Source of the DNA: Haloglycomyces albus DSM 45210
GTDB taxonomy: Bacteria; Actinomycetota; Actinomycetes; Mycobacteriales; Micromonosporaceae
NCBI RefSeq assembly: GCF_000527155.1
Contig: NZ_AZUQ01000001.1
Coordinates: 738,554-802,553 of the forward strand
Direction of reading: 5' to 3'
DNA: 64,000 nt
Positions 1-64,000 of the stretch are shown in pieces. How positions within the stretch are numbered: the stretch's first letter is position 1; each line of letters opens with the position of its first letter. The notes under the pieces were generated by a model. It saw nothing but the letters and a program-made list of their open reading frames with translations. It made no database searches and had not been told where the DNA came from. The position numbers and the translations under genes were made by a program.

Positions 1-3968
<3,968 letters not shown>

Positions 3969-4139
3969 AAACCAAAAACAAACAGTTAATGCCGAAAACT
4001 CAACCTGACCACAATAATCCAAAAAATATCGGAATAAAGAAATCAACAGTCATACAAACCAACCAAACAACACCACCACCATGCCCAAACAGACACAACA
4101 ACAGCATCATCCAGCCAGCCCGCACGCTGACTATCCAAA

Positions 4140-4163
4140 CACCCTGTTCAGTTCTCAAACAAC
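4140..4163 (-). promoter_or_regulatory. rRNA leader motif (boxA-like/processing element), rrnA
   Basis: On the minus strand this reads TTGTTTGAGAACTGAACAGG. That resembles the conserved leader element described upstream of 16S in mycobacteria and relatives, thought to take part in antitermination and precursor stem formation. The same element is at 12126-12149 in the second operon, and its core TTGTTTGAGA recurs in both spacers. Confidence 0.6.
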
Positions 4164-4214
4164 ACGCCACAACCAACAACACCACAAAACAGCATCACCA
4201 GCCGAAGCAACCCA

Positions 4215-4931
4215 TTCACAATACCAGAACCAAAATCAACGATCCCTACCGGGGTCTAAATAATTCCGATACCGAATGGTTCGATCATCAACCGCAACAA
4301 CCAATTTCGACCCCGAACGCAGATCCGAAATATTTAAGACCCGTTCGATCCGGTTTAACCGGTTGTCTCGGCGACAAGAACTAATCTACGGTATCTGTTT
4401 CCCGCCAATAAAAACGGGGTCCGTTGCAGTGACCCAGCACTCCATTTATGCGCTTTCGCTGCACAATTCCACCCCAATTAGCCACGCCCGCACTGTGAAT
4501 CAACCGTTACCAATCCATTTCAACGCTCGTTACCAAGCATCCGTTGAACAAAGAATCAATATGTACCCCGTCGGGAACCGATTCAACGTCGGTACGCGGA
4601 GTACCTCACTAAAATCCGCAACCCGCTTCGATGCATCTTGCCCATAGGGCCACATACGCTTACCACATAGTCAAATCCATCTTCCTTGCCAATACTTGAC
4701 AGAAGGTGAGATGATGTCACATTAAGACCAACGTTTAGTAAAGGCTGCCTCTTGGCGCCAGGCAATGTAATGAAACGAGGGTAAGTCCAGTAAGTTGTGC
4801 ACACCGTCTGGACCTCAGTTAGTGGAGCGGCACATCGCCACAAGGCATAGACACAGCCGCGACCCTTCGAATCTTCTCTTGTAACGTGGTAGATGCCGAC
4901 TGGCAAGGAACGAAAGCCGGGTAAGGAGATA
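4215..4931. other. Upstream region of rrnA, shared with the divergent gene at 4932
   Basis: Similarity to the other rRNA operon stops abruptly at 4214. This 717-base stretch should hold the rrnA promoter(s) on minus and the promoter of the gene at 4932 on plus. It is AT-richer than the coding regions. A weak minus-strand candidate promoter is listed separately. I see no convincing gene here. Confidence 0.5.
4383..4411 (-). promoter_or_regulatory. Weak candidate promoter for rrnA
   Basis: The minus strand has TTATTG (4406-4411), a 17-base spacer and TAGATT (4383-4388). The -10 fits TAnnnT and the spacing is ideal, but the -35 is poor. Other weak pairs exist nearby (for example TTAAAC, 16 bases, TAAATA around 4330-4360), so this assignment is tentative. 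Confidence 0.22.
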
Positions 4932-6029
4932 ATGGATAACATTCCAGAAGCGGAGGGACCAATATCGTCGACGGTTCGCCGCTGGCGTCGCCTCGCTACT
5001 CGCCACAACGTGGAATGGAGCGAGCTAGTCCTCATTGCGCTCAATCTCTACGGCCTGCGTGGAACAAACCCCGAAAGTCTTCGTCTACGCCTACTAGCTG
5101 AAGACGATGAGTACTTGACTGTAGTCCAGGCTAATAAGACAACGTCGCCATTCAGCCTACGGGCCCATGTCAGCCCCACCTCACCCCAACACGGTTTGCG
5201 CGAACTTTGTGTAGATGGCACCACTGTCGCCGAGATTATTGATGTAGAACCTTCGGAGACGGTACGTGGGTATCTTCGTGCTAACGGAACCGCCGCAAAC
5301 CTTAACCCGCCCCAGTCGAACGACTATGATCAAATAGTTCAGCATTATCGACAAACGCTTCGTCTTCTCGCACATGAAGCTCCTGAAAGTGACGGTCCCG
5401 AATACATTAAGGAAGTTGCTTTCAATGCTCATGACGACGCGCACGGCGATATGGATTCAGCCGAGGTTGTACTCCATCTGACCGCGCTGCGTGAAGCAAT
5501 GACGTCAGAGGACGTTCCGAACTCCGCGACTATCAGTGTTCTTACTACGGCGTTTGATTCAGATTCCGACTTCCAAGGGATTCGTCAGAAACTTGGCCCA
5601 CTACTACTTCTTGTCGATGTAGACAATCGCATGACCTCGTATCATAGCGAAATAGATGTGGAAACCGCTCTTCCAGAAGCAGAAACACTTGCGAAGACGC
5701 TAAAAGCCGCGTCAGACGCTAATATAGAAACTTCGTTCACGCTCACAGTCGGACATCAGTCACTTAATGTCATCAAAGACTGGATTCTCCCTCTCGCCGA
5801 ACAAACTACAGTGTGGCCGTCACTAACAATTCATCCCGCAGAGACTGCATCCGATGAATCACAACATGTTGCAGCTCCAGATGAACGACTTGATTTCTTT
5901 CTCGAAGCGAGAAAACTCTTCGAACAAATATTTGCACCAACAGGACTTAAACCAGAACCATGGCGCTGTTACAGAGGCCTCTGGTATCGCCAATTCGCCG
6001 GCGAACCTCTGGAAGGTCCTTACGTTTAG
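4932..6029 (+). CDS. Unknown protein between the rRNA operons; C-terminus resembles radical-SAM-fold proteins but lacks the cluster motif
   Basis: I do not recognise a named family for this 365-residue protein. The chosen ATG at 4932 follows AAGGAGAT closely; an ATG at 4893 in the same frame would add 13 residues but has no clear ribosome site. The last 110 residues (a TLTVGHQSL segment, then DERLDFFLEARKLFEQIF and a terminal EPWRCYRGLWYRQF) remind me of the C-terminal part of some radical SAM enzymes. There is no CX3CX2C motif, and only two cysteines occur in the whole protein. If the resemblance is real, this is a non-catalytic relative. No signal peptide or membrane segment is visible. Base composition is clearly more AT-rich than the genes beyond the rRNA operons, which suggests acquisition. 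It is transcribed away from rrnA and towards the end of rrnB. Confidence 0.7.
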   Translation: MDNIPEAEGPISSTVRRWRRLATRHNVEWSELVLIALNLYGLRGTNPESLRLRLLAEDDEYLTVVQANKTTSPFSLRAHVSPTSPQHGLRELCVDGTTVAEIIDVEPSETVRGYLRANGTAANLNPPQSNDYDQIVQHYRQTLRLLAHEAPESDGPEYIKEVAFNAHDDAHGDMDSAEVVLHLTALREAMTSEDVPNSATISVLTTAFDSDSDFQGIRQKLGPLLLLVDVDNRMTSYHSEIDVETALPEAETLAKTLKAASDANIETSFTLTVGHQSLNVIKDWILPLAEQTTVWPSLTIHPAETASDESQHVAAPDERLDFFLEARKLFEQIFAPTGLKPEPWRCYRGLWYRQFAGEPLEGPYV

Positions 6030-6237
6030 TTCGGGGAAGTACACTCAGTCCTTACCCCGCAACTGATGTTCGAATCCTAATAGCAGAAGTGAGCTTTCAG
6101 ATTTGATCGATTCCTAATCCAAAGGCTTCGCACATTAGATTTAAAGTCTGAATACTATTCCATTGATTGGTTGTGTGGTGTGGGTGGGTGTTGATGCCGC
6201 TCCATGCCGCTCTATACCCCTACCACCAGACACAAAA

Positions 6238-6278
6238 AGGAGAAGGGGGAAAAGCCAGTGGCTTCTCCCCCTTCTCCT
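6238..6278 (-). terminator. Intrinsic terminator of rrnB
   Basis: A 19-base stem (6238-6256 with 6260-6278, one mismatch) and a 3-base loop. On the minus strand it is followed by TTTTT (6234-6238). It lies just after the 5S gene, where the rRNA transcript should end. Confidence 0.88.
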
Positions 6279-6300
6279 ATTCACAAATAAAATTAAATTG

Positions 6301-6417
6301 TTTGGCAGCGACCTACTCTCCCACACCCCCACGAGTGCAGTACCATCAGCGCAGAAAGCCTTAACCACCAGGTTCGGAATGGAACTGAGTGTACCCCTCC
6401 CGCACACACCACCAAAC
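6301..6417 (-). rRNA. rrf: 5S rRNA (rrnB)
   Basis: About 117 bases. The plus strand starts tttggcagcgacctactctc, the complement of the standard 5S 3' end, and contains ggttcggaatggaactgagt, the complement of the conserved loop region. It lies about 116 bases after the 23S gene in transcription order. Confidence 0.93.
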
Positions 6418-6533
6418 AAAAACACACAGGCCAACACACCCAGGAACACAAACCCCAGCATGTTGCCTCAGAATCATATAATGCACGTGAGCATCAAATC
6501 TCTACCCCAACCAACCCCCAAAAAAGGGAAATA

Positions 6534-11954
<5,421 letters not shown>

Positions 11955-12125
11955 AAACCAAAAACAAACAGTTAATGCCGAAAACTCAACCTGACCACAA
12001 TAATCCAAAAAATATCGGAATAAAGAAATCAACAGTCATACAAACCAACCAAACAACACCACCACCATGCCCAAACAGACACAACAACAGCATCATCCAG
12101 CCAGCCCGCACGCTGACTATCCAAA

Positions 12126-12149
12126 CACCCTGTTCAGTTCTCAAACAAC
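12126..12149 (-). promoter_or_regulatory. rRNA leader motif, rrnB
   Basis: Same element as at 4140-4163 (minus strand TTGTTTGAGAACTGAACAGG), about 170 bases upstream of the 16S gene in the leader RNA. Confidence 0.6.
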
Positions 12150-12200
12150 ACGCCACAACCAACAACACCACAAAACAGCATCACCAGCCGAAGCAACCCA

Positions 12201-12634
12201 AAAAACCCTAACAGAACCGGCACACGCCCCAACAAGCAGCCAAACAGCCACAAAGGACACACACCAACGACACCGCAACACACCACACAAGGCATGCCAC
12301 AGAACAACCGTTAAAGCATCAGGAACACCCGCACATCTGATAGCGAACCGCGCCACACCTTAGAACCAAAAGTTCAAGTGGTTGTCGTCGGGACTTCGAC
12401 TATCCGCTCACCGGCCTCGACCCTCCCGGTCTCGTCCGTTCCCTCGCGGGCAACAACCAATATACACACCCCCAAACCCCACCGTCAACCGGGGGTACCC
12501 CCACAACAAAACACCAGGTTACAAGAGCGCGAACGCAAATAGAGCCTCCGCAAACCTGCGCCCATTCTGACGCTATGGCTTGGGAGGCCCCATCAATTCT
12601 CAATGTAGTGTGCTCGCCGAAACATCACCGTCGG
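12201..12634 (-). other. rrnB upstream/leader region
   Basis: Non-coding. It holds the start of the rrnB leader and the promoter at 12459-12488. The downstream end abuts the lipoprotein gene, which ends at 12635 and points the same way, so transcription from upstream could read into rrnB. No terminator hairpin was evident between them. Confidence 0.5.
12459..12488 (-). promoter_or_regulatory. Promoter of rrnB
   Basis: The minus strand has TTGACG (12483-12488), an 18-base spacer and TATATT (12459-12464), a good match to the housekeeping sigma consensus. Transcription would start near 12452, giving a leader of about 500 bases before the mature 16S. No equally good match was found in front of rrnA, so the two operons may not be driven alike. 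Confidence 0.62.
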
Positions 12635-13171
12635 CTAAATCGGTGTCTCTTCCTGAAGAAGCTCAACGATTTCGGTGTACGCCTCATTCGGATCGTCACC
12701 GCAACCGTTGTTCTTTACCGTCGTGTCCCCTACCGTCAGAACATAGATGTCGACGTCGCCGCACATGTCGGTGTCGTCCGGTTCTTTTTCGAGGCCGCCC
12801 CAGTCGGAAAGCTCGGAACGCTGCTCCAGTTCGTCCAGGTCGGAAACGACGTCCGCGTCAAGCTGCCCTGAATCCGTCTCCTGGGTCTTCTTATGTTCAT
12901 ACGACCATTCGCCGTCAATGTCGACGGTTAGCTCGGCCGTGTCGGACGATCCCGTACGGAGCAACCGGACCTCGTGCGAAAGCTCGCCTGAGTCCTGGCC
13001 TTCACCGCCGTCGGCATTGTCGCCGGAGTTCGACTGCGTTTCCTCCGTGGCTGAGTCGTCCTGAGAGCCAGAAGACGACTCGTCATCGGGTCCACAGGCG
13101 GTCAGCGCCAAGCCGGCACTCATCAAACCGGTCAGCAGTATCGCAGGAGTTATTGGTCGAGTTCGTTTCAT
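12635..13171 (-). CDS. Lipoprotein of unknown function
   Basis: A 178-residue protein with a lipoprotein signal: positive N-terminus (MKRTRP), hydrophobic stretch and the lipobox LTAC with Cys26 as the likely lipidated residue. A Ser/Asp/Glu-rich linker follows, then a folded domain of about 120 residues with ELTVDIDGEWSYEHKK near the middle and two later cysteines (MCGDVD, NNGCGD) that may form a disulfide. It should sit on the outer face of the membrane. The exported domain is strongly acidic. It lies downstream of rpmA in the same direction, but a terminator separates them. The function is unknown. Confidence 0.85.
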   Translation of the reverse strand: MKRTRPITPAILLTGLMSAGLALTACGPDDESSSGSQDDSATEETQSNSGDNADGGEGQDSGELSHEVRLLRTGSSDTAELTVDIDGEWSYEHKKTQETDSGQLDADVVSDLDELEQRSELSDWGGLEKEPDDTDMCGDVDIYVLTVGDTTVKNNGCGDDPNEAYTEIVELLQEETPI

Positions 13172-13322
13172 GCGCCCGAGACTAGCACCAACGGAAAAGT
13201 CGGATTTGTATTTACAGTCACATTTTCCATCGATCGGAGCGGCGTACTCAGTACCGGTGTTCGCTCAATTGCCCAATACAATGAGCTCAGACACAATGGA
13301 TAGTCAGTATGGTCAAGAGCCG

Positions 13323-13353
13323 AAAAAAGCCGACCGGATCGGATCCGATCGGC
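13323..13353 (-). terminator. Terminator after rpmA
   Basis: Hairpin 13329-13353 (gccgaccggatc pairing with gatccgatcggc, one mismatch), followed on the minus strand by TTTTTT (13323-13328). It ends the rplU-rpmA transcript. Confidence 0.82.
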
Positions 13354-13371
13354 AATCGAGCAGAACTCAAG

Positions 13372-13632
13372 TTATGCGTTTTCAGCCGACACGATGTTCA
13401 CGTGCTTGCGGCCACGCTTCATACTGAATTTCACTTCGCCATCGGTAAGAGCAAAGAGAGTGTCATCGTTGCCGCGGCCGACCGAAACACCGGGGTGGTA
13501 TTTGGTACCGCGCTGACGAACGAGGATTTCCCCAGCGTTGACGACTTGACCACCGAAGCGCTTGATTCCCAGGCGCTTGGAGTTTGAATCGCGTCCGTTG
13601 CGGGAGCTGGACGCACCCTTCTTATGTGCCAT
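13372..13632 (-). CDS. rpmA: Ribosomal protein bL27
   Basis: An 86-residue bL27, a large-subunit protein near the peptidyl-transferase centre. The N-terminus [16 protein letters not shown] and the segments [19 protein letters not shown] and [16 protein letters not shown] are textbook features of the family, and the length is normal. It follows rplU with an 11-base gap and is clearly co-transcribed. The gene obgE, which often comes next in actinobacteria, is not present here; a terminator and a lipoprotein gene follow instead. Confidence 0.97.
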
Positions 13633-13643
13633 CAGTCAACCCC

Positions 13644-13943
13644 TTATTTCTTGATTCCGGTGACTTTGACGCGGGTCAACGACTGACGGTGACCTTGGCG
13701 CTTGTGGTAGCCGGTTTTGTTCTTGTACTTGTGAATCTTGATCTTCGGGCCCTTGACGTGCTCAACGAGTTCACCGTTGACCGTGGCGCCGGAGGCGTCG
13801 GTTACGACGGTGGACCCGTCCACGAGCATGACCGCGGGCAGCGTCAGCGAGTCGCCGGGGGTGCCTTCCAGTTTTTCAACCGTAAGAACGTCACCTTCCG
13901 CGACTTTGTACTGCTTGCCGCCGGTTTTGACGATTGCGTACAT
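13644..13943 (-). CDS. rplU: Ribosomal protein bL21
   Basis: A 99-residue bL21. The start at 13943 gives the typical [15 protein letters not shown]-terminus; an in-frame codon 36 bases upstream would add residues not found in the family. The C-terminal [16 protein letters not shown] is the conserved RNA-binding end. First gene of the rplU-rpmA unit, downstream of the RNase E/G gene, the usual order in actinobacteria. Confidence 0.97.
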
Positions 13944-14355
13944 GTCGGTGGTTGTCTCCTTTATTGGTGGCCCTGACAAACGTAATGATCATCAGGGTGT
14001 CTGCCACCCGTTCACAATGAACGGGTATCGCACGTATGCCTATGACGACACACGTTTTGCCTCGTAGATCGCGTGGTACGGAGAGACAGCCCCGTCGCAC
14101 TGCGAGATTGGCACTCTCGATGTTCGAGAACCGCTCCTATGGTTTCGAGCTCCGCCGTCGCCCGGCACGGCTCGCTACAGAGCGGTGAGGCCACTCTAAA
14201 GACTACAGCGTCTGTGGCTGATTGACGAAATACGGACGGGAGGCACGACGCCGAAATCACATTCGCGCTTACAGCGCTCTCGGCGTTCCCGGGAACGCCG
14301 AGGGGGCTCGGGCAGCAAACCGCCCGAGCCCCCTCACGAACCGTCAGTCGGTCTT
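13944..14355 (-). other. Spacer between the RNase E/G gene and rplU
   Basis: About 410 bases with no gene. The RNase E/G side has the paired hairpins at 14279-14334; the rest should contain the promoter and 5' untranslated region of rplU. Confidence 0.5.
14279..14334 (-). terminator. Double hairpin after the RNase E/G gene
   Basis: Two adjacent hairpins: a perfect 24-base palindrome (14279-14302), then a GC-rich stem pairing 14301-14313 with 14322-14334. They share two bases, so they could form alternatively. There is no U-run, so this is a terminator-like or RNA-stabilising structure rather than a classical terminator. Confidence 0.6.
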
Positions 14356-16467
14356 TCAGGTATTGGCCTTCGTGTCACCGGACTCGGTGTCGGACTGCTT
14401 AGCTTGATCCGAACCGGCCTTTCCCGACGCTTGCTTGTTCGCGTTACCGTCTCCGTCGGACGATTTCTTTTTCTTCTTCTTTTTCTTCTTGCTCCCGTTC
14501 GACGAAGTCGACTCGGGATTCAAGATCTGGTCGGTGTGAATCTGAAGGCCGCGACCTTTACAGCAGTCACACGTCTCAGAGAACGCCTCGACCAGGCCCT
14601 GCCCAACGCGTTTACGCGTCATCTGCACCAACCCAAGTGACGTTATCTCAGTTACCTGGTGTTTGGTACGGTCCCTTCCCAGGCTTTCCGTCAAGCGACG
14701 GAGTACCAGTTCACGGTTGTTCTCCAGGACCATATCGATAAAGTCGATGACGATGATTCCACCGATGTCGCGGAGGCGCAATTGCCGCACGATCTCCTCG
14801 GCGGCTTCGAGGTTATTACGCGTCACCGTCTCTTCGAGGTTTCCGCCTTCACCGGTAAACCGACCGGTGTTCACGTCGATGACCGTCATCGCCTCAGTGC
14901 GGTCGATGACCAGCGAACCCCCGGACGGTAGATAGACCTTGCGGTCGAGGGCCTTGATCAACTGTTCATCGATGCGCCGGTCCGCGAAAATGTCCTTGGC
15001 CCCGGTGTGCCGCTTCAAGCGTGGCAACAGCTCCGGTGAGACCGCCTCAAGGTAACCGTAGATCTCATCGTAGAGGTCGTTGCCCTCTACCAACAGTTCC
15101 TTGAAGTCCTCGTTGAACATATCGCGAACGACCCGAATGATGACGTCCGGTTCACTGTGCAGCAGCGCCGGAGCGTTGCCCTTCTTCGACTTCTCCTGGA
15201 TCTCTTCCCATTCGATCTGGAGTCGTGAGATATCGCGGGCCAAATCCTCCGGACCGGTGCCTTCGGCGGCCGTCCGAACGATAACGCCCGATCCCTCCGG
15301 AACCAGCTTTTTCAACGCACTGCGCAGCCTGGTCCTCTCCCGGTCCGGCAGTTTTCGACTGATCCCTGAAGCGTTGCCGTTCGGAACATAGACGAGGTGC
15401 CGACCGGATAGGGCGATATGGCTGGTAAGACGCGCGCCTTTGTGGCCGATGGGGTCTTTGGTCACCTGAACGACCACGGTATCGCCTGGTTTCAATGCCT
15501 GCTCGATCGAACGGGACTTCCCGGAGAGACCAGTGGCATCCCAGTTGACCTCACCCGCATAGATGACGGCATTGCGGCCGCGACCGATGTCAACGAAGGC
15601 CGCTTCCATACTGGGGAGCACGTTTTGCACTTTCCCCAGGTAGACATTGCCGATGAGGCCTTGACTGTTCGTGGTGGACACATAGTGTTCCACCAGAATA
15701 TTGTCCTCCAAGACGGCTGCCTGGCTGCGGGTGCTTCCCGATCGCACGATAAGTTCACGGGTCACCGATTCGCGCCTGGCGAGGAACTCGGCTTCGCTGA
15801 CAATGTGCATGCGATTCTTGCCGTTACGACGACCCTCGCGCCGACGTTGCCGCTTAGCCTCCAGGCGGGTAGAACCGCTTACGCCTTGCACGACGTCCGC
15901 ATCGGACTGTTTGGGCGTTTTACGTACCTTTACGACGACTTCGCCGTTGTCCTTACCGGACTTATCGCTCTTGGTCGACCGGTCCGACTCGACGGCCCCG
16001 GCCCGGGTACGCCTCCGACGCCGACGACGGGTGACTTCTGCGGTGGACTTGTTCGAATCAGAGTCTTTTTCCTGCTGAGCAGAGGTTTCGTCTCCACCGG
16101 CACCGTCTCCGTTGTCGCTTCCCTTTCCACGACCGCGTCCACGACGCCCGCGTCGTCCCCGACGCCTAGGACGATCCTCGTCATCCGCTTCGATATCGGC
16201 CGAGTCGTCGTCTTTTTCGGACTCGTCGGCGACTGCGCCCTTGTCCTTACGACGGTCGTCGCGGGAATCGGACGGCGACTCCGACTTCGGTTTGGGCTCG
16301 ATTTTGGGGGGCGGTGCGAACAGCGAATCGGACATCGGTACGGCCTTACCCGCCGGCTCCTGTTTCACCGGTTTGGACTCGGGCTCGGGGTCCGATTTGC
16401 TGCCTTGTGGCGCGATGAAGCTGACCGAAATAGGCGGTCTTTTATCGCGCGGTTCGTCCTCGCGCAT
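14356..16467 (-). CDS. rne: Ribonuclease E/G family endoribonuclease
   Basis: A 703-residue single-strand RNA endonuclease of rRNA processing and mRNA decay. The ATG at 16467 is preferred because GGAGAG lies 8 bases upstream; a TTG at 16608 would add 47 residues. The N-terminal 220 residues are disordered, first acidic, then Arg-rich (RRRGRRGRRGRGRGKG). An S1-like domain begins near residue 250 (GLIGNVYLGKVQNVLPSMEA). The catalytic domain includes TVIDVNTGRFTGEG near 530 and IIVIDFIDM near 570, supplying the two metal-binding aspartates. CDCCKGRG near 632 is the zinc-link motif. A nine-lysine run follows near the C-terminus. Its presence beside the rRNA operons and rplU-rpmA is in keeping with its role, but the order rne-rplU-rpmA is common in the phylum. 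Confidence 0.95.
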   Translation of the reverse strand: MREDEPRDKRPPISVSFIAPQGSKSDPEPESKPVKQEPAGKAVPMSDSLFAPPPKIEPKPKSESPSDSRDDRRKDKGAVADESEKDDDSADIEADDEDRPRRRGRRGRRGRGRGKGSDNGDGAGGDETSAQQEKDSDSNKSTAEVTRRRRRRRTRAGAVESDRSTKSDKSGKDNGEVVVKVRKTPKQSDADVVQGVSGSTRLEAKRQRRREGRRNGKNRMHIVSEAEFLARRESVTRELIVRSGSTRSQAAVLEDNILVEHYVSTTNSQGLIGNVYLGKVQNVLPSMEAAFVDIGRGRNAVIYAGEVNWDATGLSGKSRSIEQALKPGDTVVVQVTKDPIGHKGARLTSHIALSGRHLVYVPNGNASGISRKLPDRERTRLRSALKKLVPEGSGVIVRTAAEGTGPEDLARDISRLQIEWEEIQEKSKKGNAPALLHSEPDVIIRVVRDMFNEDFKELLVEGNDLYDEIYGYLEAVSPELLPRLKRHTGAKDIFADRRIDEQLIKALDRKVYLPSGGSLVIDRTEAMTVIDVNTGRFTGEGGNLEETVTRNNLEAAEEIVRQLRLRDIGGIIVIDFIDMVLENNRELVLRRLTESLGRDRTKHQVTEITSLGLVQMTRKRVGQGLVEAFSETCDCCKGRGLQIHTDQILNPESTSSNGSKKKKKKKKKSSDGDGNANKQASGKAGSDQAKQSDTESGDTKANT

Positions 16468-17270
16468 CTGAATACTCTCTCCATTCCAGCCGAGTCCCGG
16501 GCGCGAGTGTTCTGGTGCTCGCAGCCGCACAGGTCGGCGCTCAGACGGGGATCTGCGATCCCGCCGTCTTGTTAAAGCTTTCGATTCGAACCTTGTCGGC
16601 TCCACCAATGATGCCGCCTTAACGACTCATCGGTGTGTCGTTTGTCAGGTCCACCGTTCCCATTGGGAAACCATCGCTCAACATCGGTCGAAGGGTGTGG
16701 TGGCTGCTGCACAGCCGCTGCGCTTCGAAAGCGGTGGCATCGGCGGACCGGTCTCCCCGATCCGTCGTCCCACCGGTTGAGGCTGAGAGCTTCGGATTCG
16801 CCGCATATCACCCCTTCTAGGCGATAGTGCGGTACACTGCCGACGCTCTCTTCGGGCATGGATGTGACCACCGGAGCTACCAGCGCAACACCGTTTAGTC
16901 CCATCCAGTGCTCGATACGACATTCTTAAGTATCGCACACATACGCTGATCTGCCGACTTCGCGAGGTTTTCAGAGGGAGTCAACACTTTGGTAAACGAC
17001 ACCAGTGCGACAATATCCGAGTATTTGACCTGCGCGTTCACCCGAACCACAGTCCGTTGTTACCACCTTGGAGTGGATTATGTCTCCGGCTCGCTCACCG
17101 GCCTCGTCTCTCTGCCTGAGGGTTGCCTCGCATGGTATTGACGTAGCAGAGTATTGTGTCTGGACTTCGGTAATTGCCGAAATCAGCCGGACTCGTAACC
17201 GCGATATTCCGATATAAACGATGACAATCGTGTTGTCAGGCGACATGAGCGTCGTTAAAGAGCGATTAGT
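16468..17270. other. Divergent intergenic region upstream of the RNase E/G gene
   Basis: About 800 bases between two divergent genes. Short open frames on both strands look like chance. The region probably holds the promoter and long 5' untranslated region of the RNase gene. Long leaders of RNase E genes elsewhere carry autoregulatory structure, but I could not identify one here. Confidence 0.4.
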
Positions 17271-18011
17271 TTGACTGAGGAGGTGCTCACGATCGCACTG
17301 CGCGTCAGCGATTCGGAGAGCGACCGACCTGAAGACCAGGAAGACACCGACCGCGAGGACCGGCCGGAACAATATTCGGGTCGCCACCGTGGTATCGATC
17401 GACTTCGCCAATTCGGACATGTCGGCATTGTCATTGGAGCGGTCGCACTGCTGCTCATTGTGGGTGGCGGTGTGATGTGGTGGCTGATCGACCCGAACGA
17501 CGGGACTCCCGATGTGGTGGCCGCCGAGATCGGTGACGTGTGCTCGGCGGCGGTGGACGAAGAACGCTTTCAGACGTGGGTTCCGACGGAGGAACCACTG
17601 GTGGAACCCACCACGACCTCCGGTGAGGACTCGGAGGGCTTTGACTGCATGTACTCCGCCGAGTCCGAGAACGAGGAGATTTGGCGGAAACTGACCGTAT
17701 TCAGCGCCGTTGAGGTATTTCCTCGCTCCGATAAGGCGCAACGCGCCTACAGCGGCCTGAAGGAGATCGAAGCGGCGGAAGGTCGCGAGACGACGGAATT
17801 GTCGGGCGGAAAACACCGAGACGAGGTCGTTCTGTCCCATACCGAAGATGACGCACAGCAGCATTGGCGCTGGATCGCGCTGAGCGGAAACGCCACCGTC
17901 TCGATTCATGTCACTCTGAGCGGTATGGAACCGGAAGACGACTCCGGCGAGGATCTGTCCGCTGCGGTTGGGAAAGAAATCATCTCCGCTCTCCCACGCG
18001 ACAATGGTTGA
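17271..18011 (+). CDS. Membrane-anchored exported protein, DUF3558-like layout
   Basis: A 246-residue protein with a TTG start (AAAGAG about 9 bases upstream; the start is uncertain). It has an acidic, charged cytoplasmic N-terminus of about 60 residues, one membrane helix (VIGAVALLLIVGGGVMWWL, about 60-80) and an exported domain with two cysteines (GDVCSAAVDE and GFDCMYSAE). The next gene has the same plan, including the WW pair at the membrane exit and the two-cysteine domain, so the two look like distant paralogues. The layout recalls actinobacterial DUF3558-type exported proteins, but I am not sure of membership. Role unknown. Confidence 0.72.
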   Translation: MTEEVLTIALRVSDSESDRPEDQEDTDREDRPEQYSGRHRGIDRLRQFGHVGIVIGAVALLLIVGGGVMWWLIDPNDGTPDVVAAEIGDVCSAAVDEERFQTWVPTEEPLVEPTTTSGEDSEGFDCMYSAESENEEIWRKLTVFSAVEVFPRSDKAQRAYSGLKEIEAAEGRETTELSGGKHRDEVVLSHTEDDAQQHWRWIALSGNATVSIHVTLSGMEPEDDSGEDLSAAVGKEIISALPRDNG

Positions 18012-18285
18012 ACGCGGCGGTTTAAGCTAAGACCATTGGAATCTTTTTCAGATAAGTCGAGGTCGCCAAAGGTAACAATGCCGACACGATCTCGGGATGG
18101 AGTCTCCTTGGATCGGCAAGCTTCGAAGGGAGGCCCGACGGTATCTCGGCAGGACGCCATAGGAACCGCCTCGGTTCCAGTGACCATGCCAAGCCGACGG
18201 CCACCCGCCCAATGACCACGGACGAGTCCATAACGCTATAGACCAACGCCACTCACGCGACAACGCAATCTTGTGGAGGAAAATT

Positions 18286-19491
18286 GTGAGCTCTCCATCG
18301 TCTTTCAATTCGCCACAGCAGCCACCTAGGCGGCCACGACCCGGGGACAGTTCGGAAGATCGTTGGAACTCTCCATCTGCGCAGTATCCTCCGGTCGGAG
18401 GCAATATCCGCCCCGACCACCAGTCGCAAGCACAGCCGGGATATCCCAACGCCGGTGGGCAACCACAGCCGGGCGCTGGGGCCTGGAACGGAAACCCCGG
18501 CCGACCCGCCCCGGGACGGCCACAGGCCGGCGCGCCGTCCGCCGGTGGACAGCCTCAGGCCGGCTTCGGAAATTCGGATCCCTCCCGGCCACAACCGCAG
18601 GTTGGCCGTCCACAAGCCGGATGGCAATCGCCCAACCCCAATAACTACGGTCGACAACAACCGGCCGCGGGCGGACGGCCCGAGCCGACCAGCCCGACTC
18701 CGCCGCCGTCCGGGCCCCGGGGGACGCCTCCGCCCTCCCCGGCATCACAGCCGTTTGAAGAACGAGCCTTCGACGATCACACAGTGGACGACTGGTCGAC
18801 AAAAGAACACACACAGGTCATCGGCAAGCTTGGCTACCTTCCTAAAGAGGACCGCCAACCAGGATCGTCTCGGCGCCGGGGCCGCGAAAACGACACGCGA
18901 GCCTGGAAACGCGCCAAGAAGGGCAATCCATTCGCCAAAGCGGCAGTGATTCTCCTGGTTCTAGCCGTCGTCGGTGGCGGTGCGTGGTGGTATCTATCGC
19001 AAGAGGAAGAACAACCCGAAGAAGTTGAGGGTCTCAGTCTCGCCGATGACTCCTGCTCGTACGTCGACGGCGCCCCACTAAGCGATGTGGTGAATTTGGA
19101 CCAACGGGAGGTGTCCACCGAAAACGTCGACTCCGATGGCGAGGAACAGACGTGTGTCGTCGCCTTTGGAGACCTCGAAAGCGCCTACGCTCAGGTAACA
19201 ACGGTGGCGAGTCTGCACAGCTCCCCTGGTTCCGCCGAGGTAAGGCTGTCCTATAAATCCGATATGGACGAAAACGGCGCTTGGGAGAGCGTGGACACCG
19301 GGCAGGACGACAGCGTCGCTTACTACGCCCCCGCCGAGTCGGGCGATTCAGCTAATTACCAGCTGTTCATGGTGCACGACAACGCCATTCTGAATGTGCA
19401 ACTCTATGTCACTCGCGCTGACAGCTCTGTGGAGGACTTGGCGACCTGGGCCGAAGAAATAGCGAACTCGTATCTGTCCGAATGGGACTAG
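18286..19491 (+). CDS. Pro/Gly/Gln-rich membrane-anchored exported protein
   Basis: A 401-residue protein. The GTG at 18286 is favoured by GGAGGA 5 bases upstream; an upstream TTG at 18271 lacks such a site. The first 130 residues are disordered and rich in Pro, Gly and Gln with PQAG-type repeats. A basic patch (RAWKRAKKGNPFAK-like) and one membrane helix follow near residues 215-235 (VILLVLAVVGGGAWWYL). The exported domain of about 160 residues has two cysteines (DDSCSYVDG, EEQTCVVAFGD). The topology mirrors that of the gene before it. Such Pro-rich cytoplasmic tails plus an exported domain are common in actinobacterial envelope proteins, but no function can be assigned. A strong terminator follows. 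Confidence 0.75.
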   Translation: MSSPSSFNSPQQPPRRPRPGDSSEDRWNSPSAQYPPVGGNIRPDHQSQAQPGYPNAGGQPQPGAGAWNGNPGRPAPGRPQAGAPSAGGQPQAGFGNSDPSRPQPQVGRPQAGWQSPNPNNYGRQQPAAGGRPEPTSPTPPPSGPRGTPPPSPASQPFEERAFDDHTVDDWSTKEHTQVIGKLGYLPKEDRQPGSSRRRGRENDTRAWKRAKKGNPFAKAAVILLVLAVVGGGAWWYLSQEEEQPEEVEGLSLADDSCSYVDGAPLSDVVNLDQREVSTENVDSDGEEQTCVVAFGDLESAYAQVTTVASLHSSPGSAEVRLSYKSDMDENGAWESVDTGQDDSVAYYAPAESGDSANYQLFMVHDNAILNVQLYVTRADSSVEDLATWAEEIANSYLSEWD

Positions 19492-19852
19492 AAAACGAGT
19501 TATACAAAGCGACGGATAACCGTCCTGTGAGCGGCCAGGCCGACGGTCCGCGACACCGTCGATCATTGATGCCTCGGGTCGACCTCATCACACGGTAGTG
19601 CAGCAATCAGGTCGCAAGACGACATGCCGCATTCGGTGCCAGGGCGAATAATCGACCGGAGAGCCGAGGGCCGGGCGCGTAGCGCCCGGCCCTCGGCTCT
19701 TTTTTATGTCGTATGAGTCGGTGCGGCATAAGCCCGGACGGCATGAGTCCGTGCGATATGAACCCGCACACTGTCCGCCCAGGTGGTGTCGAGTAGGTCC
19801 GTATTACGGCGTTCCTCGATACGCATCTCTCGAACCGCGCTACGGCACCGGC
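19492..19852. other. Convergent intergenic region
   Basis: About 360 bases between two convergent genes. The only clear element is the terminator at 19661-19705. Open frames here are not convincing. Confidence 0.4.
19661..19705 (+). terminator. Strong terminator after the gene at 18286
   Basis: A perfect 18-base GC-rich stem (19661-19678 with 19682-19699), 3-base loop and a run of six T. It is oriented for the plus-strand gene, and the stem could also stop minus-strand transcripts from the eccE operon. Confidence 0.9.
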
Positions 19853-22012
19853 TTAATACGTCCGCATTGGCTGCCCGAACATCTGCAACTCCATATTCGT
19901 CGGAGCGGTCCACAGATATTTCTCCTTCGAACCGGTCCGCAACATCGCCATCATGTCGTCCTTCAACGCCTGGAACAACTGCAGTACATCATGGCTGACG
20001 CGCAGATGTCGACGTGCGATGGCGGACTCCTCCGCCGTCAGACGTTGCAGCACGGTCATTTCCGCCTTCTGCGCTTCGGGAGGAAAGAAATTCGTCAAGC
20101 GAGGAAAGACGGTCAATTGCGTACGCCACGGCCCCAATACCGGCTGTGTCCTCGGTCCGGTCTCCCCGACGTCGTATACGAACAGCGCCGGCTGGTGCTG
20201 CGAGGCCTCGATCGTCACCGGTTGGTCTCCGTGTAGCACGGCCATCCGGTCTTGCCGGTTGGTGGCCCATTCTCCCAAGCGGTCCCATTCCTGCGGGCGG
20301 TTCGTACACACCGCTACACGGGTGCCGAGAGCGAGCGCACGAAAGACCAGGAGGCGCGCTAGATACACCCCACCGATGAGATTGATATGGGTGGTCTCCG
20401 GCCGGAAGAACGGCGCGACGACCGGGGAATGCTCGGCATCCTTGCCGATGACCAATCCCGCCTGTGGGCTGGCACTGGTGAGGAGTTCCAGTGCCGCGGC
20501 AGTGGGAAGTTGGGGTGCGGGGCGAATCGAGTCGACCGGCTGACCGGCATCGTCGATGGTCTCCACGGCACGGTCGGTGACCGGAAGTCCGTATACCGTT
20601 CCTTCCGATGGCCCCGTGGTGACCTGCTCGATTCCGAACAGTTCCGCGGACGCGGGAACGGCGCTGAACGACGCACCCGACATGGGGACCCCGGAATACG
20701 GTTGCGCCGACATGGGCTGCCCTGACATCGGTTGTCCTGACATCGGCTGCGCGGAGACCGGTTGCCCTGACACCTGCTGTCCCGAAACCGGTTGCCCGGA
20801 GACCGGTTGGGCCGAAACGGGCTGCCCGGAGATCGGCTGTCCTGAAATCGGTTGGGCCGAAACAGGTTGAGCCGATACCGGAGCGGCGGATACGGGGGCC
20901 GCGGCCCCAGCGGATCCAGATCCGTTGCCGGGAGGGGCACTTGTCGGAGTCGAACCGGTTTGCGGTTCCTCACGTTTCGGACCCGAGCCGCTCGTCTGAG
21001 GGTGCGACGGCGGCTGCGACGCGGCGGGTGGGACCGGTGCGGCGCCTCCGTGAGCAGGTGGAGGTGCTGGACGTTGCGCCTCGGGACGCGGCGGCGGTGG
21101 CTGCTGTCCTTGGGGTGGGCGTGCCTGTCCGGCCGTCCCGTTCTGGTTATTGGGAGGCTGCGGTCGGGCTGAACCCTGTTGCGGTGTCCCTTGTTGCGGT
21201 GTCCCTTGTTGCGGCGCGCCTTGCTGTGGAGCACCTTGGTGCTGTGGAGGAGCCGGACGTGCTGGAGGTCCTGAACCGGGGCGCTGTCCGGTGGACGCTT
21301 GTCCTTGATTCGGCGGAGGTTGGTTCTGAGGCCGCTGCGGTTGTGGTTGCAAGCCCTGTGGACTGGCCTGCTGTCCGGCCCCTGGAGCGCCCTGTTGCCC
21401 TTGATTCGGTTGCCGACCCGACGCCGGTGCCGGCCGCTGTGCCGATTGTGGGGGTGAGTTCGGCGGCGCGGCAGGAGGTTGTTGCCCACCACGGGCGGGT
21501 GGACGTTCGGAAGCGGCCGATTGCGGTGCACCCGCACGCGGATTTGCCTGGCCGGTACGCGGTGGTGGCTGCGATTGGGGTGGTTGCGCCCGGCCCGCAC
21601 CGGTTTGCGGATTGCCTGGCTGGCGTTGCGGCGGCTGTTGCCCGGCAGCAGGCGGATTGACCTGCGCGCCTCCTCGTGCGGGTGGTGCCGGTGGGGGGTT
21701 CTGTTGTGGGCGGTTTTGGGGTGGGCGCTGACCGGTGGCGGGACGGTTTTGCGGCGGTTGTTGTCCCGCGGCCGGAGGTTGTTGTCCCCGAGCGGGTGGT
21801 TGAGATCCGGGTGGTGGGGCCTGACGGTATTCCATTGAATGGCGCCCTACTTTGGCGGTTCCGGTAGCCTCCTCCTCGTCGCGGCGTTCCGGTTCGCCGT
21901 TGGCAGGGGGCGGCTGCTGGGCCGGTCGACGGCCGTAAGCGTTTCCCGGCGGTTGAGCCCGGCCTCGACCACGGTCGTTGTCCGGCTGCTGCGGGTTGTC
22001 GCGGTTACTCAT
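19853..22012 (-). CDS. Pro/Gln-rich repeat protein translationally coupled to eccE (type VII locus)
   Basis: A 719-residue protein. Residues 1-350 are disordered and dominated by Pro, Gln, Gly and Ala. Residues about 370-450 are a run of near-perfect five-residue units of the form (V/I/M)S(A/G)QP. The last 270 residues look folded, with a conserved-looking segment ETTHINLIGGVYLARLLVFR and a hydrophobic, strand-rich character, but no known catalytic motif. There is no signal peptide or clear membrane helix. The ATG overlaps the eccE stop (ATGA), so the two products are probably made together. By context it is a cytosolic accessory factor of the secretion system. I recall similar eccE-linked proteins in related actinobacteria but cannot name a family. 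Confidence 0.85.
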   Translation of the reverse strand: MSNRDNPQQPDNDRGRGRAQPPGNAYGRRPAQQPPPANGEPERRDEEEATGTAKVGRHSMEYRQAPPPGSQPPARGQQPPAAGQQPPQNRPATGQRPPQNRPQQNPPPAPPARGGAQVNPPAAGQQPPQRQPGNPQTGAGRAQPPQSQPPPRTGQANPRAGAPQSAASERPPARGGQQPPAAPPNSPPQSAQRPAPASGRQPNQGQQGAPGAGQQASPQGLQPQPQRPQNQPPPNQGQASTGQRPGSGPPARPAPPQHQGAPQQGAPQQGTPQQGTPQQGSARPQPPNNQNGTAGQARPPQGQQPPPPRPEAQRPAPPPAHGGAAPVPPAASQPPSHPQTSGSGPKREEPQTGSTPTSAPPGNGSGSAGAAAPVSAAPVSAQPVSAQPISGQPISGQPVSAQPVSGQPVSGQQVSGQPVSAQPMSGQPMSGQPMSAQPYSGVPMSGASFSAVPASAELFGIEQVTTGPSEGTVYGLPVTDRAVETIDDAGQPVDSIRPAPQLPTAAALELLTSASPQAGLVIGKDAEHSPVVAPFFRPETTHINLIGGVYLARLLVFRALALGTRVAVCTNRPQEWDRLGEWATNRQDRMAVLHGDQPVTIEASQHQPALFVYDVGETGPRTQPVLGPWRTQLTVFPRLTNFFPPEAQKAEMTVLQRLTAEESAIARRHLRVSHDVLQLFQALKDDMMAMLRTGSKEKYLWTAPTNMELQMFGQPMRTY
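20660..20900 (-). repeat. 15-base tandem repeat (pentapeptide-coding)
   Basis: About sixteen 15-base units inside the preceding gene encode (V/I/M)S(A/G)QP. Units vary mainly at the first and third codons, so both the DNA and the protein are repetitive. Copy number may vary between strains. Confidence 0.8.
21173..21235 (-). repeat. Short 15-base tandem repeat (PQQG(A/T)-coding)
   Basis: Four adjacent 15-base units (plus strand ccttgttgcggtgtc-like) encode PQQGA/PQQGT in the disordered half of the same protein. Confidence 0.75.
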
Positions 22013-23262
22013 CGAGGTCCTCCTCCGGTGGGCGCGGAGGCATAGGCCGCTGGGCCTTGCTCTCCGTCAAAACGTTGTAGCTTCACACCGAGGTCGTCAG
22101 CAACGTTCAGGACTTGGTTCTGAGCCGAATCCCACGATGTTTCATCCAGCGCGACACGGACGATCGCATCGATGGCCAGCTGTTTACCGGTGACCCGACC
22201 GTCGGCGCTGACTTGTCCGCCCTCCGTGCCGGTCACGATCAATGACACGGTCGTGTAAACGGCGGGTACCGCGGCGAACGCGTCCACGACCTGTCGCAGG
22301 CTCTGTGGGTCGGACGGCCATTGGGTAATGCGATAGCTGACGTGGCGCAAACCGTCGGCGTACCAATGGTCCCAATCCTCCATCGTGCGCTCACCCTGTA
22401 CGGGAGCGAAGGCCACACCCAACGACTGCTGCAGGGCGTTTTGCACACCCTCGGCGTTGAGAATACGGTTCGGGATACCGATGTTGGCCAAAAGCTTACT
22501 GACTCGCTGTGTGGCGGCGGTCAGTCCTTTAATCGCCCCTTCGGGTCCCCCACCACGATCGTCGGAAATGGAAAGACCGTCGCCGACGCCCAGGCGCACG
22601 GCCAGCCAGGCTTTGTGGTGGATGACGACGGGGGTGTTTCCCAACAGTTCCCGGTACGACTGTGCCGCAGGGTTGTTCGAGTACGCGGCCAGACCGACGG
22701 GAGTGGTGTGTCCGACCAGTTGGAGGGACGTTACCGGAGTCGTCGAACCGTCGAAGAGTCGTTCCAGTCGTTCCAGGGGGATCTCTTGGATCACGTCGTC
22801 GGTGGCGTTGATCTGAATGATGGTGAACCAGCCACCGGCGTCCTGGCCGAATCCGACGGACTCATCGCGCACCTCGACACCTTTGACACCGAGATCGGGG
22901 GCGATACGGTGCAATACATCGGTGTGCTGCTGTGGGTCGAGACTGTAGACACGGCGGCGGAGACGGCGCTTCAATGGAATCGTCTGGTACCACCAACGAT
23001 CCCCACTGCGCAACAACATGGTCACCACGAGAACCAGAGCGATTCCGCTCCCTACCGCCAAGTGTATGAGACCCAGCTGAAGCCCACCCACGACCAGTAG
23101 GGCCGCCAGTTCGAATATAACGAGCTGTGCGAGAGTCAAGGGCCCCAATCGACCCGATCCACGTGCGGTGAATGAGACCGCGCGTGGATCCACCTCGTCG
23201 CTTGCGTCAGCGGATACCACGGCCCGCCCGAGCGCCTGTTGTTGTGATTCCATAATGGTCAT
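22009..23262 (-). CDS. eccE: Type VII secretion protein EccE
   Basis: A 417-residue EccE-type component, peripheral to the EccBCD membrane complex. Two hydrophobic helices lie near residues 40-85 (LAQLVIFELAALLVVGG; IHLAVGSGIALVLVV), followed by DRWWYQTIPLKRR, the typical exit from the membrane. A cytosolic domain of about 320 residues follows. An alternative start three codons later (MESQQQ) is possible. The gene is divergent from mycP across 187 bases that contain a pair of direct repeats, and its stop overlaps the start of the next gene. EccE and mycosin neighbouring each other is common in ESX loci. The other core genes are at 58.6-64 kb. Confidence 0.85.
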   Translation of the reverse strand: MTIMESQQQALGRAVVSADASDEVDPRAVSFTARGSGRLGPLTLAQLVIFELAALLVVGGLQLGLIHLAVGSGIALVLVVTMLLRSGDRWWYQTIPLKRRLRRRVYSLDPQQHTDVLHRIAPDLGVKGVEVRDESVGFGQDAGGWFTIIQINATDDVIQEIPLERLERLFDGSTTPVTSLQLVGHTTPVGLAAYSNNPAAQSYRELLGNTPVVIHHKAWLAVRLGVGDGLSISDDRGGGPEGAIKGLTAATQRVSKLLANIGIPNRILNAEGVQNALQQSLGVAFAPVQGERTMEDWDHWYADGLRHVSYRITQWPSDPQSLRQVVDAFAAVPAVYTTVSLIVTGTEGGQVSADGRVTGKQLAIDAIVRVALDETSWDSAQNQVLNVADDLGVKLQRFDGEQGPAAYASAPTGGGPR

Positions 23263-23293
23263 CTAGTGCCTGCTTCGTTCCGGTAGCGCCGAC

Positions 23294-23327
23294 ATACTTC
23301 TATGGCAGAAGCCAGATACCTCTATGG
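23294..23327 (-). promoter_or_regulatory. Direct repeats upstream of eccE, possible operator
   Basis: Two 12-base direct repeats, atacttctatgg (23294-23305) and atacctctatgg (23316-23327), differ at one base and are 22 bases apart, about two helical turns. They lie 32 bases before the eccE start and about 120 before mycP, the spacing expected of a response-regulator or sigma-factor site. Confidence 0.45.
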
Positions 23328-23414
23328 TAAAAGGTCGCGTCCAGGGAGACATCATCTGTGGGTACCTTTCGTATCCCCGTGGGATCCTCTGTTGCCCAAG
23401 TACATCGTCCCACG

Positions 23415-23443
23415 TTGTGTGAGTTGCGGCCTTGTCTTAGACT
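23415..23443 (+). promoter_or_regulatory. Candidate promoter giving a leaderless mycP mRNA
   Basis: TTGTGT (23415-23420), 17 bases, TAGACT (23438-23443). The ATG of mycP begins 7 bases after the -10 box, exactly where transcription would start, and no ribosome-binding site precedes it. Leaderless messages are common in actinobacteria. Confidence 0.45.
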
Positions 23444-23449
23444 ACTTGT

Positions 23450-24772
23450 ATGCGCAGCGCTTCACTATCCTCCCCAGGGAAGGTCGCCGTCATTCTGGCA
23501 ACGGCGGTCTTGGCGATCATGACGCCGTCGTCCCAAGCCGCGGCACTACCTATGGCTCCTGAAGAATTCGACACGGACACCGATTGGGGCGAAGAATACG
23601 AAGTTCCCTGCGACCCGGCAACGGGTGAGGAACCGGAGCTCAAGGAGACTCCCTGGCCACAGCAGAATATGAATCTCGATTTGATCCACTCCCAGAACAC
23701 CGGATTGAAAGAAGACGGGGACCCGGTTAAAGTCGCCATCATCGATTCCGGAGTCAATCCGCATCCAACGTTGGGAGACCAGGTCAACGAGTTTATGGAC
23801 CCCTGGGACGACTCCGAGGATGGGCTCTGCGACAGCGTTGGCCATGGCACCGCTGTCGCCGGAATTATCGCCGGGGGGCATGACGACACCCGCTTTATGG
23901 GGATCGCGCCCGACGCCGAAATCTATTCCTTCCGCCTCTTCCCCGAAGACATCACCGACGCAGACCCAAAGATCTCCGCCAGCATGGCCTGGGCCATCCA
24001 CACCGCAATAAACAAAGAGGTGGATGTCATCAATATCTCTATTACTGCGGTATCCCAACACGAGTTGAAGGACGCGGTAGATCGCGCCTGGGACGAAGGG
24101 ATCCCGATTGTCGCCTCAACCGGCAACAACGGTATGAACATGCAGTACGCCGCCGAGCTGGGTAATCCCGACGACATCGTGTATCCAGCCCACTATGACA
24201 AGACCATAGCGGTGACCTCGTACGACGAAGAAGGCTACTGGGACGAGGGCAATTTTGGGACGACCGTGGACATTATGGCGCCTGGCAACGATGTGCATCT
24301 CCCCGCCCCCGAAGGCGACGGTTACTACACCAGCCGAGGAACGTCGTTTGCGACCCCCTTTGTTACCGGCGCGGTCGCTCTGTTGATCGGAAAGTTCGGT
24401 GACAAGGCGACACCGGGATGGATCAAGGATCGCTTGATCAGTACCACTTCGGCGGCGCCCGGCGGCTTCGAAGATTGTTCCGGCTGCGGCCACAACGCCT
24501 TTCAGGGGCACGGCGCCCTCAATATTCACCGCGCGCTAACGGCCATCGGAGATTACGGTGAGTTCAGTCCGGGAGAAAACGAGAACACCGCGATTCATGC
24601 GGACGGTCAGCTCATGGGTGAGATTCCCGCTCCGGTGGACCAATGGAAATCGGAACGGGACGTCGCTTACATGGTGATGATAGGCAGCGTTCTGGCGATC
24701 GCCGTGATCTATGCGCTTGTGAAGGTCATTCCCAGCGGACGGCGACGCGGGTGGAAACCCGGCGAATCGTGA
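23450..24772 (+). CDS. mycP: Mycosin, subtilisin-like protease of the type VII system
   Basis: A 440-residue S8 serine protease. A Sec signal peptide covers about residues 1-30 (VAVILATAVLAIMTPSSQAAA). The triad is visible: Asp99 in AIIDSGV, His132 in GHGTAVAGI and Ser299 in GTSFATPFVTG; the oxyanion Asn lies in STGNNG. A Pro-Trp-Pro stretch and an acidic N-terminal extension precede the catalytic core, as in mycosins. A C-terminal helix (VMIGSVLAIAVIYALVKVI) and a basic tail anchor it in the membrane, facing outward. Mycosins stabilise the ESX membrane complex and process some substrates. It is divergent from eccE and convergent with the ATPase gene. Confidence 0.93.
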   Translation: MRSASLSSPGKVAVILATAVLAIMTPSSQAAALPMAPEEFDTDTDWGEEYEVPCDPATGEEPELKETPWPQQNMNLDLIHSQNTGLKEDGDPVKVAIIDSGVNPHPTLGDQVNEFMDPWDDSEDGLCDSVGHGTAVAGIIAGGHDDTRFMGIAPDAEIYSFRLFPEDITDADPKISASMAWAIHTAINKEVDVINISITAVSQHELKDAVDRAWDEGIPIVASTGNNGMNMQYAAELGNPDDIVYPAHYDKTIAVTSYDEEGYWDEGNFGTTVDIMAPGNDVHLPAPEGDGYYTSRGTSFATPFVTGAVALLIGKFGDKATPGWIKDRLISTTSAAPGGFEDCSGCGHNAFQGHGALNIHRALTAIGDYGEFSPGENENTAIHADGQLMGEIPAPVDQWKSERDVAYMVMIGSVLAIAVIYALVKVIPSGRRRGWKPGES

Positions 24773-24792
24773 CCACCGTCCACAACCACTGA

Positions 24793-24824
24793 ATCGGGCC
24801 CCGGTCGCAATGGCCGGGGCCCGA
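24793..24824. terminator. Bidirectional terminator between mycP and the ATPase gene
   Basis: Inverted repeat atcgggccccggtc...gccggggcccgat (24793-24824) in the 59-base gap between convergent genes, with a short T-rich tail on the plus strand. Confidence 0.7.
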
Positions 24825-24831
24825 TCGATGT

Positions 24832-25971
24832 TTATAGATACTGCCCCACGTGTTGTTGGGGAATGGTCGCCTCATGCGTCTGGCTCGCACCCGTCTTGCG
24901 GGCATAGAGCTCGGCCAGCGTCATGGGGCGGGTGACCGTCTGTCCCTCAAGCCATTGGGACGCTTCACTCTTGGACAGTTCTCCCACTTCGATCTGCGCC
25001 AAGCACCGTCCCGGACGCACCACGGCCGGATGAAGTCGGTCAAGTCGTTCGTTCGTTGTGATCGCCACGAGGATTTCGCGCCCCTGCCCCAGGAGCCCGT
25101 CGGTGAGGTTCAGCAGACGAGAAAGCGCCTGCCCGGCCGATTCCTTGGCCTCACCGCGAATGAGTTCATCGCAGTCTTCGATGATCATCAAGCGCCATTT
25201 ACGCGGCTGCTGTTCTTCCGGCGGTGCGAAGGGAAGTTCCTGATCGGCACCCACGACGACGTCCATCAGATATGACGGGTCGGTGAAGAAGGCTTCCGGG
25301 TCCAATACGGTGTCCACCTGACACCAATCCGACCATTCCCGTGCCAAGGATCGCAGCGCCGTGGTCTTCCCCGTCCCGGGGGGACCGTGAAGTAGCAGCA
25401 AGCGACCTGTGACGTCCGACGAACGGGTCTTCATGAGAGAGCTCAACGCCTCTTTGGAAGAGGCGGAGTAATTCTCCTGAATATCGTCCCAAGCGGGTGA
25501 CGTAATGGTTCGGTTCGAGCGGAACGGGCCGCGCGCCGAGCGGTACCAGAAACCCATGTCCACCGCGTCGGCGGCGGGTTCTTCCACCACTCCGACCTCA
25601 GAGGTGAATTCGGTGAGTTCCTTCACCAGTTCCTCGGTCTCAGCGGTGATGAGAACCTGGCTCGATCCGTCCTTCCAACGCATGGTCCGCAGAGTCCACT
25701 GCGGCCCCTCGACCAGCTGCACCGATACCTGTCCGACGACGGACCGAAGCAGCTTACCCCCCTCCGGAATCAGGTCGGTGTCGTTCTCCACTCCCTGTAG
25801 GTTCTTAATCACCGCATACGGTTCCGCTCCCGCGGCGAACTTCTGCAGGCTGAGCAGATTGAGTACGTGTGCGGGATCATCGGTACCTTCGAGGCTGAAG
25901 CGCAAGTGTCCGATACCTGAGTCATTCAGCAACATATTGATGAAATCACCGCGCTGTTCGATCAAAGTCAT
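24832..25971 (-). CDS. AAA+ ATPase beside the mycosin gene
   Basis: A 379-residue ATPase. Walker A is GPPGTGKTTALRSLAREW near residue 195 and Walker B is LMIIEDCDE near 255; RPGRC near 325 looks like the arginine-finger/sensor region. The N-terminal 170 residues are a separate domain without visible TPR repeats, so it is not a standard EccA. The arrangement recalls actinobacterial AAA proteins annotated with DUF5925, from memory. It is soluble. It is convergent with mycP and possibly co-transcribed with a short frame upstream. A role in type VII substrate handling is an inference from position only. Confidence 0.85.
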   Translation of the reverse strand: MTLIEQRGDFINMLLNDSGIGHLRFSLEGTDDPAHVLNLLSLQKFAAGAEPYAVIKNLQGVENDTDLIPEGGKLLRSVVGQVSVQLVEGPQWTLRTMRWKDGSSQVLITAETEELVKELTEFTSEVGVVEEPAADAVDMGFWYRSARGPFRSNRTITSPAWDDIQENYSASSKEALSSLMKTRSSDVTGRLLLLHGPPGTGKTTALRSLAREWSDWCQVDTVLDPEAFFTDPSYLMDVVVGADQELPFAPPEEQQPRKWRLMIIEDCDELIRGEAKESAGQALSRLLNLTDGLLGQGREILVAITTNERLDRLHPAVVRPGRCLAQIEVGELSKSEASQWLEGQTVTRPMTLAELYARKTGASQTHEATIPQQHVGQYL

Positions 25972-25977
25972 GTCATA

Positions 25978-26193
25978 TCACATTGCCTTACCGGGCTGCG
26001 CCCGTTTAGCCGGTATCCGCCGGAGATCGCCTTGTACGGCCGAAGCCGGTGTGCTGGAATCGTCCGGCGTTCCGCACCGAAACGCCGGTGCCGCTGGGAG
26101 TGCCCGATCGGCGCCGTCGACCACTGCCGGAGGAAATCCGGCGGTCGACTGCCCGGTCACGCACAACCGGTGTCGGTCGTGACCCATCGACAT
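25978..26193 (-). CDS. Possible small protein upstream of the AAA+ ATPase
   Basis: A 71-residue open frame starting MSMGHDRHRLC, with GGAAAGG 10 bases upstream of the ATG and a stop only 6 bases before the ATPase start. Codon third positions are moderately GC-rich. It has no recognisable domain, and its low-complexity Ala/Pro/Arg-rich sequence could be chance. I list it because of the tight operon-like spacing. Confidence 0.25.
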   Translation of the reverse strand: MSMGHDRHRLCVTGQSTAGFPPAVVDGADRALPAAPAFRCGTPDDSSTPASAVQGDLRRIPAKRAQPGKAM

Positions 26194-26629
26194 GAAACTT
26201 CCGCCTTTCCTTGGCCGATCCCCCGTCCGGGATGGTCTGTGTGTCGAGGTCGAAGCCTTCGTATCGTGTGGTCGTGTACCTGAACGGACGGCCTCCATTC
26301 CCCGTCAACCGTCATGGGACGCCACACACCGTGTGACACGTTAACGAATTCGCCGGTTCTCATTGACTTGTATGCGCTTAAGCGAGCCGTATTCAACAAG
26401 TCCCTTCCGAGCCACCTTCTCAAGGCCCTTCGGTCGGTACCGAATTTGGGAGAGTCTTTATAAAGTTCTACGGTAACCGTCCCCCGCGACGGTTTCCGCC
26501 CGTGTTGCACCATAAGACAACCGGGTGCTGTATCGCATCATAGGCCTCACCCGACGGTGGTTCGTGATCACCCACCATGAGGAGTCACCTGATGCTCGGT
26601 GAGCCGGACCATTACGCGAGAATAAGGGC
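26194..26629. other. Intergenic region before the CopD-CtaG gene
   Basis: About 435 bases with overlapping open frames on both strands, none convincing. It presumably holds divergent promoters. No clear hairpin or operator was recognised. Confidence 0.35.
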
Positions 26630-28660
26630 ATGACATCGACCGTGGAGACCCAGCCGGTCACTCTATCCGCGCCATCGCACCAGCCACCGCAATACACGCG
26701 ATGGCTGGTGGTGATCTTGGCCGCATTGATCGGTGCGGTCGTGGCCGCCTGGACGGCCGACGCGACCGGCGCGACGACCGTCGTCGAGCTCGACGGCCTC
26801 ACTAATGCCGACCCCACGGTGCTGACGGCTTACAACTTCACCAAATACATCTACGACATCGTTTCCATAGCCGCGGTCGGACTGCTGTGCGCTGCAGCGC
26901 TTTTCCTCCCCGGCCATCGAGACGACCGGCGTAAGACGACGGCCCAGGCGTGGAAATGGTCCCGAATCGCGGCTCTCTTCGCCTTCTGCTGGGCGCTGGT
27001 CTCCGCTTTCCGGATCGTGGTCAACTACGCCTATACCTGGACGATCGGTTTTGACGACGTCAGCGTGAACGGCGTCATCTCCTTTTTGAGCGACTACAAC
27101 GTCGGTCAGTCGCTCGGCTTCACCACGATCCTGGCCGCCGCCTGCGCCATCGTCGCCGCACGCAGCCTCACGGTGAACGGACTGTTCTGGGCGGCCGGGA
27201 TCGGCACGATAGGCCTACTGCCGCCGATCTTCACCGGTCACTCGGCCACCAACGGCAATCACCAGATCGCCTTGGACGGTCTCATCATTCACATCGTCGC
27301 CGCCACGGTCTGGATCGGCGGTCTGCTGGCTCTGTTCATCGCCCGCGCCGACATTACCGCCACCGTGCGCCGTTACTCGCCGGTCGCCGGCGTGTGCCTC
27401 GGCTTGGTGACATTGTCCGGACTCATCACCTTTGTCGCCAACGCACCGGTCGAGAGTCTGTGGACGACCGAATACGGGTACATGGCCCTGGCGAAACTCT
27501 CGGCCGTGGTACTGATCGGCGTCCTGGGCTGGATGCACCGACGGATCACCATCCCCCGCCTTCCGGACCGTAACGCCTTCATTCGCCTCGCTGCCGTGGA
27601 ATTGGTGTTCTTCGCCGTCGTGGTCGGAATGGCCGCGACCTTGGCGACCACGGCTCCGCCGGAGAACACCGATTCCGATCCCACACTGGCGCTTCTGGGC
27701 TACCCCATGCCGGATCCCTACAGTCTTCAGCAGGTACTGACCGACTGGTATCCGTCCGTGATCTTCTGCGCTCTGGCCGTCAGCTTGACCGTCGGCTACC
27801 TCGCCGGGGTGCGCCGTCTGAAGCGACGTGGGATTCGTTGGCCGTGGCCGCGCACCGCCATGTGGATACTCGGCTGGACTGCCATCATCGTCGCCACATC
27901 CAGTGGCCTCGGTAAATACTCCCTGGTCATGTTCAGCGCCCATATGGTGCAGCACATGGTATTGAACATGCTGGCCCCCATCTTCCTCGTCCTGGCCGCG
28001 CCGATGACCTTGGCGCTGCGCGCGCTACCGACCAATAAGCGAGGCGGCCCCCGAGAATGGCTGCTGGGGCTGGTGCATTCGCGATTTTCCCGGTTCGTCT
28101 CGATACCGCTTGTCGCCCTGGGAATCTATCTTTCCGGCCTCTACATCATGTACTTCTCGGGCCTCTTGGAATGGGCGATGGGCTCACATCTGGGCCACTT
28201 GGCCATGATGTTTCACTTCCTCATGTCGGGTTGCCTGTTCTTCTGGGTGATCATCGGCCCCGACCCCAAGCCACGGCGTCTCTCCTATCCGGCCAAGACT
28301 CTCCTGTATTTCGTGTCGATGATTTTCCACGCCATCTTCGGAGTCACTTTGATGATGGGGACGGGAGTCATCGCCGAAACCTGGTTTGTCAGCCTCGAGG
28401 TTCCCTGGATCGACGGCGCCGAGGGGCTATTGGCCGACCAGCAGGTCGGCGGCGGCATCGCCTGGGGATTCGGTGAGATTCCGTCGATCATCGTGCTGTC
28501 GGCGTTGATTCGGCAGTGGGCGAGATCGGACGAACGGGAAGGCCGCCGCATCGACCGGGTGGCACAGCGGGCCGCCGACAACGGACGTCCGGAGGACGAT
28601 CCGCACGAGGCCTATAACGCCTACTTGCAGCGCCTGAACCAACGTGCGGGCGAGGACTGA
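26630..28660 (+). CDS. CopD-CtaG fusion: copper transport and cytochrome oxidase assembly membrane protein
   Basis: A 676-residue polytopic membrane protein made of two known modules. The first 330 residues have about eight helices of the CopD copper-resistance type (FTGHSATNGNHQIALDGLIIH with its conserved His residues). The second half is a CtaG/caa3 assembly module (YSLVMFSAHMVQHMVLNML, then HLAMMFHFLMSGCLFFWVI), whose His and Met residues should bind copper. The fusion is a known actinobacterial architecture. It should deliver copper for the CuB/CuA sites of cytochrome c oxidase; ctaD lies 19 kb downstream. The C-terminus is a short charged cytosolic tail. Confidence 0.92.
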   Translation: MTSTVETQPVTLSAPSHQPPQYTRWLVVILAALIGAVVAAWTADATGATTVVELDGLTNADPTVLTAYNFTKYIYDIVSIAAVGLLCAAALFLPGHRDDRRKTTAQAWKWSRIAALFAFCWALVSAFRIVVNYAYTWTIGFDDVSVNGVISFLSDYNVGQSLGFTTILAAACAIVAARSLTVNGLFWAAGIGTIGLLPPIFTGHSATNGNHQIALDGLIIHIVAATVWIGGLLALFIARADITATVRRYSPVAGVCLGLVTLSGLITFVANAPVESLWTTEYGYMALAKLSAVVLIGVLGWMHRRITIPRLPDRNAFIRLAAVELVFFAVVVGMAATLATTAPPENTDSDPTLALLGYPMPDPYSLQQVLTDWYPSVIFCALAVSLTVGYLAGVRRLKRRGIRWPWPRTAMWILGWTAIIVATSSGLGKYSLVMFSAHMVQHMVLNMLAPIFLVLAAPMTLALRALPTNKRGGPREWLLGLVHSRFSRFVSIPLVALGIYLSGLYIMYFSGLLEWAMGSHLGHLAMMFHFLMSGCLFFWVIIGPDPKPRRLSYPAKTLLYFVSMIFHAIFGVTLMMGTGVIAETWFVSLEVPWIDGAEGLLADQQVGGGIAWGFGEIPSIIVLSALIRQWARSDEREGRRIDRVAQRAADNGRPEDDPHEAYNAYLQRLNQRAGED

Positions 28661-28684
28661 CGTCGGTACCTCTGGTTAATGGGC

Positions 28685-29578
28685 CTATTCCACCCACAAC
28701 GGTGGGTCGATGACGGCGAAACGAACCCGAGTTCCCGGACGCGCCTGCGCCGCCGCCGCGATTCCGGACCGATCCACCACCCCGACCACGGGATATCCGC
28801 CGGTGGTGGGATGGTCCGGGCCGAACAGCACCGGTTTCCCATTGGGCGGCAACTGCAATGAACCGGTCACGATACCCTCGCTGGGCAATTCGTCCGAGCG
28901 GGAGTGCTCCAGAGCCGGGCCGTCCAACCGCAGGCCCACACGATTGGAATGTTCACTGACGCGCCATTCCCCGTGAGACAGAAGATCCTTCGCCTCGGCG
29001 GTCAACCAATCGTGGCGCGGACCCAGGTAGAGCTTCAACACCAGGTTCGATTCGATCCCCGGCCACGGCGCGGGCCACTGCGTCGGCAAGGGCAATTGGT
29101 AAGGACGTGGTCCCAAGGGAATCCGATCGCCCTTCCGCAGTACGTCGGGTCCGAGACCGGACAGAAGGCAGGTGGAATGCGAACCCAGACTGGCCTTGGG
29201 ATAGAGTCCACCGGAAAAGGCAACATAGCTGCGCACTCCCTGTTCGGCCACTCCTACGTCCAAGACGTCGCCGGGATGCACGGTGACGGGTTGTCCCCAC
29301 GGTTCCGGTTGGTCGTTGACCGTCACCGGGCACGGGGCACCACCCACCACCACCGCGACCGTACGACCGCTGGTCAGAGTAACGCCGTTCAGAGTCGTTT
29401 CCAACGCGCACGTGTGAGGCGTGTTTCCCGCCAACTGGTTGGCCAAACGCCACGACGGAACGTCGGCGGCCCCCGACGGAGGCACCGCCAAGTGCGCCCA
29501 ACCCGCACGTCCGACGTCTTGACACGTGGTCAACGCTCCCGCGCGGAGAATTTCAATGGCCGCGGCACCGGTCGTCAT
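28685..29578 (-). CDS. pxpC: 5-oxoprolinase subunit C (biotin-dependent carboxyltransferase-like)
   Basis: A 297-residue AHS2/KipA-type protein, subunit of the ATP-dependent PxpABC 5-oxoprolinase, which opens the toxic glutamate by-product 5-oxoproline to glutamate. Family signatures are CQDVGRAGWAHLAVPPSGAA near the N-terminus, GLRLDGPAL and PPNGKPVLFGPDHPTTGGYPV near the C-terminus. Its ATG overlaps the pxpB stop (TGATG). Length is typical. Confidence 0.94.
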   Translation of the reverse strand: MTTGAAAIEILRAGALTTCQDVGRAGWAHLAVPPSGAADVPSWRLANQLAGNTPHTCALETTLNGVTLTSGRTVAVVVGGAPCPVTVNDQPEPWGQPVTVHPGDVLDVGVAEQGVRSYVAFSGGLYPKASLGSHSTCLLSGLGPDVLRKGDRIPLGPRPYQLPLPTQWPAPWPGIESNLVLKLYLGPRHDWLTAEAKDLLSHGEWRVSEHSNRVGLRLDGPALEHSRSDELPSEGIVTGSLQLPPNGKPVLFGPDHPTTGGYPVVGVVDRSGIAAAAQARPGTRVRFAVIDPPLWVE

Positions 29579-30192
29579 CAGACCGCCTCCTCAAACTGAA
29601 CCGTCGTGCCCGGCGTGATCAGGGCCGTCGGTTCGCGATTTTCATTCCACAAAGTCTCCGGTCGCGTCATGGTGGCGATGAGTTTCCAACCACCGGGCGT
29701 CGCACGCGGGTAGACACCGCAGTATTGCGCAGCCAGTCCTACGGCCCCGGCAGGCACGTGGGTACGCGGTTCACCGTGACGGGCAACGGAATGGGGAAAA
29801 CCTTCAAGATAGGCGAATCCCGGCATGAAACCGGCGAAGGCGGCGGTGAAAACCGTATTCCTGTGCAGCTCGATCAACTTCGCGACCGACACGTTCAAAT
29901 CCTGGGCCACCAGTTCCAGATCCGGACCGTCGTACACCACCGGAATCGTGACGTGTCGTGGTTCGGGTTCGTCTTCGGGCACCGGTCGCCACGCTCGGGC
30001 GATCTGGGCCAATCCGTCGCGATCGTCGACCCCGTCCAGAAGAACCGAGCGGGCACCCGGAATCACGTCACGGGCGTCAAGGTTTCCTACGGCGCGCTCG
30101 CGTTGCAGGTGTTGGTACATGGCGGTGGCTTCGGAGGAGTCGGCGCATTCGACCAACAACCCTTCGGCCCCGGCGGGTAGGACGGTTACCAT
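29578..30192 (-). CDS. pxpB: 5-oxoprolinase subunit B
   Basis: A 204-residue AHS1/KipI-type subunit. The segments AGFMPGFAYLEGFP and GLAAQYCGVYPRATPGGW are diagnostic. It overlaps pxpA by 7 bases upstream and pxpC by one base downstream, so the three genes form one coupled operon. Confidence 0.94.
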   Translation of the reverse strand: MVTVLPAGAEGLLVECADSSEATAMYQHLQRERAVGNLDARDVIPGARSVLLDGVDDRDGLAQIARAWRPVPEDEPEPRHVTIPVVYDGPDLELVAQDLNVSVAKLIELHRNTVFTAAFAGFMPGFAYLEGFPHSVARHGEPRTHVPAGAVGLAAQYCGVYPRATPGGWKLIATMTRPETLWNENREPTALITPGTTVQFEEAV

Positions 30193-30923
30193 AAAAACGG
30201 CTCCACGGTGAGATTGTGTCTGTCCAGTTCATCGCGAATCAGTCGCGCCGTATCGGCGCCCCCCGGCGTATCACCGTGTAGGCAGAGGGTTTCGCCGGTC
30301 AGTGTGAGTCTCTCTCCGGTCACCGTGGTGACCTTTCCGTCCTTCGCCAACCCTACGGCCTGCCGCACCGCGTCGGCGGACGACAACACCGCTCCGGACG
30401 TTCCACGCGGCACGAGGGATCCCGTCGCATCGTAAGCACGATCGGCGAACACCTCACTCACCGTTCGGAAGTCCGCGAGCTCACGAAGCGGCGAGTGCGG
30501 GGCGCATACGAGAGTGTCGACACCGGTCTCATGACAGGCGTCGACGATGGCACGGGCCTGCGATTGGTCTCGGTTCGCGCGATGATACAGCGCCCCATGC
30601 GGTTTGACATAGGCGACCCGGTCTCCGGCTGCTCTGGCGAAGGCCTGCAGGGCTCCGATTTGATATATGATCTCAGCCGTCAGCTCCCGACGCGGAACGT
30701 CCATTTCGCGACGTCCGAAACCGGCGAGATCGCGGTACGACACCTGCGCACCCAGATTGACGCCCCGTCGTTGGGCGACAAAGCAGACCGATCGCATGGT
30801 CCAAGGGTCGCCCGCGTGGAAGCCACAGGCGATGTTCGCACTGGTAACGATGTCCAAAAGCGCTTCGTCATCGGTGAGCTGCCACCGCCCGAACCCTTCG
30901 GCGAGATCGGCATTGAGATCCAT
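30186..30923 (-). CDS. pxpA: 5-oxoprolinase subunit A (LamB/YcsF family)
   Basis: A 245-residue LamB/YcsF protein starting MDLNADLAEGFGRW. The family motifs are SANIACGFHAGDP, LGAQVSYRDLAGFGRR and VKPHGALYHRAN, whose Asp/His residues line the presumed active site. First gene of pxpABC. The ribosome site GAGGT is unusually close to the ATG. Confidence 0.94.
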   Translation of the reverse strand: MDLNADLAEGFGRWQLTDDEALLDIVTSANIACGFHAGDPWTMRSVCFVAQRRGVNLGAQVSYRDLAGFGRREMDVPRRELTAEIIYQIGALQAFARAAGDRVAYVKPHGALYHRANRDQSQARAIVDACHETGVDTLVCAPHSPLRELADFRTVSEVFADRAYDATGSLVPRGTSGAVLSSADAVRQAVGLAKDGKVTTVTGERLTLTGETLCLHGDTPGGADTARLIRDELDRHNLTVEPFLW

Positions 30924-31008
30924 ACCTCAACCATAAACGATGACGTGTCCGCGTCGTGCCCGCCACACGACAACGTGGCGGTACGATACGCGACTCCCTT
31001 GACGGCAC

Positions 31009-31428
31009 CTAGAAGAGACCCAACACGGCGGCCACGATGAACAGAACCAACACCACCAGAACCCCGACCACGATGTAGACCAAGACTTCGGGCCAAATGA
31101 ATATCAATCCGGCGGAAATACCCACCGCGGCGAGCGCACCCGTTCCGATCAGGCGCAGACGCTTGCCGCGTTCCTGCGAGCCGTCTGAGTCGCGTTGGTG
31201 GGAAAACGGGTCTCTCATGCGCGTCACCTGTGGTTGTCCGGGCGGGGTCAAACGTCGTAGATCGGCGACCAGAACGTCGAGCTCGGAGAATACCCGTGCT
31301 TGCAGGGCCGCTTCCATTCGCTCCTGATACTCCACCATGTCGAGGCGTCCGTCCTGGGCGGCCTCTCGCAGTTGATCCAGCACCACTTGGCGGTCGCCGT
31401 CCGATGCCCGAATGTGATCGCGATCCAT
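31009..31428 (-). CDS. DUF1707-type small membrane protein
   Basis: A 139-residue protein. The ATG at 31428 is preceded by AAGGAGG at ideal spacing, better than upstream starts. The N-terminal 55 residues match the DUF1707 (SHOCT-like) pattern: IRASDGDRQVVLDQLREA, then GRLDMVEYQERMEAALQAR and LDVLVADL. Two hydrophobic helices at the C-terminus (LIGTGALAAVGISAGLIFIW; LVYIVVGVLVVLVLFIVAAV) place it in the membrane. Function unknown; these proteins are widespread in actinobacteria. Confidence 0.86.
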   Translation of the reverse strand: MDRDHIRASDGDRQVVLDQLREAAQDGRLDMVEYQERMEAALQARVFSELDVLVADLRRLTPPGQPQVTRMRDPFSHQRDSDGSQERGKRLRLIGTGALAAVGISAGLIFIWPEVLVYIVVGVLVVLVLFIVAAVLGLF

Positions 31429-31604
31429 TGAACCCTCCTTGACGTCCCCACGGTCGAGGCTGGGGCGAATCTGCTCCATAGGCCCGATCTCGCCCCGGTA
31501 CCGAAGTTTATCGCCGCAGGGAAGCGCCTCCCTCCGGATGGAACACATTGTATAAAAGGCGTGCCAATTCGCCTAGGGCGGAAGAAGACGGGCTGACATG
31601 ACAG

Positions 31605-31638
31605 ATCGGTCCGGGAGAGGCGTCTCTCCCGGACCGAT
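31605..31638 (-). terminator. Terminator-like hairpin after the gene at 31646
   Basis: A perfect 15-base stem (31605-31619 with 31624-31638) with a 4-base loop, just downstream of the gene at 31646 on the minus strand. There is no U-run. Confidence 0.7.
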
Positions 31639-31645
31639 GATGAGT

Positions 31646-32965
31646 TTATTCGTCGCTGTTTCCGTCTTCTGAGTCCGAACCGTCTCCGGAGTCGGTTTCG
31701 TCGCCACCCTCGTCGCTGTCGGGAGTGGATTCGTTCAGCGTCGAGATGCAGTAGAACTTCTCGTCGTCGGTGCTCAACGTGGCGCTGTTCTCGTCGCACT
31801 CACCGGGCTCGTCGACTTCCTTGTCGATTTTGAAGTCGTCGTCGGAGGCCTCTTCGCAGGAAATCGGAGTGGCTTCCGCCCCGTTGGACTGCGTGGCGCA
31901 ACCGCCCACTTCGAACGGCGCGGGTTTCAGGAGGAGGAAGAGTCCACCCGACACTCCGAGGAGCACCACGATTCCGGCCACGATCGCCACCGGAAGGACC
32001 CAGCCCTTCTTTTTCTTCTGTGGCGGAGGGCCGTATTGATAGGGCTGCTGTCCTCCCATTCCCGGCTGCGCGGCGGCTCCGGGAGGAACGGCACCGGCGT
32101 TGGGATCGAACTGACCTTGCTGGCCCGGTTGCCCGGGCTGACTCGGTTGGCCGGGCGGCCCAGGCTGGGCGGGCTGTCCCGGCGGCATCGCTCCGGGTGG
32201 GGGCGGCGGGCTTTGCGCGCCCTGCATCCCCGGGGCCGGCGGTACGGAGCCGTCGTTCGGTGGCTGGAATCCTCCTGCCGACGAGGCGGCGGAGGGAAGT
32301 CGATGGGTGTCGTCCGCGCCGGGCGCGGGCTGCTGCGCCGCCGGTGCGCCGTTGGGTGCCGACGGTGCGGCGGGCGGAGTCACCGGCGCGGGTTGTCCCG
32401 ATTCGGATTCGGCGTTCATCCCGGGAGCTTGGGGAGCCGAGGGCCAACCGCCGTTCTGCGGTGACGATTCCGACGGCTGTGATCCACCCGCCGGAGCCGG
32501 AGGAGGGTTGAACCCGACGCCCGCTTGGGGGAGGACTTCGGTCGACTCTTCCCCGGGACGTGGTGCCGAGGCATCGGCATTGGAGATGTTCAGTTTCGTG
32601 GTGCCGTCGTCCGATTCATCGGTCTGAGCGGCGGCGTCCCCGGTACCCGTTTCCGGTTGTTCCTGGGGAGTGTTGTCAGAGGTCGTCGCTTCGGACGCCG
32701 GCGCCGATTCACTCTGCGCGTTCGCGCCGGGGGTCAGCTTGACCGTTCCCACTTCAGCGGTATCACTGCTGGTGGTAGAGCTCTCGGGGGCGTCGGTCGC
32801 CTCATCGGCACTGTCGGCCTCTGCGTCGGCCCGGGGTTCCGGCTGCGGCTCGGAGTCCTGCCCAGGCGTCGTCGAAGCCGCCTCATTGTCAGGCTTTTCA
32901 GCAGGTACGTCTTCCGGCTCTTGGCCTGGCTCTTTCCCAGGCGTTGCTTGAGAATCGGAGGTCAC
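31646..32965 (-). CDS. Proline-rich membrane protein with LppU-like exported domain and acidic tail
   Basis: A 439-residue protein. The GTG at 32965 follows GAGGAG by 6 bases; an ATG 30 bases upstream is less well placed. Residues 1-310 are disordered: acidic and Glu/Thr-rich first, then Pro/Gly/Gln-rich. KKKKGW precedes a single membrane helix (VLPVAIVAGIVVLLGVSGGLFLLL). The exported part of about 110 residues has four cysteines in the spacing seen in LppU-like proteins (GGCATQ, ISCEEA, GECDEN, FYCIST) and ends in a highly acidic tail (DSGDGSDSEDGNSDE). The function is unknown. The LppU assignment rests on the cysteine pattern only. Confidence 0.8.
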   Translation of the reverse strand: MTSDSQATPGKEPGQEPEDVPAEKPDNEAASTTPGQDSEPQPEPRADAEADSADEATDAPESSTTSSDTAEVGTVKLTPGANAQSESAPASEATTSDNTPQEQPETGTGDAAAQTDESDDGTTKLNISNADASAPRPGEESTEVLPQAGVGFNPPPAPAGGSQPSESSPQNGGWPSAPQAPGMNAESESGQPAPVTPPAAPSAPNGAPAAQQPAPGADDTHRLPSAASSAGGFQPPNDGSVPPAPGMQGAQSPPPPPGAMPPGQPAQPGPPGQPSQPGQPGQQGQFDPNAGAVPPGAAAQPGMGGQQPYQYGPPPQKKKKGWVLPVAIVAGIVVLLGVSGGLFLLLKPAPFEVGGCATQSNGAEATPISCEEASDDDFKIDKEVDEPGECDENSATLSTDDEKFYCISTLNESTPDSDEGGDETDSGDGSDSEDGNSDE

Positions 32966-33057
32966 AATAAGCTCCTCTGTGTTCTTACGCGACAATTCCC
33001 CATCGCGACGTCGACTCTTACCGTACTAGAGACCTGGATATGGAATCCCTTCAGGTC

Positions 33058-34971
33058 TCATGAGTATGCTGCCCAACTACTGTTCGTCGCCACTGAGGCG
33101 GGCAGAACCGGCATCTGGAGCAGCATACGATAAACCGCCTCCAGACGTCGACGGCACGAAACCATGCCGCCGCCCGGTGCCGACGCCGTTAACGATTCCG
33201 CGCTCGGGTTGTCGATGACGATGGGAGCGTCGATCAAGCGCGGCTTCAGAGGCTTCTCTGGAACGACGCGCGACGGGGATTCCACGTCGGGCTCATTGAA
33301 ACGCCAGCTCCGCGCCACCTTGTCGACGCCGACAGGATAAACGGTCAATCCGCGCGAATCCAATCGCATCCGCAGGAAACATTTCGAATCGATGATCGAC
33401 AGTCCCGCGAACAGTTCATTGGCGTTCACACCGAAACGGTTCGCAACCAACAGATACAGTCCCACCAACCACGTGGCCGCCAATCCGGCCACCGGGATAT
33501 AGGCGATATAGGGCCAGATTCCATAACCCGCGTATTCGGACAGGACTTGCGTGCCCCACCATGCCAGAAGCGTGTGCGTCCCTCCATGTGCGACGCCCAG
33601 GACATAGTGCTTCGTCGACCGCCGCCCGGTGGAGTGCGCGAAGGCGCTCGCCGCCGTGATCAACAGGGCCGCACTGGTCACGGTCGTCCCCGCTCCCTGC
33701 ATGATGGCCACGGCCGCCAACAGCTGCGCCACTCCAAGGAGGATCACAAATCCCTTGTTTCGCCAGGGAAGACGCCCGAAGATGCCGAAACCGTAGCGCC
33801 AGGAGCGGCGCGCCGACGGGTAGCACGTGCGCAGGGTGTAGTCGCGGGAACGTGCCTCGGGATCGTCGAAGGAACCGGTGAGGGGCGCGGTGATGTGAGT
33901 GGGCAGGTTATGGGTCGGGGACAGATAGCCGCCTCCGCCACCCGCCGTTACCAGGTGTCGAATCTCGCCGGAGGACTCGGATGGTGGTGCGCTGGTGGCG
34001 TTGCCATCACTCTGCGAGTGCCGTGTGCTGGGGTGGAATCGGCTGCCGGGGCGGCGTTTTTGGCGTGGCAGGGTGGCGCCGTCGGGCGAGTCTTCGCGAA
34101 AATGGGCGTAGTGGTGGCGGTCGCCGGTGAGGATGAGCGGGACCTTGGCCCCGCGTGGGCGAATGATGTGGTCGATGAAGAAGTTGATGCGGTCGAACTC
34201 CTGGCGGTCGTGTTCGGTCCACACCCAGGCCGGTTGTGGGACGCAGAGGATGACGTGGTCACCGGGTTGAATCTCGCGCGCGGTGTCGTGGAAGTAGGCC
34301 AGTTGCGGTGGGTCGATATGGGAGTCGAAACCGCCGTCTATGGCCATCAGCCACCAGCGATGTGGGAGTTTGAGGGTACAGTAGGAGCGGGACTGCGGGG
34401 TGGTCCATCCGCCGAAGCCATCGCCACGGAGGAAGAGGCGGCTGAAGGCGGTAAGGCCGTCGAACCAGTCGTGGTTGCCGGGAACGGCGTAGAGGTCGCG
34501 CGCGTCGTCGGGGTTGGCGGTGGAGTAGGGGCCTCGGGTGCGGTTGTCGTACTCGCGCCAGTTGGCGGCAGGGTACACTTCATCGCCGCCCATGACAAGG
34601 ATGTCGCCGCCGGGAACGGTATCGGTACCGGCGACGGCCAGTCGGGGCTGGGAGATGAGATGGGCGATGGAGTAGGTGGCGTTGAACCCGTCGCCGACGT
34701 CGGCAACGTAGTCGAGTCCGAGGGTGTCTCGGTCGCTGTAGTCGAAGGCGTCTTGGGGGTAGAAGGCCGCCAGTTCCCGCTTGTCCAGGTAGGCCCCGAA
34801 GGCGCGGGCGGCACCGAGGCGGATCGCGGTGTCGACCAAGGTGGTGGGCGACAGCCATTTGACCGAACGTTGCGGTGGATACCCGAGACGGGTGGCGTCG
34901 AGGCGGTGGGCCGGTCGCGCTGGGTCGGTGGCGTCCGGAGTTCGTTGTGTCGCAATATCTTCGGTGCTCAT
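33058..34971 (-). CDS. Metallophosphoesterase with C-terminal membrane segments
   Basis: A 637-residue protein. The calcineurin-like metal-binding motifs are in order: DVGDGFNA near 90, GGDEVYP near 127, AVPGNHDWFDG near 163 and TGDRHHYAHF near 287. A Pro/Ser/Arg-rich insertion follows, then about four to five hydrophobic segments between 395 and 510 (for example VILLGVAQLLAAVAIMQG), and a C-terminal soluble part ending near the membrane. The substrate is unknown; the fold acts on phosphodiesters or nucleotides. It is a stand-alone gene between the LppU-like gene and pknB. The membrane half is not part of the usual enzyme core. Confidence 0.88.
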   Translation of the reverse strand: MSTEDIATQRTPDATDPARPAHRLDATRLGYPPQRSVKWLSPTTLVDTAIRLGAARAFGAYLDKRELAAFYPQDAFDYSDRDTLGLDYVADVGDGFNATYSIAHLISQPRLAVAGTDTVPGGDILVMGGDEVYPAANWREYDNRTRGPYSTANPDDARDLYAVPGNHDWFDGLTAFSRLFLRGDGFGGWTTPQSRSYCTLKLPHRWWLMAIDGGFDSHIDPPQLAYFHDTAREIQPGDHVILCVPQPAWVWTEHDRQEFDRINFFIDHIIRPRGAKVPLILTGDRHHYAHFREDSPDGATLPRQKRRPGSRFHPSTRHSQSDGNATSAPPSESSGEIRHLVTAGGGGGYLSPTHNLPTHITAPLTGSFDDPEARSRDYTLRTCYPSARRSWRYGFGIFGRLPWRNKGFVILLGVAQLLAAVAIMQGAGTTVTSAALLITAASAFAHSTGRRSTKHYVLGVAHGGTHTLLAWWGTQVLSEYAGYGIWPYIAYIPVAGLAATWLVGLYLLVANRFGVNANELFAGLSIIDSKCFLRMRLDSRGLTVYPVGVDKVARSWRFNEPDVESPSRVVPEKPLKPRLIDAPIVIDNPSAESLTASAPGGGMVSCRRRLEAVYRMLLQMPVLPASVATNSSWAAYS

Positions 34972-35148
34972 GGCGGGACCGTCCTTGTGGTTGGGGTGGC
35001 GACGAAGTCGGTCGTTACGGCTCTGACCGTCACGTGACGGAGTGTCCGTTAAGCGTCATGCTGACACAGTTTGTCGCCCTTGGGAACCCCCAGAACTCCC
35101 TTAGGTTATGTTTCCAGTCCGTTCGGTAATCAAGTCGGACCCATAAGA

Positions 35149-35200
35149 CCGAAACAGCCGCTGAGCCCGGAGCGCTCCCGGTCCCAGCGGCTGTTCGTTG
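35149..35200 (-). terminator. Terminator of the rodA-pbpA-pknA-pknB operon
   Basis: A long stem with outer arms aacagccgctg (35153-35163) and cagcggctgtt (35185-35195), containing an inner GC-rich stem. The minus-strand continuation is T-rich (TTTCGGTCTTAT). Confidence 0.72.
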
Positions 35201-35221
35201 TTTTGGTTCGGTGGTTGAGTT

Positions 35222-37120
35222 CTACGGTATTTCGGGAACGTCGCCGTCTTCTCCGCCGTCGCCACCATCACCGTCACCACCGTCTCCGTCGCCGTCACCA
35301 TCGCCTGTCGATTCCTCAACGGTGACCACGACCGTGGTTCCCTGCTTGACCACGTCGCCGGATTCCACGTCCACGCTCTTAAGAGTCTTGGACGGATCAT
35401 CGCAGCCTTCACCGTCGCATTGCACCTCAATACCTTCAATGGTGCGGAATTCCTCCAGGGTGGTCTCTTCCAAGGTGTAGTTCACTGCGACCCCGGGGAA
35501 GTACACGGTGACGACGCTGCCTCGCGGAGCGGTGCTGCCGTCGTCCGGGTCCTGATCGACCGATACGCCGCCTGGAGTTCCTTCGTCCACATATTCGGCC
35601 TGGAATTCGAAACCGGCGCCTTCGATTTCCGATCGGGCTCGGTCTTCACCCATTCCGACCGCGTTGGGAACGGTCGCCTGGGAGCCTTCCGAAACCGTGA
35701 GAACGACTTCCGAGCCTTTATCGGCCTGGTCGCCGCCGTCGGGCGATTGATCGATAACTTCATCGAAATCGGCCGTGGAGTCGGAGTCGACCTCCTTTTT
35801 CACGCTGAATCCGGAGTCTCGCAGAGTCTGCGCGGCGGTCTCGTAGTCGTCACCGAGCACGTCGGGAACTCGGACCTGGCCCGGTGCTTGCAGGATCGTA
35901 ATGGTCACTTCGGACCCTTTGGCTTCTTGGCCGCCTCCGCTCGGATCTTGCTCGATGACGGTGCCGATGTCCTCATTGTCGGGATCCTCGGCCGTCTCGG
36001 AGTCCTTAGTGACCTCGAACCCGTCGGCCTCCAGCGTTTCTGTGGCCACTTCTTCGCTATCGCCGGTCACGTCGGGAACCCGCACCATCTCCTCCGAATC
36101 GCCGGTGAACGCCCACAGACCCCATATGATGAGGCCGAGCAGCAAGAGCGACAGAATCAATAGCAAAGCGATGAGCGGCCCGCGTTTGCGGCTTTTGCGG
36201 GTTTCGATCGGCGCGATCGGTTCGGTGGATTCACCCGCACCACCGTCGGCTCCCATCGACGCCGGCATCACCATGGGGGCGGTCACGTCGCCCCCGCGTA
36301 CGGCGCGCAGAAGATCTTCGCGCATCTCCCCGGCCGACTGGTAGCGATTGTCGGGGTTTTTGGCGAGCGCCTTCATGACCACCGCGTCGACGGCGGGCGG
36401 CACGCTGGGGTTCAATTCCGAAGGTGGGGTGGGGTCCTCTTTAACGTGCTGGTAGGCCACGGAGACGGGGCTGTCGCCGGTGAACGGGGGATGCCCGATG
36501 AGCATTTCATAGAGCACACAGCCGGTGGAGTACACGTCCGAGCGAGCGTCGACGGTTTCGCCGCGGGCCTGTTCGGGCGACAGGTATTGCGCGGTGCCGA
36601 TCACCGCCGAGGTCTGGGTCATTGTGGACTGGCCGCTGGCGAGGGCGCGTGCGATCCCGAAGTCCATCACTTTGACTTGACCGGTACTGGTCACCATCAC
36701 GTTTCCGGGTTTGACGTCCCGGTGGATGATGTGGTGTTTGTGGCTGAAGTCCAGTGCGGAGCAGACGTCGGCCAGGACTTCGCAGGCGCGGTTGGGTTCG
36801 AAACGCCCGTCGGCGAGGAGGAACTCTTTGAGAGTGCGGCCGTCGACGTATTCCATGACCATGTACGGAATGCCGTTTTCTTCACCGGTGTCGAAGACGG
36901 CCACGATGTTGGGATGGTTGAGGGAGGCGGAGTTCTGGGCTTCCCGCCGGAATCGCACGAGGAAGGTTTCATCGTTGGCCAGGTCAGAGCGCAGCAGTTT
37001 GATGGCGACTTCGCGGCCGAGGCGGCGGTCGCGCCCTCGGTGAACTTCGGCCATGCCGCCGTAGCCGACCGTCTCACCTATCTCGTAGCGTCCGCCGAGT
37101 AGGCGGGGTTCTTCACTCAT
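35222..37120 (-). CDS. pknB: Ser/Thr protein kinase PknB with PASTA domains
   Basis: A 632-residue transmembrane kinase. Kinase domain about 11-275: glycine loop GYGGMAEV, Lys41, HRDVKPGN (133-140), DFG (153-155) and an activation loop with TMTQT. A basic juxtamembrane stretch precedes one helix near 315-340 (LIALLLILSLLLLGLIIW). Outside are three clear PASTA repeats (VRVPDVTG, VRVPDVLG, ATVPNAVG) and a degenerate fourth with a CDGEGC pair. PASTA domains bind muropeptides or lipid II and so link cell-wall state to phosphorylation. The very C-terminus is a Gly/Asp tail (GDGDGDGGDGDGGDGG), which is unusual. Last gene of the rodA-pbpA-pknA-pknB order. Confidence 0.96.
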   Translation of the reverse strand: MSEEPRLLGGRYEIGETVGYGGMAEVHRGRDRRLGREVAIKLLRSDLANDETFLVRFRREAQNSASLNHPNIVAVFDTGEENGIPYMVMEYVDGRTLKEFLLADGRFEPNRACEVLADVCSALDFSHKHHIIHRDVKPGNVMVTSTGQVKVMDFGIARALASGQSTMTQTSAVIGTAQYLSPEQARGETVDARSDVYSTGCVLYEMLIGHPPFTGDSPVSVAYQHVKEDPTPPSELNPSVPPAVDAVVMKALAKNPDNRYQSAGEMREDLLRAVRGGDVTAPMVMPASMGADGGAGESTEPIAPIETRKSRKRGPLIALLLILSLLLLGLIIWGLWAFTGDSEEMVRVPDVTGDSEEVATETLEADGFEVTKDSETAEDPDNEDIGTVIEQDPSGGGQEAKGSEVTITILQAPGQVRVPDVLGDDYETAAQTLRDSGFSVKKEVDSDSTADFDEVIDQSPDGGDQADKGSEVVLTVSEGSQATVPNAVGMGEDRARSEIEGAGFEFQAEYVDEGTPGGVSVDQDPDDGSTAPRGSVVTVYFPGVAVNYTLEETTLEEFRTIEGIEVQCDGEGCDDPSKTLKSVDVESGDVVKQGTTVVVTVEESTGDGDGDGDGGDGDGGDGGEDGDVPEIP

Positions 37121-37265
37121 CGTTGACTCGATCTTCCTCGCTGTTGTGCATCTTGATTGATTGTAGCGACTGGCTCGACGGGATATTCGCTTCTATGAGG
37201 AGTAATTATCGCTTTGCCCCTGAATGACCGGTTCGACGTACGGGTCGACTACCTCACCTCGCACG

Positions 37266-38546
37266 TCAATCGCAGTCGGGGTCGGTGGGGTCGATACAAC
37301 CGCCGATGGGATCGTCGTCCCCGTTGGGCGGGTCGTTGTCGGTATCGTCACCGGGATTCTCCTGGTCGTCGTTCTCGTCGTCGTTGTCCGAGCCGGTGGT
37401 TTCCTCGCCGGAGGGTTCGTCGGTGGTCTGTATCTGGTCTCCGTCGTTGTCACTGCCGTCATCCGCCGTCAAGTACCAGGCCAATCCCCCGGCCACGGCG
37501 ATGACGAGGACGACGGCGGCGATGGCGACGAGGGTCAGGGACGAACGAGGTTTCGGTGCCATCGTATCGGCATTACCGTCCGTCGTGAGCCCAGTGGGGG
37601 TTGGTATCCCGGGCGCGCCCGTGTCGGCATGCACCGTGCCCGTGGCGTGGTGTCCGTTCGGCATGGCGGCGGGCGCCGCCTGCGGCATGACGCTGGTGGG
37701 TGGATTCTGCTGTTGTTGCGGATGGAGGGCGGCCTCGGCCGCCACGGCGAATCCGTTGGCGTCGGGAAAACGTCCGGCCGGGTCTTTCGACATGGCGGTG
37801 GCGACGAACTGCGCCACCTGTGGTGCCACGTGGGTGCCGAGCGGCTGCGGCTGGGTGCGGATATGGTGCAGGGCGACTTCGATGGGGTTTTCGGACACGA
37901 ATGGACGCTGCCCGGAGAGCGCGTGATAGGTGACCACTCCCAGGGCGTACTGGTCGGAAGCGGCTCCTGCCCCGTGGCCTTCGGCCTGTTCGGGAGCGAT
38001 GTAGGAGGCCGTTCCCATGACCGCACCGGTCTGTGTGAGGTCGGCGCTGCTGGACGAGCGGGCGATACCGAAATCGGTGAGGAGGGCCTGTCCGTCCTGT
38101 CGCAACAGGATGTTTCCCGGCTTGATGTCGCGGTGGACGATGCCGTGTCCGTGGGCGTGCTGCAGGGCGCGGGCGATGGCGGCCACCACCGGCAGGATCT
38201 CTTCGGCGGGGAGCGTACCGCGCTGTTCGATGAGGTCTGCCAGCGATTGCCCGTCGACGTATTGCATGACCAGGTAGGCGGTGTCCGATCCGTCTTCGGT
38301 TCGGGTTTCGCCGTAGTCGTAGACCGACACGATGTTGGGGTGGTCGAGAGCGGCGACGGTTTTCGCCTCGGCCTGGAACCGTTGAATGAATTCCTGGTCG
38401 GTCACCAGGCTGGGTAGCAGCAGTTTGACCGCCACGGTGCGTTCCAGCACCGTATCGGACGCCTTCCAGATCTCTCCCATTCCGCCGGTGGCGATGGGTG
38501 ACGTGAGTCGGTATCGTTGCCCCAGAACGGTGTTCGGGCTAAACAT
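37266..38546 (-). CDS. pknA: Ser/Thr protein kinase PknA
   Basis: A 426-residue transmembrane kinase. Kinase motifs: GGMGEIWK, Lys41, HRDIKPGN (138-145), DFG (158-160) and activation loop TQTGAVMGTASY. A Pro/Gln/Ala-rich linker leads to one helix near 330-350 (LTLVAIAAVVLVIAVAGGL). The exported tail of about 75 residues is almost wholly Asp/Glu/Asn/Gly and ends GGCIDPTDPDCD, with two cysteines. PknA with PknB controls cell shape and division in mycobacteria. It is separated from pbpA by 302 bases, so it may have its own promoter. Confidence 0.94.
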   Translation of the reverse strand: MFSPNTVLGQRYRLTSPIATGGMGEIWKASDTVLERTVAVKLLLPSLVTDQEFIQRFQAEAKTVAALDHPNIVSVYDYGETRTEDGSDTAYLVMQYVDGQSLADLIEQRGTLPAEEILPVVAAIARALQHAHGHGIVHRDIKPGNILLRQDGQALLTDFGIARSSSSADLTQTGAVMGTASYIAPEQAEGHGAGAASDQYALGVVTYHALSGQRPFVSENPIEVALHHIRTQPQPLGTHVAPQVAQFVATAMSKDPAGRFPDANGFAVAAEAALHPQQQQNPPTSVMPQAAPAAMPNGHHATGTVHADTGAPGIPTPTGLTTDGNADTMAPKPRSSLTLVAIAAVVLVIAVAGGLAWYLTADDGSDNDGDQIQTTDEPSGEETTGSDNDDENDDQENPGDDTDNDPPNGDDDPIGGCIDPTDPDCD

Positions 38547-38848
38547 AGTCGGGCTCCCCTGCAGACGGCATCACGCGAACGCCAGGTGATCGTGCCCACC
38601 GGCACCCAAACGTAACCGGAGTGGACGTAGGCACCGTCCACCGGCTGTCACCTGTGATTTCGCACGGTTGTGTCGGCATCGATCGGTGCGGACCCGGATC
38701 ATTTCCGGACGAGGCGGTTCCACGTGCCTCCCTTACCGACCGATGGCGGCATTTGTGTCATTCCTAAGCATATGGCACAGCCACCACAGGGATTAACGTG
38801 TGTGGTTCTCATTGTTGCCCGCTCAAGGCGTCCGGCGCGACCGCCCAC
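38547..38848 (-). other. Gap between pbpA and pknA
   Basis: About 300 bases with no gene. This is unusually wide for this operon and may contain a pknAB promoter; I could not pick a convincing -35/-10 pair. Confidence 0.4.
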
Positions 38849-40339
38849 CTAACCGTCCAAAACAGTGGACATGAGCTGCCCGCCAATACGAGTCGCCTCA
38901 CCCGAGCCGCCGTCGCCGTAGTTCTGCAAGAATACGCAGACGGCCACCGCTGGGGCGTTGGAGTCACCTTGCCCCCAGCCGATAAACCAGCCGTGCGAGG
39001 GACGGTCGGTGCCCTCGGCGTCGGTGTTCTCCGCCGTACCCGTCTTTCCCGCGATGGTGTAGCCGGGTTGACGTGCGTTGCTTCCGGTGCCGTTCGGCCC
39101 GTTCACCACTTCCCGCATGAGAATCTTCATCTCATGCGCCTGCCCGGTCGTCAGGATGTCGTCGGCCCGTTGCGGCTGAAATTCCTGCAAGGTCGCCCCA
39201 CTCTCCTGATCGGAGATCTCCGTCACCAACATGGGGTCCATTCGGGCTCCGTCGTTGGCGATCGTGGCGGCGATAACACTGTTCTGCAGTGGACTCATGC
39301 GTACGTCCTGCTGCCCAAAGCAGGATTGCGCTCGAAAGGCGGGGGCGGACACATCGCCGATCTCAGAGGTCGCCGATTCCAAGGGAGTCTGAAAGGCCTC
39401 CCCCATACCGAAGTCGGCGGCCATGTCGTTCATTTCCTTCGCACTCAACGTGTCGACGCACAGACGGGCGAACGTGGTGTTGCACGACCGCGCGAAGGCC
39501 TCTTTCAGGGACAGTTCCTCTTCGGGACACTGATCGGCCTCATTGGTGATCGTGTGGTCGGTGTCGGGCGGCTCGTACGAATTGCCCGCCGGAACCATGG
39601 TGTCGGCGTTGCCGTGGCCGTTTTTAATGAACGCGGCGGCCGTCACGGTCTTGAACGTTGATCCGGGAGGAAAGACCCCTTGACGTGACTGGTCGAACAG
39701 TCGGCTGTTCGTGCTGCCCTCCTCACCGTCGGCCGTCACCTCCTCCCACGCCGCCGCGGAGGTGTCACGGTCGTTGGACGAGATGGGGGTCGGATCGAAG
39801 CCGGGCACCGACACCTCGGCGAGGATCTCGCCGGTCTGTGGGTTGAGCACCACCGCCGCGCCGTCCACTCCGGTGTCGGAAACGGCGTCGTACGCCTGTT
39901 GTTGCAGCGGTACGTCCAGACCGGTGACGACGTTTCCTCCGAGCACCGCCTCACCGGTGAAGGTGTCCTTCACCTGTTCGGTGAAGAACAGTGAACCGGT
40001 GCCGTTGAGGACTTCGTTCTCCGTGCTCTCCAATCCGGAGGTGCCGTAAACGATGGATTTGTATCCGGTGAGATTTCCGAAATAGCTCCCCTCCGGATAG
40101 TTCCGATAATATTTGAGCTGCCGGTCCGGATCGGCTTCCAGAGATTCGGCGAGGACGGTACCGTCGGCGGCCTGAATCTGGCCGCGCGGTACTTCGTACT
40201 CCTCGATCAGCACCCGGGCATTGTGATCGCTGTTGGACAGTTCACGGGCGTCGAAGAACTGTACTTTATTGAGTTGCAGGAAGATCGCGCCCAGCAGAAC
40301 CAGTGCGATGATGCCGGTGCGCCGCAGTGCCGGATTCAC
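38849..40339 (-). CDS. pbpA: Penicillin-binding protein PbpA (transpeptidase)
   Basis: A 496-residue class B penicillin-binding protein that cross-links peptidoglycan. The GTG start overlaps the rodA stop (GTGA), so the two are translationally coupled. An N-terminal membrane helix (IIALVLLGAIFLQL) precedes the dimerisation domain. The transpeptidase motifs are SxxK (STFK, 227-230), SxN (SCN, 285-287) and KTG (AGKTGTAEN, about 430). Conserved N-terminal PRGQIQAADGTVLAE is typical of the PbpA family. It works with RodA in the same operon. Confidence 0.95.
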   Translation of the reverse strand: MNPALRRTGIIALVLLGAIFLQLNKVQFFDARELSNSDHNARVLIEEYEVPRGQIQAADGTVLAESLEADPDRQLKYYRNYPEGSYFGNLTGYKSIVYGTSGLESTENEVLNGTGSLFFTEQVKDTFTGEAVLGGNVVTGLDVPLQQQAYDAVSDTGVDGAAVVLNPQTGEILAEVSVPGFDPTPISSNDRDTSAAAWEEVTADGEEGSTNSRLFDQSRQGVFPPGSTFKTVTAAAFIKNGHGNADTMVPAGNSYEPPDTDHTITNEADQCPEEELSLKEAFARSCNTTFARLCVDTLSAKEMNDMAADFGMGEAFQTPLESATSEIGDVSAPAFRAQSCFGQQDVRMSPLQNSVIAATIANDGARMDPMLVTEISDQESGATLQEFQPQRADDILTTGQAHEMKILMREVVNGPNGTGSNARQPGYTIAGKTGTAENTDAEGTDRPSHGWFIGWGQGDSNAPAVAVCVFLQNYGDGGSGEATRIGGQLMSTVLDG

Positions 40340-42009
40340 CGTTCCCTCTTTTCTTCCGCGTCGTCGGCGGGTTCGTCGGGTTGATGCTCGCTCGTTTCAT
40401 CGGTCTCGGAATCCACGATGTCGGGTTCCGAGGTGACTTCGCTGACGTCGGGCGAGACGATCTCACCGGAATCGGCCGCCAGAATCAGCTGCGTGTCTTG
40501 CACTCCCGCGGGCGCGATGTCACCGGATTCCTCGACGGCGGCGACGGGCCTGTGGCCGTACTGTTGCTTCCAATCCGGCGGTGGCTGAACCTTCCGCAAT
40601 CCGTACGAGGGGCTCCACGGCTGTCGGGACGCATGCGAAATACGCGCCAGCAAGGCGATGAGAATCCAACTCGCCAGCATCGACGAGCCGCCCGCGGCCA
40701 GGAACGGGGTGGTGAGACCCGTAAGCGGTATGAGCCCGCTGACTCCTCCGGCGACGACGAAGACCTGGAAGGCGATGGAGAATCCGAGCCCGCTCGCGAC
40801 GAGTTTGCCGAAACCGTCCTTGACCGTGACACCGCTCTTAAAGGCGCGCTCCACCAGGATCGCGTATAGAACCAGAATCGCGGTCAACCCGGCCAGGCCG
40901 ATCTCCTCTCCGAAGGAGGCGAGAATGAAGTCGGAACCGGCGAAGGGGATGATATTGGGCTCTCCTTGCCCCGGGCCCGTTCCCAGAAGTCCGCCCGATC
41001 CCAGTCCTATGAGTCCCTGCACGAGCTGATAGGACTGATTGTCGACCAGTTCCGGGTTGAACGGATCCAGCCAAATGCGCACCCGCAGCTGCAGGTGGGC
41101 GAAGAAGGGGTAGATGGCGACACAACCGCCCATGAACAGAAGCAGACCGATCACGATCCACGACAGTCGCCGAGTGGCCATGTACAGCAACGCCATGAAC
41201 AGCCCGAAAAACAGCAGTGAACTGCCAAGGTCGTTTTCCAGCACCAGAATCGCCATTGACGCCAACCACATGATGATGATCGGACCGAAATCGCGTAGGC
41301 GAGGGAATTGTAGACCCATGAACTTCTTCCCGGCGATTCCCAGGACGTCGCGCTTTTGGTACAGGTAGTAAGCGAAGAACACCAACAACATGAGCTTGGC
41401 GAACTCGGAGGGCTGAAAGGAAAACGGCCCCACGATGATCCAGTTCTTCGCTCCATTGCGTTCGGAGATCGCCGCCGGTAGAAGCCCGGGAAGCGCAGCG
41501 AGAACGATACCTCCGAACCCGAGAGTGTAGGCCACCGAACGCAAGAGTCGATGATCGGTCAACACCATGAGAACGACGGCGAAGACGACGGTGGCGATCA
41601 GGACGAACACCAACTGCCGCCCGCCGCTTCCGGAAAAGATCCCCGCGTCCGCCGCGACGGGATCCGTGCTTTGACTCAGCGAGAGACGCCGCAGAAAAAG
41701 CACTCCGATACCCGACAGGAGACCGGCCGCCAGCACGATCACGGGATCGGCATAGGGAGCGAAGCGACGCACCGCCAACCACTGGACCAGCAGCACGACA
41801 CAGAGGACACCGGCCAGCAACAAGGCGTTCGAGGCGATGAAGCCGTGTTCCCCCAGTTCGATGGCGACGGCGAACACCACGATAACCACCATGGCGAGCA
41901 CGAGGAGCGTTATCGATCGGCCGGTCCGTCGAGGCATCCCCGACATGGGCGTCAGCGACAGCTCTCCGCTCTTCTGCGATTGTGCTCGCGCCGACACCGC
42001 CTGAGCCAT
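40336..42009 (-). CDS. rodA: RodA/FtsW-family peptidoglycan polymerase
   Basis: A 557-residue SEDS protein with about 12 membrane helices, a glycosyltransferase polymerising lipid II. The family signature near residues 340-380 includes GLGSGGLLGTGPGQG and FILASFGEEIGLAG. The C-terminal 100 residues are a cytosolic tail rich in Asp/Glu/Val, longer than in many relatives. First gene of the operon. The neighbours that usually precede it in actinobacteria (fhaA, fhaB, pstP) are absent; the divergent trkA gene lies upstream. Confidence 0.95.
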   Translation of the reverse strand: MAQAVSARAQSQKSGELSLTPMSGMPRRTGRSITLLVLAMVVIVVFAVAIELGEHGFIASNALLLAGVLCVVLLVQWLAVRRFAPYADPVIVLAAGLLSGIGVLFLRRLSLSQSTDPVAADAGIFSGSGGRQLVFVLIATVVFAVVLMVLTDHRLLRSVAYTLGFGGIVLAALPGLLPAAISERNGAKNWIIVGPFSFQPSEFAKLMLLVFFAYYLYQKRDVLGIAGKKFMGLQFPRLRDFGPIIIMWLASMAILVLENDLGSSLLFFGLFMALLYMATRRLSWIVIGLLLFMGGCVAIYPFFAHLQLRVRIWLDPFNPELVDNQSYQLVQGLIGLGSGGLLGTGPGQGEPNIIPFAGSDFILASFGEEIGLAGLTAILVLYAILVERAFKSGVTVKDGFGKLVASGLGFSIAFQVFVVAGGVSGLIPLTGLTTPFLAAGGSSMLASWILIALLARISHASRQPWSPSYGLRKVQPPPDWKQQYGHRPVAAVEESGDIAPAGVQDTQLILAADSGEIVSPDVSEVTSEPDIVDSETDETSEHQPDEPADDAEEKRER

Positions 42010-42310
42010 TCTGCGCTTCCCTCGTTCGCGTCGCCTACCTCACTACACCAGTGCGCCCAGCCTATAGGTTCGGCCTCTTATTTGTGCGAAATCTCAGAAG
42101 CTCGGGTGTGACGCGGAAACCCGGTGTGAGACTCGTAAGGTCACGCGTCGGTGCCGCAGGGCGCATCGGTGTCGGGCCTACGCTTGACACACTCTCGCGC
42201 CGACCGTGGCTTCGTCTATAGTAGGCCGTGTTCTTGCACCGGTCAGGCCAAGAATTCGGGGCCCGCTATCGGGTTTCGTTGACGATTGCGATACATGAGG
42301 AACAGCGACT
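42010..42310. other. Divergent promoter region rodA/trkA
   Basis: About 300 bases. The plus strand contains TTGACA (42184-42189) and TATAGT (42217-42222), but they are 27 bases apart, so they do not form one standard promoter; two overlapping promoters are possible. No clear operator was seen. Confidence 0.4.
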
Positions 42311-42991
42311 ATGGCATTGTTCAGCCGACACGACCTCGCCGAAGAGGACGCTGTCGCCGTGATCGGGATGGGCCGCTTCGGCTCCGCGGTCGCCCATTCG
42401 CTCACCCGGTTGGGGCATGAGGTGCTGGCTCTGGACGAACGCCAGGACGTGGTCCAGCGTTGGTCGGACACTTTGGACCACGTGGTACAGGCCGACGCCA
42501 CCGACTCCACGGTCCTCAAACAGCTCGGGATGGGCGAATTCGATCATGTGGTCGTCGCGATCGGGACCGACATCGAAGCCAGTGTGCTGACGGTCCTGGC
42601 CTGTGAAGAGGCCGGGGTCAACGAGATTTGGGCGAAGGCCATCACCGCCAAACACGGCCAGATCCTGCACCGGGTCGGCGCCCATCACGTCGTCTATCCG
42701 GAAGCGGCCATGGGCGAGCGCGTCGCCCACCTGGTAACGGGCAAAATGATGGACTTCATCGAGTTCGACGACGGTTTCGCGATCGTGAAGACGAAGGCCC
42801 CGGCGGAGGCCGTGGGACTGCCGCTCGGCGAGTCGCGCCTCAGGTCGAAATACGGCGTCACCGTTGTAGGTCTGAAACAACCGGGTGAGGATTTCACCTA
42901 TGCGACGCCGGAATCCCTGGTAAACGAGGGCGACACCCTGATCGTCTCCGGAAAGACCAAGAAGGTCGAGGCCTTCGCCTCGCAGACCTGA
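42311..42991 (+). CDS. trkA: TrkA-type potassium channel regulatory subunit
   Basis: A 226-residue RCK protein. An N-terminal Rossmann domain with VAVIGMGRFGSAVAHSL binds nucleotide, and acidic residues follow (LALDERQDVVQRW). The C-terminal 75 residues are the TrkA-C ligand domain (GLPLGESRLRSKYGVTVVGL). GAGGAAC 7 bases before the ATG is the ribosome site. It gates the membrane subunit encoded two bases downstream, which controls potassium uptake and osmotic balance. Confidence 0.94.
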   Translation: MALFSRHDLAEEDAVAVIGMGRFGSAVAHSLTRLGHEVLALDERQDVVQRWSDTLDHVVQADATDSTVLKQLGMGEFDHVVVAIGTDIEASVLTVLACEEAGVNEIWAKAITAKHGQILHRVGAHHVVYPEAAMGERVAHLVTGKMMDFIEFDDGFAIVKTKAPAEAVGLPLGESRLRSKYGVTVVGLKQPGEDFTYATPESLVNEGDTLIVSGKTKKVEAFASQT

Positions 42992-42993
42992 CC

Positions 42994-44343
42994 ATGGCAC
43001 ACTTCAGCGAGAGTTTCACCCGACACCCGGTTCGCCTGGTCCCGGTAGGCTTCGCCATCGGGATCGCGGTGACCACCACCTGCCTGCTGCTACCGATCGC
43101 GTCGCGGCAGAGCGGCTCCACGGGGTTTCTCGACGCTCTGTTCACCGGCACCTCGGCGATCACGGTGACCGGGTTGATCACCCTGGACACGTCGACGCAC
43201 TGGACCCTGTTCGGGGAGGCGGTCATCATGATCGCCATGCAGATCGGCGGAATCGGCATCATGGCCAGTGCCGCCTTCATGGGTCTACTGGTGAGTCGGA
43301 GGATCGGTTTGACCGGTCGTCTGCTGACTCAAGCGGAGTTGAATCGCACGATCGACATGGGCGATCTACGTAGCATCCTCATCAAAGCGGTGACGATCTT
43401 CGGAATCGTCGAAGCGGCCACCACCCTGGTTCTCTCGCTTCGCTTCTACCACGCGTACGGTTTCAACAAATTCGACGCCTTGTGGTACGGGCTTTTCCAC
43501 GGCGTGAGTTCGTTCAACTCCGGCGGTTTCTCCCTGTTCGCCGACTCGTTGGAAGGCTACGTCAACGATCCGTGGATCATCCTCACCATCGTCACGGCCG
43601 CCATCATCGGTGGCCTGGGAATGCCGGTGCTGTTCGAACTGTCGCGGCGTGGCTGGGGACGGCACCGTTGGTCGCTGCACACGAAAATGACCCTGGTGGG
43701 AACCTCGCTGCTGTTCGCTCTCGGTTTCGTGGTGTTTCTGACCTTCGAATGGTCCAACCCCGCCACGATGGGGCCGTTCGGATGGAAGGAGAAAATCCTC
43801 CCGGCCCTACTCCAGGCGGTCATGCCGCGTTCCACCGGTTTCAACTCGATCGACGTGGGGTCAATGACCACCGAGTCGATTCTGGTCGCCATCGTGCTGA
43901 TGGCCATCGGGGGCGGGTCCGTGTCGACCGCCGGTGGCATGAAGGTCACCACCTTCTTCCTGCTGGCCTGGGTGATCTGGTCGGAACTGCGCGGTGACCC
44001 CGACGTGTCGGCGTTCCGGCGCCGCATCCCCGACACCGCCGTTCGTCAGGCGCTGTCGGTGGCGCTGATCTACGTGGCCCTCATCGCGGTGGGGGTCCTG
44101 TCGATCCAGATCATCGATCCGCATTTTCAATTGCAGGAAATCATGTTCGAGGCGACCTCGGCGGCGGCCACCGTGGGCCAGTCCACCGGAATCACCGCGG
44201 AGTTGTCGAGCCCTTCCAAGGCGGTGGCGATCTTTTTGATGTACGTGGGGCGTATCGGGCCGGTACTCTTTGCCACGTCCTTGGCCATTCGCACCCGGCA
44301 GCGGCGCTACCGCTTCCCCGAGGGCCGCCCGTTGGTCGGTTAG
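42994..44343 (+). CDS. trkH: TrkH/KtrB-type potassium transporter
   Basis: A 449-residue membrane protein with four repeated pore-like units. Selectivity-loop sequences are visible, such as LFTGTSAITVTGLI, SSFNSGGFSLF, PRSTGFNSIDVG and TSAAATVGQSTGI, each carrying the conserved Gly. Translation probably continues from trkA (2-base gap). Together they form a Ktr/Trk system. Potassium uptake is a first response to salt stress. Confidence 0.95.
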   Translation: MAHFSESFTRHPVRLVPVGFAIGIAVTTTCLLLPIASRQSGSTGFLDALFTGTSAITVTGLITLDTSTHWTLFGEAVIMIAMQIGGIGIMASAAFMGLLVSRRIGLTGRLLTQAELNRTIDMGDLRSILIKAVTIFGIVEAATTLVLSLRFYHAYGFNKFDALWYGLFHGVSSFNSGGFSLFADSLEGYVNDPWIILTIVTAAIIGGLGMPVLFELSRRGWGRHRWSLHTKMTLVGTSLLFALGFVVFLTFEWSNPATMGPFGWKEKILPALLQAVMPRSTGFNSIDVGSMTTESILVAIVLMAIGGGSVSTAGGMKVTTFFLLAWVIWSELRGDPDVSAFRRRIPDTAVRQALSVALIYVALIAVGVLSIQIIDPHFQLQEIMFEATSAAATVGQSTGITAELSSPSKAVAIFLMYVGRIGPVLFATSLAIRTRQRRYRFPEGRPLVG

Positions 44344-44437
44344 CATCGATTCGCCTAAGTCGCTCTATGACTCCTGGCGGGGGTTCGATACAACGCCCGA
44401 GGTATGACCTGGCAGCCAGGCACCCGCGAAGCACCCA

Positions 44438-44457
44438 GTAGAGTGTAATTACTCTAC
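44438..44457. promoter_or_regulatory. Inverted repeat upstream of the NIT kinase gene, possible operator
   Basis: A perfect inverted repeat GTAGAGT-N6-ACTCTAC (44438-44457). A related half-site (GAGTTGAGTAGAA, about 44459-44471) and TAGAAT (44467-44472), which could be a -10 box, follow at once. This looks like a regulator site overlapping a promoter. Confidence 0.45.
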
Positions 44458-44569
44458 AGAGTTGAGTAGAATTCGTGTGTTGGCGACCGTGCGAGGCCAC
44501 GGGACCCGCACGCGGTATTCCGCCCCGCTCAACTCCCGACACGTCTATACGCGATCGGAGCCGAACCAC

Positions 44570-47104
44570 ATGCCCGCCACATCACAACCGTCGGATACGC
44601 CGAGTGGCACCGCCCCCACCACTCGGGCGCAGCGTCACAAGGGCAACCGCATCCCCCGGCTGCGCATGCGCACTCAGCTCTTGTTGCCGGTCACCGCAGC
44701 GCTCACCGGCCTGCTGATCCTCGCGCTCATACAGTTCCTCGGAGCCTGGGCCGACTACAACGAGTCCAGCGACGCCGAGAAGGTATCGGACATGGCTCAC
44801 ACCCTCGTCGACCTGGTCGACAGCGGTCAAAGCGAAGTCGGTTGGGCACTCGAAGCAGGGCACATCACACTCGACGACATGGATCGACTGCGCAAAGAGA
44901 CCGATGAGCTGAGCGCCGAATTCCGATCCCAGGCCGATCCGCTCGTCGAGCTCTATCCCGAACTGGACGACAGTGTCTCAACCGTCAGCGCGAATCTGGA
45001 TCAATTGAGTTGGGCACGCGACATTCTCGACGACGTCTTCGCCGGAAACACGTCAACGGACGAAACCGTCGCCCAGGAGGCCTACGCCGTATACCGCGAC
45101 AGCGGAAACAGCCTGGTGGAACTCGGGTTCGAACTGACCACACTCATCGACGACTCCGAAGTCACCGCCCAACTCGACGCCCTGGCCGCCGCGCTGCAAG
45201 CCGGGCGCTACGGTGCGGAACTGCAATTTCGCATCATGACCGACATTGAAGTCTCCGACGACTCCGGTCTGGTCAACCGCAATCGACTGGCCGAGGCCGC
45301 CCTGCTCGCCGGTTCGTACGACGAACAGATCAACCAGTTCCACACCAAAGCCTCCCCCTCCACCCGAGAGGCCTACGACGAATTCCGGGAACGCGAAGGT
45401 CCAACCACCGCCCGCGAAGCGCTCGCCGTCTACCTACAGGGTTCGGTACCGCAGATTTCCAGTCAGGACTGGATGATCGCCCAGGCCGAAACGGTGTCAG
45501 GACTGCACGAGGTGCAGACGCAGAACGCCGAGGAGCTCAGCGAACTGGTGGACGACAAGAAAGTCTCGGCCACCACGTCCCTGTTGACCACGGTCGGTGT
45601 ATTGACCTTGCTCAGCTTCTTCGCCGTGGCCACCGCAATCAGCTTGGCGCGCCGCATCTCCGACCGTATCGATACGGTCAGGGAAAACACTCTCAGTGCC
45701 GCCTACGACGAACTGCCCAAGACCGTCGCCTCGGTCGCCGGAGCCACCAGCCCCAAGCAGGTGGACGAACTGCTGGAACGGGCCAAGAACCGCCACTCCG
45801 AAATCGCCGGCGACTCCGGTCGCGACGAGCTGTCCAGCCTGGCGGCCGCCTTCAGCACCGCGCACTATCAAGCCTTGCGCCAGTCCGCCAACCAGGCGCT
45901 ACTGCGACTGGACGTGCAGGCGATGATGCGTACGCTGGCTCGTCGAGGTCACACCCTGATTCGGCGTCAGCAGGACATGCTGGAGGAATCAGTCGACAAG
46001 CACGACGACAGCGAGATCCCACAGCAGTGGAAGTCGCTCTATCACCTTGCCTCGCGTATGCGCCGAAACGAGGAGAACCTGCTCTTCCTGGCCGGCGGCG
46101 ACCCGGCCCGACGCTACGGCAACCCCACCGACTTCGGAACGGTCATCGGCGACGGTGCGGCGGAAATCGAATCCGCTCACCGGATCCACATCGACAATTC
46201 GGTCACCGCCAGCCTCACGCCCGAAGCGGCTTCCGACGTGGTGCGCATCCTGTCGGAAATCCTCGACAACGCCGCGAGCTTCTCGCCGCCCAAGACGCCG
46301 GTACAGGTGGTCACCCGACGTTCCGGATCCGACCTGGTTCTGTCGGTGGCCGATCAGGGTATCGGTCTGCAGCCGTCCGATGTCGAGGCCATCAATCAAC
46401 GTCTCTCCGAACCGACCCAGTTGACCAGTGAATTGACCGCCACGATGGGTCTGTTGGTGGTGGGACGTCTGGCCGCGCAACACGATATTCAGGTCCGACT
46501 GCACTCTACGTTCGGTAAGGGAACCCTGGCGGTCGTCACCCTCCCCGCCCACACCCTGATCGACACGACCGATCACACAGGTGCCATGCAGCAACATCCA
46601 CCGGCCCGACTTGCCCTGGCCGCCCACGCCGCCAACGTTCCCATGGCCGGAACCGGACGCGACCCGGAAGTGCCCACCGCGATCGACCCCATTGTGCCCG
46701 ACCAGCGAAGCCGAGGCGGTCAGCCCGCCTCGCGTCCGGCGGCAGCCCAATTGCCACCGGCGTCCGGCCCCGGAGGCCGGATCAATGGCGTCGAACAACC
46801 ACAGGTGGCCACCACCTCCGAGACTCCGTCCAAGATCAACGTGACCTTTAAGTCGGTGAACATGACATTGCAACAGGAGGCGCAGCAGCCTCAAGGACCA
46901 GACAACCTCCCGCGCCGTGATCCCGGTTCCCGGCTGGTGCCGGGGTCGATCCCCGACAATGCCGTTCCTCCCCGGTCGAACGGTGGCGGGGCGAACGACT
47001 CCTCCGCGGCACCCCTCGATCCCAACGAGATCAGAAGCCGACTGTCCGGGTTCGCCTCGGGTATCGCGGCTGCGGACGACGAGTTGGGACATGACACTCA
47101 ATAA
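44570..47104 (+). CDS. NIT-domain sensor histidine kinase (CvnA type)
   Basis: An 844-residue kinase. The ATG at 44570 has CGGAG 9-10 bases upstream; a start 108 bases earlier is less likely. A membrane helix near 45-65 (LLPVTAALTGLLILALIQFLG) is followed by an extracytoplasmic NIT (nitrate/nitrite-sensing-like) domain, a second helix near 345-365 and a HAMP-like linker. The phosphoacceptor region is atypical (YHLASRMRRNEENLLFLAGG). The ATP-binding domain shows ILDNAASFSP, VADQGIGLQP and FGKGTLAVVTLP. The last 150 residues are Pro/Ser/Gly-rich and disordered. In conservon loci such a kinase is followed by roadblock, DUF742 and GTPase genes; only the roadblock gene follows here. Confidence 0.9.
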   Translation: MPATSQPSDTPSGTAPTTRAQRHKGNRIPRLRMRTQLLLPVTAALTGLLILALIQFLGAWADYNESSDAEKVSDMAHTLVDLVDSGQSEVGWALEAGHITLDDMDRLRKETDELSAEFRSQADPLVELYPELDDSVSTVSANLDQLSWARDILDDVFAGNTSTDETVAQEAYAVYRDSGNSLVELGFELTTLIDDSEVTAQLDALAAALQAGRYGAELQFRIMTDIEVSDDSGLVNRNRLAEAALLAGSYDEQINQFHTKASPSTREAYDEFREREGPTTAREALAVYLQGSVPQISSQDWMIAQAETVSGLHEVQTQNAEELSELVDDKKVSATTSLLTTVGVLTLLSFFAVATAISLARRISDRIDTVRENTLSAAYDELPKTVASVAGATSPKQVDELLERAKNRHSEIAGDSGRDELSSLAAAFSTAHYQALRQSANQALLRLDVQAMMRTLARRGHTLIRRQQDMLEESVDKHDDSEIPQQWKSLYHLASRMRRNEENLLFLAGGDPARRYGNPTDFGTVIGDGAAEIESAHRIHIDNSVTASLTPEAASDVVRILSEILDNAASFSPPKTPVQVVTRRSGSDLVLSVADQGIGLQPSDVEAINQRLSEPTQLTSELTATMGLLVVGRLAAQHDIQVRLHSTFGKGTLAVVTLPAHTLIDTTDHTGAMQQHPPARLALAAHAANVPMAGTGRDPEVPTAIDPIVPDQRSRGGQPASRPAAAQLPPASGPGGRINGVEQPQVATTSETPSKINVTFKSVNMTLQQEAQQPQGPDNLPRRDPGSRLVPGSIPDNAVPPRSNGGGANDSSAAPLDPNEIRSRLSGFASGIAAADDELGHDTQ

Positions 47105-47244
47105 GCGCCGACTGCGCTCAATCGCATTCCGCTGGAAGGGAATTGGGAATCGTGTGGTCGGTCCGCCGTCGTGTGGACCACCTGAGCCTCCCCGCTTGAA
47201 CATGATTCACAATAATTCGGAAGCTCGATTAGAACGGAAACAAC

Positions 47245-47634
47245 ATGACCATAGCCCGTGGACAACTTGACTGGCTGATGACGAACTTCGTGGAACAGGT
47301 CCCGGACGTCACCGACTCTCTGACCGTTTCAGTGGACGGTCTGGCATTGGCCTCCTCGGAGGGGCTGACCACCGACCGCGCCGATCAATTGGCCGCCATC
47401 ACCTCCGGCCTGGCCTCACTCACCACCGGAGCGTCAAAGGTGTTGGGCGCCGGCCGTATTCGCCAGTCGGTCATCGACATGGACGAACAGGTCCTCCTGC
47501 TCATGAGCGTCGGCGATCGCGCTCAGGTAGCGGTGCTCGCCGAATCCGGTTGCGACCTCGGCCAGGTCGGTTACGAAACCGCCGTCTTGGTGAAGCGGGT
47601 ACACGCAGCACTGGAGCCCGAAGCTCGCCAATAA
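47245..47634 (+). CDS. Roadblock/LC7 domain protein (CvnB type)
   Basis: A 129-residue protein of the roadblock/LC7 (MglB-like) fold. The N-terminus GQLDWLMTNFVEQVPDV and the central SVDGLALASSEGL are typical of CvnB proteins, and the length is normal. Such proteins usually act as partners of a small Ras-like GTPase. No GTPase or DUF742 gene follows; ctaD is next, 233 bases away. Confidence 0.93.
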   Translation: MTIARGQLDWLMTNFVEQVPDVTDSLTVSVDGLALASSEGLTTDRADQLAAITSGLASLTTGASKVLGAGRIRQSVIDMDEQVLLLMSVGDRAQVAVLAESGCDLGQVGYETAVLVKRVHAALEPEARQ

Positions 47635-47867
47635 GATCCATTCCATTGAATAGGATCTTGCTCACGGTCGGAAACGAATTTGACGCGAATCAACTTCTCC
47701 GACCCCCGTCCCACATCGTTTGACTCCCGATTGAACAGCACGGACTACCGAACGATACGATAGCGATACCCAATGCCACGCGGTATAAATGCTGCCCCTC
47801 CGCACACGCCTCAGCTTTAACCGCTATTCTGCGAAAGCTACCTGGAACAAGAAAATGGAGGCCCTAG

Positions 47868-49544
47868 GTGACCACGGTTGAGCCCAAGGTCGAGCCGAAA
47901 CCGATCGTCTCGCGTCCCTGGCCTGTCCGAAGAGAGCCGAAGGGCTCCTGGCTGGCCCGGACACTGCGTACCACTGATGCCAAGCAAATCGGTATTCTGT
48001 ACTTCATTACCTCGTTCGCCTTCTTCGGCATCGGGGGTATTCTCGCGCTGGTCATTCGCGCCGAATTGTTCCAGCCCGGACTACAGTTCGTATCGGAGGA
48101 ACAGTTCAATCAGCTGTTCACCATGCACGGCACCATCATGTTGCTGATGTTCGCCACTCCGATCGTCTTCGCGTTCGGAAACTATCTGGTACCGCTGCAG
48201 ATCGGGGCTCCCGATGTGGCGTTCCCCCGTCTGAACGCTTTCGCCTATTGGCTGTACCTCTTCGGTTCCCTCATGGTCGTCAGCGGATTCTTCACCCCCG
48301 GCGGTGCCGCGTCGTTCGGTTGGTTCGCCTATCAGCCCTTGGCCAATTCCGTGAACTCTCCCGGAGTCGGCGGGGACCTGTGGTTCGTGGGTCTGACGAT
48401 TTCGGGTCTGGGTTCCATCCTCGGTGCGGTCAACCTGATCACCACCATCGTGACGATGCGCGCGCCCGGCATGCTGATGTTCCGTATGCCGATCTTGACG
48501 TGGAACATCTTCATTACCGCTCTCCTGGTCATTCTGGTGTTCCCCATCCTGGCCGCCGCTCTGCTCGCGGTCGTGGCCGACCGTAACTTCGGCGCACACG
48601 TATTCGACCCCGAAACCGGCGGGGCGATCCTGTGGCAGCACTTGTTCTGGTTCTTCGGGCACCCCGAGGTCTATATCGTGGCGTTGCCGTTCTTCGGTAT
48701 CGTGTCCGAGATCTTCCCCGTCTTCAGCCGCAAGCCCATCTTCGGTTACAAGACCTTGGTCGCCGCCACGTTGGCCATCGCCGGTCTGTCCATGGCCGTC
48801 TGGGCTCACCACATGTACGCCACCGGCGCGGTCATGCTTCCGTTCTTCTCGCTCATGACCTTCCTGATCGCGGTACCGACCGGTGTGAAGTTCTTCAACT
48901 GGATCGGAACGATGTGGCGCGGCCAGTTGACCTTCGAGGCACCGATGCTGTTCAGCCTGGGCTTCCTGGTCACCTTCCTGCTCGGTGGTCTGTCCGGTGT
49001 TCTGCTGGCCAGCCCGCCCATCGACTTCCACGTCTCCGACTCCTACTTCGTGGTGGCGCACTTCCACTACGTGCTGTTCGGAACGATCGTGTTCGCCGTG
49101 TACGCGGGGGTCTACTTCTGGTTCCCGAAGGTAACGGGTCGGATGTACGACGAACGCCTCGCCAAGGTCCACTTCTGGTTGACCTTCATCGGCTTCCACA
49201 CCACGTTCCTGGTGCAGCACTGGCTGGGCAACGAGGGCTTCCCACGCCGCTACGTCGATTACCTGCCCGGAGACGGCTTCACGACGTTGAACATGATCTC
49301 CACGATCGGGGCGTTCATCCTCGGCGCCTCCACGTTGCCGTTCATCTGGAACCTTTTCAAGTCCTACAAGACCGGCCGGGTGGTCGAATCCCGTGACCCA
49401 TGGGGTTACGGCGGCAGTCTGGAATGGGCGGCACCGAACCCGCCCCTACTGCGGAACTTCGACCGCTTGCCGCGCATCCGTTCGGAGCGTCCGGTCTTCG
49501 ATGAGAAGTGGGGACATCTCGTGAAGGACGAAGGCGGGCACTAA
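47868..49544 (+). CDS. ctaD: Cytochrome c oxidase subunit I
   Basis: A 558-residue haem-copper oxidase catalytic subunit. The GTG start is preceded by GGAGG. About 12 membrane helices are present. Ligand motifs are visible: [11 protein letters not shown] (haem a histidine), [14 protein letters not shown] (CuB His with the Tyr cross-link), AHHMYATG (the CuB pair) and [11 protein letters not shown] (haem a3/a histidines). It is the terminal oxidase of aerobic respiration. The other subunits are not in the window. The CopD-CtaG protein at 26.6 kb is a likely assembly partner. Confidence 0.97.
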
Positions 49545-49573
49545 CCCGACTTCAATAACAGGTCGCTTTCACA

Positions 49574-49609
49574 CTGTGGGGCGGACGGTCGAAACCGTCC
49601 GCCCCACAG
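49574..49609 (+). terminator. Terminator-like hairpin after ctaD
   Basis: A perfect 16-base stem ctgtggggcggacggt paired with accgtccgccccacag, with loop cgaa, 30 bases after the ctaD stop. There is no T-run. Confidence 0.75.
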
Positions 49610-50078
49610 TCGTCTGCAATCCCGTGACACGGTTTCCGTATCCACCGCTCGGCCACGAACAACACCAAAGTGTCGGATACCCGACTTAATAGGGCGCATA
49701 TCTACCTCCCCCACTTTCCTCCAGACGAGCGCCCAGTGCCGCAACGACAACGACGCCGAAACCTCACGTCAAGGAATGCGACGTCCATGAACCGATACAC
49801 CGTCCAATCACGCACGATTCAGCGCCCCAGGCGAACTGACACCCGTACGGGGATCAAGATCGGCGACTTGGCGTTGGCACGATGTGGGGATAAAAGTCTG
49901 GTGCGAGGGTTGTATTCTCGTAATAGACAACAACCATATTCGCGTTCCCAGAGCTGGCAGCGATCGTATATCCTTAATACTGAAGAAGGATCAATCGTGC
50001 TTTCTTTGGGTGACAGACGCTTGTGACGAGCTGATCACCTGCTCCCGTTACGGCACTGTCCTCTTTACAAAACTGTGG

Positions 50079-50094
50079 GCATACCCAGGTATGC
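50079..50094. promoter_or_regulatory. Inverted repeat upstream of the first esx gene
   Basis: GCATACC-CA-GGTATGC, a perfect 7-base inverted repeat 85 bases before the start codon. TTTACA lies just upstream (50064-50069) and TATAGT just downstream (50104-50109). It is a candidate operator, though no ideal promoter spacing could be fixed. Confidence 0.4.
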
Positions 50095-50179
50095 TCATGG
50101 ATATATAGTCAGCCATACACTCATTGGGCGCTTCTCAATCCGCATTCGAACGCCCAAGCTATACACACGGAGGTGACAG

Positions 50180-50491
50180 ATGTCCGCAGTCGGAATGGAC
50201 GAAGAAACAGTCCACCAGGCAGCACAGGACACTTTCAACACCAAGCAGACCGTTGAGGGCAACCTCGGCACCATCAAGGGCGTCGTGGACAACGTTCTCG
50301 GCAGCTGGGAAGGTGAAGCGGCCAAGACGTTCGAGGAGCTCATGGAGGTCTGGGACGAAGAGGCCAAGGACCTGTTGGAGCAGCTCGAGACCATTGGTCA
50401 GCTTCTCGACGAAAGCGCTTACAACGCCGCAGAGGCCGACGCCGCCGGTCAAGAAGGACTGAACGAGTACGCCTCTGAACTGATGGGTTAA
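50180..50491 (+). CDS. WXG100 family protein (Esx substrate), first of pair
   Basis: A 103-residue four-helix-hairpin WXG100 protein exported by type VII systems. The WXG motif is in LGSWEGEAAKTF, near residue 43. The C-terminus contains candidate YxxxE signals (YNAAEAD, YASEL). GGAGGT precedes the ATG at good spacing. It pairs with the next gene, as EsxA/EsxB do, forming a dimer before secretion. The pair lies 8 kb from eccB and 27 kb from eccE. Confidence 0.93.
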   Translation: MSAVGMDEETVHQAAQDTFNTKQTVEGNLGTIKGVVDNVLGSWEGEAAKTFEELMEVWDEEAKDLLEQLETIGQLLDESAYNAAEADAAGQEGLNEYASELMG

Positions 50492-50642
50492 TTGAGCTTC
50501 TCGGTTTTCCTCGCATCGACGTCCATATCGGACTATCTCCTTGACTCCCCGATCGACGCCGATGCTCCGGGAAACACCTTTAGCGCCAAACCCCAAAGCG
50601 CAGAATGACACCCCCGACTAAGACTTGAGAGGAAGATGAATC

Positions 50643-50921
50643 ATGGCGATTCGCCTCAGCTACGAAGAGCTGGAAGAAACCGCTGAGCAGTTGGAAAGCA
50701 ACTCCGAAGAGATCAACTCGGAGCTGCAGGACCTGGCCAACAAGCTGGACCAGCTTGACTGGCAGGGTTCCGACCGTGAGGCCTACGAAGCCGCTCGCGA
50801 AGAGTGGGACCAGTCGATCAACAAGATCAACGAAATCCTGGCCGCGATCGGTAAGGCCGTCACCGCGGCCAAAGAAGCCTACGAAGAGACCGAGCAGGCC
50901 AACGCTTCGTCCTTCGGATAA
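50643..50921 (+). CDS. WXG100 family protein (Esx substrate), second of pair
   Basis: A 92-residue WXG100 protein with DWQG near residue 39 and a C-terminal AYEETEQ that fits the YxxxE secretion signal. It is 151 bases downstream of the first gene. The helices are rich in Glu and Gln. GAGAGGAAG lies upstream of the ATG. Which of the two corresponds to EsxA and which to EsxB cannot be decided here. Confidence 0.93.
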   Translation: MAIRLSYEELEETAEQLESNSEEINSELQDLANKLDQLDWQGSDREAYEAAREEWDQSINKINEILAAIGKAVTAAKEAYEETEQANASSFG

Positions 50922-50945
50922 TCGTCAATCCATTCGACGAAACTG

Positions 50946-51009
50946 AGGCGGGTTTGAGCACCCCGACCGTAACGCTCTTGTCGGCGGGTCGGGATTCTCG
51001 AACCCGCCT
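50946..51009. terminator. Bidirectional terminator between the esx pair and mshA
   Basis: Long inverted repeat: outer arms ggcgggtttgag (50947-50958) and ctcgaacccgcc (50997-51008), with an inner ccccgacc/ggtcggg pair. It lies between convergent genes. Confidence 0.7.
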
Positions 51010-51027
51010 TGTTGCGTCTGCCTCGGC

Positions 51028-52326
51028 TCACAACCGGTCCGAAGTCATGACGCGGCTTGCTGCTCGCTCCCGCAACATTTCACCATAGGAATCGATCAGC
51101 TTACCCGCCGTGGCACTCCAGGAGAATCCACGCGAATGTTCCCGCGCTCCCCGCCCCAGGCGATGCCTCCATGAGGGATTGTCGGCCAGTGCCTCTATCG
51201 CGTTCGCCCAGCGGCGCGGATGATGCCCATCGACCAATAGCCCGGAATACTCATCGGCGACCGCGGTCGTCAATCCGCCGGTGCGCGTGGCGAGTACCGG
51301 TGTGCCTCCCGCTTGAGCTTCCAGAGCCACCAGACCGAACGACTCGTTGTGACTCGGCACGGCGACCATATCGACCGCCCCGTACAGATCCGCGAGAGCA
51401 CTGCCATGACGCGGATCCAAGAACATGGCCGAGTCCGACAGCCCGAGTTCGGCGGCGAGTTTGGGAAGCCAGTAGGGATCGCTGTTCGACGGGCCGCCTA
51501 TGAAGATCGGCACCAGACGTCCGGCGAGTTCGGGACGACGGCGGCTGAGGTCGGCGATGCCTTTGAGGATGGTGTCGGGGCCCTTGGCCGGCTGAATGCG
51601 TCCGACGAAGGCGATCGCGATGTGGTGGTCGTCCAGGCCCAGTGCGCGTCGCGTGGCGGCTATCCGATCGTGGGTTCGCGGTTGGTAGGTGTCGAGATTG
51701 ACTCCGGGAGGCACGATGTCGATGCGTTGTAGATCGGCACCGTAGTGACTGTGGAGTTCGCGGGCCTCCGAACACGTATTGGCGTGCAGTCGGGTGGCGA
51801 TGTCGGTGATCTGTTGTTCGCCGATGATGCGCGCTTGCGGCTCGGGGGTCTCGTCTTCCGACAGGCTGGCGTTCTTGACTTTGGCGAGGGTATGGAAGGT
51901 GTGGACGAGTGGTACCCCCCACCGCTCTGATGCCACCCATCCGACCTGTCCGGACAGCCAGTAATGGCTGTGGATGAGGTCCCAGTGGTGTTCCGGACGG
52001 TGCGCTTCGGTCCGTAGCACCCCTGCTGTGAAGGCGCACAACTGACTGGGGAGGTCGTTCTTATTGAGTCCTTCGTACGGCCCGGCGGGTACGTGGTAGA
52101 CCGTGACGCCCGGCATGGGTCGATGGGAGAGAGGTTGTGTGGACGCCGTGGCCCGAGTGAAGATGTCAACCTCAACCCCACGTTTGGAGAGTTCCTTGGC
52201 GGTGTTGAGAACGTAGACGTTCATTCCGCCGGCGTCTCCGGTTCCCGGTTGGGCCAAAGGAGAGGTGTGCACCGACAGCAGCGCTACGCGACGGAGTTGT
52301 GTGTTATGTCTCCGTCGTGGGCTCAT
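51028..52326 (-). CDS. mshA: D-inositol-3-phosphate glycosyltransferase (mycothiol synthesis)
   Basis: A 432-residue GT-B (GT4) enzyme that joins N-acetylglucosamine to inositol phosphate, the first step of mycothiol synthesis. The N-terminal PGTGDAGGMNVYVLNTAKEL loop is characteristic of MshA. The donor-site motif HNESFGLVALEAQAGGTPV lies in the C-terminal domain, after GRIQPAKGPD. AAAGGA lies before the ATG. Mycothiol is found only in actinobacteria, which supports the organism assignment. Confidence 0.93.
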   Translation of the reverse strand: MSPRRRHNTQLRRVALLSVHTSPLAQPGTGDAGGMNVYVLNTAKELSKRGVEVDIFTRATASTQPLSHRPMPGVTVYHVPAGPYEGLNKNDLPSQLCAFTAGVLRTEAHRPEHHWDLIHSHYWLSGQVGWVASERWGVPLVHTFHTLAKVKNASLSEDETPEPQARIIGEQQITDIATRLHANTCSEARELHSHYGADLQRIDIVPPGVNLDTYQPRTHDRIAATRRALGLDDHHIAIAFVGRIQPAKGPDTILKGIADLSRRRPELAGRLVPIFIGGPSNSDPYWLPKLAAELGLSDSAMFLDPRHGSALADLYGAVDMVAVPSHNESFGLVALEAQAGGTPVLATRTGGLTTAVADEYSGLLVDGHHPRRWANAIEALADNPSWRHRLGRGAREHSRGFSWSATAGKLIDSYGEMLRERAASRVMTSDRL

Positions 52327-52866
52327 TGGGTGTCCTTTCGGATGGTTTTTCGTTAGACGCCTATATAACGCGAAAAGGAGTTGGATATTTCCCGACTGGC
52401 GAGTCTATCTCGCAACTTTTCCTGAGCGTCTAGAGCGTGGCCAAGAACTCCAGGTCATAAGGGACTGCCTACTCCCGTCTGTGGCATAGGAGGCGCGCCT
52501 CGATCGGGTGAGAGCCAGAAATTTGTTCGCGACACGAGGCGGAAAATCCCCTAAAACTGGATTTTTCGGCCATGATGTAACTAAGCGCCCGTAGTCCACC
52601 GCACAGAGTGATTGCGGCGCGCAAGGAATCGCGGCGAACGCACCAGACTCGTTTTCCGCACTCCTGATATTCGAGTCCTGCCCAGGGGCCTTACCGTCGA
52701 TCACCGCTCCACACAAGGTGATGGAGCACCGATGCGGGCCCGCCCAAGGACTCGACATTGCTATAGACACGACTGCGAACCGACGTTTCGGACACGCAGC
52801 CACTAAGACGAATGTCGTTGTGCCTTCAATGTCGATCGCACAACTATAAGGGGGAGACATTTCACT
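52327..52866. other. Divergent intergenic region mshA/tetR
   Basis: About 540 bases, moderately AT-rich near mshA (cctatataacgcg at 52360-52372). It should hold both promoters and a possible TetR operator, but I see no clear palindrome. Confidence 0.4.
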
Positions 52867-53571
52867 ATGAGCACCGCAATTGTGCCATCAGTTAGACCAG
52901 CCGACAGCGCCGGAGAAGCCACCGGGCTTTCCCGCTCCAACGACATGGCCCACAACACCGGACAACATGCGCTGCGGCGTCTACCCGTACAGGAACGGTC
53001 GGCGGCCCGAGTGGGTCGCATGCTCGACGCCGCCGCGGACTTGATCGAGGAGGTCGGCTACGACCGCTTGTCCACCACTGCGATTGCTCAGAAGGCCGAC
53101 GTAGCCATCGGCTCGGTGTACCAGTTCTTCGGTGACAAACGATCCCTTGCGGAGGCACTCAGCCAGCGCTATATCAAACAGTACTTCGAGCGCTTGGAGG
53201 TCCGCCTCAACACCGACAACCCCGATAATTGGCGCAGTGGAGTAGCGGCGGCCTTCAAGGAATACACCTACATGTATCGCACGGCTCCCGGATTCCGCGT
53301 CCTGCACTTGGCCGACGCCATTGATCCGGGCAAAGGATCGACCATCGCCACCGGAGCCGATGTCATCGCCGGTCACATTGCCACCATGCTGGAAGACCAC
53401 TACAGCGTTCGCATCACCCCGAACTTGCGGGAAACGATCGGAGTCGCGGTGGAAACCGGACAGGCGCTCGTACGACTGGCCTTCCGTCGGGACAAGACCG
53501 GGGACGACGCCGCGCTCGCCGAAGCCGAGCGAGTGGTGTGCGACTACTTGGAGCGTCGTCTGAACGACTAA
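52867..53571 (+). CDS. TetR/AcrR family transcriptional regulator
   Basis: A 234-residue TetR-type regulator. A 45-residue N-terminal extension precedes the DNA-binding domain. The helix-turn-helix is LSTTAIAQKADVAIGSVYQFF with the following DKRSLAEAL. The C-terminal ligand domain resembles the larger TetR C-domains. GGGGGAG lies 10 bases before the ATG. The regulated genes are unknown; the divergent mshA and the gene itself are candidates. A strong terminator follows. Confidence 0.9.
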   Translation: MSTAIVPSVRPADSAGEATGLSRSNDMAHNTGQHALRRLPVQERSAARVGRMLDAAADLIEEVGYDRLSTTAIAQKADVAIGSVYQFFGDKRSLAEALSQRYIKQYFERLEVRLNTDNPDNWRSGVAAAFKEYTYMYRTAPGFRVLHLADAIDPGKGSTIATGADVIAGHIATMLEDHYSVRITPNLRETIGVAVETGQALVRLAFRRDKTGDDAALAEAERVVCDYLERRLND

Positions 53572-53606
53572 ATCACCGAGACCGTTGGTTCTCGCTACGA
53601 ACCTCA

Positions 53607-53641
53607 CAGGAGGGGCCTTCCAATAAAGAAGGCCCCTCCTG
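53607..53641 (+). terminator. Terminator of tetR
   Basis: Stem caggaggggccttc (53607-53620) with gaaggcccctcctg (53628-53641), loop caataaa, followed by a weak T-rich tail. Confidence 0.85.
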
Positions 53642-53858
53642 TTGTCCGCCACTTCCCGTCATCTAGGGCCTCTCTCCACCCAAACCGATAGGTGATCCAG
53701 GCAACTCACTAGTCCTGCAATATAATACGTCTGAGTAGCCGAGTATCGTGGACGGTTCAGTGGCCCACTACAAATTGGCAATACCGAATAGACGCCTAGT
53801 ACCGTAACGGAGCTGCCTGCACCTCCAGGAACACTCGACCACCATGCACCCCTGCTGC

Positions 53859-54120
53859 AACCGGTGAGCCGCTAGCATCACGCAGAATGTGACGCAGCGG
53901 CAGAGTCGGCTGTAGTTCCAAATACCCGATTGATCCTGCGATAGTGCCAACCGGCGAGTTTCCAGCGCAGCGGCAGTAGAGCAAACTGTGGTTCCATCGG
54001 AGCTCAGTCACCGTACTGTCCCCAGGGACGAGCCGACCGGCGAGCCGCTAACGACGCGCGTAGCGCGTGTGCAGCGGCGGTAGAGCCGAAGAGGAGCTCA
54101 GGTAGTTCCAGGTGCTGCAG
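53859..54120. repeat. Three degenerate tandem units of about 86-90 bases
   Basis: Units start at 53859, 53949 and 54035 with accgg(t/c)gag followed by ccgcta or a variant. Each then has a cgcagcggcagtagag-like block and a tagttcca/tggttcca block. On the minus strand the middle units read as a protein-like pattern (LELQPTLPLRH, GSPVAAGVHGG) broken by stops and shifts. This may be a decayed repetitive gene. Confidence 0.4.
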
Positions 54121-54241
54121 ATTTGCGCGCGGAGGATTCGTCGCGACCTTCAGGTCGTGAGAATCCCCCACAGCGCAAAGGTGGAGTGCCTGGGGAAAGC
54201 TGAGCGGTCACCATTAAACCAAAGCAGAAGGAAGGGAAGCC

Positions 54242-56404
54242 ATGGCCAATGCCGCAGCTGATCTCCGTACCGTAATTCGCATCGGGCCATTCCGAAAGTT
54301 GTGGACGGTACTGGGGCTGGCCTCTTTCGGTGACTGGCTGGGGCTGTTCGCTACCGCTGGATTCGCGCAGTCGCTGTTCGACGACCCCACCGCCAAGGGT
54401 CTGGCCTTCGCGGGTGTCATTGTTCTGCGTCTGCTTCCGTCGTTGGTGTTCGGACCGATCGCGGGCGTGTTGGCCGATCGATTCGATCGGCGCATCACCA
54501 TGTCCACCTGCGATGTGCTGCGCTTCCTCCTTATTGCTTCCACCCCAACGGTTTATGTCCTCACCGAGAACGTCGCCTTCACCATGGTGTGGCTGGGGGT
54601 GGCTCAGATCCTCATCGAACTGGTGGTCATGGCCTGGATGCCCGCCAAGGAAGCGTCCATCCCCAATCTGTTGCCGCACAGTAAGCTTGAGACGGCCAAT
54701 CAACTGACCTTGGCCACGACGTACGGGCTGGCTCCGCCTCTGGCCTTCGGCGTCTTGGCTCTTCTTGAACGCGGTGCTTCCCAATGGTCCGCCTGGGGCA
54801 TGTTCGGTGAACCCATGGTGTTGGCGCTCTACATTGACGCGGCAATGTTCCTCATCGCCGCCGTTACCGTTTTCTTCTTCATTCCCGAGATTTCCGGCCG
54901 TGACCGCCAGGAGACCCCCAAACCGCAGTCGATGTGGCGCGATTTCGTCGACGGCCTCGGCTATCTGCGGGGCCACGAACTGGTGCGGGGACTGATCATC
55001 GGGATCTTGGGCGCCTTCAGCGGTGCCGGTATTCTCATCGGCGTGGGTCAGACCTATGCCATCGACCTCGGCGGAGGCGGCGCGGCGTTCAACACGCTCG
55101 CCGCGGTCCTCTTCATCGGTCTGGGATCGGGAATCGTGTTCGGCCCCAAGCTCGTGGGTTCGCTGTCGCGTCCCCGTTGGTTCGCCGTATCCATCATGGT
55201 GGCCGCGTTGGGTCTGGTCGCCGACGCGCTCGCTCCGATCCTGCATCTCGGTCTGATCGGTTCGTTCGTCATCGGTCTGGGTGCGGGAATGGCGTTCCTG
55301 GCCGGAATCACCTTGCTGCAACGTGAGGTGCACGACGACGTCCGCGGGCGCATGTTCTCCTTTATCGCCATCTCCGCGCGGGTGGTCCTCATGGCCGCCA
55401 TGGTGATTTCCGCCCCGCTGGCGGGTTGGGCCACCACCTGGTTGAGCTACGGATATATCAGCCCCAGCCGTGTCCTACTGTTGGTCGCGGCGCTATTGGT
55501 GGGGATTCTGGGCGTCTACGCTTTCCGTCGGATGGACGACAAACCGGGGGTGAACCTCTTCGGCGACCTCTGGCGTTCGATCACGCGTAAGGACAGCGCT
55601 CCCACCGGTTCGGCCAACGCTCCGGGAGTGTTCATCGTCTTCGAAGGCGGGGAAGGCAGCGGTAAGACCACTCAGGTCCTCAAGCTCGTCGCCTGGTTCA
55701 AGCAGTCCGGCTACGACGTCGTCCACACTCGGGAACCGGGCGGGACCCAGCTCGGCAGTCGGATTCGTTCGCTCATCTTGGATGCCAAGAATTCCGACGC
55801 GCCGTCCGACCGTGCCGAGGCGCTGCTGTACGCCGCCGATCGCGCCCATCACGTGAACACCGTGATCAAGCCGGCTCTGGCCGAGGGCAAGGTCGTCATC
55901 TCCGACCGATACCTGGACTCCTCGATCGCTTATCAGGGCGCCGGTCGTGGTTTGGGGGCCGATGACATCGCCGGATTGTCCAAGTGGGCCACCGACGGGT
56001 TGACACCGGATCTCACCATTCTTCTGGACGTCGATCCCGCCGTCGGTGTGGCACGCGCCAAAGGAGACAGCACGGGGGATCGCATCGAGCAGGAAACCGT
56101 TGACTTCCATACCACCGTTCGCGAGAGCTTCCTGGCTCTGGCTCGCAAACGACCCGGACGTTACCTCGTCGTTCCCGTCACGGGCGATCCAGGCGCGATA
56201 GCCGATGATATCCTGAACGACGTGCGGCAACGCTTGAACATGGAGCAATTGCGTCGGGCCGGACAATCCGACTGGCCGGACTTGGACTCCTCGTTCTCCA
56301 CACCGAACAACGGTTCGCGTTCCAACGGCACGCGTCATTCTCCACATGAGCGTGACGGTGATGTCAAGGCAACGACGATGACTTACGACGGCACGGATCA
56401 CTAG
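54242..56404 (+). CDS. tmk: MFS-like transporter fused to thymidylate kinase
   Basis: A 720-residue bifunctional protein. Residues 1-430 form about 12 membrane helices of the major facilitator type (motif VLADRFDRRITM near 80). After a short linker, residues about 460-670 are a complete dTMP kinase: P-loop FEGGEGSGKTTQ, TREPGGTQLG, ISDRYLDSSIAYQG and the LID region ARAKGDSTGDRIEQE. It makes dTDP for DNA synthesis. The C-terminal 45 residues are disordered. The fusion places the kinase on the inner membrane face; similar fusions are known in some actinobacteria. It is followed by holB after 26 bases, so nucleotide supply and replication genes are linked. Confidence 0.93.
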   Translation: MANAAADLRTVIRIGPFRKLWTVLGLASFGDWLGLFATAGFAQSLFDDPTAKGLAFAGVIVLRLLPSLVFGPIAGVLADRFDRRITMSTCDVLRFLLIASTPTVYVLTENVAFTMVWLGVAQILIELVVMAWMPAKEASIPNLLPHSKLETANQLTLATTYGLAPPLAFGVLALLERGASQWSAWGMFGEPMVLALYIDAAMFLIAAVTVFFFIPEISGRDRQETPKPQSMWRDFVDGLGYLRGHELVRGLIIGILGAFSGAGILIGVGQTYAIDLGGGGAAFNTLAAVLFIGLGSGIVFGPKLVGSLSRPRWFAVSIMVAALGLVADALAPILHLGLIGSFVIGLGAGMAFLAGITLLQREVHDDVRGRMFSFIAISARVVLMAAMVISAPLAGWATTWLSYGYISPSRVLLLVAALLVGILGVYAFRRMDDKPGVNLFGDLWRSITRKDSAPTGSANAPGVFIVFEGGEGSGKTTQVLKLVAWFKQSGYDVVHTREPGGTQLGSRIRSLILDAKNSDAPSDRAEALLYAADRAHHVNTVIKPALAEGKVVISDRYLDSSIAYQGAGRGLGADDIAGLSKWATDGLTPDLTILLDVDPAVGVARAKGDSTGDRIEQETVDFHTTVRESFLALARKRPGRYLVVPVTGDPGAIADDILNDVRQRLNMEQLRRAGQSDWPDLDSSFSTPNNGSRSNGTRHSPHERDGDVKATTMTYDGTDH

Positions 56405-56430
56405 CGATATCTGAAGCGAGGGGCGTACCA

Positions 56431-57621
56431 ATGGCAGCACCCGTATTCGACGAACTCATCGGCCAGGTTGAGCTCGCCGATACTCTCAGCGCTGCCGCCT
56501 CCGATTCCGCAGTCGGTTTGACCCACGCCTGGCTCTTCACCGGTCCGCCCGGATCGGGACGGTCGACGGCGGCGTTGGCCTTCGCCGCCGCGCTCGAGTG
56601 TCCGCGCGGCGGTTGTGGCGATTGCTCCGTGTGCCATACGGTTTTGGGAGGCACCCATTCCGATGTCACCCGAGTGATACCCGAAGGGCTCTCCATCGGG
56701 GTGGACAGTGTCCGCCGTTTGATTCAAGGCGCCTCTCGCACCCCCACGTCGGCACCGTGGCGCGTTCTCATCGTGGAGGACGCCGATCGACTCACCGAAG
56801 CGGCCGGGAACGCCCTGCTCAAAGCCATCGAAGAGCCTCCCCGTGCGACGGTGTTCCTGTTGTGCGCGCCCTCGGACAACCCCGCCGAAATCAGCATCAC
56901 CATCCGTTCCCGTTGCCGCCACAAGGCCCTGCGGCAGCCTCCGGTCGCAGCGGTAAGCCGCCTCCTGATGGAACGTGACGGTGTCTCCGAACGCGAGGCG
57001 CGGCTGTACGCCGGTGCCACGTCGGGCCATATCGGCAGGGCACGGCGTTTGGCCACCGATCCCACGGCACAGGCGCGGAGGGACGCGGTATTGGCGATCC
57101 CCCGCTCTCTCTCCGGACTGAGTGCCTGTTTCACCGCGGCCGCGGAGTTGGTGGAAACCGCCGAAGCGGAAGCGGCCGACAGCTACGCCGAGCAGTCCGA
57201 CCAGGAGCGTGCCGATTTGGAAACCGCCCTGGGTAAAGGTGGTACCGGTAAGGGCGCCACCAAGGCCGCCCGTGGTTCGGCGGGGGCGTTGAAGGATCTG
57301 GAGAAGAAGCAGAAAACGCGGGATACCCGCGCGCAACGTGATTCTCTGGACCGCGCCCTGGTCGATCTGGCCGATTTCTATCGCGACGCGCTCGTCACGC
57401 GTTTGGGAGCTCCGGTCCGACTGGTACACACCGACGTCTCCGACGTCACCCGAGCGGCGGCGACGAAGATGTCGCCCGAGGCCTTGCTACGGCGTATCAA
57501 CGCCATTATGGACTGCCGCCGTTCCCTGGCCAGGAATGTTCGCCCACGCATTGCCGTCGAGGCGATGATGTGCAAATTGTGGCGTTCGTTACATTACTAT
57601 TCGGTATGCGGCGCGACATGA
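56431..57621 (+). CDS. holB: DNA polymerase III subunit delta'
   Basis: A 396-residue clamp-loader subunit. P-loop-like TGPPGSGRSTAALAFA, zinc cysteines CPRGGCGDCSVCH near 70, VLIVEDADRLTEAAGNALLK and the SRC motif IRSRCRHK. The C-terminal 130 residues are mixed helical with a Gly/Lys-rich loop (KGGTGKGATKAARG). The conserved tmk-holB order is normal in bacteria. Confidence 0.93.
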   Translation: MAAPVFDELIGQVELADTLSAAASDSAVGLTHAWLFTGPPGSGRSTAALAFAAALECPRGGCGDCSVCHTVLGGTHSDVTRVIPEGLSIGVDSVRRLIQGASRTPTSAPWRVLIVEDADRLTEAAGNALLKAIEEPPRATVFLLCAPSDNPAEISITIRSRCRHKALRQPPVAAVSRLLMERDGVSEREARLYAGATSGHIGRARRLATDPTAQARRDAVLAIPRSLSGLSACFTAAAELVETAEAEAADSYAEQSDQERADLETALGKGGTGKGATKAARGSAGALKDLEKKQKTRDTRAQRDSLDRALVDLADFYRDALVTRLGAPVRLVHTDVSDVTRAAATKMSPEALLRRINAIMDCRRSLARNVRPRIAVEAMMCKLWRSLHYYSVCGAT

Positions 57622-57843
57622 CGGCGTCGACCGATTCACTTTCCGCCTCTCCGCAGCGACTTCTCTCCGTCCAACGCGCCCTTTCCACCCTTAGTCGCCT
57701 ATCCGTCTCTTCTCACGGCATTTTCACGTTCCGCCCCACGGAGGCGATGATTCTTCTTTATAGTCCGATTAGTGCGCGTTCCGACTGAATCGCACGAGGA
57801 AATCAACAGTCCCATCGGCATCAATCGTGAGGAGCACGTCCAT

Positions 57844-58560
57844 ATGCCACTGAGCCATTCCGTCAAACGTACAATTGCCGGTCTCGCCGCGACTCCGCTG
57901 GCCGTATTCGCCGCCGCCCCGGCGGCTACCGCCGCCAATCCGTTCCAGACCGAACCGATCGACGACGGCGTCGACATCACCGAATACCTCTGTACTCCTT
58001 TGGACTTCGATCTGAGCTCCGACGGAATCCAACTCGTCACCGACGCCGACGTCAGTCTGGAGACCGGCGCACTGTCGGGAAACGTCACGGCAGTGCTGGA
58101 GGCCGACACCGGCTCCATCACCACCGACGACGTCAGCGATGTCGGCTCCGGGGACATCACGACCATGCTGGGAGCCCTGAATCTGACGTCGGTTCCCATT
58201 CAAAACAAGGACGGCTACGTCACCGTCTACGCCTTCAGCAGTGCCGCCGCCGGAGCGAGCACGACCGACTCTTCTCTGGAGCAGGACGACGTCACCAGCC
58301 ACCAAGTGGGGGATCCGGTCACGATGAGTCTCGAGGTCACGCACTACGACCTGGCGACCGGAGAGACCGAAGCCGAGGTATACACCTCCGCAGAGGACGT
58401 CCAGCTGGAGCTGGAATACGACGTCAGTGACGAGACGGAGGTGAGTGCGACCCTCCAGGCCGAAGCTGAGGTGGAATTCGTCGGCACCTCCGCTAATGTC
58501 GACGCGGACGCATCGATCACCGTCGACGAGTTCAGCGCCGAGATCGAAACGGTCCTATAA
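57844..58560 (+). CDS. Secreted protein of unknown function
   Basis: A 238-residue protein. The ATG at 57844 follows GAGGAG by about 9 bases and gives a classic Sec signal peptide (HSVKRTIAGLAATPLAVFAA, cleavage near ATAA-NP). The mature part is highly acidic, rich in Thr, Ser, Asp, Val, and predicted mostly strand; it has one cysteine (YLCTPL). Many D-T-G type turns suggest a beta-sandwich. No family recognised. It is convergent with eccB, 51 bases apart. A link with the type VII system is possible but unsupported, as it has a Sec signal. Confidence 0.8.
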   Translation: MPLSHSVKRTIAGLAATPLAVFAAAPAATAANPFQTEPIDDGVDITEYLCTPLDFDLSSDGIQLVTDADVSLETGALSGNVTAVLEADTGSITTDDVSDVGSGDITTMLGALNLTSVPIQNKDGYVTVYAFSSAAAGASTTDSSLEQDDVTSHQVGDPVTMSLEVTHYDLATGETEAEVYTSAEDVQLELEYDVSDETEVSATLQAEAEVEFVGTSANVDADASITVDEFSAEIETVL

Positions 58561-58574
58561 CTCAAGAACGGCAG

Positions 58575-58604
58575 GCGGGCACGCCGTGTCTCCAGCGTGC
58601 CCGC
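58575..58604. terminator. Bidirectional terminator between the secreted-protein gene and eccB
   Basis: A perfect 10-base stem gcgggcacgc/gcgtgcccgc with a 10-base loop, in the 51-base gap between convergent genes. Confidence 0.72.
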
Positions 58605-58611
58605 TCGTCCG

Positions 58612-60153
58612 TTAATCGTCGTTGTCGTCCTGTTGATTGAGCTCGGAGTTGAAGTCGTCGCTGGACAGGGTCGGATTGATCTGCCGCCGTGCTTCCACCG
58701 GGTCCAGGTCCGCCCCATTGTTGATGAGGTTCAAATACACGTCCGGCACCTCGGTTACCATGCTCTCGTCGTAACCGAGTCGGGACATGGTTCCGCCCGC
58801 GATCCCTTCGCTGTCAACCAGACCGTATTTAACGCCGATCTCGTCGATCAAGAAGGTATTGGATTTCAAGGTCTGTCCGGGAAGCTGAGTCTCCATGGCC
58901 AAAACGGCTTTACTACCCTCAATGACCAGGTTGGCCGGTGCTCCGTTGGGAAGCTCGCCATTGAACTCATCGGTGGCCAGATTGTCGGCGGCCTCCCGTA
59001 GGGTCTCCGGCGCACGCTCGAACACGCCGATGTTGATCCGCTGCTCTTCCACGTCTTCACCCGGGCTGAAGATACCGCAGACCGCGGGTTGACCGCCGTC
59101 CAGTTTGACGGCTTCGCCGAGTTCCTGTGGCATGCCGGCCTTTTCCACTTCACCGTCGGTGCCGAGGTCGGTCAACGTGGCTCGACTGATCTCGCTCGCT
59201 TCCCCGAAGGCGTACTCAGAAGCCAGTAGAGCCTGGCTGACCGCGCCGATGGGAGCGAAGGTCGCCCCTCCCGAACCGTCGGGAACCAGTGCATAGTAGT
59301 TGTCGTCCGAGGTCACCACACTGCCGAATTTGAGCTCCGCACCGTCGACCTCTACTCCGGAATCCTTACTCAGCGAAGGAACGTCGGGATGTTCCAGGTC
59401 GGGGCCCGCTTCCACGGCGTCGATCCAGTGTTCGCGCACCTCCACGATGTTGTCCTCATTGATGTGCAGACCGCCGATCGTCTCCGGATCGACGATTTCA
59501 TGCCGGAGACCGTTGGCGATGAGGAAAAGCCGCTCCTCCGCGCTGCGGACGACGAGCCAATCCTGACCGTCGATCCAGGTGTCCGGTTCGGGTAGGTCCT
59601 TGATCCCCAGTTGGAGCAGGGAGGTGTCGGTGTCCGGCCGCGCCGGCATGTTGCAGAGGTTCCAGTCGGAGTTCTTCAGAATCTGGTCCTCAGTGGGCGG
59701 ACTGCTGGGCGCGCCCACGATTCCCACTTGCCAACCGCGCGGAATGTGGGAGAAGGATTCCGGCTTCAGCCGTTGCACATTGGGTTGTCCCCCGGTGTCT
59801 TCCACCATCAGCAGGGCCGAGGTGTAGTTCTGCACCTCGAACAGGAGGCCGCCCTCTTCCTCGGTGTCCACACTCTCCGGCGGTTTCATGTAGACGTAGA
59901 CGGTATTGGACTCTTTATCGATGATGATCGAGCCAAGCTGCGGTTCGTCGCGCCCCTTGTCCAACATGGCGACGATGACGAAGATACCGAGGATCACGGC
60001 CATGATGGCGACCGAGGCCAGGATCGAAACCCCGATACGCCGCATGGGGCGTTCCAGGGAGTCTGGGCTGCCGAGCAGGAGGGCCAGGTTCATACGGGTC
60101 GTGGTGAACTTGTGCGCCTCTACCTGTTCGCGCCGCGAGCGTAGTTGTGCCAT
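58612..60153 (-). CDS. eccB: Type VII secretion protein EccB
   Basis: A 513-residue EccB. The ATG at 60153 gives the standard MAQLRSRREQVEAHKFTTTRMNLALL-type N-terminus, preceded by AGGTGAG; an upstream start is unlikely. One membrane helix near 45-70 (ILASVAIMAVILGIFVIVAML) precedes a large periplasm-side domain of repeated beta modules (GSIIIDKESNTVYVYM). EccB caps the EccBCDE membrane pore and stabilises the mycosin. It is 11 bases downstream of eccD and probably co-transcribed. Confidence 0.94.
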   Translation of the reverse strand: MAQLRSRREQVEAHKFTTTRMNLALLLGSPDSLERPMRRIGVSILASVAIMAVILGIFVIVAMLDKGRDEPQLGSIIIDKESNTVYVYMKPPESVDTEEEGGLLFEVQNYTSALLMVEDTGGQPNVQRLKPESFSHIPRGWQVGIVGAPSSPPTEDQILKNSDWNLCNMPARPDTDTSLLQLGIKDLPEPDTWIDGQDWLVVRSAEERLFLIANGLRHEIVDPETIGGLHINEDNIVEVREHWIDAVEAGPDLEHPDVPSLSKDSGVEVDGAELKFGSVVTSDDNYYALVPDGSGGATFAPIGAVSQALLASEYAFGEASEISRATLTDLGTDGEVEKAGMPQELGEAVKLDGGQPAVCGIFSPGEDVEEQRINIGVFERAPETLREAADNLATDEFNGELPNGAPANLVIEGSKAVLAMETQLPGQTLKSNTFLIDEIGVKYGLVDSEGIAGGTMSRLGYDESMVTEVPDVYLNLINNGADLDPVEARRQINPTLSSDDFNSELNQQDDNDD

Positions 60154-60164
60154 GTAATTCTCAC

Positions 60165-61571
60165 CTAACCCTTGATCGCGAGGCCCCACATGTACCAGCC
60201 CGCCATCCAGCCGGTGAGCGGGATCAAGGACACGATCATCAGGGCCTCAAAGATATCGAGCATACGGCCATAGGTCGGGGGCAGTTTCTTGCCGGACACG
60301 GCCAGTCCGTACCCCATGGTGATGACGGTCAACAGAACCAAGGCACCCAGGACGGCCACCAACTTGATCAGAAGGGACCCGGCCACGAAGATCGCCGCCA
60401 GGGTCGCTCCCAGTCCACCGAGACCGGCGGCCATGACCGCGAGTCGGGCCGAATACGTTTCGATCGTCCGCGCCCGGCTCAGGAGAATCAACGAGATCAC
60501 CGTCGCCAGAATCAAACCGGGGAGCTTCCCGGAGAACGCGAGAGTGAGAGCGGAAACGAATCCCACCACGGCCACAAAGGCGTACATCGCGGCGAGGAAG
60601 TTCCCCGCGTACTGGCTGAGTTGGAGGATCTTCTTGCCGTCGACGTTCTCTTCCCCGGCGCTCTTCAGTTCGTCGCTGGTGTTGGGGAGCGTGGGCACGG
60701 GAACCTTCGCCATTCCCAGGGCGAATTTGGGTGCGAAGGGAATCAGGCTGAGCGCCAGCGCCGCCGCGATGGAGGCGGCCAGGGCCGCGTCGCCGCCTTC
60801 CCCGAAGAGCATCTTGACTCCCACGCTGATGCCGAGCACCAAAGCGGAGAAGATCGTGGTCACGAAGACGGGGGCGGAACTCATGGTTCCGATCGCCACG
60901 ATGCCGATCACCGAATACAGCACCACGACCGAGGCCACCATGAACAGGTGTGGTTCTCCGAGCTCGAAGAGCGAGTGATCGCCCGCCAGGATGAGGAGCC
61001 CACCCACGGCTCCGTAGCAGACACCCGTGATCCCGAAGTACGTCGCCGCTCGTGCCTCACCGACGGCGCGGGAGAGAATGGCCGCCACCCCGATCAGAAC
61101 GATTCCGGCCCCCAGGGCCGTGGTCGCTCCCGGGAAGTGCGGCGGACCGGCCAGCAGCACCGCGAGCGCCCCCGTGCACAGGGCAATGGTGCCGAGCGCG
61201 GTGGCGAATCGTTTGGTGGCCTTGTGGTTCCACTTGTCCGTGCGTGCTTCGGTGGCGGTGGCGATGGCGTCGATGACGTCGTCGAAGACGACTTCGGGCT
61301 TCGCCGAGTTGGCCGGGTTGAGATAAAGTATGTCGCCGTCGTGAACGGCGAGTTGAGAACAGGACTGACCCATGTCGATCGGGTCGTCTCCGAGGCGGCT
61401 GAGAATCCAGCCTCCGCTGTCCAGTGCCTCGTCGATGTAGTACTCCCCGGCTTGTTGAAGGACGGTGGGGAGCATGTCGGCCATTGGCACGTCCGAAGGC
61501 AATGCCAGGTCGATACGACTGCGTGGGCTGATAATGGTGACCCTAGTGAGAGTCGCCGATTGGCTGCTCAC
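60165..61571 (-). CDS. eccD: Type VII secretion protein EccD
   Basis: A 468-residue EccD. The GTG start has GGAGGT 8 bases upstream. Residues 1-100 are the ubiquitin-like domain (LTRVTIISPRSRIDLALPSD; DDPIDMGQSC). About 11 hydrophobic segments follow between 135 and 465 and form the membrane barrel that lines the pore. It heads the eccD-eccB unit and is divergent from eccC across about 560 bases. Confidence 0.94.
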   Translation of the reverse strand: MSSQSATLTRVTIISPRSRIDLALPSDVPMADMLPTVLQQAGEYYIDEALDSGGWILSRLGDDPIDMGQSCSQLAVHDGDILYLNPANSAKPEVVFDDVIDAIATATEARTDKWNHKATKRFATALGTIALCTGALAVLLAGPPHFPGATTALGAGIVLIGVAAILSRAVGEARAATYFGITGVCYGAVGGLLILAGDHSLFELGEPHLFMVASVVVLYSVIGIVAIGTMSSAPVFVTTIFSALVLGISVGVKMLFGEGGDAALAASIAAALALSLIPFAPKFALGMAKVPVPTLPNTSDELKSAGEENVDGKKILQLSQYAGNFLAAMYAFVAVVGFVSALTLAFSGKLPGLILATVISLILLSRARTIETYSARLAVMAAGLGGLGATLAAIFVAGSLLIKLVAVLGALVLLTVITMGYGLAVSGKKLPPTYGRMLDIFEALMIVSLIPLTGWMAGWYMWGLAIKG

Positions 61572-62127
61572 CGTTTATGACCTCCGTGTGAATTACGACA
61601 GTGCCGGGGAATAGCAACAGAATACGGCCCGGGTGCCAATCACATGTCACTGGATGCGCAAAGGGGTGGGCGACAGGGTATGCCGTCGGTTCCATTGCCA
61701 TGCGGGTTGACTGTGAGCCGTTGTCTCTCATCATACCGACACGCCGCAAACGGGGAAACGCCCAGGTTCACCGGGGGTTCGGGTGGGCCGAAGCATCGGG
61801 TTTCCCGAGGGCGGACCCGCGATCGTCGTGGAGGAAGGGAAGCGATATCCGGTCCTGGACGACACCGGTGTCGGCGTTTGTGGCCCTGGATTATCCTGGA
61901 ATACATGGAGGCCGAATTAAGAACAGTCCTCGCAATGTCCTGGATACCGGATTCATCGTGGCATGGAAACGGCGACATCGGAACGCGGGACGACCGACTT
62001 ATCCGGCCTCATGGATACGGTGTACCTGGTGTGGTGCCGTGTTCTCCGCCGTGCGCGGAGGCCCGGCCCGACCGGTCACGATTGATTGAACGACCGTTTG
62101 AACTCCCGGCTGCTTCGAGGTTAGAGC
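61572..62127. other. Divergent intergenic region eccD/eccC
   Basis: About 560 bases that must hold promoters for both halves of the type VII block. Open frames here and across the eccC start are overlaps or chance. A loosely repeated tcctgga(a)tac(a/c)(t/c)gg occurs at about 61894-61909 and 61939-61954. No clear operator. Confidence 0.4.
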
Positions 62128-64000
62128 GTGACGACCAAGATTTTCCGGCGCCAGAAACGAAAGTACGGCCCGCCCATGCCCCGTGGGGAGATTATTCTCG
62201 AATCCCCGCCGGACATGCCGGAGGCCCAACCGAAGAACCTGGCCCAGTACCTGATGGTCATCCCGATGGTAGCGGGAGGCCTGTCGATGATGCTGATGAT
62301 GTCGCGACGCGGTATGCGCGGTGGCGGCGGTGAAGGCAATGAGCTCATGATGCTGGCCGGTGGTCTCATGGGTGTCTCGATGATGGGCATGATGATCACC
62401 AACATCGCCGGTGGCAAGAACAACAAGAAGGCCGAGTTCGACGCCGAACGTCGCGATTTCATGCGCTACCTCAGCCAAGTGCGCCGCCGGGCGCGTAACG
62501 GTGCTGAGAAGCAGTGGCGTTCGGCTCGTTGGACCCTGCCCGACCCGAAGGCGCTGTGGTCCTTGGTGGGAACGCGCCGCATGTGGGAGCGCCGTCGTAC
62601 CGACGACGACGTCTGGATGTCGCGAGTCGGGGTCGGGAAGCACCGCTTGTCGATGAAGATCGTTCCGCCGGAAACGAAACCGGTCGAGGACCTCGAACCG
62701 ATGTCGTCGATCGCTTTGCGACGCTTTGTGTCCGCTCACTCCAGTGTTCACGACATGCCTCGAGCGCTCAACATCACACACGCGGCCATTCACATGCTTC
62801 GTGGCCAGCGCGACGTGGTGGCCGGCAACGTCCGGGCACAACTGTGCCATATGGCGGTTCTGCATTCACCGGACGATCTGTTGATCGCCGTCGTTGCCGC
62901 ACCCGACCGAATCAGCGACTGGCACTGGCTGAAATGGTTGCCGCACAACCAACATCCGTCGACCGAAGACGGGGCCGGCGAGGTACGACTCATGTTCCAT
63001 TCCGCCGAGGAACTGGAAAAGTCGCTCCGTGACCAATTGCAGGGCCGAGGAGCCTGGAGCCCTGCCTCCGTGCCTCCCGACGAGCAGCCGATGGTCGTGG
63101 TGGTCGTCGACGGCGGGGACGTCACCAGTGACGATCCGATCGGCGCGGGCACCCTCGCGGGCGTCTCCGTCTTCGACTTCAAGGGGGAGCTCCCCCGCAA
63201 GGCCGGACCACGCTACAAGCTGATCGAATACGAAGAGGACGTAACGGCCACCCAGAATCACAAGCACCGCAAGCTCGGAGCGCCGGACGTACTGTCCTAT
63301 GGCGAAGCCGAGGGTATTGCCCGTTCCATGTCGAAGTGGCGCATGACCGTCGGTCCGGCACCCGGTTTGGGCGATCAGTTGGAGAGTGCGGAACTGGCGC
63401 AGTCTCCCTTGGCGGAGGGCACGAACTTCGCCGACCTCCTCGGCTTCGACCCCGATGACATGGACCCGAAGGTGCATTGGAAGGACAAGCCGCTCTACGA
63501 TTTCCTGAAGATTCCCATCGGCCCGGGCGCCGACGGGGCTCCGATCGAACTCGACTTCAAGGAAGCCGCACAGAACGGTATGGGTCCCCACGGACTTCTG
63601 ATCGGTGCGACCGGTTCGGGTAAGTCCGAGGTGCTGCGCACCCTGGTCGGTGCGCTGGTGGCGACCCACTCCTCAGATGAGCTCAACTTCATTCTGGTGG
63701 ACTTCAAGGGTGGTGCGACCTTCGCGTCCCTGGACGTCATGCCGCACACCTCCGCCGTCATCACCAACCTGGCCGACGAAGTCTCCCTGGTCGACCGTAT
63801 GGCCGACGCCATCGAGGGTGAGCTGCTGCGCCGCCAGGAAGTACTGCGCGCGGCCGGTAACTACACCAACCGCACCGAGTACGAAAAGGCGCGTAAAAAC
63901 GGAGCCGACCTGGAGCCCTTGCCGGCCTTGATGATCGTGGCCGACGAGTTCTCCGAAATGTTGGTGGCCAAACCCGAGTTCATCAACGTGTTCCTGCAGA
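62128..64000 (+). CDS. eccC: Type VII secretion ATPase EccC, partial (runs off the window)
   Basis: The frame opens at a GTG (62128-62130) with GAGG 7 bases upstream and is still open at the window edge, giving 624 residues. N-terminal FRRQKRKYGPPMP is the EccC basic start. Two membrane helices near 35-95 are rich in Met and Gly (VIPMVAGGLSMMLMM; LMGVSMMGMMITNI). The first FtsK/SpoIIIE ATPase domain has Walker A IGATGSGKSEVL near 490-500 and Walker B ALMIVADEFSEM near 600-610. EccC binds WXG100 substrates and drives export. The remaining ATPase domains lie beyond the window. Confidence 0.95.
   Translation, partial: MTTKIFRRQKRKYGPPMPRGEIILESPPDMPEAQPKNLAQYLMVIPMVAGGLSMMLMMSRRGMRGGGGEGNELMMLAGGLMGVSMMGMMITNIAGGKNNKKAEFDAERRDFMRYLSQVRRRARNGAEKQWRSARWTLPDPKALWSLVGTRRMWERRRTDDDVWMSRVGVGKHRLSMKIVPPETKPVEDLEPMSSIALRRFVSAHSSVHDMPRALNITHAAIHMLRGQRDVVAGNVRAQLCHMAVLHSPDDLLIAVVAAPDRISDWHWLKWLPHNQHPSTEDGAGEVRLMFHSAEELEKSLRDQLQGRGAWSPASVPPDEQPMVVVVVDGGDVTSDDPIGAGTLAGVSVFDFKGELPRKAGPRYKLIEYEEDVTATQNHKHRKLGAPDVLSYGEAEGIARSMSKWRMTVGPAPGLGDQLESAELAQSPLAEGTNFADLLGFDPDDMDPKVHWKDKPLYDFLKIPIGPGADGAPIELDFKEAAQNGMGPHGLLIGATGSGKSEVLRTLVGALVATHSSDELNFILVDFKGGATFASLDVMPHTSAVITNLADEVSLVDRMADAIEGELLRRQEVLRAAGNYTNRTEYEKARKNGADLEPLPALMIVADEFSEMLVAKPEFINVFLQ

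Follow-up and report, generated by a model that had tools for sequence, protein, structure and literature searches.

A probable radical SAM pseudoenzyme lacking the cluster loop in Haloglycomyces albus and other sampled Glycomycetaceae

Introduction

The radical SAM proteins lipoyl synthase, biotin synthase, RlmN and viperin carry a CX3CX2C motif and a [4Fe-4S] cluster. Elp3 is another protein with a radical SAM domain; for some lineages it is disputed whether that domain carries out radical chemistry, and Elp3 is a possible case of such a domain being kept for non-radical reasons. As a rule it retains the cluster cysteines, and it also contains a KAT domain. Among kinases and other folds, pseudoenzymes are familiar. 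In the open PMC literature, no named radical SAM pseudoenzyme was found in the titles and abstract openings of the matches listed, and a search for inactive or non-catalytic radical SAM proteins gave no match.

The protein considered here is encoded in a 64,000-nucleotide stretch of DNA from Haloglycomyces albus DSM 45210 (the window), which is part of a 3.54-Mb single-contig genome with five 16S genes. Very probably it is related to the radical SAM proteins but carries no cluster. Lipoyl synthase, biotin synthase, RlmN and viperin are the best structural matches of its predicted model, with an identity of 6–13% in the VIA-align alignments. Elp3 is found among the matches of a model built for a cysteine-bearing relative, and the window protein differs from it in the missing cluster loop and in that no second domain was recognised. 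A family in which every member lacks the loop, together with relatives that keep the cysteines, offers a way to study which role is left to a radical SAM scaffold once its cluster is gone.

The gene and its surroundings

The features of the gene are the following.

4932..6029, + strand: coding sequence, 365 aa, putative radical-SAM-fold pseudoenzyme (ORF, homologues, tree, model, alignment; an alternative longer ORF starts at 4893)
4923..4928, + strand: AAGGAG, possible ribosome-binding site ahead of ATG 4932 (from the sequence; function putative)
5304..5324, + strand: codons 125–131, short loop between the first barrel strand (121–124) and helix 132–149 (DSSP of both models; alignment)
5961..5990, + strand: codons 344–353, WRCYRGLWYR, C-terminal signature common to the cysteine-bearing relatives (alignment)

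The frame is open throughout from 4893 to 6029 (+ strand). The start at 4932 is preferred over 4893 because the N-termini of the Glycomyces proteins align there and AAGGAG lies just ahead, with a rather short spacer of 3 nt. The protein contains two cysteines only, residues 93 and 346. It has no Pfam match above the cut-off, PF04055 (Radical_SAM) included, and no NCBIfam match. The initial annotation had called the gene an orphan, which holds for these curated libraries and fails otherwise, as numerous relatives were found. The DUF4129 match (E 0.0099, below the cut-off) and the calmodulin matches (E 0.03 and up) were regarded as chance. Against solved structures, profile searches returned three and four weak matches at E 0.25 or worse, mostly cytochrome subunits around a GC-x-x-C stretch, which were rejected as noise.

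The surrounding features of the window are listed below.

1..1693, − strand: 23S rRNA of operon B, cut by the window edge (rRNA search)
2434..3968, − strand: 16S rRNA of operon B, divergent from the gene (rRNA search)
6238..6278, − strand: hairpin of 19 pairs with a T-run, likely terminator of operon A, between the gene and 5S (consensus scan)
6300..6416, − strand: 5S rRNA of operon A, convergent with the gene (rRNA search)
6534..9670, − strand: 23S rRNA of operon A (rRNA search)
10420..11954, − strand: 16S rRNA of operon A (rRNA search)
13372..16608, − strand: genes which we take from their sequences to be rpmA (13372–13632) and rplU (13644–13979), and an RNase E/G gene (14356–16608; by search)

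The gene is thus flanked by two parallel rRNA operons that form long direct repeats at a spacing of 7977/7986 nt, just as had been described for this site. Since the gene and operon A are convergent and a likely terminator separates them, co-transcription of the gene with rRNA is unlikely. The terminator scan returned three sites against 2.7 expected by chance, and that at 6238–6278 is the richest of them in G-C pairs and closely follows 5S. Between rpmA and operon A, a short ORF (12635–13171, − strand) looks lipoprotein-like by eye and has no Pfam match; in the genome G013, which carries an orthologue of the gene, the interval from rpmA to the orthologue showed no evident ORF of this kind.

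Relatives with the cluster cysteines

The search of 61 genomes (the own genome and relatives) gave a match in seven. A tblastn search against plasmids returned eight records, two of which are annotated as 'radical SAM protein', and no relative is encoded in the phage records at E 1e-5. Scanning the genome collection with the window protein alone found no relative, and a profile scan of the genome contigs with the alignment A2 identified 71 loci. At the level of the family-wide search, 44 of the 354 genomes were positive, including the own genome.

Distant relatives carry a CX2CX2C motif (e.g., RSRCVGCAFCPNTLE) exactly at the alignment gap of the window protein. Full-length relatives have this motif and also keep the C-terminus, for example as RPxAWECYRPLWYFxFAGE. 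The window protein is homologous over its full length to these proteins, for example in the alignment with the locus L043 (29% identity over query residues 9–377, E 4e-36, where the E-value is relative to the candidate stretches only). Pfam Radical_SAM (PF04055) matches 12 of the 34 alignment members at E ≤ 0.1, weakly, with a best E of 1.7e-5. The resemblance of the C-terminal third to the C-termini of radical SAM enzymes, first noticed by eye, is therefore upheld by full-length relatives that keep it, some of them annotated as 'radical SAM protein' and some matching Pfam Radical_SAM.

These relatives form a mostly actinobacterial CxGCxFC radical SAM family, with examples in Nocardia farcinica (REK76_RS29245) and Streptomyces sp. 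NBC_01216 (OG393_RS33630), both annotated as 'radical SAM protein'. Its genes usually stand at the head of an operon with enolase-, HAD-, phosphoketolase- and methyltransferase-type genes. The window protein and the CxGCxFC family have in common the N-terminal SPF and GYxR, the C-terminal TSFTY...VG...YRxLWY and the kind of predicted fold. They differ in the CX2CX2C loop, the TGCF stretch, ECFTRRxxLKxSKA and the operon, all of which are present in the CxGCxFC family and missing for the window protein.

Loss of the cluster loop

Among the 71 loci, CX2CX2C occurs in none of the 25 Glycomycetaceae loci, which include L036, a MAG grouping with the family though not named so, and in 42 of the 46 others; the remaining four are short readings of 112–195 aa. 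The cysteine motif and its loop are absent from the window protein and from all 28 Glycomycetaceae rows of the tree. The initial annotation had noted the lack of cluster cysteines correctly and had expected CX3CX2C, which differs from the CX2CX2C of the relatives.

In the 72-row tree with a midpoint root, the 28 Glycomycetaceae rows (the window, Glycomyces, Stackebrandtia and G013) form one clade with a support of 100/100. Six of the 71 loci (L064, L075, L082, L083, L086, L087) were left out of the tree as partial, frameshifted or fused readings. The branch of the window row is long (0.68), and the tree program cautions that long branches meet, including at the fork of the cysteine-less clade with its neighbours. 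On this tree, the motif requires two changes, which are read as one on the stem of the Glycomycetaceae and one at the tip of the genome G034. In the radical SAM protein of G034 the motif is shortened to CPGCGC, which looks like a second loss, independent of the first.

The changes extend beyond the loop itself. In the 40 cysteine-bearing rows (a set that excludes three distant rows and G034), 102 columns are conserved at 90% or above. The 28 cysteine-less rows keep the same residue at 90% or above in 37 of these columns and do not in 65, which include the loop, the TGCF stretch and most of ECFTRR..LK.SKA. Another 76 columns are conserved at 95% in the cysteine-less clade and below 90% in the cysteine-bearing rows. 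The identity between the window protein and two Glycomyces proteins is 0.71 in the N part and 0.72–0.73 in the C-terminal third, and falls to 0.35–0.36 in the middle of the barrel.

The possibility of an auxiliary cluster, or of a relocated one, was rejected, as the 28 members have one to three cysteines in total. The catalytic residues are lost in the Glycomycetaceae and kept by their relatives, which is the pattern by which a pseudoenzyme is recognised. The proposal of a catalytically dead relative fits these sequences, since no member of the Glycomycetaceae clade retains the cluster loop. A protein that has neither the cysteine triad nor the loop, and whose adjacent motifs have decayed, is very unlikely to carry out radical SAM chemistry.

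Predicted fold

The AlphaFold model of the window protein, built from an alignment of 46 rows, has a pLDDT of 87.4 and a pTM of 0.86. The alignments used for structure prediction (A3 with 46 rows and A4 with 34 rows) were picked by hand from the loci and cover a part of them. In the Foldseek search, the top match of the window model is the lipoyl synthase of M. tuberculosis (E 4.5e-5), and 20 of the 25 matches at E ≤ 0.001 are other barrels or unrelated entries rather than radical SAM proteins. VIA-align places radical SAM entries at ranks 1–14, the best with Z 10.7, an rmsd of 3.8 and 214 aligned residues. The first other TIM barrel follows at rank 15 with Z 9.1, level with rank 14, so that the lead is small. 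The predicted fold is thus consistent with the partial TIM barrel of radical SAM proteins, as had been proposed from the sequence, and no unrelated fold was predicted. Because generic TIM barrels come close behind, the fold by itself is no proof of descent; that proof comes from the sequence link.

The model of the cysteine-bearing relative gives a clearer result. The best 50 matches listed by VIA-align all belong to radical SAM proteins, as classed by the entry titles and by what is known of the named proteins, and the top one has Z 14.2, an rmsd of 3.7 and 242 aligned residues. In this model, CX2CX2C lies in a loop after the strand 92–95 (about residues 96–123) that is partly predicted at low confidence. 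The matching loop of the window model (125–131) is far shorter.

Position relative to rRNA operons

The initial annotation had asked whether homologues also sit at rRNA operons. This is so in the genus Glycomyces, where 5S rRNA faces the gene in 15 of the 21 named loci, 118–1800 nt beyond the stop codon, being cut by the contig end in three of them (L025, L028, L034). One more locus (L022) shows only a 37-nt match to 23S rRNA at the contig end, and in L020, L026, L029, L031 and L038 the contigs end 30–738 nt after the stop codon with no 5S before the end. It does not extend to the related lineages: within the stretches examined, there is no rRNA near the orthologue in any of the five Stackebrandtia loci (L039–L041, L119, L120) or in G013. 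The MAG L036 likewise has no rRNA within 4459 nt downstream.

In G013, the RNase E/G, rplU and rpmA genes are directly convergent with the orthologue and no rRNA lies between them, whereas in the window the same genes are found beyond operon A. The comparison implies that an rRNA operon was inserted at, or lost from, the junction between the gene and RNase E/G. The G013 genome has three 16S genes. Given the absence of rRNA near the five Stackebrandtia loci and G013, the link of the gene to rRNA is best read as positional.

Retention, selection and base composition

The gene is present as a single copy without internal stops in all 22 genomes of the Glycomyces-like genus of G011 and in all five genomes of the genus of G004, which is called Stackebrandtia-like from its position in the tree. 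The family comprises six genera at NCBI, and Salilacibacter and Salininema were not recognised among the genomes. The window copy has no internal stops either. The easy gain or loss by recombination between rRNA repeats, suggested earlier from the position of the gene, is not seen among these 22 and five genomes. Pairwise dN/dS was computed among 18 sequences; it ranges from 0.077 to 0.201 in the 25 closest pairs, which are all from Glycomyces, and in these pairs the gene is retained by purifying selection. The long branch of the window row and the AT-shifted third positions of its gene leave some room for relaxed constraint in the window genome.

Base composition sets the gene apart from its surroundings, as was noted at the outset. 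It has a GC of 0.507 and a GC3 of 0.438, against 0.589–0.645 and 0.653–0.812 in nine other genes of the window, which as a whole has a GC of 60.1%; a passage in PMC8289206 gives 60.4% for the Haloglycomyces albus genome. A codon-position structure is visible in the copy of the window, with a GC1 of 0.652 against a GC3 of 0.438. The orthologues have a GC3 of 0.89 (Glycomyces, L026), 0.84 (G004) and 0.75 (G013), and the shift is specific to the window genome among the four orthologues compared. A foreign, horizontal origin was rejected: the low GC is no evidence for it, since L026 has a GC3 of 0.89 and the window row nests among the Glycomycetaceae. The low GC3, in a gene with apparently vertical inheritance, is a local composition shift.

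Operon and Prim-Pol neighbours of the relatives

Among the 46 loci outside the Glycomycetaceae, 37 have both an enolase-like and a phosphoketolase-like gene. The other nine include two with the enolase-like gene only, one (Treponema) with the phosphoketolase-like gene only, and six with neither, of which L068, L082, L086 and L087 are short contigs, L085 represents a remote lineage and L066 breaks off shortly downstream. None of 18 operon query proteins was found in the 25 Glycomycetaceae loci, where several Glycomyces contigs end soon after the gene and the absence of a downstream operon is judged from the 5S gene or from little sequence. The 18 queries were also absent from the whole window and from the stretches of G013, G004 and G374.

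The phosphoketolase-like protein, the only operon partner sought genome-wide, has matches of about 35–37% elsewhere in six of eight genomes (G000, G011, G004, G374, G034, G040). In G035 there are two, of 55% (in the operon) and 36%, and in the G013 genome there is none. The weaker matches are probably ordinary phosphoketolases.

A different setting is found for a group of cysteine-bearing relatives outside the operon. A Prim-Pol gene lies close downstream on the same strand in all four loci of this kind examined (L148, 8432–10386; L149, 8428–10708; L150, 8457–10818; L178, 7976–10340), which come from three genomes. It adjoins the radical SAM gene in L148 and lies within about 0.5 kb of it in L149, L150 and L178. 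The genome G040 has two similar copies of the segment, each with FtsK/SpoIIIE and GntR genes nearby, as in actinobacterial integrative elements. The copies of G040 and G034 are the nearest rows outside the cysteine-less clade, at a fork that is open, and like the window gene they stand outside the operon. They differ from it in the triad: both copies of G040, and the copy examined in G378, keep the three cysteines and G034 has CPGCGC, while the window protein lacks the triad. The G378 copy, from a genome outside the tree sample, is 70% identical to a G040 copy. A second, broken copy is present in G378 on the contig C15. No Prim-Pol, FtsK or GntR neighbours were found in the window or in the 28 Glycomycetaceae stretches. 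The setting of these relatives suggests a mobile origin of the gene.

Interpretation

On balance, it is probable that the gene encodes a family-wide radical SAM pseudoenzyme, which may now work by binding. The protein is a member of a mostly actinobacterial CX2CX2C family predicted to share the radical SAM fold. The stem lineage of the sampled Glycomycetaceae lost the loop that joins strand 1 of the barrel to helix 1, and the three cluster cysteines went with it. Conserved segments that follow strands 2 and 4 decayed, while the N-terminal part and the C-terminal third were preserved, and the gene now stands outside the biosynthetic operon of its relatives, single-copy and under purifying selection. 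The window protein could presumably neither bind a [4Fe-4S] cluster nor cleave SAM. The mouth of the barrel and the C-terminal W-x-C-Y-R-G-L-W-Y region may instead hold a small ligand or a protein partner, and the protein might serve as a sensor, regulator or scaffold through its conserved N and C parts. Such a binding or regulatory role is plausible and is put forward tentatively. The history may have led from an operon enzyme through a stand-alone, cysteine-bearing copy linked to Prim-Pol, placed on a mobile-looking element in one genome, to the family-wide gene without the cluster. Retention in every sampled genome of the two genera suggests a new, non-radical job.

The main rival is a repurposed enzyme, in which the cluster-less barrel would catalyse non-radical chemistry with retained polar residues such as R116, E176, R187, R327, E331, Y347 and R348. 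TIM-like barrels commonly host other chemistry, and many TIM-barrel enzymes stand among the Foldseek and VIA-align matches. The 37 columns conserved in both clades, the 76 conserved mainly in the cysteine-less one, and the purifying selection would all suit an enzyme. The middle of the barrel is, however, the least conserved part, which is unexpected for a new catalytic centre, and the neighbourhoods examined suggest no pathway, so that this reading is unlikely. It is less likely still that the protein acts as a partner in making rRNA or ribosomes and stays beside rRNA operons for that reason, for instance as an RNA-binding protein related to the radical SAM modifiers of rRNA and tRNA. The convergent 5S in most named Glycomyces loci and the window, the 23S match in one more, and RlmN among the structural neighbours speak for it, but RlmN is one of many radical SAM matches, the gene is read towards operon A with a likely terminator between, and no rRNA accompanies the gene in the five Stackebrandtia loci examined, in G013 or in the downstream stretch of L036.

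Two further readings carry very little weight. A decaying relic, that is, a pseudogene in progress without function, would explain the lost catalytic motifs along with the long branch and low GC3 of the window genome. Such a relic would hardly be free of internal stops in all 27 genomes and in the window copy, show a dN/dS of about 0.1 in Glycomyces, or preserve the codon-position structure of the window copy, and this reading is strongly disfavoured. An unrelated TIM-barrel protein, whose radical SAM resemblance would be convergent or noise, is the least credible of all: the near-tie with generic TIM barrels and the lack of a curated family match are set against full-length homology to CX2CX2C proteins and a cysteine-bearing model whose best 50 listed matches are radical SAM only.

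For the family-wide, binding pseudoenzyme, a bolder and rather doubtful extension can be formulated. In the Glycomycetaceae, and perhaps in all Glycomycetales, a radical SAM enzyme that a mobile element may have brought in might have become a core protein that is universal, single-copy and non-redox and whose binding or regulatory role is essential or nearly so; its place at the end of an rRNA operon could link it to ribosome production. If this were true, the family would be a clean natural experiment in losing radical SAM chemistry and reusing the scaffold.

The cysteine-bearing operon family

The finding also points to the family of cysteine-bearing operons, of which no description was found in the open PMC literature. 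A conserved, mostly actinobacterial operon is present in 37 loci of L043–L084 and in the annotated plasmid stretches L012 and L014–L017, where the cysteine-bearing radical SAM gene is followed by enolase/mandelate-racemase-like, HAD, phosphoketolase-like and methyltransferase genes. It often also contains phytanoyl-CoA dioxygenase, creatininase and Sua5-like genes, and it resembles a natural-product pathway. The spirochaete Treponema lecithinolyticum (L088, 9944–10993) encodes a relative of the cysteine-bearing radical SAM protein next to a phosphoketolase-like gene (28% identity), a hint of an ancient operon association.

Follow-up and report, generated by a model that had tools for sequence, protein, structure and literature searches.

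What is encoded by the gene whose start codon lies within the stop codon of eccE in Haloglycomyces albus DSM 45210? The question touches on EccE itself, which is, to our knowledge, the sole core membrane component of the type VII secretion system (T7SS) without known ancestry or function. In the window analyzed here (the whole stretch of 64,000 nucleotides, to which all positions refer unless a contig is named), a first-pass annotation had placed the start of this gene inside the eccE stop codon, and the ATGA shared by eccE and the 719-residue ORF at 19853-22012 on the minus strand bears this out (Table 1). We propose that this partner gene is probably the second half of EccE: a dead motor lobe of the VirB4 type, coupled and tethered to the EccE platform.

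Table 1. Positions of the eccE-partner unit, its sequence features, and the other T7SS genes of the window
Feature	Position	Strand	Basis or remark
EccE partner gene (719 aa; Pro/Gln-rich tail and putative pseudo-ATPase C-terminal domain)	19853..22012	(-)	ATG start
eccE (417 aa; two TM helices and a cytosolic domain)	22009..23262	(-)	TIGR03923, E 3e-34; PF11203, 5e-17
Stop/start overlap ATGA (eccE TGA and partner ATG)	22009..22012	(-)	kept in relatives
Shine-Dalgarno GGAGGAGG of the partner gene, within the C-terminal Gly codons of eccE	22019..22026	(-)	6 nt 5' of the ATG
Disordered, variable Pro/Gln-rich tail (residues 1-516)	20465..22012	(-)	composition, pLDDT, tail lengths in relatives
Pentapeptide repeat array SGQPV/SAQPI/SGQPM	20684..20890	(-)	TRF, 15-nt period, called at 20699-20881
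Folded C-terminal domain, CTD (residues 517-719)	19856..20464	(-)	AF2 pLDDT 81; Foldseek against PDB, FtsK/HerA/VirB4
Degenerate Walker A position, Gly547-Gly-Val-Tyr550 in place of GK[ST]	20363..20374	(-)	profile alignment to the EccC Walker A
Asp614 at a strand end (ALFVYD), Walker-B-like place	20171..20173	(-)	at least 90% conserved, no Glu after it
Terminator-like hairpin, 20-bp stem, 3' of the two-gene unit	19658..19702		
mycP, mycosin-type subtilase, divergent from eccE	23450..24772	(+)	PF00082, 2e-41
eccB, 36 kb from eccE	58612..60189	(-)	TIGR03919
eccD	60165..61571	(-)	TIGR03920

The eccE and partner genes constitute a two-gene unit bounded by the divergent mycP, which matches TIGR03921 at 1e-60, yet under the curated cut-off of that family, and by the terminator-like hairpin. 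The genome (3.5 Mb) carries a single EccE and a single EccC over cut-off, eccC (contig C1:802127-804700) lying just beyond the right edge of the window near eccB and eccD. The T7SS genes are split in this genome, with mycP, eccE (22009-23262), and the partner standing 36-40 kb apart from eccB/eccD (58612-61571) and eccC. The C-terminal part of the partner ORF has the codon-position GC of a translated actinobacterial gene (66/46/74%). The partner shows no NCBIfam match to the EccE domain (TIGR03923) and represents an extra C-terminal domain; the idea that its CTD duplicates the domain of EccE itself was discarded (hhalign probability 0.2).

This domain is conserved in dozens of genera: among 61 genomes from its own family and order, a single-sequence search recovered it in 43, and a class-wide sample of 297 genomes yielded it in 45 by profile search. 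In that sample, all 16 EccE-bearing genomes of one large genus, presumably Streptomyces, also possess it. The named loci come from a profile set of closer relatives and are biased to these, the distant ones being covered by the class-wide profile search. EccE lies directly upstream on the same strand in 107 of 138 CTD locus rows and shares one reading frame with the CTD in 22; in the 9 rows with no EccE the locus or contig stops short, and 4 of these could be completed from longer loci or from the window. These rows include repeat fetches, the distinct cases amounting to about 80 separate and 18-19 fused, as counts uncorrected for phylogeny. The two-gene state is seen in Glycomycetaceae, the presumed Streptomyces, and many Micromonosporaceae, and the fused state in others; nocardia-like EccE proteins and the long ones of mycobacteria have a shorter CTD. 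Every CTD-bearing locus with enough flank has EccE, and none places the domain away from it; therefore, the possibility that homologues lie mostly apart from eccE fails, and the pairing that the first-pass annotation had suggested checking proves to be conserved. On genetic grounds, being consistently adjacent or fused to eccE, a core gene of the system, the partner qualifies as a T7SS component. The earlier suggestion of a new type VII component tied to EccE is thus supported, by adjacency or by the presence of the CTD within the EccE polypeptide in many actinobacteria: it is probably a conserved, previously undescribed subunit or domain of a known export machine, fused to EccE in some species.

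The nucleotide sequence at the junction points to selection for coupled translation of the two genes. In 75 of the 80 distinct separate cases the EccE stop and the partner start overlap or touch, 57 by a -4 overlap (ATGA/GTGA) and 18 by TGATG/TAATG. Within the last eight residues of EccE, glycine is encoded by GGA in half of the cases (106/211), as against 6% (184/2843) in the rest of the protein, and a GAGG-containing purine run falls within the last 24 nucleotides before the stop in 65/80; therefore, the Gly-rich C-terminus of EccE doubles as the ribosome-binding site of its partner. The fixed stoichiometry with EccE that had been deduced from this coupling holds as 1:1 in the fused forms, and for the separate genes it would follow by inference.

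Between EccE and the CTD lies a tail that ranges from 8 to 606 residues across relatives. In the window its composition (23% P, 17% Q, 13% A, and 13% G over residues 1-480) and its S-[AG]-Q-P-[VIM] array, which TRF calls as some 12 tandem copies of a 15-nt unit, confirm the Pro/Gln-rich half with pentapeptide repeats noted at first. Treating that half as the core of the protein was mistaken, as it is variable and often absent in relatives: long Pro/Gln/Ala-rich tails occur in Glycomycetaceae, Stackebrandtia, and many Micromonosporaceae, the tail is 12-95 residues in the presumed Streptomyces, and the fused EccE-CTD proteins have no P/Q tail, with a linker mostly of 8-40 residues. The repeats are thus a lineage-specific linker or tether rather than the working part, and the Pro/Gln tail would act at most in that capacity. 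A Pfam keratin match on the repeat was rejected as compositional. Near the N-terminus of the tail, several genera share a G-R-H-[SHAY] motif (here VGRHSME, 21828-21848, about residues 55-61), often followed by an acidic run; it occurs in 27 of 44 tails against a shuffled mean of 1.1, many of the matches coming from one genus, and is a possible docking motif.

The CTD found no family match in Pfam, NCBIfam, or PDB sequences, and T-cell receptor chains and adenosylhomocysteinase, which surfaced in sequence searches, were dismissed as chance matches. An AlphaFold2 model of residues 480-719, built from 21 sequences (pLDDT 81, pTM 0.78), falls under a pLDDT of 50 for the greater part of residues 480-516 and reaches 83-93 over the folded part. 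As the latter spans about residues 517-719, the folded C-terminus initially put at 270 residues is indeed present but has a length of about 205. In a Foldseek search of the PDB, the model retrieved FtsK (6t8g, E 3e-4), STIV B204, HerA, and VirB4 (4ag5/4ag6), with the EssC ATPase (4lya) further down the list; the top ten had probabilities of about 1.0 and TM-scores near 0.5. The CTD is hence predicted to contain a RecA-like core of the FtsK/HerA/VirB4 superfamily, and these profile and structure searches, which the first-pass annotation had recommended, gave no match to a known unrelated enzyme. Active members of this superfamily need the Walker A motif GxxxxGK[ST]. None of 60 CTD homologues has it, and the catalytic Glu after the Walker B Asp is absent, though the Asp itself is kept. 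By these motifs the CTD is a pseudo-ATPase, which has presumably lost ATP binding.

What, then, of the EccE domain to which it is joined? A model of the EccE of the window (pLDDT 72, 16 sequences) retrieved EccE3 (6umm) first, as a positive control (E 1.6e-8), followed by TrwK/VirB4 (7o43, 4e-6, probability 1.0) and EccE5. The motor-only VirB4 entries 4ag5/4ag6, which are present in the CTD list, are absent from that of EccE; from this and the chain lengths, the EccE match was therefore taken to be the N-terminal platform of VirB4. Accordingly, EccE is predicted to fold like the N-terminal region of VirB4 (TrwK), with the VirB4 segment deduced in this way and not from residue ranges, which Foldseek did not give. 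The likeness is structural only: at the sequence level, neither EccE nor SCO6880 was linked to the VirB4 N-domain in the PDB. The TrwK structures (2022-2024) are later than the ESX-3 structure paper. A different likeness was drawn there, the cytoplasmic domain of EccE3 being described as weakly similar to glycosyltransferases, and EccE3 as contacting EccD but not EccC or EccB directly (PMC6986878).

A comparable pair exists outside T7SS, in the SCO6880-SCO6881 genes of actinobacterial T4SS-like loci, where an EccE-like protein is likewise followed by a motor-type protein. EccE and the SCO6880 family are homologous over 373 columns, along the length of SCO6880, in a profile comparison (probability 99.7, E 1.7e-26). 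Of 12 genomes examined, 11 have as the gene after SCO6880 a P-loop ATPase that has kept its Walker A, and the family of this ATPase matches VirB4 (4ag5) at 7e-20. In the scanned SCO6880 loci a VirD4/TraG coupling protein gene comes after the VirB4-like ATPase. Since SCO6880 is followed by a live VirB4-type motor, the order of an EccE-like and a VirB4-motor-like component recurs in a T4SS-type locus. The SCO6881-like proteins differ from the CTD in their retained Walker A, their strong match to VirB4, and the adjoining VirD4/TraG gene. The idea that SCO6880 bears a CTD at its own C-terminus was rejected, as it ends with the EccE domain. The H. albus genome has such a locus itself (contig C1:2525500-2535000, locus positions 1484-5035), in which genes of the VirB4 ATPase and VirD4 types follow an SCO6880-type EccE homologue. 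This SCO6880-type protein matches Pfam EccE over the cut-off (7e-8); therefore, proteins of both T4SS and T7SS may be gathered under the EccE label in public annotations.

Profile comparison connects the CTD to the same motors. Against the VirB4-like ATPase next to SCO6880, the CTD profile scored 33.1 in hhalign, compared with a maximum of 22.3 in 100 column shuffles and 14.8 for the reversed profile; this alignment covers the C-termini of the two, and a fainter, collinear second one sets the GK[ST] of the ATPase on the Gly-Val-Tyr of the CTD. The likeness to any single motor family is weak, with an hhalign E of about 1e-3 for one template and 0.014 for a control profile, and E-values of 0.001-0.005 between the CTD and motor families are alone no proof of homology. 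When the CTD set of close relatives was compared directly with the ATPase set, no significant match emerged; the signal came from the more diverse sets only. Given this weak sequence signal, the fold assignment rests on the model from 21 sequences and TM-scores near 0.5.

These uncertainties leave room for other origins of the domain. It could be a degenerate ATPase domain of EccC, or of another FtsK-type protein, that was recruited beside EccE, its VirB4 likeness being a coincidence of a common fold. EccC does belong to the same superfamily, EssC and FtsK also appear in the CTD Foldseek list, and profile alignment places the CTD on the Walker A region of EccC ATPase 3 at a score of 25.1, which none of 60 shuffles reached (maximum 24.5). 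However, this signal is the weaker one and fell with a more diverse profile, while that of the SCO6880-adjacent VirB4-like ATPase rose, and EccE is itself VirB4-like in its platform and related to SCO6880, whose locus repeats the gene order; we thus consider an EccC-related origin unlikely. Alternatively, the CTD might be a real EccE domain of another alpha/beta fold, on which modelling has imposed an artefactual FtsK/VirB4 likeness. The faint sequence signal and modest TM-scores would accommodate this, but the high pLDDT of the folded part, the occupation of the entire top of the PDB list by one superfamily, and the collinear fall of the weak profile alignments on that same family make it quite improbable.

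Function offers further alternatives. The first-pass annotation had offered as one option a cytosolic scaffold or chaperone for substrates, which could deliver Esx proteins to EccE/EccC in the manner of EspG or the Pro-rich EspI. The latter, encoded in an ESX locus, combines a Pro-rich N-terminus with an NTPase-like C-terminus whose P-loop is of the ParA type. Pro-rich tails suit scaffolding and the gene sits in a T7SS locus; yet many species build the domain into EccE itself through a short linker, many homologues have no tail, and the model predicts a RecA domain of the motor kind, apparently an inactivated one of the FtsK/VirB4 type. The CTD shows no ParA/MinD-type P-loop NTPase domain: it has no Walker A and finds its structural matches in FtsK/HerA/VirB4. 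As nothing favors a chaperone, we regard this role as very improbable. That the CTD still hydrolyses ATP or GTP at some atypical nucleotide site is scarcely credible: the Walker B strand still ends in its Asp, and two adjacent Gly occupy the P-loop position, but GK[ST] is missing in 60/60 homologues, no Glu follows the Asp, and no NTPase profile matches.

We accordingly return to the partner as the probable second half of EccE. VirB4/TrwK combines an N-terminal platform with a C-terminal RecA-like motor, and EccE plus CTD would fit it in order and predicted folds, with a weak sequence signal; unlike VirB4/TrwK, they are encoded by two genes (or fused), the motor is apparently inactive, and the setting is a T7SS. 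EccE would furnish two TM helices and a VirB4-N-domain-like platform, and its partner, made via translational coupling, a dead VirB4-type motor lobe that the species-variable Pro/Gln-rich tail would tether to EccE. The lobe might dock on EccE as the VirB4 C-domain does on its N-domain and, so placed, could help position or gate EccC/EccD with no ATP hydrolysis. The CTD would then serve the T7SS membrane complex as a structural lobe that packs on EccE and does not hydrolyse ATP.

Beyond this, we entertain, more tentatively, the possibility that EccE as a whole is a relic of a VirB4-type T4SS ATPase, in which the N-domain platform persists and the motor is left as the inactive lobe of the partner, is reduced in the long mycobacterial EccE, and is gone from EccE3 and EccE5. 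The EccE of the window matches the EccE families, as do EccE3 (ESX-3) and EccE5 (ESX-5), and the CTD, where it occurs, is coupled or fused to EccE; the PDB chains of EccE3 and EccE5, which align up to positions 377-391 of a 571-position fused profile, have no CTD. In mycobacteria and nocardia-like genomes, the long EccE proteins (560-620 aa) have it joined on at the equivalent point behind the EccE domain, with only its N-terminal half clearly recognizable and the C-terminal helices missing. At four mycobacterial loci, the long EccE terminates in a reduced stretch resembling the CTD (GSAGVLVGE...) that a profile barely detects, the best E being 0.005.

Apart from a 2024 study of CoCoNuT systems, we found no prior description in the open-access literature of an EccE with a VirB4 or pseudo-ATPase domain or of the CTD in T7SS. 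The accessible text of that study describes operons associated with CoCoNuT, outside T7SS, in which a VirB4-like ATPase carries a fused EccE3-like domain; there, the ATPase is not described as inactive, no T7SS context is given, and an EccE of T7SS bearing a VirB4-type domain is not discussed (PMC11090510). Our observations hint that a part of an export machine shares its design with DNA-transfer machines. If EccE is indeed a VirB4 relic, type VII and type IV secretion would share a second component besides the EccC-type motor, and EccE would gain both a testable ancestry and a live sister pair, SCO6880/SCO6881, for comparison. As the current ESX structures come from systems whose EccE is devoid of the CTD, a conserved pseudo-ATPase lobe on EccE elsewhere in actinobacteria would make them views of a reduced machine.

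Several further features of the window surround the two-gene unit. Two single-TM proteins with Pro-rich or acidic N-termini (17271-18011 and 18271-19491) are encoded convergently with the partner gene, and their position is conserved in Glycomyces, Stackebrandtia, and Actinorhabdospora. On the other side, a DUF5925-AAA ATPase (24832-25971) adjoins mycP in convergent orientation. The first 12 kb contain identical long repeats about 7.98 kb apart, along with junk ORFs, because two minus-strand rRNA operons, one of them cut by the window edge, lie there (1-1693, 2434-3968, 6300-6416, 6534-9670, and 10420-11954).
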